Positions 1 to 39,918 of a DNA stretch of 39,918 nucleotides are shown piece after piece (the stretch's first letter is position 1; every line of letters begins with the position of its first letter). The stretch covers positions 1 through 39,918 of IMG/VR virus record IMGVR_UViG_3300010399_000020, one strand, 5' to 3'. A program made the translations under genes and the position numbers. Below the pieces are notes generated by a model that ran no database searches, had not been told where the DNA came from, and worked only from the letters and a program-made list of their open reading frames with translations. Source of the stretch: a virus.

Positions 1-123
1 CAGGTGGGCGCCAGCCTCAGCAAGATCAAAGCGGACAACGCGACGGCCGCCGACATTCACGCGCTACTAGATGCGCTGGCGGGAGACGCCGAGGCCGAGG
101 TGGGCACGGCGGTGGCGGTGCGC
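1..123. repeat. Left copy of 123-bp terminal direct repeat (circular join)
   Basis: These 123 bases are identical to positions 39796-39918. The reading frame ending at 225 is continued in phase by the reading frame at the right end, so this is an overlap created when a circular or circularly permuted genome was linearised. It is not an independent repeat inside the molecule. Confidence 0.95.
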
Positions 124-225
124 GTGGCGGTCAAGCCCAAGGAGGAAGCACCGGAGGGGGAGTCAGCACGCCCTGGCGCCGAGGTTTTCGGCGTAGACGA
201 ATCACCCAGCGAGGGAGTGATATGA
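1..225 (+). CDS. Hypothetical protein, C-terminal part (gene spans the circular join)
   Basis: This is the 3' part of a gene that starts at ATG 39532. Across the join the protein is 162 aa, and 74 of those residues are encoded here. The segment has a helical stretch at the start, an acidic Ala/Glu-rich middle and a charged Pro/Gly/Glu-rich tail. It ends in an ATGA overlap with the gene at 222. No family is recognised. It lies just downstream of the giant tail gene, so a role in tail or late functions is possible from position only. An internal ATG at 4 would give a false 73-aa protein. Confidence 0.8.
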   Translation, partial: QVGASLSKIKADNATAADIHALLDALAGDAEAEVGTAVAVRVAVKPKEEAPEGESARPGAEVFGVDESPSEGVI

Positions 226-680
226 AACTCACGAACGGGGAAGTTTGGCAGGCGGGCAACGCGCTCGCGCGCATCTGCTCCATGGAAGGGCTCAAGAATT
301 CCACGCTGGTGATGCGCCTGGCGCTCTGCAAAAACTGGCTGCACCCCTTCTATAAGAAGGTGGAAGGCACGAGGATGGACCTGGCCAAAACGCTCAAGGT
401 GGTGGGGCTCGCCCGGTTCAACCCGGACGGCACCGCGGCGAGTCTGGCCGAAGATCAGCGCGACTCACTAGACCAGTTTGAAGCGCGCTGGCGCGAGGTG
501 CTGGAGCAGGAGCACGCCGATTTCCCCGAGGACTGGAAGGCGCCCGCCCCCATCTCGGTGCAGCTCTTCAAGGGGGCCAAGGAGATGCCGCGGCCGGATG
601 ACGTGGCGGCCTGCCTCCTCCTCGGCATCATCGTGGACGGCGAGCCCGTGGCCGACAAGAAAGAGGGCGGGGTAGTCTGA
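222..680 (+). CDS. Hypothetical protein, 152 aa
   Basis: The ATG at 222 overlaps the previous stop (ATGA). The first 50 residues (MKLTNGEVWQAGNALARI and following) look like a class of small phage proteins found near tail-fibre and lysis genes, and they are predicted largely helical. The rest is acidic, with a Trp-rich stretch near residue 105. There is no signal peptide or membrane segment. Function is unknown. The gene is followed by a 26-base gap before the membrane proteins of the lysis region. Confidence 0.85.
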   Translation: MKLTNGEVWQAGNALARICSMEGLKNSTLVMRLALCKNWLHPFYKKVEGTRMDLAKTLKVVGLARFNPDGTAASLAEDQRDSLDQFEARWREVLEQEHADFPEDWKAPAPISVQLFKGAKEMPRPDDVAACLLLGIIVDGEPVADKKEGGVV

Positions 681-706
681 CTGCCAGCCGGGGCGCCGCC
701 TCCTGG

Positions 707-1165
707 GTGATCGTGGGCTCCCTCGGCTCGGTGGCCGTGGGAGCCCTCGGTGCATTGGTATTGCAGGTGGTGGCGAGTCCCGGCCTCCAAACGGGAGAGC
801 TCATCCTCCTGGGGTTCCAGGGCATCCTGGGCGTGGCGTTCGTGGGGCTCTGGAACGAGTTTAAGCGCCAGGCCAAGCACGAATCCGATGCGCGCAACGC
901 GCTCCACACCAAAGTGGACGCGCAGAACCAAGAGCAGGCGGCGCGCTACGCCGAGCTGCGGGAGAAATTCGGCCGCCTGGATGAGCGCGCGATCAGCTCC
1001 ACGGAGATGCTCAAGGCGCAGGACGAACGCCTGGACGGACTGGGCAGCAAGATTTCCAATCAGGTGGAGCGCGGCATGCAGAGCCGCATGGAGGCGCAGG
1101 ACAGGCTGATAGATAGCGTCATGCTGCGCATGGATAACCTGAGCTCGGAGGCGAGGAAAAACTAA
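707..1165 (+). CDS. Membrane-anchored coiled-coil protein, 152 aa (lysis region)
   Basis: The protein has two hydrophobic segments near the N terminus (about residues 3-23 and 30-50). A long hydrophilic, heptad-like stretch follows, rich in Gln, Glu, Lys and Arg (about 55-150). It starts with GTG at 707 without a clear Shine-Dalgarno site and ends in a TAATG junction with the next membrane protein. Position before another membrane protein and an endolysin suggests a lysis or holin-accessory role, but the long soluble coil is not typical of a holin. Function is inferred from context only. Confidence 0.75.
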   Translation: MIVGSLGSVAVGALGALVLQVVASPGLQTGELILLGFQGILGVAFVGLWNEFKRQAKHESDARNALHTKVDAQNQEQAARYAELREKFGRLDERAISSTEMLKAQDERLDGLGSKISNQVERGMQSRMEAQDRLIDSVMLRMDNLSSEARKN

Positions 1166-1596
1166 TGAAGCTGAGCCAAACGCAATTTGTGCAGCGCTCG
1201 GCGGCCAAACTTGCAAGCAGCCTGGCCAAAGACCCAGAGCTCCGCGCGCAGATGGGCGGAGAAAAACTAGATGAGGGCAGCCGCCGCCGCGTGCTCCATC
1301 GGAAGGCCGCCGCTACCTACGTGGGCCTTTTCCTGGCGGTGCTGGGATTCGTGGGCGGCTTTGTCTCGCTCGGTGTCATTTTCTGGCTGCTCAAGATCAA
1401 AGTGATTGAGGGCACGCCCATGTTTTTGGCGGCGCTCGTGGTGCCGGGCGCGCTCTTTCTCCTCGGCATCGCAGGCGCCGTGAACATCTCCAAGGAGCTC
1501 AAGGACTCGCTGGGCTGGGTGGCGCTTTTCCTGCGCAGCATCGTGGCCATCTTCCGCAAGCTGCCAAATGAACCGCCGCCCCCGCCCGCCGTATGA
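1165..1596 (+). CDS. Membrane protein, 143 aa, candidate holin
   Basis: A soluble charged N terminus (1-46) is followed by two strong membrane segments (about 52-76 and 86-106), a possible third amphipathic segment (117-131) and a Pro-rich tail. The gene lies directly upstream of the endolysin and overlaps it by four bases (ATGA at 1593). A short protein with two or three membrane segments placed before an endolysin is the usual setting for a holin. The long N-terminal soluble part and the lack of a family match keep this tentative. Confidence 0.7.
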   Translation: MKLSQTQFVQRSAAKLASSLAKDPELRAQMGGEKLDEGSRRRVLHRKAAATYVGLFLAVLGFVGGFVSLGVIFWLLKIKVIEGTPMFLAALVVPGALFLLGIAGAVNISKELKDSLGWVALFLRSIVAIFRKLPNEPPPPPAV

Positions 1597-2144
1597 AGTG
1601 GGGCGCGGCGGAGCTCCACGATCTGCACCCGGATTTCCGGGCGGCGGTGATTCCCATTCTGGATGATGCGGAGGCGGACGGGCTGGACGTGCGCCGCCAG
1701 AGCGGCTACCGGAGCAACGCCCGCCAGAGCGGCCTGCACACTACCTACCTCATAGAGAAAGCAAAATTTGACCGGGGCGAACGTAAGGAGGAGCCGCTCC
1801 CCGCGGCTCCCGCGGGCAAGAGCGCTCACAACTTCGCACTCTGCTCGCGTGACACCTCGCACCTGATTGGCAACGCCGACAAGTGCCCGAGCTGCGGCGC
1901 GGCCACCATTGGCGCGAGTCTCGCGCTGGACGTGGCGATACTGGACCCGGACGGCCGGGCGGTGCACTGCCCGCCCGAGCGCGACATAGCCAAGCGGCCC
2001 GAGGTGTGGCAGCGCTGGAGTGTCATCCTGGGCCGACACGTGGCCACCGTGCGGGACGGCGGCAACTTTCAGGGGCGGCTGGACGTGGTGCACTTTGAGA
2101 GCCTGGGGTGGAACGTGCTGGACCATTCCTACCGGAAGCTATGA
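1593..2144 (+). CDS. Endolysin, M15-family (VanY/L-alanyl-D-glutamate type) peptidase with zinc-ribbon-like insert
   Basis: This 183-aa protein carries the M15 zinc-peptidase pattern: SAHNF with zinc ligand H79, LALDVAI with D113, and DVVHFE with H167. The N-terminal part (SGYRS near residue 37) also fits the family. Such enzymes cut peptide cross-bridges of peptidoglycan during phage lysis. In most relatives the first His and the Asp sit about seven residues apart in one SxHxxGxAxD motif. Here about 30 residues with C84, H90, C98 and C101 (CPSC) are inserted between them. There is no signal peptide, so export would need the holin. The gene is flanked by ATGA overlaps on both sides. Confidence 0.88.
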   Translation: MKWGAAELHDLHPDFRAAVIPILDDAEADGLDVRRQSGYRSNARQSGLHTTYLIEKAKFDRGERKEEPLPAAPAGKSAHNFALCSRDTSHLIGNADKCPSCGAATIGASLALDVAILDPDGRAVHCPPERDIAKRPEVWQRWSVILGRHVATVRDGGNFQGRLDVVHFESLGWNVLDHSYRKL

Positions 2145-2839
2145 GCGACGGAGCCGGGGCCGTCCCCCGCCCTTTGTACGGTTCAGCGGGGCTCTCTGGG
2201 CCTACCCGCGGCGTTGCCCAGGCCCGGCTCCTGCTCGTGCTGGCCGGGGTGGCGGCCGCCCTGATCTTCGGCTGGCTCGGCTACCAGAACGCCCGGCTGG
2301 CGATTGAGGAGGAGGCCCGCCAGGAGCAGGCGGCACGTGCCATGGCCGCCTATAAGGCCAGCCATAGGGGCCTGCTGGCCGCCCAGCAGCTCAATGCCTC
2401 GCTGCGCAATGCCAGGGCCGAGGCGCTCACGCGAGCTGCCAGGGCCGCCCAGGAGGCGCAGGAGGCCCATGTGGAGCGGGAGGCGGCAGAGAAGGCGCTG
2501 ACGGCCGCCAAGGCCGGGGGGAGCCCGGAGGCCGCACTGGTGGCGGCCGAGCACGTGATAGCCGCCCTCAAGGGGGAGCTGGCGGGGGCCGAGGCCGGGC
2601 GGGTGGCGGAGCGGGAAGCGGGGGACGCCAGCGAGGCGCGGGCGGTGCTCTGGGAGAAGGCGGCGCAGGTGGCGCAGGCGGCCGCCGATAGCCTGGCCGT
2701 GTCGCTGGCCCGGTATCAGCGGGCTGCGGATTGTCACTGGCTGGGGCTACGCTTCTTGCCGCGCTGCCTCAGCCGTACTGCCTCAGCGACCGCGGGCGCC
2801 GCGGGAGCGGCGGCGCTCCTCCTTCTGGTAGGCCGCTAG
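2141..2839 (+). CDS. Membrane-anchored Ala-rich coiled-coil protein, candidate spanin
   Basis: The ATG at 2141 overlaps the endolysin stop (ATGA) and is preferred over an upstream ATG at 2108. The 232-aa product has an N-terminal membrane segment (about 29-47) and a long Ala/Glu/Arg-rich coiled coil (about 50-190). A C-terminal hydrophobic stretch follows (about 216-231). A type-II membrane anchor with a long periplasmic coil directly after an endolysin resembles an Rz-like inner-membrane spanin, and the second hydrophobic end could suit a unimolecular design. No lipobox partner gene was seen. The last 57 bases overlap the oppositely oriented gene ending at 2783. Confidence 0.7.
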   Translation: MSDGAGAVPRPLYGSAGLSGPTRGVAQARLLLVLAGVAAALIFGWLGYQNARLAIEEEARQEQAARAMAAYKASHRGLLAAQQLNASLRNARAEALTRAARAAQEAQEAHVEREAAEKALTAAKAGGSPEAALVAAEHVIAALKGELAGAEAGRVAEREAGDASEARAVLWEKAAQVAQAAADSLAVSLARYQRAADCHWLGLRFLPRCLSRTASATAGAAGAAALLLLVGR

Positions 2840-2980
2840 TCCTTTCTTGGCATCCTTGCCGTAGCTGGAGCCGCAGGCCGGGCATATCCAGTACGGCCCC
2901 CGCTTCACCAGCTTGGCCTTGTTGCAGGGCCAGAGCGTGCAGTGGTCCGTGGGTGCGAGCGCCTGATCTTCGCAGCTCAT
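2783..2980 (-). CDS. Zinc-ribbon protein, 65 aa
   Basis: The start at 2980 forms an ATGA overlap with the upstream gene's stop, which selects it over longer in-frame starts. The protein has cysteines at two places early on (SCED and WPCN) and a clear ribbon knuckle CPACGSSYG near residue 35. A basic tail (RRRSRGARGR) follows. Together these suggest a small nucleic-acid or protein binding zinc protein. It is the last gene of the leftward unit, and its 3' end runs 57 bp into the end of the rightward unit. Confidence 0.75.
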   Translation of the reverse strand: MSCEDQALAPTDHCTLWPCNKAKLVKRGPYWICPACGSSYGKDAKKGLAAYQKEERRRSRGARGR

Positions 2981-3192
2981 TCCGTGCGCCTCTTTCCTCT
3001 TGCCGTTGCGAACCATGACCAGCCCATGGTGCCGTGGCCGTTTTCCGCCAGTCCCTTGCGCCTCAACCGTTGAAGCGCGGCCGAGGCAGCCACCACCGTA
3101 ACGCCGAGATGGGCCGCGGCATCGGCCACCCCGGTGCCCTCCTCTGAGTCCAGGCACTCGGCCAGCATCCTACTCTCTAGGGTTTTTCTCAT
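2977..3192 (-). CDS. Winged-helix-like DNA-binding protein, 71 aa
   Basis: The central stretch GVADAAAHLGVTVVAASAAL followed by LQRLRRKGLAE has the shape of a helix-turn-helix with recognition helix, as in small winged-helix regulators. A short beta wing (TMGWSWFAT) and a basic end follow. It is a candidate transcription regulator of the phage, and there is no other repressor-like gene. It overlaps the next gene by four bases. Just upstream lies a 20-bp tandem duplication (3196-3231). Confidence 0.72.
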   Translation of the reverse strand: MRKTLESRMLAECLDSEEGTGVADAAAHLGVTVVAASAALQRLRRKGLAENGHGTMGWSWFATARGKRRTE

Positions 3193-3195
3193 TGA

Positions 3196-3235
3196 CTCCG
3201 TGCAGCTCTAGATGGCTCCGTGCAGCTCTAGGATA
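3196..3235. repeat. 20-bp-period tandem duplication at a gene junction
   Basis: CTCCGTGCAGCTCTAG occurs at 3196-3211 and again at 3216-3231, a 20-bp period. The duplicated block covers the stop codon of the VRR-NUC gene and the leader of the winged-helix gene. It interrupts the otherwise regular chain of overlapping junctions. Confidence 0.9.
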
Positions 3236-3612
3236 TGCCGCTCCAGCTCTTCTAACACGTCCGCCGCGCTCCGGCCCACCGCCTCCAGCTCCAGCTTGCA
3301 GATGGAACACCAGGCGCGATCAGCGCGCATGAGATGCAGCGGCCGCACCTGGCCCTGGCTGATCTCCCACGCGGCTTTCGCCCCCGTCACCGAGCGCACC
3401 AGAAAGCTGAGAATCCCGCAGCGCCGCGCACGGGCGCCCCACGCCGCCTGACCAGGGCGGAGCTGCTCCCCGCGGCGCTTGAATTCGGCAAAGAACGCCC
3501 GGCCCTGCGCCGGAAATACCAGCGCGTCCGGGTGGTCCACGAGCTGGCCGCGCATCGCCCGGCCATCGGAATACACGATCACCGTAGCTCCCAGCTTGCG
3601 CCAGAGCTCCAC
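3208..3612 (-). CDS. VRR-NUC-type nuclease, 134 aa (start uncertain)
   Basis: HPDALVFPAQG followed by FFAEFKRRGEQLRPGQ matches the PD-(D/E)xK core of VRR-NUC nucleases, with D29, E43, K45 and Q55 counted from GTG 3612. Such phage enzymes cut branched or flapped DNA and often sit beside recombination genes, as here. The Cys pair near residue 101 (CSICK) is extra. The frame stays open upstream of 3612 and codes SEVEGELAVSHAC before ELWRKLG, which resembles the conserved N-terminal helix of the family. The true start may therefore lie in the overlap with the preceding gene, possibly at a rare ATT (3661-3663). Confidence 0.82.
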   Translation of the reverse strand: MELWRKLGATVIVYSDGRAMRGQLVDHPDALVFPAQGRAFFAEFKRRGEQLRPGQAAWGARARRCGILSFLVRSVTGAKAAWEISQGQVRPLHLMRADRAWCSICKLELEAVGRSAADVLEELERHILELHGAI

Positions 3613-3641
3613 GCAAGCATGGGAGACGGCGAGCTCGCCCT

Positions 3642-3878
3642 CTACTTCGCTGGGGCCGGGAATGTGACCGCCTTGGGGTCAATCGCCTTGGCGGCGAGGT
3701 ATTCGTCCAGCGTCTCACGGCTCCAGAAGGATGCCACTACGCGGCTCTGCACCTTCCGGCCGCCAGGCGTGCGGCTGATCTTGTGCAGCTGGAGCACCTT
3801 CTCTGACGCCTTGCTCTCCGTGCTGAGCTGGAGCTCTTCCGTTGTCTCCACCACGGTGTAGCGCACTTCTTTCTCCAC
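3642..3878 (-). CDS. Hypothetical protein, 78 aa
   Basis: The GTG start at 3878 is supported by a strong GAGGAGG site a few bases upstream, one of the best in the leftward unit. The protein is a small, charged alpha/beta-looking product with no membrane segment. It is the first gene after the 156-bp gap that holds long inverted repeats, so a promoter may lie in that gap. Function is unknown. Confidence 0.78.
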   Translation of the reverse strand: MEKEVRYTVVETTEELQLSTESKASEKVLQLHKISRTPGGRKVQSRVVASFWSRETLDEYLAAKAIDPKAVTFPAPAK

Positions 3879-4034
3879 AACGTCCTCCTCTCAGGTAAAA
3901 TGAAATGGCGATAGGTAGAGCGCGATACTTACGCCTATCGGTGGGGCGGCGTGGCTTCCCTGCCTGCGGTCCCCAGCCCCTTGTGCCCCCGTTGCCGCTT
4001 CGGCAATCTGGCCGCTCTACCTACCGCCACGCGA
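3879..4034. other. Intergenic gap with inverted repeats
   Basis: This 156-bp gap lies between the exonuclease stop and the next leftward gene. It has no convincing reading frame. It holds a long inverted repeat (3906-3922 with 4013-4029), a shorter one (CGATAGG near 3909 with CCTATCG near 3933) and a small perfect hairpin TTGCCG-CTT-CGGCAA at 3992-4006. I checked for a tRNA because of GGTAGAGCG-like arms, but there is no T-arm or acceptor stem. Confidence 0.6.
3906..4029. repeat. 17-bp inverted repeat (16/17) around a 90-bp spacer
   Basis: TGGCGATAGGTAGAGCG at 3906-3922 and the complement of TGGCGGTAGGTAGAGCG at 4013-4029 differ at one base. The arms lie near the ends of the gap between two leftward genes. 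They could be a pair of operator sites, the stem of a structured RNA, or a recombination or replication site. Confidence 0.85.
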
Positions 4035-4694
4035 TCAACTCACCAGCGCCAGGCCGCGCGGACGCTCCGGGCGGTCTAGCGCGCTCGTGATTCCCAGCGC
4101 CGCCAGCACGCGCTTGCCTGCATCGAATTCCTCGCAGAATTGCGTGACGCCCTGCCGGAGCTTGATGATGAATTCCTCATCCCGCTCCACGCGGAAGATG
4201 CGAGACGGGAACGTGGGCGAGTAGATCACCACGTCCCACCATTTCCGGCCGGAGATCATCAGCCCGCCCTGCACCTGGCAGCGGTGCTCACCGTCCAACC
4301 CGTCCAGCAGGTAGCCAATGTGGTGCTTGGCCGCGGGCACTTTGATCTCCAGCCCGCCGTCCTCGCCCACCAGCCCGTCCGGGCTGCATCCGGCCCGGCC
4401 GTCATCGGTGAGAAGGAACCCGCCCGGCGTGATCTCGGCATCCCGCTGGAGCTCGTACCACGCGCGCGCGTCCTCCTCCATATCCGTGCCGCGGGTCATG
4501 AACCCGCTCTCCGCGTCCACCACTGGGTAGCCCAGGTGCCACTCTGCCAGCAGCTCGTTCCGGTACGTGAAGCGGGCCGCGGCCAGCTGCGCCTTGGCCG
4601 GGGTGAGGATGCGGTGAAACTGGCTGGCGGTGGGCAGCGCGAGCCGCGCGTCTATCCATTCCGCCGAGCCCTGGATGAGCGGCAGGTGAATCAT
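4035..4694 (-). CDS. YqaJ-like viral recombinase exonuclease (lambda-exo fold), 219 aa
   Basis: The sequence shows QGSAEWIDARLALPTASQF, the motif RGTDMEEDARAWYE (E74), SPDGLVGEDGGLEIKVP (D106, E116, K118) and HRCQVQGGLMISG (Q142). This is the ordered signature of YqaJ/lambda-exonuclease enzymes, which chew one strand of double-stranded DNA to expose a 3' overhang. The gene directly follows an ERF-type annealing protein, making a two-part recombination system like Red. The start ATG at 4694 lies three bases after the ERF stop. Confidence 0.93.
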   Translation of the reverse strand: MIHLPLIQGSAEWIDARLALPTASQFHRILTPAKAQLAAARFTYRNELLAEWHLGYPVVDAESGFMTRGTDMEEDARAWYELQRDAEITPGGFLLTDDGRAGCSPDGLVGEDGGLEIKVPAAKHHIGYLLDGLDGEHRCQVQGGLMISGRKWWDVVIYSPTFPSRIFRVERDEEFIIKLRQGVTQFCEEFDAGKRVLAALGITSALDRPERPRGLALVS

Positions 4695-4697
4695 GGG

Positions 4698-5495
4698 CTA
4701 GTCCCTCCCCGCGGCCGCAGCCTCTTCCCGGTTCGTGAGCGCATCCATGGCCCGCTGGAAATCCGCCTTTCTGATTTCCTTGAGCGCGCCCACCCCGAGG
4801 AACCGGAGGAACCGCGCGAGCACCTTGTCCTTATTCTTGGCGCGCTCCTTGGCCTTCTCCAGCGCGTCCTCAATGGCGATGAGCTGGGCCTCATCAATCG
4901 GCGTGGGGTCCACCTCGGCCGCGTCATCATCATCATCCGTGGTGATCAGCCCGAGGCCCTGGATGAGTGACCAGCGCATGGCGTACTTGACGGCCGCCCC
5001 GTATTTCTGCTGATCGTTCATCCCGGCTTTGCTCGTGGTGGGGCAGGAGAAAAACGAGCTCTCCGAATGGCCGCCGATGTGCCGGAGCACAAACTCCACC
5101 GTGACCAGCGCCGCCTCCGGCTTGGAATTCCACGAATAGCTCAGCCCGAGCTCATTGCAGAGCGGGCGTACAATGGCGTCAATGTCGTCCAGTAGGGCGT
5201 AGGAAAATTTCACCTTGCCACCCTTCTCTGAGACGTAATCCACCTTGCCCTCTTTCTTGATGCGCGGGCACCGCTGCTGAAAAATGGCCTTGGCCTCAAA
5301 AAAGAGGCGCGCCGCCAGCTTGGCGTCCTCGCGTTCCTTGAGCGAGACCAGCCGCTCCAGGGCTTCCACCGGGCTCTTTTCCTTGAGCGCCAGCTCTATC
5401 AGGCGGTCCATGCCGCCATCGGTGGGCTTGAGACTTACCTCCAGCGGCCGCTGCATGGCCGTGCCGGGGTCACGCTCTGGTGCCGTGCTTCCCAT
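4698..5495 (-). CDS. erf: ERF-superfamily single-strand annealing protein, 265 aa
   Basis: The region YALLDDIDAIVRPLCNELGL (about 99-118), a beta-rich middle and QQKYGAAVKYAMRWSLIQGL (about 162-181) match the ERF annealing core. An acidic loop DDDDD and a helical C-terminal domain follow (about 200-255). The protein would coat single-stranded DNA made by the neighbouring exonuclease and pair it with a complement during phage recombination and replication. A GAGG Shine-Dalgarno site precedes the ATG at 5495. The upstream gap carries an inverted repeat. Confidence 0.92.
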   Translation of the reverse strand: MGSTAPERDPGTAMQRPLEVSLKPTDGGMDRLIELALKEKSPVEALERLVSLKEREDAKLAARLFFEAKAIFQQRCPRIKKEGKVDYVSEKGGKVKFSYALLDDIDAIVRPLCNELGLSYSWNSKPEAALVTVEFVLRHIGGHSESSFFSCPTTSKAGMNDQQKYGAAVKYAMRWSLIQGLGLITTDDDDDAAEVDPTPIDEAQLIAIEDALEKAKERAKNKDKVLARFLRFLGVGALKEIRKADFQRAMDALTNREEAAAAGRD

Positions 5496-5630
5496 GTCTA
5501 CCTCGCTCCAAGGTGAAAGACGTGCCCCTGGCTGGCTTCCTTAACGGTTGAGCCCGAGTATTCGCCACACCGATAGAGTTGTACCGTGGCGCCGTCCGCG
5601 CGTATGTGCCGGGCGGTTCCAGCCAGGGGC
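5496..5630. other. Intergenic gap upstream of the ERF gene
   Basis: This 135-bp gap is one of two sizeable gaps inside the leftward unit and contains a 12-bp perfect inverted repeat near its ends. A short overlapping reading frame (67 codons) exists here but has no coding character. A leftward promoter for the recombination genes is plausible, though no clear -35/-10 pair was seen. Confidence 0.55.
5524..5630. repeat. 12-bp perfect inverted repeat around an 83-bp spacer
   Basis: GCCCCTGGCTGG at 5524-5535 is repeated in reverse complement at 5619-5630. It frames the region upstream of the ERF gene. The layout resembles the larger inverted repeat at 3906-4029, although the arm sequence differs. 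Confidence 0.85.
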
Positions 5631-5840
5631 TTAGCCATGTGTCCGCTTCCAGTCGCGTTGCCAATGGTCCCACATGAAACCGAGCATGACCAGACAGAGC
5701 AGCGCCACCGCCGTGGTGGCGAAGTTGAGCTGACGCTCCAGTGACTCCACGTGCTGTATGAGGAGACTGAGGCCCTGCGCCCCGCCTATCTGGGCCACCT
5801 CCTCGGGGCTGATGTGCACGACTTGCAGTAGCGCGTTCAC
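5631..5840 (-). CDS. Small membrane protein, 69 aa
   Basis: An amphipathic N-terminal half (with ISPEEVAQIGG) is followed by one strong membrane segment (about residues 41-58, ATTAVALLCLVMLGFMW) and a short basic end. The GTG start at 5840 overlaps the previous stop (GTGA). Its place in the leftward, probably early, unit suggests a host-membrane function such as exclusion or inhibition, but nothing in the sequence shows which. Confidence 0.75.
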   Translation of the reverse strand: MNALLQVVHISPEEVAQIGGAQGLSLLIQHVESLERQLNFATTAVALLCLVMLGFMWDHWQRDWKRTHG

Positions 5841-6142
5841 AGCAACCCGCGCCAGCTACCGCCGCAGATCAGCCCATGCTCCGGGTTATCGCTGGCGATC
5901 TCCAGGCCCTCGGCGTGCTCGCACTCGTGCGCGAGAATCGCGTCCAGCTCGGCGCCGCTGCGGTAGTCTCCCGGCCGCAGGCTCCGCCTGAAACTCACGG
6001 AGATCATTTTGCGCGCGTGATCACACTTCCCGCCTATCTGGCCGGGAAAGCCGGGCGTGCTGGCGTCCTCGCAGAATTCCACCAGGCGCACCTGATACCC
6101 GGCACGCGCGGCACGGGCGAGAAGCTCAGGGGAGAGGCGCAA
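5837..6142 (-). CDS. HExxH putative zinc metallopeptidase, 101 aa
   Basis: LDAILAHECEHAEGLE (about residues 67-82) contains the zincin motif HExxH (H72, E73, H76). An N-terminal stretch of the kind LSPELLARAARAGYQVRLVEF also occurs in small phage metalloproteins of this sort. A Gly/Asp-rich linker lies between them. Either protease activity or a zinc-binding structural role is possible. The start is uncertain: a TTG at 6142 with AGGAGG just upstream is chosen, but the spacing is short. An in-frame ATG at 6208 would overlap the previous gene more. Confidence 0.72.
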   Translation of the reverse strand: MRLSPELLARAARAGYQVRLVEFCEDASTPGFPGQIGGKCDHARKMISVSFRRSLRPGDYRSGAELDAILAHECEHAEGLEIASDNPEHGLICGGSWRGLL

Positions 6143-6575
6143 GGGCCTCCTGCTTTCGCGCGAAAAACAACCGCGCGAGCTTGGGGCAATCCAACGCCCA
6201 GACCGCATCCAACTCCTCCGGGGTGAGGCTGGCCAGGACTGCCGCCAGCCCACGCCAGCGGCCCACGCGCAGCTCGCTGTCCGGCTCGTGCTCATCGGAG
6301 ATTTCTATATAGGGCTTGCGCTTCATCGTGGAGCGCTTGCCCTGCGTGTGACGCATCCGCACCAGCCAGAGCAGGGCGCTGCGCTCACCTGCCTCCGGGT
6401 TGTCATCGGCGCCCCAGAGCGCACCCCAGCGTGCGCTCCCCGGCTGACGCTCCGGCCGCTCGGGCGGACTGGCGCACCAGCAGGCGCAGATTTCCCCGTA
6501 CTCATCGCGGGCCATGTAGCCACGGCGGATAATGCCAGGCGGGAGACTGAGCTCGGGCGTGGTAGTGGTGGTCAT
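6126..6575 (-). CDS. Hypothetical protein, 149 aa
   Basis: The ATG at 6575 overlaps the previous stop (ATGA), which favours it over the longer frame. The protein has a Cys pair near residue 30 (CACWCAS), a Trp-rich middle (WGALWGADD), and an acidic then helical C-terminal part (LTPEELDAVWALDCPKL). No family is recognised. The methionine before KRKPYIEISDEHE could be a second start that separates two domains. Confidence 0.7.
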   Translation of the reverse strand: MTTTTTPELSLPPGIIRRGYMARDEYGEICACWCASPPERPERQPGSARWGALWGADDNPEAGERSALLWLVRMRHTQGKRSTMKRKPYIEISDEHEPDSELRVGRWRGLAAVLASLTPEELDAVWALDCPKLARLFFARKQEALAPLP

Positions 6576-7084
6576 GCGTGTGCCTCGCAGCACGCGAAGA
6601 GCTGGCCCTCTGGTGTGCGCCAGCACCCGCACGCCTCGCCGCGGATAATCTCCCGCGCGCCTATGCTGATCACGAGCCCGGCCCGGTGGGGCATGGTGGA
6701 GGAGCTGTCAGCAGGCTTAGCCCCTCGGGGTGTGCTTAGTGAGGACGCCACACGCGACTGTGCGCCCGCCTGCTCCTCACCCCGCCTTGCGGCCACCAAT
6801 CCCCGCGCGTTCAGAAATTCGGCCATTTCATTGAGCGTGGAATCGCTGGCCGTCCAGATTTCATCTAGGTTGCGCTGGAGCTCAAAGGCCACGCCAATCT
6901 CCGCCCCGCTGATAGGGGCGATGCGGGCACGGCGGAGCAGGTTGTCCAGCTCCCTGACGTAGCCCAGCGCGCTCTGTCCGTGTGTCCATGGCCCCGCCTC
7001 GGTGATCGTTTCACCGGGGAGCGCGTTGATCATGATGCGCAGCGCGCCCTCCACCAGGTTGAGCAACTCCTGCGCGCGGGTCAT
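6572..7084 (-). CDS. Hypothetical protein, 170 aa
   Basis: Both ends use four-base overlaps. Residues 1-95 look helical, and an Ala/Ser-rich linker follows. The C-terminal 45 residues hold a basic GAREIIRGEACGCW stretch and a Cys pair (ACCEAH). The latter part could bind zinc. No family is recognised. Confidence 0.7.
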   Translation of the reverse strand: MTRAQELLNLVEGALRIMINALPGETITEAGPWTHGQSALGYVRELDNLLRRARIAPISGAEIGVAFELQRNLDEIWTASDSTLNEMAEFLNARGLVAARRGEEQAGAQSRVASSLSTPRGAKPADSSSTMPHRAGLVISIGAREIIRGEACGCWRTPEGQLFACCEAHA

Positions 7085-7359
7085 AGCACGCCCGCCGAGC
7101 TGTACCGCGGTTCCCATACCGTACCGGGTGGGCCACGATGCCCCAGCACGTGACGGAGCGCGCGACGGGCCACCGAGAGTGAGACACCTTCATAGACCAG
7201 CGGCGAACGGCCGGGGAGCTTGGCCACCCACGCGAGTGGGCGGCGTTTCCGGGTGGCTCCAGTGGGCCGGGGCTTCTTGACGGGCGGCGCCTCCAGCAAC
7301 CGCTGGACGCAGCGGGCGCAGCTCACCAATGGTGGCGAGGCGTGCGGGCAGCGGGTCAC
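7081..7359 (-). CDS. Hypothetical basic Cys/His protein, 92 aa
   Basis: The N terminus has MTRCPHAS and VSCARCV, a CxxH and CxxC arrangement that could bind one zinc. The body is strongly basic (KKPRPTGATRKRR) with a helical patch, suggesting nucleic-acid binding. A GTG start at 7359 overlaps the previous stop. Function is unknown. Confidence 0.68.
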   Translation of the reverse strand: MTRCPHASPPLVSCARCVQRLLEAPPVKKPRPTGATRKRRPLAWVAKLPGRSPLVYEGVSLSVARRALRHVLGHRGPPGTVWEPRYSSAGVL

Positions 7360-7643
7360 TGGGCGGCCTCCTTGGGGCGGCGCTTGAGAAAGGACGGCGG
7401 GGCGGTAATGAGGTACGTGCCCACGTCAATGCCCTTTTTGCCCTGACGCTCGGCGGCCCAGAGGCCGATGGCTTCCCATGCGACGGCGGCGTTTCGGTAG
7501 TGGCCTCGCTCGTAGTCGTTGCCCTTCACATCGTACCGCACGAACCAACCGTGGTCGTCCCGGTCCACCTCTACCTGACCGAGACTTCCGGTGCGGAGGG
7601 GGCGCTGGAGCTTGAGCTCTAGGAAATCTCTCACGCCGCTCAC
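7356..7643 (-). CDS. Hypothetical protein, 95 aa
   Basis: GTG 7643 overlaps the preceding stop (GTGA) and is preferred over an in-frame GTG at 7655. The protein has alternating beta strands (VEVDRDDHGWFVRYDVKG) and then a helix (AAVAWEAIGLWAAERQG), a compact alpha/beta look. There is no membrane segment. No family is recognised. Confidence 0.7.
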   Translation of the reverse strand: MSGVRDFLELKLQRPLRTGSLGQVEVDRDDHGWFVRYDVKGNDYERGHYRNAAVAWEAIGLWAAERQGKKGIDVGTYLITAPPSFLKRRPKEAAQ

Positions 7644-8023
7644 TTGCGCCCCCACTGCGTCAGCGGCACCACGGCCCGGAACGTGTAGGGCCGTCCGTCA
7701 TCCCGCTTGGTGTGCACCTTGAGGCTGGGAGTGAGTCCATCCACCGTGTACGTGCGGCCGCCAAAGGTGAACGTGCGCCCGTAGTCCTCGGGCGTCAGGC
7801 CAACCAGTTTGTGAAATTCATTAAAGGCAATTCGTTCCTTGGATTGTACGGAGCCGTCCGTCATCCGCACCGCCACGGAAAACCGCAGGGTAGCCGCGCC
7901 CGCCGGGTCATATTGTCCGCCTGCTTGCGCGATCACGAGGCCGTGTTTCTTTGCCACGCCTTGGAGCGCTGCTTCCATCTCCGTCTGGAGCTGCGCAATG
8001 GAGTGCTTGTCAAGGTGTGTCAT
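7640..8023 (-). CDS. Hypothetical protein, 127 aa
   Basis: The ATG at 8023 forms a TAATG junction with the upstream stop. An N-terminal helix (residues 5-30) precedes a beta-rich domain with LTPEDYGRTFTFGGRTYTV and KRDDGRPYTFRAVVP. That pattern recurs in uncharacterised phage proteins I have seen. It is likely a small soluble protein, and its role is unknown. Confidence 0.72.
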   Translation of the reverse strand: MTHLDKHSIAQLQTEMEAALQGVAKKHGLVIAQAGGQYDPAGAATLRFSVAVRMTDGSVQSKERIAFNEFHKLVGLTPEDYGRTFTFGGRTYTVDGLTPSLKVHTKRDDGRPYTFRAVVPLTQWGRK

Positions 8024-8352
8024 TAGAAGGTGAACCCGTTGCCTACAGTAAACAGCACGTGGGGGGATGCGCCGGAGCGGAGAAAGCGCCGCCATCCCTC
8101 GTACTCCATGCCGACTACTTCCCCCTCTGAATCGTCACCGACATAGCGGCCCACGGCCACCGTGTGGTGGCGGCGGGGTTCCTCGGCGCCGCTCTGCTCA
8201 TCGGTGGCAAGGAAATACGTGGTCTCGTTTTCGGCGTGCCGGAGGGCGAGACAGCCACCCCCGGTGTGGTACTGGAACCAGCCACGGACTTCATGGAGCG
8301 GGCGGCGGCCATTGGTGGCCGGGGCCATGGGGGTGGGGCGTTGAGCGGTCAT
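8023..8352 (-). CDS. Hypothetical protein, 109 aa, first gene of the leftward unit
   Basis: The ATG at 8352 is preceded by AGGAGAGG at a good distance, so it is chosen over in-frame ATGs at 8388 and 8400. The protein looks like a compact beta-rich domain (HEVRGWFQYHTGGGCLALRH, then ETTYFLATDEQ). It is the promoter-proximal gene of the leftward unit, so it is probably made early in infection. No family is recognised. Confidence 0.72.
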   Translation of the reverse strand: MTAQRPTPMAPATNGRRPLHEVRGWFQYHTGGGCLALRHAENETTYFLATDEQSGAEEPRRHHTVAVGRYVGDDSEGEVVGMEYEGWRRFLRSGASPHVLFTVGNGFTF

Positions 8353-8481
8353 AAGTACCTCTCCTAAGCGGGGAAAGGGGTTGAACATCGCGTACAACAA
8401 GGGTAATAACGGGTACCGAAATACGCAAGCCCCAGCCCCCGGTCCTTGCGGAACCCACGCCGCCAGGTCTATTATCGGGCC
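8353..8481. promoter_or_regulatory. Divergent control region between the two transcription units
   Basis: This 129-bp gap is the only place where leftward and rightward genes diverge, so promoters for both units are expected here. It has a locally A/T-rich block (8381-8425) in a GC-rich genome. A partial sigma-70-like pair is described separately. No convincing leftward hexamers were found. Confidence 0.6.
8381..8409 (+). promoter_or_regulatory. Candidate rightward promoter (TTGAAC-N17-TAATAA)
   Basis: TTGAAC at 8381-8386 and TAATAA at 8404-8409 are separated by 17 bases. They match the sigma-70 consensus at 4 and 3 of 6 positions. The pair lies about 73 bases before the first rightward gene, in the only A/T-rich stretch of the gap. 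Support is modest because the -10 box is weak and the host sigma factor is unknown. Confidence 0.3.
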
Positions 8482-8640
8482 ATGAAATTAGCCTGCCGCG
8501 AATGCCGGAAGCCGCTGCCGTCACGGCCCAAGGGCCAGCGGGGCCGCGCCCGCCACTACTGCAATGAACGATGCAAAAGCCGCCATCGAAAACGGGTCTG
8601 GGCGCTCGGCCGGAAGGCCGCGGCGGGCGGGCTGTCGTGA
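8482..8640 (+). CDS. Small zinc-finger protein, 52 aa
   Basis: The protein has CRECRKPL and later HYCNERCKSRHRKRVW, giving C-x2-C and C-x3-C pairs followed by a basic patch. The pattern is seen in small phage DNA- or RNA-binding zinc proteins. It is the first gene of the rightward unit and ends in a GTGA overlap. It could be an early regulator of the long operon, but this is inferred from position. Confidence 0.78.
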   Translation: MKLACRECRKPLPSRPKGQRGRARHYCNERCKSRHRKRVWALGRKAAAGGLS

Positions 8641-8885
8641 GCGCCCAGCTAGAGCTGGAGGACGTGACCCGGCAGGCCACGCAGCGCCAGCGAATTCTGG
8701 ACTGGATGCTGGGGCACGGCGAGCCCCGTTCGTTGAACGAGATACGGGCGGCGTGTGGCGGCTCGGATACAGGCAATTCAGCTGCGCTGCGCCGCCTCCG
8801 CAAGGAGGGTTGCTCGGTGAGCTGCAAGCGCGCGCCGGGCGCCGTCTGGCTTTACTGCGTTCGCCTCAGTCAACCCGGACAATAG
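8637..8885 (+). CDS. Winged-helix-like DNA-binding protein, 82 aa
   Basis: GTG 8637 overlaps the previous stop. The core TQRQRILDWMLGHGEPRSLN, then EIRAACGG and NSAALRRLRKEGCSVSCK, reads as helix, turn, recognition helix and wing. The wing (GAVWLYCV) closes the domain. It is likely a sequence-specific DNA-binding regulator placed just before the methyltransferase. Confidence 0.75.
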   Translation: MSAQLELEDVTRQATQRQRILDWMLGHGEPRSLNEIRAACGGSDTGNSAALRRLRKEGCSVSCKRAPGAVWLYCVRLSQPGQ

Positions 8886-8896
8886 GACGAGCCTTT

Positions 8897-9745
8897 GTGA
8901 CCGCGCCCCCGCCCGTGCTCCCCTCATCCCCTGACGTGCGGGTGTACTACAACGAAAACGACCCGTACATGGTGAAATGGCTGCGCGAGTTGATGGCGGA
9001 GGACGCCATCCCGCGGGGTGATATAGACGAAAGATCCATCAAGGAGGTACAACCAGGTGATCTCCTCGGATACACGCAGTGCCATTTCTTCGCTGGCATC
9101 GGGGGATGGGCCTACGCCCTCCGGCTCGCCGGATGGACAGCTCAGCCTATTTGGACCGGGAGCTGCCCATGCCAGCCCTACAGTATCGCCGGACGACAAG
9201 CCGGAGATGCAGACCCCCGGAATTTGTGGCCATTCTTCCGGCGACTCATCGCCGCACGAAAACCTCCAGTCGTTGCTGGTGAGCAGGTTGCGCAAAAACT
9301 TGGCCGGGCGTGGTTCGCCGCTGTTCGCGCTGACCTGGAGGAGTTGGGATATGCCGTCTGGGGCGCCGCTCTCTGCGCTGCTGGCGTCGGCGCACCGCAA
9401 CCCCGACTCCGCACGCTCTTCATGGCCTACCCCTCTGGCCCACGAGGCCCGGCTGGGGTTTCAAGATCGCTCCACCGGAAAGAAGGGTACGCAGGAATCG
9501 TTGAGCACGGTGGCGGTGCTGAACTATGCGCCGGAGAGCGACCCCCGCATCCAGTCAGTGCTTGGGAGCCGTCCCAGTGGCTACCGGGTCGCTTCGGTAA
9601 ATCTCGCCCAGTTGGACCCGGCATTTACCCTCTGGCTCATGGGCTACCCAGCCGTGTGGGCGCGCTGCGCGGCGCGGGTAATGCCATCGTCCCGCAGCTC
9701 GCGGCGGCGTTTATAGCCACCTACATGGAGGTGTGTGCCACATGA
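8897..9745 (+). CDS. C5-cytosine DNA methyltransferase (Dcm-like), 282 aa
   Basis: Conserved motifs occur in order: motif I FAGIGGW (65-71), the catalytic loop SCPCQPYS (PCQP 91-94, Cys92), GEQV (128-131) in the place of ENV, QPRLR (168-172) for motif VIII, and GAGNAIVPQ (259-267) for motif X. The enzyme would methylate cytosine in phage DNA using S-adenosylmethionine, probably to avoid host restriction. The target-recognition part is short and low in complexity. GTG 8897 is the likely start. From codon 54 onward nearly the whole gene is also open in the +1 frame. Confidence 0.88.
   Translation: MTAPPPVLPSSPDVRVYYNENDPYMVKWLRELMAEDAIPRGDIDERSIKEVQPGDLLGYTQCHFFAGIGGWAYALRLAGWTAQPIWTGSCPCQPYSIAGRQAGDADPRNLWPFFRRLIAARKPPVVAGEQVAQKLGRAWFAAVRADLEELGYAVWGAALCAAGVGAPQPRLRTLFMAYPSGPRGPAGVSRSLHRKEGYAGIVEHGGGAELCAGERPPHPVSAWEPSQWLPGRFGKSRPVGPGIYPLAHGLPSRVGALRGAGNAIVPQLAAAFIATYMEVCAT
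9041..9047 (+). promoter_or_regulatory. Ribosome binding site for the internal overlapping gene
   Basis: AAGGAGG lies nine bases before GTG 9057, inside the methyltransferase coding sequence. It is a full-strength Shine-Dalgarno match where none is needed for the methyltransferase, and it supports initiation in the second frame. Confidence 0.7.
9057..9716 (+). CDS. Overlapping +1-frame protein inside the methyltransferase gene, 219 aa
   Basis: This frame lies wholly within the methyltransferase gene but reads like a real protein: SLFGPGAAHASPTVSPDDKP, then SPLFALTWRSWDMPSG, SSWPTPLAHEARLGF and LDPAFTLWLMGYPAVWARCA, ending MPSSRSSRRRL. I recognise this succession from uncharacterised phage proteins encoded with Dcm-type methyltransferases. 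The C-terminal SSRSSRRR block is what the motif X codons give in this frame. A perfect Shine-Dalgarno site precedes GTG 9057. It may work with the methyltransferase, for example in target recognition, but that is a guess. Confidence 0.65.
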   Translation: MISSDTRSAISSLASGDGPTPSGSPDGQLSLFGPGAAHASPTVSPDDKPEMQTPGICGHSSGDSSPHENLQSLLVSRLRKNLAGRGSPLFALTWRSWDMPSGAPLSALLASAHRNPDSARSSWPTPLAHEARLGFQDRSTGKKGTQESLSTVAVLNYAPESDPRIQSVLGSRPSGYRVASVNLAQLDPAFTLWLMGYPAVWARCAARVMPSSRSSRRRL

Positions 9746-9999
9746 TGCCCCGACGCCTCATTCATGCCCATGAGATAGACGAGCTCCGCGACGAGGACCG
9801 CCCGGACCTAACCGAGCGGCTGAACGCCAAGGCCCGCCAGCTGCAAAAAGATTTCCGGCTCAATGTGCAGGCTGAGCCGGAAGAGTCCTGGCCGGAATAC
9901 TGGCAGCGCATGGGGGCCTACGTGCTCATCGCCCTCTATGAGATCGCGGCGCTCGCTGGACTCTTTCTGCTGGGCCGCTGGCTCGGGAGCTGGCTGTGA
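9742..9999 (+). CDS. Small C-terminally anchored membrane protein, 85 aa
   Basis: ATG 9742 overlaps the methyltransferase stop (ATGA), with a second in-frame ATG next to it. The first 60 residues are charged and helical. One membrane segment follows (about 61-82, YVLIALYEIAALAGLFLLG) with almost nothing after it, as in a tail-anchored protein. Function is unknown. Confidence 0.75.
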   Translation: MMPRRLIHAHEIDELRDEDRPDLTERLNAKARQLQKDFRLNVQAEPEESWPEYWQRMGAYVLIALYEIAALAGLFLLGRWLGSWL

Positions 10000-10027
10000 G
10001 CGCGATTGATGTACGCACATCCGAGAC

Positions 10028-10249
10028 CTGGGGCTCACGCTGGACAAGGAGCAGAAGCGCGCCTACGCCGATGCCTGCGCGCGCATCCACTCCATCTATG
10101 ACTCGGACCCCACGGACATGCAGCGGCTCTGGCTGCTGGAGCGCGTGATCACGCGGCGCTCGGTGGCTGATCTCATGGGCTGCGTGCAGCTCCGGCTCAC
10201 GAACGCAGGCAAGGCGTGGCTGGCCAGTAGGGGGCTGGCGGTCACGTGA
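10028..10249 (+). CDS. Hypothetical helical protein with no canonical start codon, about 73 aa
   Basis: An open frame encodes LTLDKEQKRAYADACARIHS, then DSDPTDMQRLWLLERVITRR, and ends SRGLAVT at TGA 10247-10249. That stop forms a GTGA overlap with the next gene. The composition and exact coupling make it look real. The only in-frame codons between the stop at 10007-10009 and the body are TGT ACG CAC ATC CGA GAC CTG, so there is no ATG, GTG or TTG. CTG 10028 is used here as a nominal start. A frameshift from the neighbouring GTG 9996 frame or an assembly error is equally possible. Confidence 0.55.
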   Translation: MGLTLDKEQKRAYADACARIHSIYDSDPTDMQRLWLLERVITRRSVADLMGCVQLRLTNAGKAWLASRGLAVT

Positions 10250-10521
10250 GCGACTTAACCGAGTTACTGGATGAGCTGGAAGGAATCCAGAGCGGCTACG
10301 AGATGTGCGGGAGCGTGGGCGAACGCCGAGACCTAGACCGGGACCGCGCGGCGTGCCGTGCCAAGATTCAGGCGCTCTTCGCTCCCGCGGCGCCAGGCGG
10401 GTTGACGCTCAGCGAGCTCCTGGCGCTGGCCGAGGCCCACCGGGCCGCGCACTGGGGCGGGCCGAGCTACGAGAAGGTGGCGGAGTGGCTCCACGCCCGC
10501 GGCGTGCGAGTGGTGGTGTGA
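10246..10521 (+). CDS. Hypothetical protein, 91 aa
   Basis: The GTG start overlaps the preceding stop. The N-terminal half is an acidic helix with ERRDLDRDRAACRAKI. The C-terminal half (LTLSELLALAEAHRAAHW, YEKVAEWLHARGV) looks like a small helical domain. No family is recognised, and there is no membrane segment or signal. Confidence 0.72.
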   Translation: MSDLTELLDELEGIQSGYEMCGSVGERRDLDRDRAACRAKIQALFAPAAPGGLTLSELLALAEAHRAAHWGGPSYEKVAEWLHARGVRVVV

Positions 10522-10751
10522 GCCGCCGTTCCTTCATTCCCGGTGGTGGCACGCTGCCGCCCCGTGGTCACGGACTGCCCCCACTCACCATTGGCCAGAA
10601 TGATCGCGCGATAGATCAGCAGCGCGAGTCTGACACGCGCCCGGCGCCCGCCCCGTGCCCCCGCTGCGGGTACGAGCGCCAGGCGCAGCTCTCTCGTGGC
10701 CGTATCGCGTGCGTGCGCTGCGGCCATCCCCCTGCCGAGGAGGTTGCATGA
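10518..10751 (+). CDS. Zinc-ribbon protein, 77 aa
   Basis: GTG 10518 overlaps the previous stop. A disordered, Pro/Gly-rich N terminus leads to a classic ribbon: CPRCGYERQ and CVRCGHP (two CxxC knuckles about 16 residues apart). It probably binds nucleic acid or a protein partner. It ends in an ATGA overlap. Confidence 0.75.
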   Translation: MSRRSFIPGGGTLPPRGHGLPPLTIGQNDRAIDQQRESDTRPAPAPCPRCGYERQAQLSRGRIACVRCGHPPAEEVA

Positions 10752-11353
10752 ACGTCCCCACGATTCAGATGCCCAAGAAAGACGCGCTGAAAAAGCTGGC
10801 AGGCTATCGGCACCAGCTCCACCTGCGGGCAGACGCCGAATACGAGGCGGCGGCCAAGGGCTACGCCGCCCTCGCCAAGGGCGCCGTGCTACTGGACCTA
10901 GCCGAGGTATTTGCGGAGTGCCCGCGCGATCACAAGGAGCGGCCCATGCTGGCGATTGCCCGCGCTGATCGGCGGCAGGTGCAATTCAATTGGAGCGGGC
11001 CGGGCACCTACGTGTTTGACACCACGGGCCGCTGGAGCGGCCGCGGCCATCGCATGCTGATTGTCCGCGTGCCGAGTGGCGCCCCGCGTGACAGACAGCG
11101 CCAGCCAAACGATTGGGAGGGCCGCGGCCACGCGCTCGTGCCCATGGTTCCGGCTGACGTGCGGCCGCGCCACGCGCTCAACAAGTGTCACGTGCTGTGG
11201 GAGGTGCCGGAGTGGGCGGACAACCGCATCGGCGCCGTGCCGCATGACCCCTACCTCCTCCAGCATCTCGCAGGCTCGCTCTGGGTGGTGCTGGCGGAAT
11301 GGGATTTGACGCCGCTGGAGCAGGCGATCACGCGCGGCCGCATTGACGCATGA
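10748..11353 (+). CDS. Hypothetical conserved phage protein, 201 aa
   Basis: An N-terminal helical region (residues 8-60) is followed by a mixed alpha/beta domain. That domain includes an interior YVFDTTGRWSGRGHRMLIV stretch, NKCHVLWEVPEWA, and a final LVVLAEWDLTPLE-like block (WVVLAEWDLTPLEQAI). I associate the last part with an uncharacterised protein of other phages, but no activity is known. Both ends use ATGA overlaps. Confidence 0.75.
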   Translation: MNVPTIQMPKKDALKKLAGYRHQLHLRADAEYEAAAKGYAALAKGAVLLDLAEVFAECPRDHKERPMLAIARADRRQVQFNWSGPGTYVFDTTGRWSGRGHRMLIVRVPSGAPRDRQRQPNDWEGRGHALVPMVPADVRPRHALNKCHVLWEVPEWADNRIGAVPHDPYLLQHLAGSLWVVLAEWDLTPLEQAITRGRIDA

Positions 11354-11586
11354 GCAGCGGGCCTGCGTGCTGGTGCGGTGAGCATCGCAAGCGCTTGTCC
11401 GTGCGGCGCTGGGTGGTGACGCAACGGTATTGCAATCATTCGGCGTTCAGCGGCTACCAGCACACGCCGAGTGACTGGTCCGCCGTTCGCTGCTTGGAGT
11501 GTCATGCCACCTGGCGGACCAAAGCCCCCTACGTGGTCCGGCTCCGCGATGCAACGGACGCAGACCTGGGAATACCGCGCGCATGA
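11350..11586 (+). CDS. Hypothetical Cys-rich protein, 78 aa
   Basis: The protein has CWCGEHRK near the start and CLECHATW near residue 48, with other Cys/His (YCNHSAF) between. It probably folds around one or two zinc ions. ATGA overlaps couple it on both sides. Function is unknown. Confidence 0.7.
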   Translation: MSSGPACWCGEHRKRLSVRRWVVTQRYCNHSAFSGYQHTPSDWSAVRCLECHATWRTKAPYVVRLRDATDADLGIPRA

Positions 11587-12092
11587 CACTGCCCGTACCC
11601 AAACGCCCGGCACTCACGGAGCAGAGCATCCAGCGGGAGCTGGTGCGCATGCTGGGTTATCAGCGCGTGCTCGTGGTGCCCAACCTCCGTTACTACCATG
11701 AAATGGATTTGGCGGCGCTCACGCCCGCAGGCTGCCTCTGGGAATATGAGATCAAAGTCTCGCAGCATGACTGGAACCGGGACCGGGAGAAAGACGTGAT
11801 ACCCGAGGTACCGGAGTGGGCCAAAGCCAACCCGGACTGGGTGAAATTCTACTCAGTGCCCCGCCGCCGCCTCGCGCACGTCAAGCGCTTTTACTACGTC
11901 TACGCCGAGGGGCTCACGTGCCCCAGCTGGGTGCCGGAGTGGGCGGGGCTGATCAGCGCGCGCCCCTGCCCCCACCACGTGGAGCTCACACACGTGCGCC
12001 CGGCTACCAATCGCCGGGTAGAGAAGCCCCCGGAAAAATTCCGGCTCGCCATGCTGCTCTCCATCTATCACCGTTACTGGGCGCGGGGCTGA
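11583..12092 (+). CDS. PD-(D/E)xK nuclease-like protein, 169 aa
   Basis: YYHEMDLAAL (E40, D42) followed after about a dozen residues by LWEYEIKVSQHDWNRD (E56, K58) gives the D-(x)n-ExK arrangement of a restriction-endonuclease-like fold. It resembles MmcB-like proteins, whose common pattern is EmD...EyEiKvS. It may be a nuclease in phage DNA processing or repair, encoded just before the replication initiator. A Trp-rich segment (PEWAKANPDWVKFY) follows. The ATG at 11583 overlaps the prior stop. Confidence 0.72.
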   Translation: MTLPVPKRPALTEQSIQRELVRMLGYQRVLVVPNLRYYHEMDLAALTPAGCLWEYEIKVSQHDWNRDREKDVIPEVPEWAKANPDWVKFYSVPRRRLAHVKRFYYVYAEGLTCPSWVPEWAGLISARPCPHHVELTHVRPATNRRVEKPPEKFRLAMLLSIYHRYWARG

Positions 12093-12943
12093 TGCTCACC
12101 ATTCAGATTGCGCGGTGGTCAGACTTCCAGCATTACAAGCGCCGCCGCCCACCCTGGCTGCGCCTCTACCACCGTTTGCTGGATGACCCGGACTACCGCC
12201 GCCTGGAGCCGCGCGCCCGGTGTTTGCTGATTGATCTGTGGCTGCTGGCGAGCGAAGAGGAGCACGGAAAATTCAGCGTAGAGCTGCCGGATTTGGCCTG
12301 GCGGCTCCGCTTGCAGGATGCTAGCGCCTTGCTAGCAGACTTGGGCACGCTTCATGCTGTGCGCGACGTAGAGAACCGCCACAAGTGGCTCACCGTCAAC
12401 GGATTAGACGGAAATGCTAGCACGCCGCTAGCAACACGCAAGCAACATGCTACTCCAGAGACAGAGACAGAGACAGAGACAGAGCAGAATACCCCCCTAC
12501 CCCCCTCTCCCAGAGAAGGGGCTCCGAGCACCGCCCTGGCCACGCGCGCCGAGCCCTGGGCGGTGCAGGCCGAGCGCCTCCGGCATCACGTCAACGGGTC
12601 AACCGCTGATCTCATCGCCGCAGGCCAGCTGGTGCTGAGTTACTTCAATGCGGTCATGCAGACGCACTACCGCTGGAGCGCCAAGACGCAGCGGTTTATC
12701 CTCGCGCGTCTCAAGGAGAGCCGCTCAGTGGCCGTCATGTTCCACGTGACGGATGGCGCGGCCAAGGATGACACGATCATGGGACGGCGGAACGATTCCC
12801 CCGCAGGCGGCTACAAGCGCATCAGCACCGTGTTCCGAGACGCCGAGCAGATAGACCGTTTTCTCATGCTGAGCGGAGCGAAACCCGGTGAGCCCCACCC
12901 CACGCTGGAGGAATTCCTCCGCACGAAACCGAAAGACTCGTGA
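12092..12943 (+). CDS. Replication initiator / replisome organiser-like protein, 283 aa
   Basis: The N-terminal part (1-110; RWSDFQHYKRRRPPWLRLYH and a helical run to the SVELPDLAWRLRL region) looks like the winged-helix domain of phage replisome organisers. A low-complexity linker (ETETETETE, then Pro-rich) joins it to a C-terminal domain. There, LVLSYFNAVMQTHYRWSAKT and RFILARLKESRS resemble the conserved phage C-terminal domain found in DnaD/O-like replication proteins. It probably marks the origin and loads the host helicase. The DNA of the gene itself carries paired GCTAGC sites, a 6-bp tandem repeat and C-runs. Confidence 0.78.
   Translation: MLTIQIARWSDFQHYKRRRPPWLRLYHRLLDDPDYRRLEPRARCLLIDLWLLASEEEHGKFSVELPDLAWRLRLQDASALLADLGTLHAVRDVENRHKWLTVNGLDGNASTPLATRKQHATPETETETETEQNTPLPPSPREGAPSTALATRAEPWAVQAERLRHHVNGSTADLIAAGQLVLSYFNAVMQTHYRWSAKTQRFILARLKESRSVAVMFHVTDGAAKDDTIMGRRNDSPAGGYKRISTVFRDAEQIDRFLMLSGAKPGEPHPTLEEFLRTKPKDS
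12320..12432. repeat. Two GCTAGC-N5-GCTAGC pairs, candidate iterons
   Basis: GCTAGC occurs at 12320-12325, 12331-12336, 12416-12421 and 12427-12432. Within each pair the centres are 11 bp apart, about one DNA turn, and the two pairs are 96 bp apart. All four lie in the part of the replication initiator gene before its linker. Initiators often bind repeats inside their own genes, as in lambda O. Confidence 0.6.
12456..12484. repeat. ACAGAG hexamer tandem repeat (about five copies)
   Basis: A 29-bp run with a 6-bp period encodes the alternating Glu-Thr linker of the replication initiator. Such runs change length easily by replication slippage without changing frame. Confidence 0.9.
12492..12511 (-). 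other. C-run cluster, potential G-quadruplex on the minus strand
   Basis: CCCCCC, TA, CCCCCC, TCT and CCC follow one another here, giving at least four runs of three or more G on the complementary strand with short loops. It directly follows the hexamer repeat in the initiator gene. Its folding is a prediction from base pattern only. Confidence 0.5.
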
Positions 12944-13251
12944 GCCACGAACTGCTCACCATCCCGAAACGCTGCCTCCGGCACGGCATCACCTGGGACG
13001 GCCCGAGCTTCACACCCCTCACCGAGGATGAGCGCACGGTGGGCTATCGCGTGTGGCCGTGTGAGCGGTGCGTGGATGCGTTTGACGCGCGCATGGCCAA
13101 TCTCGCGCTGCATCCAGCGATGCCCACCACCCCGCGCGCCCGGCCTGGTATGCGTGATCTCCAGCTCCCGGCCGAGGTGGACACGCCACCGCCACCAGCG
13201 CAGCAGCTCCTCCTGGGGAAGCCCTTGCAGCGCGAGCCAGGGGAGGATTGA
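12940..13251 (+). CDS. Hypothetical protein with Cys/His pairs, 103 aa
   Basis: RCLRHGITWDG near the start and WPCERCVDAFDARM near residue 40 supply Cys and His that could hold one zinc. The C-terminal half is Pro-rich and probably disordered. GTG 12940 overlaps the initiator stop. The pattern (basic Cys-His, then CxxC) is common among small phage proteins of unknown role. Confidence 0.72.
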   Translation: MSHELLTIPKRCLRHGITWDGPSFTPLTEDERTVGYRVWPCERCVDAFDARMANLALHPAMPTTPRARPGMRDLQLPAEVDTPPPPAQQLLLGKPLQREPGED

Positions 13252-13288
13252 TCTTGCGTACACGGCTGGAGTTGGCACAGATTGCGGC

Positions 13289-13723
13289 GTGGATGATCAC
13301 GAGGCCCCGCCCGCGCTCCCTCCCGCTGCCGCTGCGGAAAAGCCTGCGCCGCTCACGCCGATTGTGGGCACGATTGGTAGGCCGTTCCAGAAGGGCGATG
13401 ACCCACGCCGGAATCTCGTGCCCCCCGTCAAAGCTGGCCCTGGCCGTCCTCTCTCCCAGGTCCGTGCGCTCGCTCGGCAGGCGTTCCAGAAGGTGCGGCC
13501 GTTCGCCATCCTCATGGAGATTGCCCGCACCGCCACGAAAGAGCGGGACCGCATTGAGGCGCTCAAAATGCTGGCGCTGATGGGCTACAAGCAGGACATA
13601 TTCACGGGCGTGCAGCAGGGCGGCGGTGGTGGTGTACCGCTACCGAGTGGCGAGGTGGAGGAGGAGGCGGTGCAGTATTACCTGCCGGACAACGGGCGGG
13701 CCGACAAGAAAGAGACCGCATGA
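13289..13723 (+). CDS. DUF5681-like protein, possible small terminase, 144 aa
   Basis: A Pro/Ala-rich start leads to IGRPFQKGDDPRRN and AGPGRPLSQVRALA, which resembles the GRPFxKGxxxNPxG signature of DUF5681 proteins often encoded upstream of phage large terminases. A helical domain (LMEIARTATKERDRIEALKM) and an acidic Gly-rich tail follow. It could recognise phage DNA for packaging, but TerL is eight genes away, so the assignment is tentative. GTG 13289 is the best in-frame start, although no clear Shine-Dalgarno site is present. A 37-bp gap precedes it. Confidence 0.6.
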   Translation: MDDHEAPPALPPAAAAEKPAPLTPIVGTIGRPFQKGDDPRRNLVPPVKAGPGRPLSQVRALARQAFQKVRPFAILMEIARTATKERDRIEALKMLALMGYKQDIFTGVQQGGGGGVPLPSGEVEEEAVQYYLPDNGRADKKETA

Positions 13724-13935
13724 CCCGGCGCAGTTGGAACCGCAACCCCATTCACCTCTCGCGCGGATTCGTGACGGGGCGTGACACTGATCAGGGAGAC
13801 GCGCTCTGCGGCACGCGCGGCACGCTCAAGCATCCTCCGGCCTCGGCCCTGGCGCCCGTCACCTGCGGCGTGTGCCTGCGTTGCTGGAGCTCGCTGCCAG
13901 CGAGTGTGCGCCAGCTGCGGGTGCAGCCCGCCTGA
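13720..13935 (+). CDS. Hypothetical small Cys-rich protein, 71 aa
   Basis: HLSRGFVTGRDTDQGDALCG followed by VTCGVCLRCW matches a pattern I know from many small phage proteins, in which a His, one Cys and a CxxCxxC motif are likely to bind zinc. ATGA and TGATG junctions couple it to its neighbours. Function is unknown. Confidence 0.75.
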   Translation: MTRRSWNRNPIHLSRGFVTGRDTDQGDALCGTRGTLKHPPASALAPVTCGVCLRCWSSLPASVRQLRVQPA

Positions 13936-14138
13936 TGCTGGAGCGCCTGGCCTACTTCGGTGGCCCGCACGATGGCGGGCACTGCTCCACCGCCTCGCGC
14001 TTTCCGCATGGCCACCAGCTCACGGTCCACGTGCCCGTCAAAGCAGGAGAGGGCATCGGCCTCCGTCCCGTGGGGCGCTACGTGGTAGAGCGCCTCGCGC
14101 CAAACTTCGCCTTTCTCCGCTGGGAGCAAGCCCAATGA
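13935..14138 (+). CDS. Hypothetical protein, 67 aa
   Basis: ATG 13935 makes a TGATG junction with the previous gene and is preferred over an earlier in-frame start. A short YFGGPHDGGHCS motif and a beta-rich C terminus (YVVERLAPNFAFLRWE) are visible. I associate FGGPxDG-like starts with small unknown phage proteins. No function can be given. Confidence 0.7.
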   Translation: MLERLAYFGGPHDGGHCSTASRFPHGHQLTVHVPVKAGEGIGLRPVGRYVVERLAPNFAFLRWEQAQ

Positions 14139-14482
14139 CTGGCCCGCAATTCATGAGCGCCCCGCTGCCCGGCTTCCGTGGCCTGCGTGTGCACTTTGAG
14201 CAGGACTACGGCGCGCCGGGCTTTGATCTGCTGGTGGATGCCGGGGACATTCGCCTCATGCTCACGGTGGAGGACGCACAGCAACCCGTGCGGGCTTCGC
14301 GGGAGGAGGTAGAGCTGGCCCAGCGCATCGCGCAGGTGTTGGCGTCCGCGGGAGTGTCTCGGGGTTTGCTGCGCTCGCCTCATGGCGGGCTCGCGCTCTG
14401 GGCGCTCGCGCGCTACTGCCTGGAGCAGATTGAGGTGCAGCCGCCGCTGCCAGGCATCTACCTCCACCAACTCACCGCATGA
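14135..14482 (+). CDS. Hypothetical protein, 115 aa
   Basis: ATG 14135 overlaps the preceding stop. The protein has a beta-rich middle (GFDLLVDAGDIRLMLTV) and a helical C-terminal half (EEVELAQRIAQVLASAGVS). It is soluble, and no family is recognised. Confidence 0.7.
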   Translation: MTGPQFMSAPLPGFRGLRVHFEQDYGAPGFDLLVDAGDIRLMLTVEDAQQPVRASREEVELAQRIAQVLASAGVSRGLLRSPHGGLALWALARYCLEQIEVQPPLPGIYLHQLTA

Positions 14483-14937
14483 TCGCCCCCGCCCTGCTGC
14501 TGCAAGTGGTGGCGTCCTTCACCTTCACGAATGGTGCGCGCGTAGAAGTGCGCCGCGACTCCGGCCCGGACCCCGTGGCCCTGCACATGAGCCAGGGTAT
14601 CCGCTCGGCCACCCAACGCCTGGACGCGAGCACCGCAGGGCACTGGGCCTACGAGGCGGCCATAGCGTCCACCATTGGCAGCAGGCTGCTGGCGCCCGAT
14701 TCGCTGGAGGGCTACGCGCGCGTCCTCAGCGCGTTCACCGTGCGCGTGAGCTGTGGCCGGGCAGGCTGCAAAGCCACCGTGATCAATCTCCAGCTCTGGG
14801 GCTCCAGCTACGCCTACCTCCGGCCCGGCCCGTTGCCGCTCCCGCAAATGCTCATCCTGGCGCAGGCCCTCCGGCAGGCGGCGGGCTTGCCGAATGTTGG
14901 CGCGCCGCCCTGGCCCTATACCTGGCAGCAACCATGA
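14479..14937 (+). CDS. Hypothetical protein, 152 aa
   Basis: The start at 14479 is coupled by ATGA. A hydrophobic N terminus (APALLLQVVASF) could be taken for a signal, but it runs straight into beta strands without a cleavage-like site. A CGRAGCK loop lies near residue 92. The C-terminal third is helical with Pro and Trp. No family is recognised. Confidence 0.7.
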   Translation: MIAPALLLQVVASFTFTNGARVEVRRDSGPDPVALHMSQGIRSATQRLDASTAGHWAYEAAIASTIGSRLLAPDSLEGYARVLSAFTVRVSCGRAGCKATVINLQLWGSSYAYLRPGPLPLPQMLILAQALRQAAGLPNVGAPPWPYTWQQP

Positions 14938-15152
14938 GCGCGCATAGCGTCATTGAGCTCTATGACTTCGGCGCCAACCTGCGCCTGGCGGTCACGAACG
15001 TGCTGCGCGAACGTGACCCGGCGCGCTGCGAGCCCAAGATCGCGCGCGCGGAGTGGGAGCGCGCGATACGCGGCGACAAGCCTGCGCAGCCCGAGCCCCT
15101 GGACCCGCGCGCGGAGGCGCTGCTCTCCAAGTCCCTGCTGGTGCGCCCATGA
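14934..15152 (+). CDS. Hypothetical protein, 72 aa
   Basis: A small helical, charged product starts with MSAHSVIELYDFGANLRLAV. It is coupled on both sides by ATGA overlaps. No family is recognised. It lies next to the DUF4031 gene. Confidence 0.68.
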   Translation: MSAHSVIELYDFGANLRLAVTNVLRERDPARCEPKIARAEWERAIRGDKPAQPEPLDPRAEALLSKSLLVRP

Positions 15153-15442
15153 CCGTCTACGTAGACGACATGCGCGCGCAATTCGGCCGGATGATCATGT
15201 GCCACATGATTGCTGATACCCCGGAGGAGCTGCGAGCGATGGCTGACACTATCGGCGTAGCGCGCCGCTGGGTGCAGCATCCCGGCACGCCCCGTGAGCA
15301 CTTTGACATTGCGCTCAGTAAGCGCGCGCAGGCGATAGCGGCAGGCGCGCAGTCCATCACGTGGCGCCAGCTCGGGGAGATCATGCACGCCCGGCTCAAG
15401 GCGGCCGCCGTCCACAATTCCACAGCGTTGTCCACACCCTGA
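15149..15442 (+). CDS. DUF4031 domain protein, 97 aa
   Basis: The start MTVYVDDMRAQFGRMIMCHM, then TPEELRAMADTIGVARRW and HFDIALSKRAQAIAAGA, follows the DUF4031 pattern almost throughout its length. DUF4031 proteins are common in phages and actinobacteria, and their activity is not established. Conserved Asp, His, Trp and Lys suggest a small enzyme or nucleic-acid binder. It directly precedes the large terminase. Confidence 0.9.
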   Translation: MTVYVDDMRAQFGRMIMCHMIADTPEELRAMADTIGVARRWVQHPGTPREHFDIALSKRAQAIAAGAQSITWRQLGEIMHARLKAAAVHNSTALSTP

Positions 15443-15468
15443 CCGCCCCCGCGATCTCGCGCCGCATC

Positions 15469-16860
15469 GTGCGCCCGCAGCCGGGTGGCCAGGAGGCGTT
15501 CCTCGCCAGCGAGGCGGACATTGCGATCTTCGGCGGCGTGGCGTTCGCGGGCAAGACATTCGCGCTGGAGCTGGAGCCCATCCGCCACCACAAGGTGGGC
15601 GGGTTCCGCGGCATCATCTTCCGGCGCACGCGCCCCGAGCTCACGCGGCCGGGTGGGCTCTGGGATGAGAGCAAGAAGATTTACCCGCACCTCGGCGCCG
15701 AGCCCCTGGTAGGCCCGCTCAAGTGGACATTTCCCTCGGGGGCGGTGGTGGAGTTTGGCGCGTGCCAGCTGCCCACCGATGTAGAGAGCTGGAAGTCCGC
15801 GCAGATCGCCTACCTCGGGATTGACCAGGCCGAGCTCTTCACCGGGCCGATGATCTGGTATCTCTTCGGCCGCAACCGCACCACGTGCGGGATACGACCG
15901 TACATGCGCATGACCTGCAACCCGGACCCGGACTGCTGGCTGGCGGAGTACGATGAGCACAACCGCACATTCAATGGGTTTCTCGGCTGGTGGCTCAACC
16001 CGGACACCGGGCTGCCGATTCAAGAGCGCGCCGGGCAACTCCGGTGGATGCTGCGGGCCGGGGACGAAACGGACGCCATCCTCTGGGCCGATTCGCGCGA
16101 GCAGGTGATTGCGCTGGGCCGGGAGCGCGGCATCAAAGAGGCGGACCTGCTGCCCAAGAGCGTGACATTCATTCCCGGCCACATGGAGGAGAATGTGCTC
16201 GGGATGCAGGCGGACCCTGGCTACCGGGCCACGCTGCTGGCCGGGACGTTCATTGAGCGTGAGCGCCTACTGAACGGCAACTGGAAAATCAGGGCGAGCA
16301 CGGGCAACGTGTTCAGCCGCGGCTGGTTTGAGATCGTAGACGCCGTGCCCGTAGGCGCCCAGCGCGTGCGCTATGGCGACAAAGCGGCCACGAAAGACAA
16401 GACAGAGAAGGGCAACCCGCGCGGCGCGCGCTCGGCCTCGGTGCGCATGGCCCGGCACAATGGCATTTACTACGTGGAGCACGCGCACGCCGCCCGCATG
16501 AACGTGGCGGAGCGGGAAGCGCTCTGGCGGAGCCTGGCGGAAACGGACCCCGAGGGCACGGTGCAGTGGGTGGAGCAGGAGCCGGGCTCAGGCGGCAAAG
16601 AGAGCGCCGAGGCCACTATCCGCAACCTGGCGGGCTTCTCGGTGTACGCCGATAGAGTCACCGGGGACAAGCTGCTGCGGTCCCAGCCACTTGCGGCGCA
16701 GGCATATGCTGGTAATGTGAAGCTTGTGCGCGGCCCCTGGAACGCTGAGTTTTTGGATGAGCTGCACGCCTTCCCCAAGGGCGCGCGCAAGGATTCGGTG
16801 GACGCCGCTTCGGGCGCGTTCAACAAGCTCGCCGCCCATGCGGGCCTGCTGGTGGTATGA
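15469..16860 (+). CDS. Terminase large subunit (TerL), 463 aa
   Basis: The ATPase half begins with GGQEAFLASEADIAIFGG, and the Walker A GGVAFAGKT lies at 22-30. Walker B is YLGIDQAEL at about 115-123, and the coupling-type region is RMTCNPDPDCW (147-157). The nuclease half shows RYGDKAAT (D304), VEQEPGSGG (E369, E371) and KDSVDAASGAF (D442, D445), an RNase H-like site. The protein pumps and cuts phage DNA during packaging. Walker B has Gln after Asp instead of the usual Glu. The start is unsure: GTG 15469 is used, but CTG 15439 would give a CTGA overlap with the previous gene and 10 more residues. Confidence 0.93.
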   Translation: MRPQPGGQEAFLASEADIAIFGGVAFAGKTFALELEPIRHHKVGGFRGIIFRRTRPELTRPGGLWDESKKIYPHLGAEPLVGPLKWTFPSGAVVEFGACQLPTDVESWKSAQIAYLGIDQAELFTGPMIWYLFGRNRTTCGIRPYMRMTCNPDPDCWLAEYDEHNRTFNGFLGWWLNPDTGLPIQERAGQLRWMLRAGDETDAILWADSREQVIALGRERGIKEADLLPKSVTFIPGHMEENVLGMQADPGYRATLLAGTFIERERLLNGNWKIRASTGNVFSRGWFEIVDAVPVGAQRVRYGDKAATKDKTEKGNPRGARSASVRMARHNGIYYVEHAHAARMNVAEREALWRSLAETDPEGTVQWVEQEPGSGGKESAEATIRNLAGFSVYADRVTGDKLLRSQPLAAQAYAGNVKLVRGPWNAEFLDELHAFPKGARKDSVDAASGAFNKLAAHAGLLVV

Positions 16861-17132
16861 GCGCACCCGCCACCGCGCGCAGTGACTCGGCCCCGCTCCG
16901 GGCCGAGGATATCATCCGCCTCCATCGCAAATTCAGTGGTCCCTCCAAGCTCCGCCGCCGCCAGCTGCGTGGCATGGGGAAGTGGCCGCGCCCAGCGTTC
17001 CGCGGCTTCCTGATTTCGGAGGGCGTGCTGCGGGATGATCTGCGCGTGGAGCGTGCAGGCCCCATTCTGGGTGTGCCCGTGTTCACGTCGCCTGCCATGC
17101 CGCCAGGTCTCATTCTCGGGTTTGCCCGATGA
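16857..17132 (+). CDS. Hypothetical protein between terminase and portal, 91 aa
   Basis: ATGA overlaps join it to TerL and to the portal gene. A basic helical part (IIRLHRKFSGPSKLRRRQLR) is followed by a short beta-rich end with many Pro and Gly. Its place suggests a packaging or head role, but no family is recognised. Confidence 0.72.
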   Translation: MSAPATARSDSAPLRAEDIIRLHRKFSGPSKLRRRQLRGMGKWPRPAFRGFLISEGVLRDDLRVERAGPILGVPVFTSPAMPPGLILGFAR

Positions 17133-19507
17133 GTCCACGCCTCCCCTCCGGCTACACCGAGACCCCCGCCAAGCCCGGCATGCTGGCGCGGCTTGCCAAT
17201 CTCTTCCAGGCGCGCGCCATGCCCGCCTGGTTCAGTGACTCCAGCGTAGGCTGGAACCTTTTGCGCGGCGAGGCCCCCGGCCAGTTTCAGGCCACGGGCC
17301 GAGAGGCGCGCATTGTGGGCTGGGAGCGCAACGCCGTGGTGCAGGCGTGCGTGCGCGTGGTGGCCGAGCAGCTGGAGGCCGTGCCGTTTGAAGCCTACGA
17401 GAAGGACGCAGGCGGCGAAGAGCGCGAGCTGCCTGACCACCCCATCATTGGCGAGCTGCTGGAAAAGTCCGACTTTAGCATGAGCGGAGCGCGGCGCCGG
17501 GGGTTGCTGGCCGTGCACTTCCAGCTCTACGGCAATGGCGCCCTGGTGATTGAGCGCCAGGGCGGTGGCGCGGGCCTCCCCAACAAGATCAGCCGCCTCC
17601 GTCTCGTGCACCCCGAGGACATTTCCTACGCCTTTTTTAATCCCGATACGGATGCCGCCATCGAATACCAGTGGCGGGACCGTGGCGGCCGCACGCATTA
17701 CTCGCCCGTGGCCGACTTCATCCACTTCCGTGATTTGGCGGGCGGGGATTGGGCGTTTGGCTACCCGCGGGCGGCGGCCGCGCTGCTGGAAATGGCCACT
17801 GATCAGGAGGGCTCGGAGTACGTCCGGCAGATGCTCAAGAATTTTGGGGCGCCGGGCATCGCCGTGCTCACCGAGGGCACGGCGCAGGACGGCGAGCTCA
17901 AGATCGCCAAGGAGAAGTGGCAGGAGGAATACGCCAACCGGGGCGGCCGCGGCTCCGTCCAATTCCTCCGCCAGGTCAAGGATATCAAGGTGATTGGCCA
18001 CAACCTCCGTGAGCTGGAATTCCCTGACATGCGCGCGATTTCGCGCGAGGGCATCTGTGCGGTGTTCAACGTGGACCCGCGCATGATCTCCATTGGGAGC
18101 GCCAAGGGCGCGGAGGGCGGGCTCAGTGGCCAGCAGTACGTGGAGGCGCGGCGCCGCCTCATTCAGCAGGCGGTGCTGCCGCTCATGCGCGCACTGGAGG
18201 CCGAGCTCAACAACTGGCTGACGCCCGAGTTTGGCAATGTGTACGTGCGGTTCAGCCGCCGTGCGCTGGAGCAGCTCACGCAGGACGCCAAAGAGGTGTC
18301 CGAGCGTGGGCGCGCCGAGCTCCAGGCGGGTGGCATCTCGCGTGAGGAATTCCGCCAGATGACGGGCCGTGACCCTGAGATGGACGCCACGGACACGCTG
18401 GTGGGCACCACGGGCCGCAGCGAATACCTCGTGAGTGACGCCATTGAGCACGGCAAGCCGCGTGACCCGTTTGCGTTCGGGGCTCCGGCGCCGGGCGGCA
18501 ATGGCAACGCGAATGGCAACGGCCAGCCTGCGCCCACTCCGCCCAAGCCCGGCACCGAGGGTGAGCCCGTAGAGGGGCGCACGCGCTTCTTGAGCCGGGG
18601 TATGGTGCTCACGAAAGCGCGGCGGCAGCTGCTCTGGGCGGAGATGGATGCGCGCGCCACCGCCAGTGAGGCGCCCTACCGCTCGGCGGCCGCCGCCCTC
18701 TTCCAGCAGGAGCGCGAGCTGTGCGCCGCGGCGTTCGGGCTGGAGGCGCGCGCAGGCATCGAAACGTCCCCGGCCCTGGACCCGCTGCGCCGGGTGCTGG
18801 AGACCTACCAGAAACCGCAGGGCAGCGCGTTCCGCGCCTGGCTGGAGCGCTACAAAGCGCTCATCAGCGAAACGGTGAACGTGGCGGGCGGCATGATGGC
18901 GGACAACGTGGGCCTCTCGTTTGATCTCAACAACCCGCGCGTGCAGACCGCCATCCGCAACCGGGCCGAGCTCCTGGCCACGCACGTGACGCAGGAAACC
19001 GCCCGGCAGATCACGGCGATAGTGGCCACGGGCCATGACGCGAGCCTGGGCGTGCGCGAAATCGCCACGCTGATTGATGAGGCGGTATTCGCGGGCCAGG
19101 CCCCGGTGCGTGCCGAACGTATCGCCCGCACCGAGAGCATAGGCGCGCTGAACGAGGGCGAGCTCGTGGCGGCGCGCGAGCTGGAAATCTTCCAAGAAAA
19201 GGAATGGCTGAGCCAGGGCGATGACCGGGTGAGGGACAGTCATGCGGCGCTGGACGGCAAGCGCGTGCCCATCGCCCAGGATTACGCGCCCAACCTCGCC
19301 TATCCGGGGGACCAGCGCGCGGCGGCCGAGGACGTGATCAATTGCCGTTGCGGCCAGCTCTTCTACTCCAGCGACGTGGAGCGCAGCGCCAAGCCCGTAC
19401 TGGGCCAGCGGCTCGCGCGCGTGATACGCGCCGAGGTAGACAGCCGCGATGAGCTGGGCCGCCCCAAGACATTCAAGCTGATCTCCGGCCTCGCGCTGCG
19501 CGAATAA
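17129..19507 (+). CDS. Portal protein fused to MuF-type minor head protein, 792 aa
   Basis: Residues 1 to about 440 look like an HK97-type portal: WERNAVVQACVRVVAEQLEA, LYGNGALVIER, the loop FRDLAGGDWAFGYPRAAAAL, and LEFPDMRAISREGICAVFNV with GLSGQQYVEARRR. The portal is the ring through which DNA enters. A Gly/Asn/Pro linker (about 451-482) joins it to a MuF-like domain ending in ARTESIGALNEGELVAARE (about 664-684), SQGDDRVRDSHAALDGKRV and YPGD followed by INCRCGQLF (about 724-747). MuF proteins are usually separate head-morphogenesis proteins. Such fusions are uncommon but known, and there is no stop or frameshift between the parts. Confidence 0.92.
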   Translation: MSPRLPSGYTETPAKPGMLARLANLFQARAMPAWFSDSSVGWNLLRGEAPGQFQATGREARIVGWERNAVVQACVRVVAEQLEAVPFEAYEKDAGGEERELPDHPIIGELLEKSDFSMSGARRRGLLAVHFQLYGNGALVIERQGGGAGLPNKISRLRLVHPEDISYAFFNPDTDAAIEYQWRDRGGRTHYSPVADFIHFRDLAGGDWAFGYPRAAAALLEMATDQEGSEYVRQMLKNFGAPGIAVLTEGTAQDGELKIAKEKWQEEYANRGGRGSVQFLRQVKDIKVIGHNLRELEFPDMRAISREGICAVFNVDPRMISIGSAKGAEGGLSGQQYVEARRRLIQQAVLPLMRALEAELNNWLTPEFGNVYVRFSRRALEQLTQDAKEVSERGRAELQAGGISREEFRQMTGRDPEMDATDTLVGTTGRSEYLVSDAIEHGKPRDPFAFGAPAPGGNGNANGNGQPAPTPPKPGTEGEPVEGRTRFLSRGMVLTKARRQLLWAEMDARATASEAPYRSAAAALFQQERELCAAAFGLEARAGIETSPALDPLRRVLETYQKPQGSAFRAWLERYKALISETVNVAGGMMADNVGLSFDLNNPRVQTAIRNRAELLATHVTQETARQITAIVATGHDASLGVREIATLIDEAVFAGQAPVRAERIARTESIGALNEGELVAARELEIFQEKEWLSQGDDRVRDSHAALDGKRVPIAQDYAPNLAYPGDQRAAAEDVINCRCGQLFYSSDVERSAKPVLGQRLARVIRAEVDSRDELGRPKTFKLISGLALRE

Positions 19508-19917
19508 TGCCGGGCGTGACTCCGGCCGAGGGCCGCGCGCTGCTCATGCAGCTCACCTACCACCGCACGAGCCTGGACCGCGCGGCGGACCTAGAGCTCC
19601 TCCTCATCTGCAACCGCTCCCTCAGTGACAGCCTGACGTATGCGGAGCTCGTGGAGCCCGTGGGCCTGGGCTACGCGCGGCGCCCGCTCTATGACACGCT
19701 CTGGGAGGTGCGCGGCGCGGACAGCGCGCGCTACGCCCCGCAGACCTGGGAGGTAGGCGTGAAGGGGTGGGCCGGGCGCGTGACGGGCTACGCCATCGTG
19801 ACGCGCGCCGCGCCAGGCGGCACGCCGCGCGTGCTCCATGCCGAGCTGGCGGGCGGCGAGCCCCAGGCCATGAACGAGCTGGACACGTATGAAGTTGAGC
19901 CCCGCGTGAGTCGCTGA
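19507..19917 (+). CDS. Putative virion structural protein, 136 aa
   Basis: The beta-rich sequence with LTYAELVEPVGLGYARRPL, APQTWEVGVKGWAGRVTGYA and IVTRAAPGG resembles small phage structural proteins with a jelly-roll look that sit before collar-type fibres. TAATG and TGATG junctions couple it to the portal fusion and the next gene. It could be an adaptor for the following fibre-like protein. The precise role is unknown. Confidence 0.65.
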   Translation: MPGVTPAEGRALLMQLTYHRTSLDRAADLELLLICNRSLSDSLTYAELVEPVGLGYARRPLYDTLWEVRGADSARYAPQTWEVGVKGWAGRVTGYAIVTRAAPGGTPRVLHAELAGGEPQAMNELDTYEVEPRVSR

Positions 19918-21125
19918 TGGCGGGCATACGACACGCCACCCCGGCCACGCTGCCGGATGACCCGCTCTACGAAATCAAGTCCTCCAACTGGAATGAGGAC
20001 CATGACGTAGACCCGGAGGCGATCACCGAGGCCATGATTGAGAGCGCCGCCCGCATCCCGGTGGGCGGCATCATCATGTGGAGCGGGGCCATTGCGGCGA
20101 TACCTACCCGCTGGGCGCTCTGCGATGGCACGGCTAATGCGCCCGGCCCGGACCTGCGGGACAAGTTTGTGGTGGGCGCCAAGCAGGACCAGGCGGGCGT
20201 AGCGAAATCCGAAATTGAGGGCAGCCTCAAAGTGTCAGGCGGCGCTACGGGGCACTCCCACTCGGGCCACGCCAATCTCTCGCACGCGGGGGCCGCGGTA
20301 GGCGATCACACGGGGCTCACGCACTCGCTGGCGATTGCGGACCACCCGGACCTGACGCACGCCGCCCTCTCGCACGCCGCCACCACGATCACGCAGCCTG
20401 CGGCCACCGTCCCCACGCACTCCGGGTCTCACGCCGCGGTCACGGGCTCGCGTCCCAGCCTGGCGGTGGCCGCGGCTACCGCCTCGCGCCCCTCGGGCTC
20501 CATCGCCTCGCATGCTGGGGGTAGCACGCCTGCTCAAACCGTCACGTTTACCTCGCAGGTAGGTACGGCCACCACGGGCGTGGTCTCCGTCCCCGCCCTC
20601 ACAATCACGGTTACGGGCGTCAACTCTGGCGCGGCTACGGGCAACACGAGCCTCAACCGCATCCCCCCGAACGCCAGCACGCATACCGCCAACGTGCAAA
20701 GTCATACGGGCTCGCAGCCCTCGGTCTCCGTGTCGGTGGGGTCTCAAACGCTTCCCGTGGTTTCGGCCGCCAATGCCTCCGGGCCAACACGCTCCTTTGC
20801 CTCGGGCGTAGATGTGTCCGTCCCCTCGCAGGCGATTGCCAGCGGTGTGGATGTGTCCGTGCCCACGGGCTCGCACTCGCACGCCTCCAGCGCCGTGGCC
20901 GTTGCTGATCTCAGCCTGCCGTCCCTCTCGCACCAAGCGATTGGCACGCACCGGGGCACTGATTACGGTGTCCACCAGATCACCGCGCCCGCCGCCCACG
21001 GCGTGGCGGGCACCCTCTCCCATTCCGTCACGCAGGCGGACCCGCACGCGATCAGTGCGCATGACACCGTGAGCAACGTGCCCAGCTACTACGCCCTCGC
21101 CTTTATTCAGCGGATGGCGGCGTGA
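19917..21125 (+). CDS. Tail-collar-domain fibre-like protein with His/Ser-rich repeats, 402 aa
   Basis: Residues 47-88 (IPVGGIIMWSGAIAAIPTRW, then DGTANAPGPDLRDKFVVGA) match the phage tail collar domain seen in receptor-binding fibres. From about 110 the protein becomes rich in His, Ser, Thr and Ala with loose repeats such as GHSHSGHANLSHAG, THSLAIADH and a twofold SGVDVSVP. It ends NVPSYYALAFIQRMA, typical of such collar proteins. The His-rich body could bind metal along a trimeric shaft. Its place between portal and capsid genes is unusual for a tail fibre and fits a head or neck decoration better. Confidence 0.82.
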   Translation: MAGIRHATPATLPDDPLYEIKSSNWNEDHDVDPEAITEAMIESAARIPVGGIIMWSGAIAAIPTRWALCDGTANAPGPDLRDKFVVGAKQDQAGVAKSEIEGSLKVSGGATGHSHSGHANLSHAGAAVGDHTGLTHSLAIADHPDLTHAALSHAATTITQPAATVPTHSGSHAAVTGSRPSLAVAAATASRPSGSIASHAGGSTPAQTVTFTSQVGTATTGVVSVPALTITVTGVNSGAATGNTSLNRIPPNASTHTANVQSHTGSQPSVSVSVGSQTLPVVSAANASGPTRSFASGVDVSVPSQAIASGVDVSVPTGSHSHASSAVAVADLSLPSLSHQAIGTHRGTDYGVHQITAPAAHGVAGTLSHSVTQADPHAISAHDTVSNVPSYYALAFIQRMAA

Positions 21126-21211
21126 GGTGGTTCCACCAGTGGGCGCCGTGGGTGGTGTTTTTCCTCGTGCTGCTCGTGATCGCCGCCATAACCGTGGAGC
21201 TTATCCCATGA
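21122..21211 (+). CDS. 29-aa single-pass membrane microprotein
   Basis: GTG 21122 overlaps the fibre stop (GTGA), and the stop at 21209-21211 overlaps the next ATG (ATGA). The product, MRWFHQWAPWVVFFLVLLVI and nine more residues, is one membrane helix with aromatic residues at its N-terminal edge. The exact coupling on both sides argues that it is a real gene. Its role inside a head operon is unknown. A stray lysis or membrane-tethering peptide is possible. Confidence 0.68.
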   Translation: MRWFHQWAPWVVFFLVLLVIAAITVELIP

Positions 21212-21366
21212 AGTTTGTGCAGCTGGAAGCGGTGGCCACCAAAGAGGGGCACACGCTCTACGCCCTGGACGACAGCGGCGCCGTGTTCATGTACGATGGC
21301 CCGGCGCGCCGCTGGATTGCCTGCGGCACGGAGCGCATAGAGCCGCGGCCCGTGGGGCACGGATGA
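21208..21366 (+). CDS. Hypothetical protein, 52 aa
   Basis: A small beta-rich protein: LEAVATKEGHTLYALDDSGA followed by VFMYDGPARRWIACGTERI. The repeated strand-turn pattern is like that of small phage proteins of the kind xxLYALDxxGxVWxY. ATGA overlaps lie on both sides. Function is unknown. Confidence 0.75.
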   Translation: MKFVQLEAVATKEGHTLYALDDSGAVFMYDGPARRWIACGTERIEPRPVGHG

Positions 21367-22082
21367 AAGGGCGCGTGTTGGTGGCGTGCCCCACGTATGC
21401 GGGCAAGGAGTACGCGCTGGACCCATGGATAGCCGCGTTTCGCGCGCTGGATTACGAGGAGCCGCGCTTCGCGTATCAAGTGGACAACACGGCGGTGACG
21501 CGCAACTACTTTGAGCTCATCCGCTCCAAGGGCATTGACTGCACCCACCTCCAGCCGTGGAAAGACTGGGACCGCACGTTCCTCCGGTGCTGGCAGCTCA
21601 TTCTGGAGCGCGCCAAAGCCCTGGACTGTTACTGGGTGTTCAGCGTGGAGGCCGACAACACACCAGCGCCGGAGTCCCTGCGCATCATGGTGGAGGCCGC
21701 GCTGCATGCGCGCATCCACCTCGTGACGCACGCCTACCCGATGCATGAGAGCGCGGCGAAAGCCTCGGGCCTCACGGGCAAGGAGTTTTACTACCACGAG
21801 CTGGGCTGTATGCTCATGAGTCGCCGCCTGCTGGAGCGCGCCATTGAGGACTTTGAGGAGTACGGCCAGCTGGTGGCGGCGATCTTCGGGACCGAAAATC
21901 GGTACATGGGGGGCTATCTCAAAATGACCAACCGTTTTCGTGTCGGCCATCTGGATGGCTTTGAGCAGAGCTTTCCGAATCTCGGGCCGAGCGAGGCGCC
22001 GGGGCTGATGTGTCCCACGCCGCAGATGCCTGCGCACTACGGCACGGAGCTGCCCGCGGTCCTGGCCGGAGTGGCCAAGTGA
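21363..22082 (+). CDS. GT-A-like glycosyltransferase, 239 aa
   Basis: RVLVACPTYAGKEYALDPWI at the N terminus, VDNTAVTRNYF (40-50), and YWVFSVEADNTPAPESLRIM (90-109) with an acidic EAD motif in the DxD place suggest a GT-A fold nucleotide-sugar transferase of a non-classical family. The C-terminal part has HELGCMLMSRRLLERA and an acceptor-side region. It is coupled by ATGA to a small structural-region protein and by GTGA to a methyltransferase. It probably transfers a sugar during phage assembly. The acceptor is unknown. Confidence 0.78.
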   Translation: MKGRVLVACPTYAGKEYALDPWIAAFRALDYEEPRFAYQVDNTAVTRNYFELIRSKGIDCTHLQPWKDWDRTFLRCWQLILERAKALDCYWVFSVEADNTPAPESLRIMVEAALHARIHLVTHAYPMHESAAKASGLTGKEFYYHELGCMLMSRRLLERAIEDFEEYGQLVAAIFGTENRYMGGYLKMTNRFRVGHLDGFEQSFPNLGPSEAPGLMCPTPQMPAHYGTELPAVLAGVAK

Positions 22083-22627
22083 CGGCGCCCGCCGCGCTGA
22101 ACCTGCCCGCCCTCCACCTGCAAGTGGTGCGCGAGTCCAAGCGCCTCAAGCTGGATATGGGGGCAGGCGCCTATCCGCGTGCCGAGGATTTCGTGACGGT
22201 GGACCAGTTCTACCCGGACGCCGATATCAAGGCGCTCATGTGGGACGTGCCGCTGCCGGATGGCTCGGTGGATGAAATCTGGAGCTCGCACGCGCTGGAG
22301 CACGTGGCCATGGGCCAGGTAAGCGCCACGCTGCTGGAATGGTTCCGGCTGCTGGCGCCGGGCGCGCGCTGCATCGTGCAGGTGCCCAACTTCGATTACG
22401 CCGCGCGCTACTGGCTGAACGGGCCAGACCGCGCCTGGGCCGAGCATTTGATCTTTGGCCTCCAGTCGCACGAGGGCGAGTTTCACAAGTCCGCGTTTAC
22501 CGCGGGCAGTCTCAAGGCTGATCTGGAGGGGGCCGGGTTCCACGTGGAGCGGGTGGAGTACAAGCTGACGCACAATCAGGAAACGCTCCAGGCGTGCGCC
22601 CGGAAACCCGAGGGCACCAGCGCATGA
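22079..22627 (+). CDS. Class I SAM-dependent methyltransferase, 182 aa
   Basis: LKLDMGAGAYPRAEDFVTVD (23-42) is the SAM-binding motif I and II region, and WDVPLPDGSVDEIWSSHALE (55-74) with HV is the conserved motif around the substrate pocket. LLEWFRLLAPGARCIVQVPN (85-104) completes the fold. The pattern is that of small-molecule or sugar methyltransferases, not DNA enzymes. It is coupled to the glycosyltransferase before it, so it may methylate the sugar that enzyme adds. Confidence 0.85.
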   Translation: MTAPAALNLPALHLQVVRESKRLKLDMGAGAYPRAEDFVTVDQFYPDADIKALMWDVPLPDGSVDEIWSSHALEHVAMGQVSATLLEWFRLLAPGARCIVQVPNFDYAARYWLNGPDRAWAEHLIFGLQSHEGEFHKSAFTAGSLKADLEGAGFHVERVEYKLTHNQETLQACARKPEGTSA

Positions 22628-23046
22628 ACGGCCCCTTTCAGAAAGACGTATTTCAGAATGACGCCTATCAAGTGGTGGGAGCAGCTGCTCCGGTGGTGTT
22701 GGATGTGGACGGGGGCGGCGGCTGGGGCGGCGAGCAACCCCGTGGCCTGCACTGGCTGCACCCACGCCCGCCCAAGCACCGCCGCCTCCGGGGACGGCTC
22801 ACGCCAGGGCACGCGCCCGCACCCGTGGCGCGGCTCCGCTTCCAGCGTCACGTCCGGGTCCGCGGCATGGTCTACGCCTGGCGCCCGTCTGCCATTCAGG
22901 GCCGGAGTACCTACATTGAGAGCGCGCACGAGCTGGCGCTCATCGCATCCATTGCCGAGGCCAGTTTCAGCCCGGACACTGATGCGCTCGGGACTGGGGA
23001 GCTGGACCTGCTCCTCGCGCTGAGCGCCACCCAGGAGGACGCATGA
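22624..23046 (+). CDS. Hypothetical head-region protein, 140 aa
   Basis: The start MNGPFQKDVFQNDAYQV is a pattern I know from small phage structural-region proteins (GPFQxDxFQNDAF). A Gly-rich middle, a basic His/Pro/Arg stretch (HPRPPKHRRLRGR) and an acidic helical end follow. It is coupled to the protease gene by ATGA. It may be a minor virion component, but evidence is limited to the N-terminal motif and position. Confidence 0.7.
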   Translation: MNGPFQKDVFQNDAYQVVGAAAPVVLDVDGGGGWGGEQPRGLHWLHPRPPKHRRLRGRLTPGHAPAPVARLRFQRHVRVRGMVYAWRPSAIQGRSTYIESAHELALIASIAEASFSPDTDALGTGELDLLLALSATQEDA

Positions 23047-23843
23047 AAACCGCCGCCCCGCCCAAGCTGGAACCGCGCCGACACGAGCGGACGCTCCAAA
23101 GCCTCACGTTCCGCGCAGCCCCCGCCGAGGGGGAGCCTGCGTTCCCGCCCGGCATCATCGGCCGCGTGCAGGCGGTCCTGCTGCGCTACGGCGTGGTGGA
23201 TGATCGCGGCACACTCTTCAAGCGCGGTTGCATTGACAAGACGCGCGCCCAGAAAGTGCCCGCGGGCCGGGTGGCGCTCTTCGCCAACATGGACAGCAAC
23301 GGCAGCGGCTTCCATCGGCACGGCACGCGCACCCACGTGGGCGTGGTCCGCACGCTGACCGATGCCGGGGATGACGTGCTGATGAGCGCCGACATTTTCG
23401 ATACGGCCGAGGGCCGGAGCGTCAAGGAGTATTTGGAGGCGGTCCTGGCGAGTGGCGCCCACACGGGCGCCAGCATCGGATTCGTGGAACGTGAGGGCGA
23501 GGTGGTGGAGATCGTGGGCGCCGATGGCGTCAAGATGCGCGCCTACCAGTTTGAAGAGATAGAGCTGTACGAGGGCACTATTGTGCCCCTCTCCAGCGTG
23601 CCGGGTACGGAGGTGCTGGCGGTACGCAGCACGGCCGCCCTGGCGGAGGAAGCGCTCCGGGCCATCGTGCCAGTGATTGGCGCGGAGCGTGCGTTGCAGA
23701 TCGTTAGCCAGGCGTCACCGGAGGCACCTACGGCCGAGGCTCGCGCGGACACCCGCGCTGCTGCGCCGGAGATCGCCGCCACGGCTCCAGAGGCAACGAT
23801 GGAAGAGCGACGGGCGGCACTCGCCGCGGCGCTCAAGTCGTAA
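23043..23843 (+). CDS. HK97-type prohead protease, 266 aa
   Basis: Features of the U35-type prohead protease are visible: GVVDDRGTLFKRGCID (about 50-65), a His-rich loop HRHGTRTHVGVVR (91-103; H91 or H93 is the likely catalytic His), IFDTAEGRSVKEYLEAVLAS, and GASIGF with S144. It matures the procapsid by removing the capsid N-terminal domain. The last 60 residues are Ala/Glu/Pro-rich and may serve as scaffold. It directly precedes the major capsid gene, as usual. Confidence 0.9.
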   Translation: MKTAAPPKLEPRRHERTLQSLTFRAAPAEGEPAFPPGIIGRVQAVLLRYGVVDDRGTLFKRGCIDKTRAQKVPAGRVALFANMDSNGSGFHRHGTRTHVGVVRTLTDAGDDVLMSADIFDTAEGRSVKEYLEAVLASGAHTGASIGFVEREGEVVEIVGADGVKMRAYQFEEIELYEGTIVPLSSVPGTEVLAVRSTAALAEEALRAIVPVIGAERALQIVSQASPEAPTAEARADTRAAAPEIAATAPEATMEERRAALAAALKS

Positions 23844-23850
23844 CCCTCTC

Positions 23851-23856
23851 AAGGAG
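23851..23856 (+). promoter_or_regulatory. Strong ribosome binding site of the major capsid gene
   Basis: AAGGAG ends nine bases before ATG 23866, in one of the few gaps between rightward genes. It decides the longer capsid start and fits the need for high capsid output. Confidence 0.75.
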
Positions 23857-23865
23857 TCAGACCAC

Positions 23866-25467
23866 ATGAACCGCATTACTCCGCGGGCGCTGCTGGGATT
23901 CGCGCTCGCCGTCCTCGCGCTGGCCGTAGGCTGGGCCATCGTGCCGGGCGCAGACCACCTGCTGACGGCTCTCTACGGGGCGGCGCTGCCGCTCTGGAAG
24001 GGGCTGGCGGCGGCCGGGGGTTCCAAGATGCTCATGGCTACGGCCGTGATCGCATCGCCCGAGAAGAGCCGGAAGGCCGCGGCGTTCCTCGCCAAGGCGG
24101 ATGAGCTCCTGGCGCGGGTGGCGGACCCCGATATCAAAATGACCAAGGAGGAGCTGGAAACGGCCATGCAAGGCATCCGTGACTACAAGGCACGGGCCGC
24201 GGCCATCGCAGATTTCACCCCGGCTGCCGAGATTGAGCGGCAGGAGCAGCGGGCGGCCGGAGAATCGGAGGCGCAGTTTGAGACGCGGCTCGCGCGGCTC
24301 AAGAATCCCGAGCACGTACAGCCCGGCGATGAAGAGGGGCTGACGTTCCGCGCCCAGATGGAATCCATTGGCAAGGATATCGCCCGCTACTTCGGCGGTC
24401 CCAATGGCTACCTGCTGGCACTGGCGCGGGCGGGCACCGGGCGCAAGGAATATGCGCTCAGCGAGAAGCAGGAAACCGCGCACAAGCGCCTGGAGCAGCT
24501 GCATACCCGTGCGATCATCGGCACGGCGGGCGACGTGTCGCACGGTGAATACCTGCTCCCCCTCCAGCAGGTGGCGAGCATCTTCTCCATCGGCGTGGAG
24601 CAGCCCAGCTTCATGGACATTGCCACCCGCTACCCCATGGCGGGCCGCACGCTGCGTATCCCCATCGCGCAGCAGACGGACGCGAGCGGCCGCACACGGC
24701 CGCTCTCGGGCATCGCCAACGTAGGCATCATTGGCGAGGGCAGCAGCAAGACGGAGAAGCAGCCCAGCTTCTCGCAGCGCATCCTCACCGCCTACAAGAT
24801 CGCGGCCTACACGGAGCTGGGTGATGAGACGCTGGTGGATGACTTCACCGGGGAGCTGGCGCCCACGGTGCAGAAGTTGATTGGCGGCCAGGTGGTGAAT
24901 TACCTGGCGGAGCTCTGCTCCTATGACGGCACGGGCAGCTCCGCGCCGCTCGGCGCGTTCCACGCCAACAACGGCGCGCTGATCACCGTCAACCGGACCA
25001 CGAGCCAGAGCGTGACCACGGCCGATATCTTCGCCATGTACGCCAAGCACACGTTTGGCGTGGGGCGTTCGGCCTGGTTCTGCAACCGCACCGTGCTCCC
25101 GGCGCTCTTCGCGCTGACCCTGACGGGCAACAACCTCGTGACGTTCCTCCAGAGCCTCAACGCGGCTCCCGTCATGACCCTGCTGGGCCTGCCCGTGATC
25201 GTCACGGACATGGCGCCCGTGTTGGGCGTCAAGGGTGATCTGGCCCTGGGTAACGGTGGATTCTACGCCTACGCGCTGCGCCAGGCGCTCACGGTGGAGA
25301 GCTCCATCCACTACAAGTTCCAGAACGACATTACCGCCTACCGCTTCCTCACCCGCGGCGGCGGCATCCCGATTCCCGAGAGCGAGTACAGCTACAAAGC
25401 CTCGGGCAGCGTCAAGACGGCCCCGCACAGCCCATTTGTTGTGCTGGGCGATGACATTGCCTCCTAA
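23866..25467 (+). CDS. Major capsid protein (HK97 fold) with hydrophobic N-terminal segment, 533 aa
   Basis: The C-terminal part (about 230-533) has the HK97 capsid look: VSHGEYLLPLQQVASIF, ATRYPMAGRTLRIPI, ELGDETLVDDFTGELAP, WFCNRTVLPALFAL and YKFQNDITAYRFLTRGGG. Residues 62-160 form a charged coiled coil, as in the delta scaffold that the protease removes. Unusually, residues 8-50 are hydrophobic (LLGFALAVLALAVGWAIV and a second stretch), like a membrane anchor. The strong Shine-Dalgarno site favours ATG 23866. A weaker alternative ATG at 24028 would drop that segment. Confidence 0.9.
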   Translation: MNRITPRALLGFALAVLALAVGWAIVPGADHLLTALYGAALPLWKGLAAAGGSKMLMATAVIASPEKSRKAAAFLAKADELLARVADPDIKMTKEELETAMQGIRDYKARAAAIADFTPAAEIERQEQRAAGESEAQFETRLARLKNPEHVQPGDEEGLTFRAQMESIGKDIARYFGGPNGYLLALARAGTGRKEYALSEKQETAHKRLEQLHTRAIIGTAGDVSHGEYLLPLQQVASIFSIGVEQPSFMDIATRYPMAGRTLRIPIAQQTDASGRTRPLSGIANVGIIGEGSSKTEKQPSFSQRILTAYKIAAYTELGDETLVDDFTGELAPTVQKLIGGQVVNYLAELCSYDGTGSSAPLGAFHANNGALITVNRTTSQSVTTADIFAMYAKHTFGVGRSAWFCNRTVLPALFALTLTGNNLVTFLQSLNAAPVMTLLGLPVIVTDMAPVLGVKGDLALGNGGFYAYALRQALTVESSIHYKFQNDITAYRFLTRGGGIPIPESEYSYKASGSVKTAPHSPFVVLGDDIAS

Positions 25468-27469
25468 TCAGGGGCAAGACGCGGAAAAGCCAGGTGGGGG
25501 GACGCCCCCGCCTGGCCCTCCGGGCTGGGTGCTCTGCCGTGTGATCTCACGCTGCCGGGTGGCAGGTGTGGTCCGCGAAGTGGGGCAGGAGTTTTACTGC
25601 GAGCCCAGTCTCGCGCAGCATCTCACCCACACCACGCCCCCGCTACTGGAGCGTTGTCTCGCAGGCCGCCATCCCACGCAGGCGCAGTGGCGCCCTGGAG
25701 TCGGCCGCATGCTGCGGGCGCACGCACCGGGTGCGCTTGGCGGCCAGCGCATCATTGCCTGCATCAACATCTGGAATGACCGCCCGGCGCTGGAGCGCTG
25801 CCTGCCCTCATGGTTTGAGCACGTGGACGGGGTAGACGTGCTGGACGGGGCTTACGGCGGCGGCGCGAGTGATGACGGGCTGGAGGACTACCTGGCCGAG
25901 CTCCGGCAGGCGGCGCCCGGCAAGGAGATCAGGCTGTGGCAACTGGAGAACGGCACGCAGCTGGACAAGCGCACGGCGCTGCTGCTGGCGGGGCGCCAGG
26001 GTGATCTCCGGTTCATCGTGGATGCAGACGAATGGGTGGAGGGTGCGCGCCTCCTCCGAACGCTGCCCGAGCTGGATGTGGGCTGGGTGGATATCGTGAG
26101 CGCGTTGTATCAGCGGGCCTACGGCCAGCCGCGGCTCATCCGCTGGCAGCCGGGCCTGCGCTACGCGGGGCGCCATCACTGGCTCTGGGCCGGGCAGCGA
26201 CTCCTGGCGACACACCAGTACGGCGGCCTGGCGCTCCACGTGGCCACTGGCCTGCGGCTGGAGAATCGCCGCGGCCTCGGGCACACGCCCTGGCGCTCCT
26301 CTGTCAAACGTGCGCTGCATCGCACCCAGCTCAAGGCCGAGGCTACGGCGGTGGCGTTGCCCGGCCGCTCGGATGCGTCAGACGCCATGGTGGGCGGGCG
26401 GGAGGCGCTCCGCATCCTCCAGCTCACGCACTATGACCCCGGCATGGTGGCCTACCGCCTCCACACCGCAATCAACTGCACCACGCCGCACGCCTCGCTC
26501 CTGGGTTCGGCCGCCGCGCGCAACACGTTCAAGGCGCTCATGCAGTACGATATCCAGGCCGATGCGCCCCAGCTCCGGGCCGCGCTGCTGGAGGCGGACG
26601 TGGTGCATTGTCATCTGGACTACGGCGTGGTCCGAGGGTTGCTCGGCGGCGAGGAGCCCGAGCTGGGCCGCTTCGCGCATGACACCGGGCGCCTGCTGGT
26701 GATTCACCACCATGGCACCATGCTGCGGAAAATGGCGGCCTTCTACGCGCACCGGGACCGGGAGCTCGGCGCGCTCCGGCTGATCTCCAACCTAGAGCTC
26801 ACGAAATACGGGGAGGGGCTGCGCTGGCTGCCCAACCCGGTGCCGTGCCGGGAGTATCAGGAGCTCCACGCGCGCGTGTGGGAACCGCATGACACCTTCC
26901 GCGTAGCGCACTCTCCGAGCAAACGGCACCTCAAGGGCACGGAGGAGTTTCTGGCGGCGTGTGAGCGGCTCCAGGCCGCGGGGCTCGCCATTGAGCCCGT
27001 GGTCATTGAAGGCATGGGCCACCGAGAGGCGCTCGCGCTCAAGGCCACGTGTGATGCGGCCTTTGATTCGTTCTGGCTGGGCATCCAGTGCTCCGGCCTG
27101 GAGGCGGCGGCCATGGGGTTGCCCGTGATCGCGGGAGACCCTTACGTGGCGGCGCAGTATCGCAGCGAGGTGGGCGCCGTGCCGTACACGTATGCGAACG
27201 ATGGCGCCGAGCTGGAGGCCGCGCTGCGGCGGCTGTACGAGGAGGGAGACTTCCGCCTGGAGGAATCGGTGCGCGTGCAGGGGTACGTAGAGCGCTTTCA
27301 CGATGAGGCGGCGGTGGCGCTCCGCTATCTGGACTTACTGGACGCGCACGGCGGCTGGCGGCTCCGGTTCACGATTGGCGGCGTGCGGCCGCCGTCTGTG
27401 GTGCAGGTGAGCTCCCCGCCCGAGCCCACGGTGGAGCGCGCGGCACCCATCGCGCTGGAGATGCGCTGA
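25451..27469 (+). CDS. Two-domain glycosyltransferase (GT2-like plus GT4-like), 672 aa
   Basis: ATG 25451 overlaps the capsid gene end by 17 bases. Residues about 100-300 form a GT2-like domain: IIACINIWNDRPALERCLPS and FIVDADEW with a DAD metal motif (191-193). Residues about 319-610 look like a GT-B (GT4-type) enzyme: LRILQLTHYDPGMVAYRLH, VHCHLDYG, HHHGTML, RVAHSPSKRHLKGTEEFL and LEAAAMGLPVIAGDP. The order of two unlike transferase domains in one chain suggests successive sugar additions. Its place straight after the major capsid gene points to virion glycosylation, which is inference. The N-terminal 90 residues are of unknown type. Confidence 0.85.
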   Translation: MTLPPNQGQDAEKPGGGTPPPGPPGWVLCRVISRCRVAGVVREVGQEFYCEPSLAQHLTHTTPPLLERCLAGRHPTQAQWRPGVGRMLRAHAPGALGGQRIIACINIWNDRPALERCLPSWFEHVDGVDVLDGAYGGGASDDGLEDYLAELRQAAPGKEIRLWQLENGTQLDKRTALLLAGRQGDLRFIVDADEWVEGARLLRTLPELDVGWVDIVSALYQRAYGQPRLIRWQPGLRYAGRHHWLWAGQRLLATHQYGGLALHVATGLRLENRRGLGHTPWRSSVKRALHRTQLKAEATAVALPGRSDASDAMVGGREALRILQLTHYDPGMVAYRLHTAINCTTPHASLLGSAAARNTFKALMQYDIQADAPQLRAALLEADVVHCHLDYGVVRGLLGGEEPELGRFAHDTGRLLVIHHHGTMLRKMAAFYAHRDRELGALRLISNLELTKYGEGLRWLPNPVPCREYQELHARVWEPHDTFRVAHSPSKRHLKGTEEFLAACERLQAAGLAIEPVVIEGMGHREALALKATCDAAFDSFWLGIQCSGLEAAAMGLPVIAGDPYVAAQYRSEVGAVPYTYANDGAELEAALRRLYEEGDFRLEESVRVQGYVERFHDEAAVALRYLDLLDAHGGWRLRFTIGGVRPPSVVQVSSPPEPTVERAAPIALEMR

Positions 27470-28002
27470 TGGCGGGCATGACCGCGGCCAAGCTGGCGGC
27501 GATTCATACCCGCCACGAGCTCCATGCGGGGGTCCGCATCTTCATGGAGACGGGCACGTTTGAAGGCAAAACCACCCGCCTGGCGGCCGCGGAGTTTGGC
27601 CTCGTGTTCTCGGTGGAGATCAAACGCGAGCTCTACCAGGCGGCGGCAGAGCGGTTGCTGGTGGAGTGCCCCAACGTCTCGGTGCTCTTCGGAGATTCGC
27701 GCTGGGCCGTGCGCTGGCTCGCCACGCGCCTCACCGAGCCCGTGTGCTGGTATCTGGATGCGCACTGGTTCAAGCACCCTGCGGTTGGCGGCCAGGAGGA
27801 GGGCCTCCCGCTCTGGGCGGAGCTGGAGGCTATTGCCGCGCGGCCGTTCCGTGATATCGTGGTGGTGGATGATGTAAACGATTTCGGTAAACCCAAGCCC
27901 ACGCCCGAGTGGGAGCAGGTCACGCTGGAGCGCATTGCGGGCATGTTCCCTGGCCACCATGAGGCGGTCATCCTCCATGATCAAGCTGTGATTTACAAAT
28001 GA
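27469..28002 (+). CDS. SAM-dependent methyltransferase-like protein, 177 aa
   Basis: IFMETGTFEGKTTRLAA (24-40) is a motif I variant, FSVEIKRELYQAAAERL (47-63) gives the acidic residue of motif II, and VLFGDSRWAV and WYLDAHWFKHP continue the pattern of FkbM/TylF-like methyltransferases that act on sugars and small molecules. A VVVDDVNDF stretch follows. It is coupled by TGATG to the double glycosyltransferase and by ATGA to the next glycosyltransferase, so methylation of a transferred sugar is a reasonable reading. Confidence 0.8.
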   Translation: MAGMTAAKLAAIHTRHELHAGVRIFMETGTFEGKTTRLAAAEFGLVFSVEIKRELYQAAAERLLVECPNVSVLFGDSRWAVRWLATRLTEPVCWYLDAHWFKHPAVGGQEEGLPLWAELEAIAARPFRDIVVVDDVNDFGKPKPTPEWEQVTLERIAGMFPGHHEAVILHDQAVIYK

Positions 28003-28784
28003 TTCGGAGCCTCTGCTCCGTGATCATCCCCACGCACGGCTACGCCCGCATGGGCTGGCTGCGTGAGGCCATCGCCTCGGTGGAGGCGCAGGACTGTGGC
28101 CCCACCCGCTGGGAGCTCATCGTGGTCCGTGACGCGGCAGACCCCCTCTACGGGGACGAAATGCCGCGGCTCCCTCCCCGCAGCCGTTACGTGCGCGGCC
28201 ATCGCCCTGGGCTCTCGGCCTCGCTCAACCGGGCGGCCGAGCTCGCGCAAGGCGAATACCTCACCGTGGTGCAGGACGATGACTGGATACTGCCCAACAA
28301 GCTGAGCTCCGCGCTGGCCGTGTTTGAGCAGCGGCCCGCCACCGAGGTGGTGTACTCGCTGCCGCTCTACGTGGATGCGGACGGCATGGGCGGCCACACG
28401 CCGCCCAAGTTGCTGGAGACCGTGCGCCAGCATCCGGTGCTCACCGCCGCCCACCTCCGGGCGGGCGTCCCGTTCCTCGTGCACGGCACGGCGACGGTGT
28501 ATCGCCGCCGCGCCTGGGAGCGCGCCGGGGCGTGGGATGAGACGCTGCGCACGGCCGAGGAGTGGGAGTTTCATCTCCGGCTCCTCTCATGCGGCGCGAT
28601 CTTCCACGGCATTGAGGCCGTGACCACCGTGTACCGCCAACACCCCGGCCAGAAAACGGGCACCGTGAAAACGCGGCACGGCTCGTACAACAAGCGGCGC
28701 TCCGCCACCCGCAAGGCTACGCTGGCGCTCATTCACGCGCGTTACCCGGAGCTGGTAGGCGCCCCCGAGGAGGCTGTAGTATGA
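27999..28784 (+). CDS. GT2-family glycosyltransferase, 261 aa
   Basis: CSVIIPTHGYARMGWLREAI (6-25) is the classic nucleotide-binding start of GT2. ASLNRAAELAQGEYLTVVQD with DDW (DDD at 93-95) is the metal-binding motif, and HGTATVYRRRAWERAGAWDE with TAEEWEFHLRL is the acceptor-side region with the ED-like catalytic position. There is no membrane segment, so it is cytosolic. It is the last of the glycan genes and is joined by ATGA to the head-tail adaptor gene. Confidence 0.92.
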   Translation: MIRSLCSVIIPTHGYARMGWLREAIASVEAQDCGPTRWELIVVRDAADPLYGDEMPRLPPRSRYVRGHRPGLSASLNRAAELAQGEYLTVVQDDDWILPNKLSSALAVFEQRPATEVVYSLPLYVDADGMGGHTPPKLLETVRQHPVLTAAHLRAGVPFLVHGTATVYRRRAWERAGAWDETLRTAEEWEFHLRLLSCGAIFHGIEAVTTVYRQHPGQKTGTVKTRHGSYNKRRSATRKATLALIHARYPELVGAPEEAVV

Positions 28785-29359
28785 CGCTCGTGACCGTGGC
28801 CCACTGCGTGAGCCACCTGCGGCTCCCCGATAGCTCGGAAAACTCCCTGCTCACCATTTACCTGGCGGAGGCGCTGGCGGATATCATCGGGTACATTGGC
28901 CGCCCCGTGACCGCGGTGGAACGGAACTACACGGACCCGGCCAAGGCGGTGCTGGTGTACGGCGTGGTGCAGCGGCTTTCCCTGCCGCAGTGGCCGATTG
29001 ACCCGGACAGCGTGAGTGTGGTGGATGCAGACGGGGAGACGGTGCCGGACACCGATTACGTGGTCCATGGGGAAAGCGGGATGCTGGAGGCGGTGCCGGG
29101 CGCGGCGTTCGCCAATGGCCCCTACACGATCACCGCGGACGTGGGGCTCTCCGCCTCGGAGCGCTACGCCCTGGAGTACGAGCCCATTGTGAACGGCGCG
29201 CTGCTCGCGCTCGTGGCCGACAAGTACCAGCGGCGCACGAGCCCTGGCGTGAGCTCGGAAGGCACGGCCGGAGGGCTCAGCCGCTCGTTCTCCACGGACG
29301 ATATCCCGCCGCACATCAAGAGCAAGCTGGAGCGGCTCCGCCTGGTGAGCGCCGCGTGA
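28781..29359 (+). CDS. Head-tail connector (gp6/adaptor-like), 192 aa
   Basis: VTVAHCVSHLRLPDSSENSL, LTIYLAEALADIIGYIG and a C-terminal helical region (EYEPIVNGALLALVADKYQR) fit the helical adaptor that docks under the portal in HK97-like phages. The middle contains a beta-rich insertion (VVDADGETVPDTDYVVHG). The gene opens the connector block that leads to the tail genes. Confidence 0.82.
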   Translation: MTLVTVAHCVSHLRLPDSSENSLLTIYLAEALADIIGYIGRPVTAVERNYTDPAKAVLVYGVVQRLSLPQWPIDPDSVSVVDADGETVPDTDYVVHGESGMLEAVPGAAFANGPYTITADVGLSASERYALEYEPIVNGALLALVADKYQRRTSPGVSSEGTAGGLSRSFSTDDIPPHIKSKLERLRLVSAA

Positions 29360-29694
29360 GCTCGTTTACCAACCGCTCGCTCACCCTCTACACCTACTCC
29401 GATGGGAGCAGCGGCGGCTTCACTGTCTCCAGCTACGCGCGCCAGGGTACGTACTGGGGCAGCTTCCAGCAGGAGAACGCGCGGGAGATCACACTGGCGG
29501 GCGGTGCCAAGCAGCGGGTGGATGCGCGCGCCGCGCTCCACCTCGGCATTGCGGTGGATGAGGCCGGGCTGGTGTCCCCCGAGCTGGGCGTCTATTACCG
29601 CATCCTCGGCCGCACGGTGCACCGGGAGAGCTGGGAGCAGGTGCTCAGCCTCGCGCTCGTGCCGGACGGCGAGGTAGTAGTGGTGGAAAGCTGA
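29356..29694 (+). CDS. Head closure / head-tail joining protein, 112 aa
   Basis: A small beta-barrel-like protein: RSLTLYTYSDGSSGGFTVSS, GTYWGSFQQENAREI and YYRILGRTVHRESWEQVLSL match the SPP1 gp16/phage head-tail joining family. It closes the channel below the adaptor after packaging. GTG 29356 overlaps the adaptor stop. Confidence 0.82.
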   Translation: MSSFTNRSLTLYTYSDGSSGGFTVSSYARQGTYWGSFQQENAREITLAGGAKQRVDARAALHLGIAVDEAGLVSPELGVYYRILGRTVHRESWEQVLSLALVPDGEVVVVES

Positions 29695-30092
29695 TGGCGC
29701 CCCGCAGCTGGCGGTCCAACATTCCTGCGGTGCAGGAGGCACTGCTCCAGGGGCGCGCGCTCGGGCTGATCGCGGCGGCCAACGTGGTGCAAAACGCCGT
29801 CAAGCGCGGACTGCGCGGCGGCTACACCTCCGGCGATTTCGTGACGGGCACCTCGCTCAATCATGTCACGCGCGGCAACGTGGAGGAATTCCACGGGGAT
29901 GCCTACATCAAGGTGGGCACGGACCTGCTCTATAATCTCTACTGGGAGCTCGGCCATCATAACGCCTGGACGCGCCGCTACGAGCGGCGGCCCGTCTGGG
30001 TGCCCGCGCTGATAGACACGCGCCGGGCGCAGGCGCGGGCGTATGCCGCGCAGATCAGGCTGGCGCTCGGCAAGATTCCGAGGATTCCGTGA
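29694..30092 (+). CDS. HK97-gp10-like neck / tail-completion protein, 132 aa
   Basis: An N-terminal helix with ALGLIAAANVVQNAVKRGLR, a beta region (GDAYIKVGTDLLYNLYWE) and LGHHNAWTRRYERRPVWVP match the HK97 gp10 family, where the region after the Glu-x-Gly is conserved. It joins head and tail during assembly. Position between the head closure and tail terminator genes supports this. Confidence 0.85.
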   Translation: MAPRSWRSNIPAVQEALLQGRALGLIAAANVVQNAVKRGLRGGYTSGDFVTGTSLNHVTRGNVEEFHGDAYIKVGTDLLYNLYWELGHHNAWTRRYERRPVWVPALIDTRRAQARAYAAQIRLALGKIPRIP

Positions 30093-30553
30093 GCACGTTT
30101 TCAACGGAGAGCATCCTGCGGGCGATTCGTCAGCGCGCCCTGACGTTCAGCGCGCTGGGCGGCAGTACGGCGGCCACGCTCCTGGGCTCGCGCTGGTACT
30201 TCATCCAGCCCCCCGATAACGTCACATATCCGTATGCCGTCATGACCGTGCTGGACCGCCCCAAGACGGGCGAGTACAACGGGCGGCGCGAGGAGTGGCT
30301 CGTAGAGGTGCAGTTTGTGGCGCGGCCGCGCAAAGAGCTGGCGGCGCTGGAGCGCATAGCCGATGTAGTAGACGAGGCGTTCCTCGCCTGGACTGACAAC
30401 GGTTCCGGGCTGATCTTCTCACGGGGCGAGCGGAGCCGCAGCCAGCTGCCGCCCTTTGAGCTCCCGGCAGACCGGGAGGTATGCAGTATCCGGGCGGTCT
30501 ACACTTTCGTAGTCTGGCCCCGCTTCCTCACGCAGTACGATATCCCGTCCTAG
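30089..30553 (+). CDS. Tail terminator-like protein (DUF3168 type), 154 aa
   Basis: A helical start (ESILRAIRQRALTFSALGG) is followed by a beta-rich region (YPYAVMTVLDRPKTGEYNG, WLVEVQFVARPRKELAALE) and a C-terminal strand pair with CSIRAVYTFVVW. The pattern and position fit the tail terminator ring protein that stops tail-tube growth and binds the neck. The GTG start is coupled. The gene is followed by one of the few gaps, before the major tail gene. Confidence 0.78.
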   Translation: MSTFSTESILRAIRQRALTFSALGGSTAATLLGSRWYFIQPPDNVTYPYAVMTVLDRPKTGEYNGRREEWLVEVQFVARPRKELAALERIADVVDEAFLAWTDNGSGLIFSRGERSRSQLPPFELPADREVCSIRAVYTFVVWPRFLTQYDIPS

Positions 30554-30557
30554 GAGG
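30552..30557 (+). promoter_or_regulatory. Strong ribosome binding site of the major tail gene
   Basis: AGGAGG lies five bases before ATG 30563 and starts at the previous stop codon. It supports high expression of the tail-tube protein, which is made in many copies. Confidence 0.7.
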
Positions 30558-30562
30558 GCTCC

Positions 30563-31105
30563 ATGAGCAGCGGCTACACCACCCGGTTGCCAGATGACGT
30601 GCTGCTGGATACGGGCGTGCTCTACGTAGGAAACAACATCTGGGGCGCCACCCGCGGCGGCATCACGTGGGAGCCGGGCAGCGAGTGGCGGCACATCGGG
30701 TACGATGGCGAGAAGGCGCCGCGCATCGGCCTGGACCGCAAGGCGTATGTGGCGGCGAAATTCTCGGGGCGGTTCATCCACTTTGGCCCCGAGGATATTG
30801 CCAAGTTTGAGCCCGGTTCCACCACCGTAGGCTCAGACCCCAGCAGCCTGGTGATATCGCCCCAGCCTGCGGGCCAGCTCTTGGCCGAGGGGGAGTATCT
30901 CTCGCACGTCCGCCTGGTGTTTGATCGTGGGCAGGGGGGCTACTGCCAGATCAGGATGCCAAAAGCCTTCTGCGCGCAGTATCAGGTGCAGGGCAATGAC
31001 CGGGCGGAGGGCGAGGTGCAGGTGACAATAGAGGCGCGCATCCCCGAGGCGGAGACGGAAGGGCATCCCGGCTACGTCATCGAAATGGTCACGGCGCTCT
31101 CGTGA
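30563..31105 (+). CDS. Major tail tube protein, 180 aa
   Basis: The gene has its own strong Shine-Dalgarno site, lies between tail terminator and tail chaperone genes, and encodes a beta-rich protein (VLYVGNNIWGATRGGITWEP, KAYVAAKFSGRFIHFGPEDI, GEVQVTIEARIPEAETEGHP). These are the marks of a siphovirus tail-tube protein. The family match itself is weak by eye, so position carries much of the weight. Confidence 0.82.
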   Translation: MSSGYTTRLPDDVLLDTGVLYVGNNIWGATRGGITWEPGSEWRHIGYDGEKAPRIGLDRKAYVAAKFSGRFIHFGPEDIAKFEPGSTTVGSDPSSLVISPQPAGQLLAEGEYLSHVRLVFDRGQGGYCQIRMPKAFCAQYQVQGNDRAEGEVQVTIEARIPEAETEGHPGYVIEMVTALS

Positions 31106-31509
31106 CGCTCGGGCCGCTGGACATTTCCACGCTGGACGGACCAGCGGGAGAGATCAAGCTGGCGGACGGCCGCGTGGTGGCCGTCCGCGGGGCTGATGGC
31201 GTGATCATGAAAGCCCTGCACCGCCTGGGCATGGCGGCTGCCAGCTTCGCGGAGCACCCCGAGGCAGAGCCACACCCGGACCTGCTGAATACCAGAATTC
31301 TCTGGGACTTGGCCAAGCGCTGCCTCCCCTCGCTTACCGAGGAGGAGGTGGACGGCTTTACCGCCATCCAGTGCGGCGTGGTGCTGCGAGTAGCGCAGGG
31401 CCGCATCCAAGAGCTACTCAAGCAGGTGGAGGCGATTGAAAAAAAAGCCGCGGGGGCCGGAGAGGCCCCGCTCCCCGCGATGAGCCCGGCGTCATCTGTG
31501 CCCGAGTAG
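31102..31509 (+). CDS. Tail assembly chaperone, short form (G-like), 135 aa
   Basis: GTG 31102 overlaps the major tail gene stop. LADGRVVAVRGADGVIMKAL and the helical part with LPSLTEEEVDGFTAIQCGVV resemble small tail chaperones. Near codon 112 the frame passes GAA AAA AAA, a slippery run that lets some ribosomes move back one base into the frame of the T-like extension. Normal translation stops at 31509. Such chaperone pairs hold the tape measure during tail assembly. Confidence 0.85.
   Translation: MTLGPLDISTLDGPAGEIKLADGRVVAVRGADGVIMKALHRLGMAAASFAEHPEAEPHPDLLNTRILWDLAKRCLPSLTEEEVDGFTAIQCGVVLRVAQGRIQELLKQVEAIEKKAAGAGEAPLPAMSPASSVPE
31440..31446 (+). promoter_or_regulatory. Programmed -1 ribosomal frameshift site
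   Basis: The heptamer A AAA AAA (within eight As at 31439-31446) is in the correct register for the zero frame, reading GAA AAA AAA GCC. About three bases downstream a strong hairpin can form (GCGGGGGCC at 31450-31458 with GGCCCCGC after a GGAGA loop, one bulged G). The -1 frame is open from 31446 to 31841. Confidence 0.85.
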
Positions 31510-31841
31510 CCGCGGCCGCAGGGCGGAGCATCCGGGCGCAGTTGTTGGAGCCCTATGACTGGACGCTCTGGGAATTCTTAACGATGCAGGACGCCGAGCG
31601 GCTGGCGGCGTGGCTCCGTGAGGCAGAGGGATTTCAGCAGGCGTTCCGGCTCTCCATGGCGCAGCACGCGCCTGACCGCCTCTGGAAAGAGTACCAGAGT
31701 TTCCTGGCGGAGCGGCCTGCGGAGACCGTGAGCCCCGAAGAGGTGAAGCAGCGCGCGGCCCGATTCGCGCAGGCGGCCCAGGACACACGGGCCAGGCAGC
31801 AACGGCGGCAGAGAAAGGAGCGGCGGCGCCATGGCAGGTGA
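31446..31841 (+). CDS. Tail assembly chaperone, frameshift extension (T-like)
   Basis: This frame has no stop from the slippery site to 31841 and encodes LLEPYDWTLWEFLTMQDAER followed by a helical, basic end, as in the T part of G-T tail chaperones. The fused product would be 246 aa: 115 from the first frame and 131 from here. An internal start near 31542 would give a separate 99-aa product, but its position and lack of a good Shine-Dalgarno site make the frameshift product more likely. It overlaps the tape measure gene by 11 bases. Confidence 0.85.
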   Translation, partial: SRGGRRGPAPRDEPGVICARVAAAAGRSIRAQLLEPYDWTLWEFLTMQDAERLAAWLREAEGFQQAFRLSMAQHAPDRLWKEYQSFLAERPAETVSPEEVKQRAARFAQAAQDTRARQQRRQRKERRRHGR

Positions 31842-33081
31842 AGGGGGAGCCCTGGATTTAGCGGCGCTCGCGCTCCGCATTGAAAGCATCGGCCTCGCCC
31901 AGGCCAATCGCGCGCTAGCCGAGCTGGAGGGCCGCGGCCGGAAGGGTGGCGCAGCGTTCGATGACCTGGGCGACAAGAGCGAGAAAGCCAGCCAGGGCAG
32001 CCGGAAACTGGAGGGTGTGCTGCGCGGCGTGGGCCTCTCTATCGGTGGTGTGGTGGGGCCTGCGGGCAAATTGGGCAACACGCTGCTGGGGTTTGCGCCG
32101 GGCGGCGTCTATGTGGGCGCCGCGGTCCTCGGCCTTGGCCTCCTCAGCAAAGCCTGGGATGATGCGGCCAAGCAGGCTGAGGAGAGCTCGGCCCGTATCG
32201 CCAAGGCGGTGGAGGCGTCCCTCCCTGGTGCGCCCAAGGAGCTGAGCGCGCTCGCGCAGCGTGGTGTCATCGGGGAAGAGATAGACAATCTGATGGCACG
32301 CGGCGCCGGACTGAGCCGGATGATTGGCACGCACGGCGACTGGACGAAAACGCGCGAGGGAAAGAGCATCCTGGCCGAGATCGCGCGGCTCCGCGGACGG
32401 CAGGGGGCGCTGGATGAGGTAGGCGCCACCGCGCGAGAGGACACGCTGGCGGGTGCCATTGGCGACCTGCGCGGCTTCCGGGCTGGCCGACTGCCCACGG
32501 TGGGCGCCGTGGACAATTCGGCCATCCTCCGGGCGCTCACCGCGGACATGAAAGAGCTGACGGCAGAAGGCGTCAAGCTGGCCGGAGCGTTTGAGGACTC
32601 CGGCGCCGCCACCCATGACTATCTGGGCGAAGTCATGAAGGGCATAGAGCTCGCGCATGACGCCGAGAAAGCGGAAATAGAGCTGGGCATGGCCGAGCAG
32701 GAGCACGCGCGCCTGGCGCGCCAGGCGGCGGCCCAGATGCTTGTGGCGGGCGCCCAGCTCTTGGCGGGCATCATCCAGAGCCTCAAGGGCGGCGACTTTT
32801 TCGGCGCGCTCGGCGGTCTCGGCAACGCACTCCTCCTGCTCTCGGCCATTCCTACGCTCGGCATCTCACCCTGGATTGGCGCCGCGATCTCCGCGGGCAG
32901 CATCATCGGCGGCTCCATTGCCTCGCCCTCGGGCCGGGCGGCGCCCGCGGGGGGCGCTCCGGTGCCTGCTGGCCCCGTCTTTCAGTCCTTCACCGTCATT
33001 GGCGAGCATGACCCCGCGGGGCAGGCGGCCATTGCCCGCATGGCGCGCGCGGGCGTCCTCCGCGGTTACGGGAGGAGTTGA
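31831..33081 (+). CDS. Tail tape measure protein, 416 aa
   Basis: The position after the G/T chaperones, an N-terminal helical region (LALRIESIGLAQANRALAEL), hydrophobic Gly-rich stretches (about 66-106 and 320-366) and long charged helices between them identify the tape measure. Its length sets tail length. At the usual 0.15 nm per residue this small protein would give a tail of about 60 nm, shorter than most siphoviruses. GGAG ten bases before ATG 31831 serves as its Shine-Dalgarno site. Confidence 0.85.
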   Translation: MAGEGGALDLAALALRIESIGLAQANRALAELEGRGRKGGAAFDDLGDKSEKASQGSRKLEGVLRGVGLSIGGVVGPAGKLGNTLLGFAPGGVYVGAAVLGLGLLSKAWDDAAKQAEESSARIAKAVEASLPGAPKELSALAQRGVIGEEIDNLMARGAGLSRMIGTHGDWTKTREGKSILAEIARLRGRQGALDEVGATAREDTLAGAIGDLRGFRAGRLPTVGAVDNSAILRALTADMKELTAEGVKLAGAFEDSGAATHDYLGEVMKGIELAHDAEKAEIELGMAEQEHARLARQAAAQMLVAGAQLLAGIIQSLKGGDFFGALGGLGNALLLLSAIPTLGISPWIGAAISAGSIIGGSIASPSGRAAPAGGAPVPAGPVFQSFTVIGEHDPAGQAAIARMARAGVLRGYGRS

Positions 33082-33503
33082 TGAGCTCGCAAATAGATTT
33101 CACCGATGACGTGGGCGCGGCCACCCTCAAGAGTCCCATTCCCTCACCCGGTGATCGTTTTGGCGAATGGACGCCCGGCGTTAACGAGGTAGCCAGCCTG
33201 GAGGTGCCACTGGGCGATGGCGTGACGCAGAAGTTTCTCCACCGCCGTGATTACGTGGTGAGCTTCATCATTCGGAACCTCACCAGCGCCGAGCACAGCG
33301 TAGCGCTCCGGCTCAAGCAGTGGCTACTGGCGGGTGGCGAGGTGGCGGTCACGGTGGGGGACACGTCGCTGCATGAATATGATTGCGTCCTCCGGCCCGG
33401 CGCGGAGCCGGAGCTCACGTTCGTGGACCCGCGCCAGATTGAATTTGAGATGCGCCTCCAGCTCAAGCACGTCACAGACCTGCCGCTGATCGCAGACTAC
33501 TGA
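33081..33503 (+). CDS. Minor tail protein, probably tail-tip, 140 aa
   Basis: A small beta-rich protein (QKFLHRRDYVVSFIIRNLTS, GEVAVTVGDTSLHEYDCVLR, DPRQIEFEMRLQLKHV). It follows the tape measure by a TGATG junction, in the place where a distal tail or tail-tip protein is usually encoded, but it is shorter than a typical Dit protein. The assignment rests on position. Confidence 0.68.
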   Translation: MSSQIDFTDDVGAATLKSPIPSPGDRFGEWTPGVNEVASLEVPLGDGVTQKFLHRRDYVVSFIIRNLTSAEHSVALRLKQWLLAGGEVAVTVGDTSLHEYDCVLRPGAEPELTFVDPRQIEFEMRLQLKHVTDLPLIADY

Positions 33504-34213
33504 TGCCGAGCTACGGGCCAATCATCGGCCTGGCCCAATTCACCGGGGCCGATAACTCCGCCTTTTCCGCCTACGTTGCGGACGTGGGCCTCGGCCAGGG
33601 GACCAACCCGGACGGCGGAGACCCGGCCGCGTTTCGCCTTTTTGACAACAAGCTCAAACGCCCGGACAACGTGAGCGCGGGCGTGGGGTACGCGCACTTC
33701 CAGGGCGATCTTACCCACGATCATTTCCGGCTAGAGAGTGACATGGAGCTCCGCCAGCTCTACACCGCGGGCGCGCAGAACCATGGAGCGCTGACGTTCC
33801 GCGGCAATGATCAGCTGGACGTGGACCGGGAATACGTCAAGGTGGTGGCGGTCTCGGATGCCGTGGATACGGTGCACATCTACTGGCAGCGCGTGCTGGG
33901 GAACGCGCAGCCGGAAGGCGCCACGCTCGCCACGAACCTTACTATCTCGCTGGCAGCGTTTCGGCTCTGCATTGAGGTGGAGGGCGCGCTCGTGACCGTT
34001 CTGCGCCAGCCCTACGGCGGCGGGGCGGACGTGGCGGTGGGGGATTTCACGCTGGCCACGCCGTACAATGATGCGAGTCACCGCCGTTTCGGGGTGGACT
34101 TTCTCTACGTGAACACTTCGGGCGGCGGCATCGTGGGCAACAAGTGGGACAACTACCGGGTGCTCGGGCCGAATGAACCGCCCCCAGCTCCGGCGCGGGT
34201 GCTCGTGCGATGA
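33503..34213 (+). CDS. Minor tail protein with beta-sandwich look, 236 aa
   Basis: Sequence features include GYAHFQGDLTHDHFRLESDM, RGNDQLDVDREYVKVVAVSD, a run of strands with VEGALVTVLRQPYGGG, and the end GGGIVGNKWDNYRVLGP. The strand pattern with a closing DNYRV resembles lectin or LamG-like domains that bind sugars. This is a guess from pattern. It is coupled to both neighbours. The Pro-rich end PNEPPPAPARV could be a hinge to the next tail protein. Confidence 0.62.
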   Translation: MPSYGPIIGLAQFTGADNSAFSAYVADVGLGQGTNPDGGDPAAFRLFDNKLKRPDNVSAGVGYAHFQGDLTHDHFRLESDMELRQLYTAGAQNHGALTFRGNDQLDVDREYVKVVAVSDAVDTVHIYWQRVLGNAQPEGATLATNLTISLAAFRLCIEVEGALVTVLRQPYGGGADVAVGDFTLATPYNDASHRRFGVDFLYVNTSGGGIVGNKWDNYRVLGPNEPPPAPARVLVR

Positions 34214-37200
34214 CACTGCAACGGCAGTTTCGCTTCTCCTGGCCTGCCAGCATAGACCCGGACGGAGACCCGGTTCAGTATGAGGGTGAGTACCGGGTCA
34301 ACGCCGGGGCCTGGACTTCGCTCTTTGCGCTCCAGAGCGCGCGCACCTTTGCCTGGGACACTATAGACCTGGCGGCCGGACTCTATGAGGTGCGAGTCCG
34401 CGCGCATGACGGCTTCACGTATAGCGGCTGGGTGGTGTCCGCCGTGTTTGCCGTCCACTTCTACGATTTGGTGGCGTTCCGCCTCCGTATCCGCAACGCC
34501 GATGATGACGGCGATGAGCTGGTGATCAGCTCGCTCCCCGGAGACGCGCGGCTCTGCATCAGCGGCATCCCCCATGGCGATGGCCAGGAATTCAACCCGC
34601 TCACGGGCGAGGCCACGGTGGGCGCGTGGCTCGTGGAGGCGGTGGACCGCTTTCTGGATGATGACGTAACCTGGGCGGTGACGGAGAAAGTGTTTGACGC
34701 CGAGGCCCGGCAGCAGCTCCTCTCCCGCAAGGCATTTCTGGAGATCACCCGCGATACGGGCGACACGTGGCAAGGACTGGTAACGGGGTTTGTCAATCGG
34801 TTTGAGCTCATCGGCGGGCTCAAGTGGACGTTTTCCATTGGCGAGGCCCGGCGCCAGGACCGCGAAAAGCGGCTCTTTGAGGAAGTAACTGCGGCGTTCG
34901 GCAACATCACCACGCTCATAGGGAGCCCCAGCCGGAGCTGGTGGGGGCCGCTCTACAACTACCCGGCCTATTGGGTATTTGAAGTGGTGGAAGTGGCCAC
35001 CGGATATGTGACGCTGCAAATGGTGGACGGGTGGGCGCTGGATGATGCCGACTTTGGCGGCCGCATGGGCCGCCACCTCACCATTGCGGGCATCTACGCG
35101 CGCGAGCGCGCTAACGAGCTCTCGCTCCCAGAGCTCGTGCGCACCGATGGCGTGGCGCTCTCCGGGCGCTACCCCGGCATAGACGTGGAGCTCACGGGGC
35201 CGGGCGGCGGGACGTTCACGCCCACTGCGCAGCTGGGCTCCGATGGCCTCTCCCAGCTGATAGGGGACCGCGGGGAAATGGTGCTGGAGTGGGCGGCCAG
35301 CCAGCCGCTCGTGGGCGATCAGTTTGCGGTCCAGGCGTGGCGCAAGAAGATCACGCCAGACAACCCGCTCCACTACCGCGGCCACCCCATTGACCTGCTG
35401 ACGGCAGGCTGGGCGGAGCTGGGCTTGGCGTATGATGCGGCGGCGGCCGCGGTGGTCCGGGCAGAGCTCGGCCCAGATATCGCCGTGCTCCTCCGGTTGA
35501 CGCACAGCTACTCCCCCGAAGAGATGGAGCAAATGCTGGGCGGGCTGCTGGGCTTTGCCGTCCGCCGCAACACGGATGGCGAGCGGCAGCTCTTCCGCTC
35601 GCGTGTGCGAAACATCACCACGCCCGCCACCGAGGTGACACTCCAAGAGCTGCGCGCGGTGGAAACCCCGGTGTTTCGCGCGGAGGAGGCGCTGCTCTGT
35701 AATTCGCTGGTGATTCGGCAGAAGCGATTTATCCGCTGGAGCACCAATCAGCCGGACTCCCGGCCTGCGGATGACGTGCTGGAGATTCCCCTGGAGTTTG
35801 GCCCATTCGACAACGGGGAGACGGACCAGTACGGCGAGCATCAGCAGGTCTACGAGCTGCCGGGCATCGTGATCGCCAGCGCCTCCGGCATTGAGTACGG
35901 CTCGGGCTTTTTTGAGGATGGCCTGGCGCAGGAGCTCTTTGACCGCTTCGGCCGCGGCGGGCAGGTGGCCGAGCTGGAAGTCACGCTAGACGTGGCCGAG
36001 GTGCTGGGCGAGGAGATTCTCCTGACGCTGCCGCACCTCCCGGTGGGCGGTGGGCGCGGCGGCTCGCGCTGCATGCAGATCGTCAAGCGCACGCCCGTGG
36101 TGGGCGGCGCGGAGCTCCGGGTACTGGACACGGGCGAGGACGCGCAGCCCGCCACCAATCCCACGTTTACGCTGGCGCAGAGCGCGGTGGATGTGCGGAA
36201 ATACGCGGAGCTCACGATCACGAACGCCGCCACGCTGAACGCCGCGGGCATCCGCGTGCGCGTAGAGTGGGGGTTTGGGGCGGTGGAGCCGGACGGCGGG
36301 GCGCTGCTCACGGAGTACGCGGAGGGGGAAATCCCTACGGGCGCGATCACGCTGCCGCCGCTGGATGCGGGCACGCACGTGTGGGTGCGGCTCCAGAGCT
36401 TCCAGCACGCCAAGCGCGCCGGGCCGTATACCGCCTGGGATGATGTTGACCTAGACGATTTGCAGCCGCCCTCCGATATCGTGTTCACGCCCGGCGCCAC
36501 GGGTGATGACATAGTTGATGTGAGCTTTGTGGCGGTGGAAACCGACATGCCGCACGAGCTCTATAAGCGGCTCCAAGGCGCGCCCGGCTCGGATGCCGTA
36601 CTCATTGCCGTACTACCGCCTGGCGCGTACAGCTATGCAGGCATCCCGGTGGACGTGAGCACGGGCTACACGTTCGGGGTGCGGGCGGTGGAGCAGCCGC
36701 CCTGGCAGGGCGTGAGCACCACGCGAGAAGAGGACTATACCGCTGGCGCCACGCCGTCTGACTTGGACCCGCCCACGTTGGATGATCTCTCGCTGGTGGA
36801 AAACTGGGTCAATGTCTACAAGAATTTTGACAGCGTTGGAGGCACGCGGCCGCTGGCTGGGTTCTCCTCGTGGCGGATTCATCCCACGGCCTCGGCCTCG
36901 GGCTTCGCGCTGGGCGCGCCTATCGAAATCTGGATTTCGCAGGAGACGGCGCCGGGCTCCGGCATCTTCACGCCCTACGCGCTGCATTACCCCACCACGG
37001 ATACCGTGCCGCCTGGCGGCTATCCGTACCCGCCTACGGACCCCACGGTGGGCCGCTCCATCTCCGGCTGGACCGTTACGCCCTATGACGCCAGCCTGAT
37101 CAGGGTGAAGTGCCGCCATGCGATTGATGGCGGGGCGGTCTCTGCGTTCTCGGCCGAGCAGGAATTCACGCGCGAGCTCTACCTCCCTGGCCCCCCGGAT

Positions 37201-39510
37201 TTCGTAGCGGGCCTGGACCCGTCCGCCACTGGCCCCGGCGTTCCGTACCAGGCGGCGCCCGGCTCCGCGTTCAGCTCCGAGGCGCAGGTCTCTCCGGTGC
37301 GTGGCGGGCTCGGGGTGGATGCGAGCGCCACCGGGCCGGGCCTCGCGTACCAGTCCACGCTGGGCGCCAACTTCTCGGTGGGCTACACGCCGCCCGCGGG
37401 CACCTATGACTGGACGGCGGACACCGTGCACCGCCCGAGCTCCGACAACAACCCCGGTAATACGCTGGGCGATGCTACGCACCGCTGGTACGACATTCAG
37501 GCCATGACGGCCGTGCTAGCCACGAGCATAGGCGTAGGGCTGGCCGCGCCCACGGGCGTGCGCGTGTACGCCTCAGACGGCAACGCGATGGCCGCGGCGC
37601 TCACCACCACCGATAGAATCATCATCTCCGAGCAGGGGGCGGCCGCGGGCATGTCCATCGTGGTGGCCAGCGCGACGGCTGGCCATCGCGCGGTCTACAA
37701 GGGTGTCCGCGCAGGCGGCACGCTGGGCACGCCGCTGGTGCCCAATACCAATGATGACGTGCTGACGTTCCTGGGCGCGATCTATGACGGCACAGACACC
37801 GAGGCCACGGCGGGAATCTTTTTCAAAGTAGATGGCGCGGTCTCCAACAACGTGGCGCCGCAGCGCATCTCCTTTGTCACCTCGGCCACCGATGCCGCCT
37901 CCCGCGTGGAGCGCGTGACCATAGGCAGCACCGGACTCCTGACGGCGATCTACGGCGCGGCCATTACCAGCGGCCGGACGCTTTCATGGACCAGCGACAA
38001 CGCGGCGGGCTCCCTCATCGGCGCCACCGCCACCACGGGCCGCCCGTATGGCGCGTACATCGGTACCGAGCTGGTGGTGGGCACGGACCCTGGAAGCGCG
38101 ATCATCACCGGGCTCACCACGAATTTTAAGAGCCGCCTACAGGGTGGGATGCTCACCGAGGGAGGGGCGGCGTTCGGGGTTGCCGTGGTGACGTATGGCG
38201 CCACGCCGAATTTCTTTGGCTTCCGGTTCAATGGCACAAAGGGCGCCGAAACGGGCATTGTGTCTGGGAATATTCTGTTGAATCTGGTAGGCGTGGGCTA
38301 CGACACCACCGGGCCGAACGGCGGCACCGGGTCTCAATTCCGCGCACAGTCCACGGAAACATGGTCAGCGACGGCGCACGGTGCGGGCCTGGCGTTCGTT
38401 ACCGTTTCCAACACCACCACCACCGCCACGGTGCGCTGGACCATGGACCATGATGGGATGCTCTATCCCGGCAACTTTGGCACCGCCGCGGACAACGTAT
38501 ATGACGCGGGCCGCTCGGGCAGCCGCATGCGCACGGTATACGCCTATACGGGCAACTTTGCGGGCGGCGCGGTCATCATTGACGGCGCGACCGCCAAGAT
38601 CACGCTGGACGGCGCGGACGGTGTGATCGCAGCTGGCTCTACCGGGATATTTGAAACGGGCGGCGGCCTCAGCATGAGCACCCGCGGGACAATGCGCTTT
38701 TTCATTGACAATGACGCGAGCGGCAGTGACTTCTATTCGTGGTACGCCAACGTCAACGCACCCGGCACCACCATCATGTCCCTGGATGAGACTGGCCTAC
38801 TCACTACGGTGGGCGGTCTCAGCACCACCACGGGCACCTTTACGGGGCTCATCCAGGCTACGCTCACCACGCAGCAGCTCAGCCTGCGGTACGATGCCAG
38901 CAACCACCTGGCGGTCACGGTGGCGAGCAATGGCGCGGTGACGCTGGATGCCACGGGCGCGGGCGCGGCGTTCACGTTCTCGGATGCGGTGACAGTCAGC
39001 GCGGGCCTGACCGCCACTACCGGGACATTTTCCGGCGACGTGACCACCTCCTCCGACAACCTTACCGTGGGATTCGGCATTACCACGGAGAACCAAAACG
39101 GCATCCTCACCGTGATATCTGGGACTCACGGAGGGGCTAATGACAAGGACGGCGTGCTGCTATTCAATCGGGGCGCCACGGAAATGTGGCGCGTGGGGTT
39201 GATTGGGCAGGTAGCAACGGATGGCGCGCTCCGTATTCGGGATTCTGCTAATGGACTCCAGAAGGTTGTTATTAATGCCACCGGGGCGGGGGACATAGAC
39301 TTTACTGGAGCGGTGGATAGTGACCTGGGATTCAAAAAGTCAGGCACGCAGGTGGTGAGCGCGCGCGTTACTGGGTATACCGCCTTCACGGGCTCCGCCA
39401 CCAATCGCGCCACAGCCTACGACACGGCGACGATTACGTTGCCTCAGCTTGCAGAACGTGTCCGCGCCTTGCAGATAGACCTTACCGCCCACGGACTCGT
39501 TGGCGCCTAG
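34210..39510 (+). CDS. Giant tail tip / receptor-binding protein, 1766 aa
   Basis: The N terminus (about 7-82) looks like a fibronectin type III domain (YRVNAGAWTSLFALQSARTF, AGLYEVRVRAHDGF). It is followed by a tail-tip domain (FRLRIRNADDDGDELVISSL; and about 420-465 LRLTHSYSPEEMEQMLGGLL) as in central tail-tip proteins. Further Fn3-like modules follow (about 655-865). A twofold repeat (about 1000-1022 and 1036-1058) and long beta-rich fibre repeats (TATTGTFSGDVTTSSDNLTV and similar) lead to the C terminus LPQLAERVRALQIDLTAHGL, typical of fibre ends. It combines tail-tip and fibre parts and is the best candidate for host recognition. ATGA couples it to the prior gene. Confidence 0.88.
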   Translation: MTLQRQFRFSWPASIDPDGDPVQYEGEYRVNAGAWTSLFALQSARTFAWDTIDLAAGLYEVRVRAHDGFTYSGWVVSAVFAVHFYDLVAFRLRIRNADDDGDELVISSLPGDARLCISGIPHGDGQEFNPLTGEATVGAWLVEAVDRFLDDDVTWAVTEKVFDAEARQQLLSRKAFLEITRDTGDTWQGLVTGFVNRFELIGGLKWTFSIGEARRQDREKRLFEEVTAAFGNITTLIGSPSRSWWGPLYNYPAYWVFEVVEVATGYVTLQMVDGWALDDADFGGRMGRHLTIAGIYARERANELSLPELVRTDGVALSGRYPGIDVELTGPGGGTFTPTAQLGSDGLSQLIGDRGEMVLEWAASQPLVGDQFAVQAWRKKITPDNPLHYRGHPIDLLTAGWAELGLAYDAAAAAVVRAELGPDIAVLLRLTHSYSPEEMEQMLGGLLGFAVRRNTDGERQLFRSRVRNITTPATEVTLQELRAVETPVFRAEEALLCNSLVIRQKRFIRWSTNQPDSRPADDVLEIPLEFGPFDNGETDQYGEHQQVYELPGIVIASASGIEYGSGFFEDGLAQELFDRFGRGGQVAELEVTLDVAEVLGEEILLTLPHLPVGGGRGGSRCMQIVKRTPVVGGAELRVLDTGEDAQPATNPTFTLAQSAVDVRKYAELTITNAATLNAAGIRVRVEWGFGAVEPDGGALLTEYAEGEIPTGAITLPPLDAGTHVWVRLQSFQHAKRAGPYTAWDDVDLDDLQPPSDIVFTPGATGDDIVDVSFVAVETDMPHELYKRLQGAPGSDAVLIAVLPPGAYSYAGIPVDVSTGYTFGVRAVEQPPWQGVSTTREEDYTAGATPSDLDPPTLDDLSLVENWVNVYKNFDSVGGTRPLAGFSSWRIHPTASASGFALGAPIEIWISQETAPGSGIFTPYALHYPTTDTVPPGGYPYPPTDPTVGRSISGWTVTPYDASLIRVKCRHAIDGGAVSAFSAEQEFTRELYLPGPPDFVAGLDPSATGPGVPYQAAPGSAFSSEAQVSPVRGGLGVDASATGPGLAYQSTLGANFSVGYTPPAGTYDWTADTVHRPSSDNNPGNTLGDATHRWYDIQAMTAVLATSIGVGLAAPTGVRVYASDGNAMAAALTTTDRIIISEQGAAAGMSIVVASATAGHRAVYKGVRAGGTLGTPLVPNTNDDVLTFLGAIYDGTDTEATAGIFFKVDGAVSNNVAPQRISFVTSATDAASRVERVTIGSTGLLTAIYGAAITSGRTLSWTSDNAAGSLIGATATTGRPYGAYIGTELVVGTDPGSAIITGLTTNFKSRLQGGMLTEGGAAFGVAVVTYGATPNFFGFRFNGTKGAETGIVSGNILLNLVGVGYDTTGPNGGTGSQFRAQSTETWSATAHGAGLAFVTVSNTTTTATVRWTMDHDGMLYPGNFGTAADNVYDAGRSGSRMRTVYAYTGNFAGGAVIIDGATAKITLDGADGVIAAGSTGIFETGGGLSMSTRGTMRFFIDNDASGSDFYSWYANVNAPGTTIMSLDETGLLTTVGGLSTTTGTFTGLIQATLTTQQLSLRYDASNHLAVTVASNGAVTLDATGAGAAFTFSDAVTVSAGLTATTGTFSGDVTTSSDNLTVGFGITTENQNGILTVISGTHGGANDKDGVLLFNRGATEMWRVGLIGQVATDGALRIRDSANGLQKVVINATGAGDIDFTGAVDSDLGFKKSGTQVVSARVTGYTAFTGSATNRATAYDTATITLPQLAERVRALQIDLTAHGLVGA

Positions 39511-39531
39511 CGCCACATACGGGAGCGTCCC

Positions 39532-39918
39532 ATGCAGATAGACTGGGTACAAGCCACGGTGATCGCAGGCCGCCTGCCGCAGCTGGAGGTGCACGTCCAA
39601 CCGCCCGAGGGCGCGGACCCGGATGACACGCCCGCGCGTTCGGTATACGTCACCGATGCGTCCCGGCTCCAGGCGGCGGCCGCCATCATCGCGGCGCTGA
39701 TCACGGAGCGCGGGCTCAGTGCCAAGGCGGAGCGTGGCCTGCCCTGCGTGGTGCAATTCCGCCGCGATATCAGCCACGAGGAGCTGGGCTCGGTGCAGGT
39801 GGGCGCCAGCCTCAGCAAGATCAAAGCGGACAACGCGACGGCCGCCGACATTCACGCGCTACTAGATGCGCTGGCGGGAGACGCCGAGGCCGAGGTGGGC
39901 ACGGCGGTGGCGGTGCGC
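39532..39918 (+). CDS. Hypothetical protein, N-terminal part (gene spans the circular join)
   Basis: ATG 39532 has GGGAG upstream. The frame runs to the window end and continues at position 1 to the stop at 225, giving 162 aa. The first 88 residues lie before the repeated 123 bases. They contain a beta-rich start (MQIDWVQATVIAGRLPQLEV), a helix with AAAIIAALITERGLSAKAER, and then PCVVQFRRDISHEELGSVQV. No family is recognised. It follows the giant tail gene and may be a late accessory protein. Confidence 0.8.
   Translation, partial: MQIDWVQATVIAGRLPQLEVHVQPPEGADPDDTPARSVYVTDASRLQAAAAIIAALITERGLSAKAERGLPCVVQFRRDISHEELGSVQVGASLSKIKADNATAADIHALLDALAGDAEAEVGTAVAVR
39796..39918. repeat. Right copy of 123-bp terminal direct repeat
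   Basis: This segment is identical to positions 1-123. It is the overlap by which the assembly closes into a circle, so the unit genome is about 39,795 bp. Confidence 0.95.

Follow-up and report, generated by a model that had tools for sequence, protein, structure and literature searches.

The phage described here probably glycosylates and methylates its own virion (rough probability 0.6), one enzyme set (module A) acting on the fibre and another (module B) on the capsid protein. This reading builds on the folds or families of five enzymes, on their gene order and on two independent conserved linkages. GT1 and MT1 make up module A and are linked to a fibre gene; a two-domain glycosyltransferase (double GT), MT2 and a GT2-family enzyme make up module B and are linked to the capsid gene. 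These are two modules with different histories and not, as the first-pass annotation had it, a single five-gene module.

Five enzyme genes among the head genes

The window, i.e. the whole stretch of DNA analysed (39,918 nucleotides, IMG/VR record IMGVR_UViG_3300010399_000020), comes from a soil phage. Three glycosyltransferase and two methyltransferase genes lie among portal, protease, capsid and adaptor genes about where they had been placed, all on the + strand, and the four head-gene identities are confirmed (Table 1 gives the Pfam/PHROG matches of protease, capsid and adaptor). The proposed coupling by four-base overlaps is seen at five junctions (GT1/MT1, MT1/22624 ORF, 22624 ORF/protease, MT2/GT2 and GT2/adaptor) but not at capsid/double GT (17 nt) or double GT/MT2 (1 nt), so that overlaps across the enzyme and head genes span 1-17 nt. 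MT1 starts at GTG 22079, within a GTGA overlap with GT1. The double GT starts at ATG 25451 and thus, as claimed, inside the end of the capsid gene (stop codon 25465-25467), although it shares with it these 17 nt and not the whole C-terminal part; a longer ORF from GTG 25235 was not needed and ATG 25451 was taken as the start. Two small ORFs accompany the enzymes. The 52-aa ORF has a homologue at the same place in three other contigs (L010, L019 and L020; tblastn, 58%). The ORF between MT1 and protease gave no convincing family match in Pfam, PHROG or NCBIfam; an FQ motif like its own is found in L016 (9243-9419), after the methyltransferase of that contig.

Table 1. Genes of the two modules and their flanks
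Feature	Position	Strand	Basis
Collar-domain fibre, long Ser/Thr/His-rich C-terminal region	19917..21125	+	Collar PF07484 E 0.0067; phrog_5795 tail protein 6e-10
52-aa ORF between fibre and GT1	21208..21366	+	No family match
GT1, GT-A-fold glycosyltransferase with E-A-D motif	21363..22082	+	AlphaFold model
MT1, class I SAM methyltransferase	22079..22627	+	Pfam Methyltransf_11 3.6e-7
Small ORF between MT1 and protease, FQ-repeat N-terminus	22624..23046	+	Without homology to enzymes
Prohead protease, flanks both modules	23043..23843	+	Peptidase_S78 4e-4; phrog_80 7e-7
HK97-type major capsid protein	23866..25467	+	Phage_capsid 3.7e-19; phrog_10 1.7e-23
Double GT: short N-terminal beta domain, GT-A, GT4-type GT-B	25451..27469	+	AlphaFold model
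MT2, probable SAM methyltransferase	27469..28002	+	32% identity to S-SCSM1 methyltransferase inside glycan cluster
GT2-family glycosyltransferase	27999..28784	+	PF00535 8.8e-18
gp6-type head-tail adaptor, closes module B	28781..29359	+	phrog_442 1.2e-18; Phage_connect_1 3e-5

Identity of the enzymes

GT1 has no match in Pfam, PHROG or NCBIfam. Its AlphaFold model (pLDDT 86.7) adopts a GT-A fold, as had been suspected, and superposes on GT2-type enzymes with VIA Z scores of 15.6-18.7, the best superposition (18.7) spanning 194 residues at 2.8 A. It carries an acidic DxD-like motif of the metal/nucleotide-binding type, E96-A-D98; 17 sequences all keep S94, E96 and D98. Because no curated GT2 sequence model matches it, we refer to it as a GT-A-fold enzyme and not as a GT2 family member. 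The model of the double GT (pLDDT 81.6) likewise agrees with the earlier call of a two-domain enzyme. The GT-A domain (residues ~86-314) resembles ThuS (Z 17.0) and also matches SunS; both glycosylate peptides, a fold match which is not proof of the acceptor. The GT4-type GT-B domain (~318-640) is closest to mannosyltransferase 7qsg (Z 18.4), with Z 15-18 to BshA, PimA, SenB and 7qsg over 244-301 residues; this half also gives a profile match to PglA (E 0.01), and Glyco_trans_1_4 stays below its Pfam cut-off (15.5-17.3 bits versus 27). The short N-terminal domain offers a separate lead, that of a fused stand-alone head protein (phrog_2616, function unknown, 3e-4, in L152 only); no stand-alone ORF matching it was found.

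The family call for the GT2 enzyme stands. As for the two methyltransferases, MT1 is secured by Pfam (31.2 bits versus a cut-off of 21.2), its profile matches including D-glucose O-methyltransferase among several other classes, while MT2, which matched no curated methyltransferase model in Pfam or NCBIfam, is a probable one judging from its S-SCSM1 relative.

Module A travels with the fibre gene

A search for the same gene order elsewhere, suggested in the first-pass annotation, was productive for both modules. Thirteen further viral contigs, of GC 0.43-0.69, have fibre, GT1 and MT1 in this order. GT1 motifs alone retrieved 17 other contigs, of which 15 have the fibre gene just upstream; MT1 follows just downstream in 12 of these 15, and the remaining three contigs end there. 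It does so as well in L023, a contig found by its fibre and not by GT1 motifs. Fibre distances correlate with GT1 distances (Mantel r 0.77, p 2e-4), and GT1 distances with those of MT1 (Mantel r 0.82). No relative was found with the GT1 motifs in GTDB genomes, nor any match with GT1 as query against the phage collection.

The proteins next to the cassette are almost all unrelated from locus to locus, and its position varies: it follows portal in L006, L009 and L013, lies between TerL and portal in L023, and precedes TerL in L008 and tail genes in L010. Phages with unrelated head genes have this cassette in common; GT1 and MT1 thus go with the fibre, not with the head. Judged by these sequence comparisons, module A appears to be a cassette that passes, along with the fibre gene, from one phage to other, unrelated ones. 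In one contig (L007) another carbohydrate gene, an RmlD-type reductase, sits within it, between fibre and GT1.

The fibre itself is rich in possible acceptor residues (S+T 23%, H 6%), and the presence of GT1 follows the length of its tail: a GT1 homologue lies beside the fibre in 13/14 clusters with at least 170 aa beyond the collar versus 1/35 with less, an association confounded by the relatedness of the clusters. Within one population, contigs that match exactly over 4505 bp (L022/L026) are set apart by the joint loss of fibre tail and GT1, a contrast that could reflect an assembly break in a repeat.

Module B is linked to the capsid gene

Homologues of the GT-B domain were found at 35 other viral loci. 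In 26/27 loci they follow the capsid gene at a distance of at most 1.5 kb, and in 25/26 the adaptor follows the GT-B gene equally closely, the close capsid relatives behind these counts having been collected through the GT. Distances between GT-B and capsid correlate at r 0.78, equal to adaptor versus capsid. GT-B domain and adaptor are equally congruent with the capsid, and the former keeps its place in 26/27 relatives; it has thus been inherited with the head. The whole B trio recurs in L133, where an MT2 homologue (52%) follows the double GT and a GT2 homologue (38%) occupies the same place. GT-B homologues also occur in contigs binned into MAGs of Gemmatimonadetes, Actinomycetales and Burkholderiales, and two of these contigs are too short to exclude misbinning.

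The linkage has its limits. In a scan of about 700 genomes only distant capsid homologues were found, besides three already known via the GT. In bacterial genomes, 16 remote homologues of the capsid protein (25-31%) lack a GT-B homologue nearby, and no GT is annotated after the capsid gene of Kronos and Dagobah; the GT is therefore not general to the capsid fold. The 9.4 kb region and the double GT gave no match as queries against the phage collection, and scans with portal, with the single-sequence double GT and with MT2 returned the same virus only. TerL relatives have almost nothing else in common with the window. Since both arrangements are conserved in other viruses, a chance arrangement is excluded.

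The separate occurrence of the modules bears on whether all five enzymes serve a single acceptor, most likely fibre or capsid alone, and build one methylated oligosaccharide on it. One transcription direction, coupled starts and the fact that glycosyltransferases usually act in series would fit such a scheme, which we nevertheless consider unlikely: relatives of module B share related head genes without the module A cassette, and A's own relatives have module A without B. Each module can therefore work alone.

Proposed modification of the virion

With one set travelling with the fibre and one fixed to the capsid, the phage probably decorates both fibre and capsid with (methylated) sugars. Both sets would be expressed from the late operon, with sugar nucleotides supplied by the host. 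GT1 would add a sugar to Ser/Thr of the long repetitive C-terminal region of the fibre after its synthesis, and MT1 would methylate this sugar, capping or tuning it. The two-domain enzyme would add sugars to the capsid protein, its GT-A domain possibly starting on the protein and its GT-B domain extending; GT2 would then add a further sugar and MT2 methylate it. We infer that the acceptors are proteins, the fibre for A and the capsid for B, and likewise in what order the steps proceed and what kind of sugars are added; adjacency of genes is not proof of substrate.

Phage glycosyltransferases often modify the host surface, and the five enzymes might instead alter O-antigen, capsule or teichoic acid, resulting in superinfection exclusion or receptor change. 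Fold matches of GT1 include TarP and RmlT, two enzymes that modify wall teichoic acid. However, the genes are part of the late head operon and not of a lysogeny or early region, GT1 travels with the fibre and not with lysogeny genes, and the double GT is inherited with the capsid. Moreover, none of the five enzymes has a transmembrane segment, and neither a multi-pass membrane flippase nor an acceptor-side membrane GT (the gtr-type mark) is among the Pfam/PHROG family matches of the window. Action on the host surface thus seems improbable. Less probable still is that the genes are passing morons without a virion role, inserted at transcribed intergenic sites. Post-portal and post-capsid sites do take different genes in different phages, but carbohydrate genes recur at the same site (the post-capsid site holds other GT4/MT/GT2/epimerase sets in L026, phiPsal1 and Mae-JY09), and order, overlaps and catalytic motifs are conserved over 36-73% identity. 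Finally, modification of phage DNA bases is the least credible possibility: T4 alpha-glucosyltransferase (GT-B fold) is among the structural matches at Z 15-16 and the phage also encodes a C5-cytosine methylase, but many sugar GT4 enzymes match equally or better, no base-hydroxylating or hydroxymethylating enzyme was found among the ORFs scanned, and the link to fibre and capsid would be left unexplained.

Virion glycosylation, with methylation, is thus likely and the best-supported function, as the first-pass annotation had proposed, although not as one joint system. A more specific picture, which we put forward tentatively and at somewhat below even odds, is that of a self-contained and transferable "glycosylated fibre" cassette moving as a unit between unrelated heads, together with a capsid-dedicated set around the core two-domain GT of the head lineage, giving one virion two differently methylated glycan coats.

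Among phages, glycosylated virions are known from just a few actinobacteriophages. If our reading is correct, virion glycosylation among environmental phages would be both old and recurrent: one lineage would inherit it along with its capsid, while many phages would exchange it together with a fibre gene. Methylated fibre glycans would matter for the host range of a phage, for how stable it is in soil and for how antibodies or host defences recognise it. The fibre cassette would also be a small test system, with one acceptor, one transferase and one methyltransferase, and it comes in natural versions that have or lack the long tail.

Comparison with known systems

The arrangement had been put forward as an undescribed system, which is too strong in view of comparable sets in mycobacteriophages and of the annotation of phiPsal1. 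In cluster O mycobacteriophages (Corndog type), a passage of PMC11600133, citing Freeman et al. 2023, describes three tandem GTs and an O-methyltransferase whose reported targets are capsid and tail tube. As here, several GTs and a methyltransferase are encoded by the phage, and the acceptors are reported there as virion proteins; that passage mentions no fibre cassette, and the likeness is one of gene content and reported acceptors. In the cluster F1 mycobacteriophage Che8, glycans on the major capsid protein are reported (PMC11256854). Its gp108-gp110 are three consecutive GT genes, but they are located at the 3' end of the genome and not, as in the window, in the head operon, and gp108-110 gave no blastp match to the window GTs at E 0.01.

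Closest to module B in layout is Pontimonas phage phiPsal1 (MG835450, genes 10-12), with the order capsid, GT4, SAM methyltransferase, GT2, gp6 neck. Its genome paper (PMC6106888) leaves the phage out of the discussion, and the phage is reported as lost. It differs in that the methyltransferase is on the opposite strand and the GT4 is single-domain, and blastp found no similarity of its enzymes to the window's. In Microcystis phage Mae-JY09 the capsid-adaptor interval holds a GT4, an epimerase-like gene and a 210-aa protein reading like a putative GT. L026 carries homologues of this GT4 and this epimerase; in both cases they are different enzymes from the window's and gave no blastp match to them. 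Chlorovirus PBCV-1 and mimivirus encode GTs, some multidomain, and sugar methyltransferases that act on capsid or fibres; unlike the window phage they are viruses of eukaryotes, and the likeness is one of gene content. The precedent for GT and O-methyltransferase sets acting on capsid and tail tube is given by the mycobacteriophages, and the two-module arrangement seen here is a variant of it.

Two modules in the head operon

The window takes in an entire IMG/VR virus record (39,918 bases). The phage is siphovirus-like, and two other contigs (L001 and L003) come from the same virus, being 100% identical across the parts that each holds. Its head and tail genes comprise TerL, a portal fused to a head-morphogenesis domain, an S78 protease, an HK97-type capsid, a gp6-type adaptor, tail completion, and major tail and tape-measure candidates; a 9.4 kb region had no DNA match in the phage collection searched. 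YqaJ recombinase and ERF (minus strand) and a C5-cytosine methylase (plus strand) lie at 4035-5495 and 8564-9745. The capsid precursor has a strongly hydrophobic, membrane-helix-like N-terminal segment (KD 2.5 at residue 8), and hydrophobic N-terminal stretches also occur in capsids of two relatives (L136 2518-4107, L171 5993-7615). In contig L145 (3814-5298), the head-morphogenesis ORF continues into a CLPGDTLIDA stretch resembling an intein start.

All five enzymes of the glycosyltransferase (GT) and methyltransferase (MT) module proposed in the first-pass annotation were found. The feature is real and conserved, and is better resolved as two modules, A and B.

Features of modules A and B and neighbouring genes in the window
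Feature	Position	Module	Assignment
Fibre	19917-21125	A	Collar-domain protein
GT1	21363-22082	A	GT-A fold from predicted structure
MT1	22079-22627	A	Methyltransf_11
Small ORF 3' of MT1	22624-23046		N-terminal FQ repeat FQKDVFQNDAYQ
Capsid precursor	23866-25467		HK97-type
Double enzyme	25451-27469	B	Two-domain GT
MT2	27469-28002	B	Methyltransferase (assigned)
GT2	27999-28784	B	Plain PF00535 enzyme

GT1 has no match in Pfam, PHROGs or NCBIfam. Structure prediction, which had been suggested as a check, gave it a GT-A fold (17 sequences, pLDDT 86.7), with Z scores of 15.6-18.7 against hyaluronan synthase, RmlT, TarP, WrtF and other GT2-type enzymes, and an S-x-E-x-D motif is kept in every homologue of the 17-sequence set. 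The double enzyme (26 sequences, pLDDT 81.6) was predicted to combine a small N-terminal beta domain, modelled with low confidence, with a GT-A domain, for which the matches listed were two peptide S-glycosyltransferases, ThuS (Z 17.0) and SunS (Z 15.3), and a GT4-type GT-B domain matching methylmannose-polysaccharide mannosyltransferase (Z 18.4, 244 residues, 2.7 A), many other structures being nearly as good. The assignment of MT2 comes from cyanophage S-SCSM1, in which a methyltransferase with 32% identity to it sits among successive GT genes.

Module A, a cassette with the fibre gene

When GT1 motifs only were used for a scan, it retrieved 17 other contigs, 15 of which carry a fibre homologue just upstream, and a scan with fibre motifs only retrieved most of the same contigs. 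MT1 follows GT1 wherever the contig is long enough (12 contigs, or 13 with L023, found via its fibre). Starts and stops are mostly coupled, with overlaps of 1-4 nt. In some contigs another gene separates fibre from GT1: a small gene, the RmlD-type reductase of L007 or, by eye, an HNH-like ORF in L022. The large neighbouring proteins are almost all unrelated from one locus to another, and the site varies: 3' of portal and ahead of capsid or protease (L006, L009), after portal (L013), between TerL and portal (L023), before TerL (L008), or ahead of tail genes with a tape measure (L010). Thus, GT1 and MT1 consistently keep company with the fibre and not with the capsid or portal. Distances between pairs of sequences correlate across fibre, GT1 and MT1 (r 0.77-0.83, p <= 2e-4); without L016 the correlations drop yet stay significant.

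The contigs span 0.43-0.69 GC and each cassette matches its own contig, so transfers were probably not recent. Since portal and protease matches lie about 20-55 bp apart in five of the module B relatives described below (L142, L143, L155, L161, L162), the insertion of module A most likely took place in the line leading to the window. Upstream of its cassette (65-1350), L016 also encodes a polysaccharide pyruvyl transferase (PF04230, 4e-7) and perhaps a second GT; after its MT lies a small ORF (9243-9419) containing GFQSDSFQQDSFQ, comparable to the FQ repeat of the window.

Module B is linked to the capsid

A GT-B-domain scan found 35 other viral loci (32-55% identity). Pooling viral and MAG loci, the domain starts no more than 1.5 kb downstream of the capsid gene in 26 of the 27 loci having one, and in 25/26 the adaptor lies within another 1.5 kb. 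Portal, protease, capsid and adaptor are common to the window and most of these phages. GT-B and capsid distances correlate (r 0.78) as strongly as adaptor and capsid distances do (0.78); the GT behaves as if it belonged to the core genes of this head lineage. Eleven relatives have both GT domains and the remainder GT-B only. The whole set recurs in order ahead of the adaptor in L133 (MT2 52%, GT2 38%), and L134 has a different methyltransferase-like gene at that site. The reported start of the double enzyme inside the capsid gene holds, with an overlap of only 17 nt; L149 and L150 show about the same. In L136 (5406-6209) and L138 (1995-2657), proteins with an HTDDE motif, which by eye resemble LmbE/PIG-L deacetylases, precede the double GT.

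Proposed targets

Virion glycosylation, as first proposed, is likely; instead of one five-gene module, the enzymes form two. From the observations above we infer two targets that would be glycosylated and methylated: the fibre tail for module A and the capsid for module B. Host-surface or DNA targets are spoken against by the late-operon position of the genes, by the five enzymes, in which no transmembrane segments were found, and by the ORFs scanned, among which no base-hydroxylating enzyme was found. The GT-A likeness to peptide glycosyltransferases would suit a protein acceptor, though fold does not fix the acceptor.

The fibre scan yielded 49 clusters of collar-domain proteins, and the distribution of GT1 over them fits a long Ser/Thr/His-rich fibre tail as acceptor: 13/14 clusters with at least 170 residues beyond the collar have a GT1 homologue downstream, against 1/35 with fewer (Fisher p 7e-10, an overstatement, since the clusters share ancestry and the ones closest to the window carry both features). 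An independent hint of this tie comes from L022 1-4505 and L026 10-4514, identical over 4505 bp through portal and fibre start: L026 diverges inside the fibre repeats, as do three more contigs from other samples, and lacks fibre tail and GT1, although the assembly may have broken in the repeats. For the phage of L007, the RmlD-type gene points tentatively to a deoxyhexose, for example rhamnose.

Comparison with known systems

The module B site is used by other phages. Pontimonas phage phiPsal1 carries GT4, SAM methyltransferase and GT2 genes between capsid and adaptor, Microcystis phage Mae-JY09 GT4, GT-like and epimerase-like genes, and L026, of a different head lineage, GT4, epimerase and GT2-like genes. 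Their GT4 enzymes are mutually homologous (32-36%) and had no blastp match to the window enzymes; carbohydrate genes were therefore probably gained here more than once.

The system had been put forward as a candidate for an undescribed one, but its kind is already known. In cluster O mycobacteriophages, an O-methyltransferase gene is followed by three GT genes in tandem, reported to modify capsid and tail tube (PMC11600133), and F1 mycobacteriophages carry glycans on the capsid (PMC11256854); the F1 phage Che8 has three GT genes at the 3' end of its genome. In a Rhodococcus survey, a GT together with a methyltransferase was taken to indicate virion glycosylation (PMC13313380). Our literature search returned nothing relevant on the fibre cassette, its spread or a two-domain capsid-linked transferase, and three things appear new, to our knowledge: the fibre cassette, its occurrence in phages that are otherwise unrelated, and a core head gene that encodes a two-domain transferase linked to the capsid.
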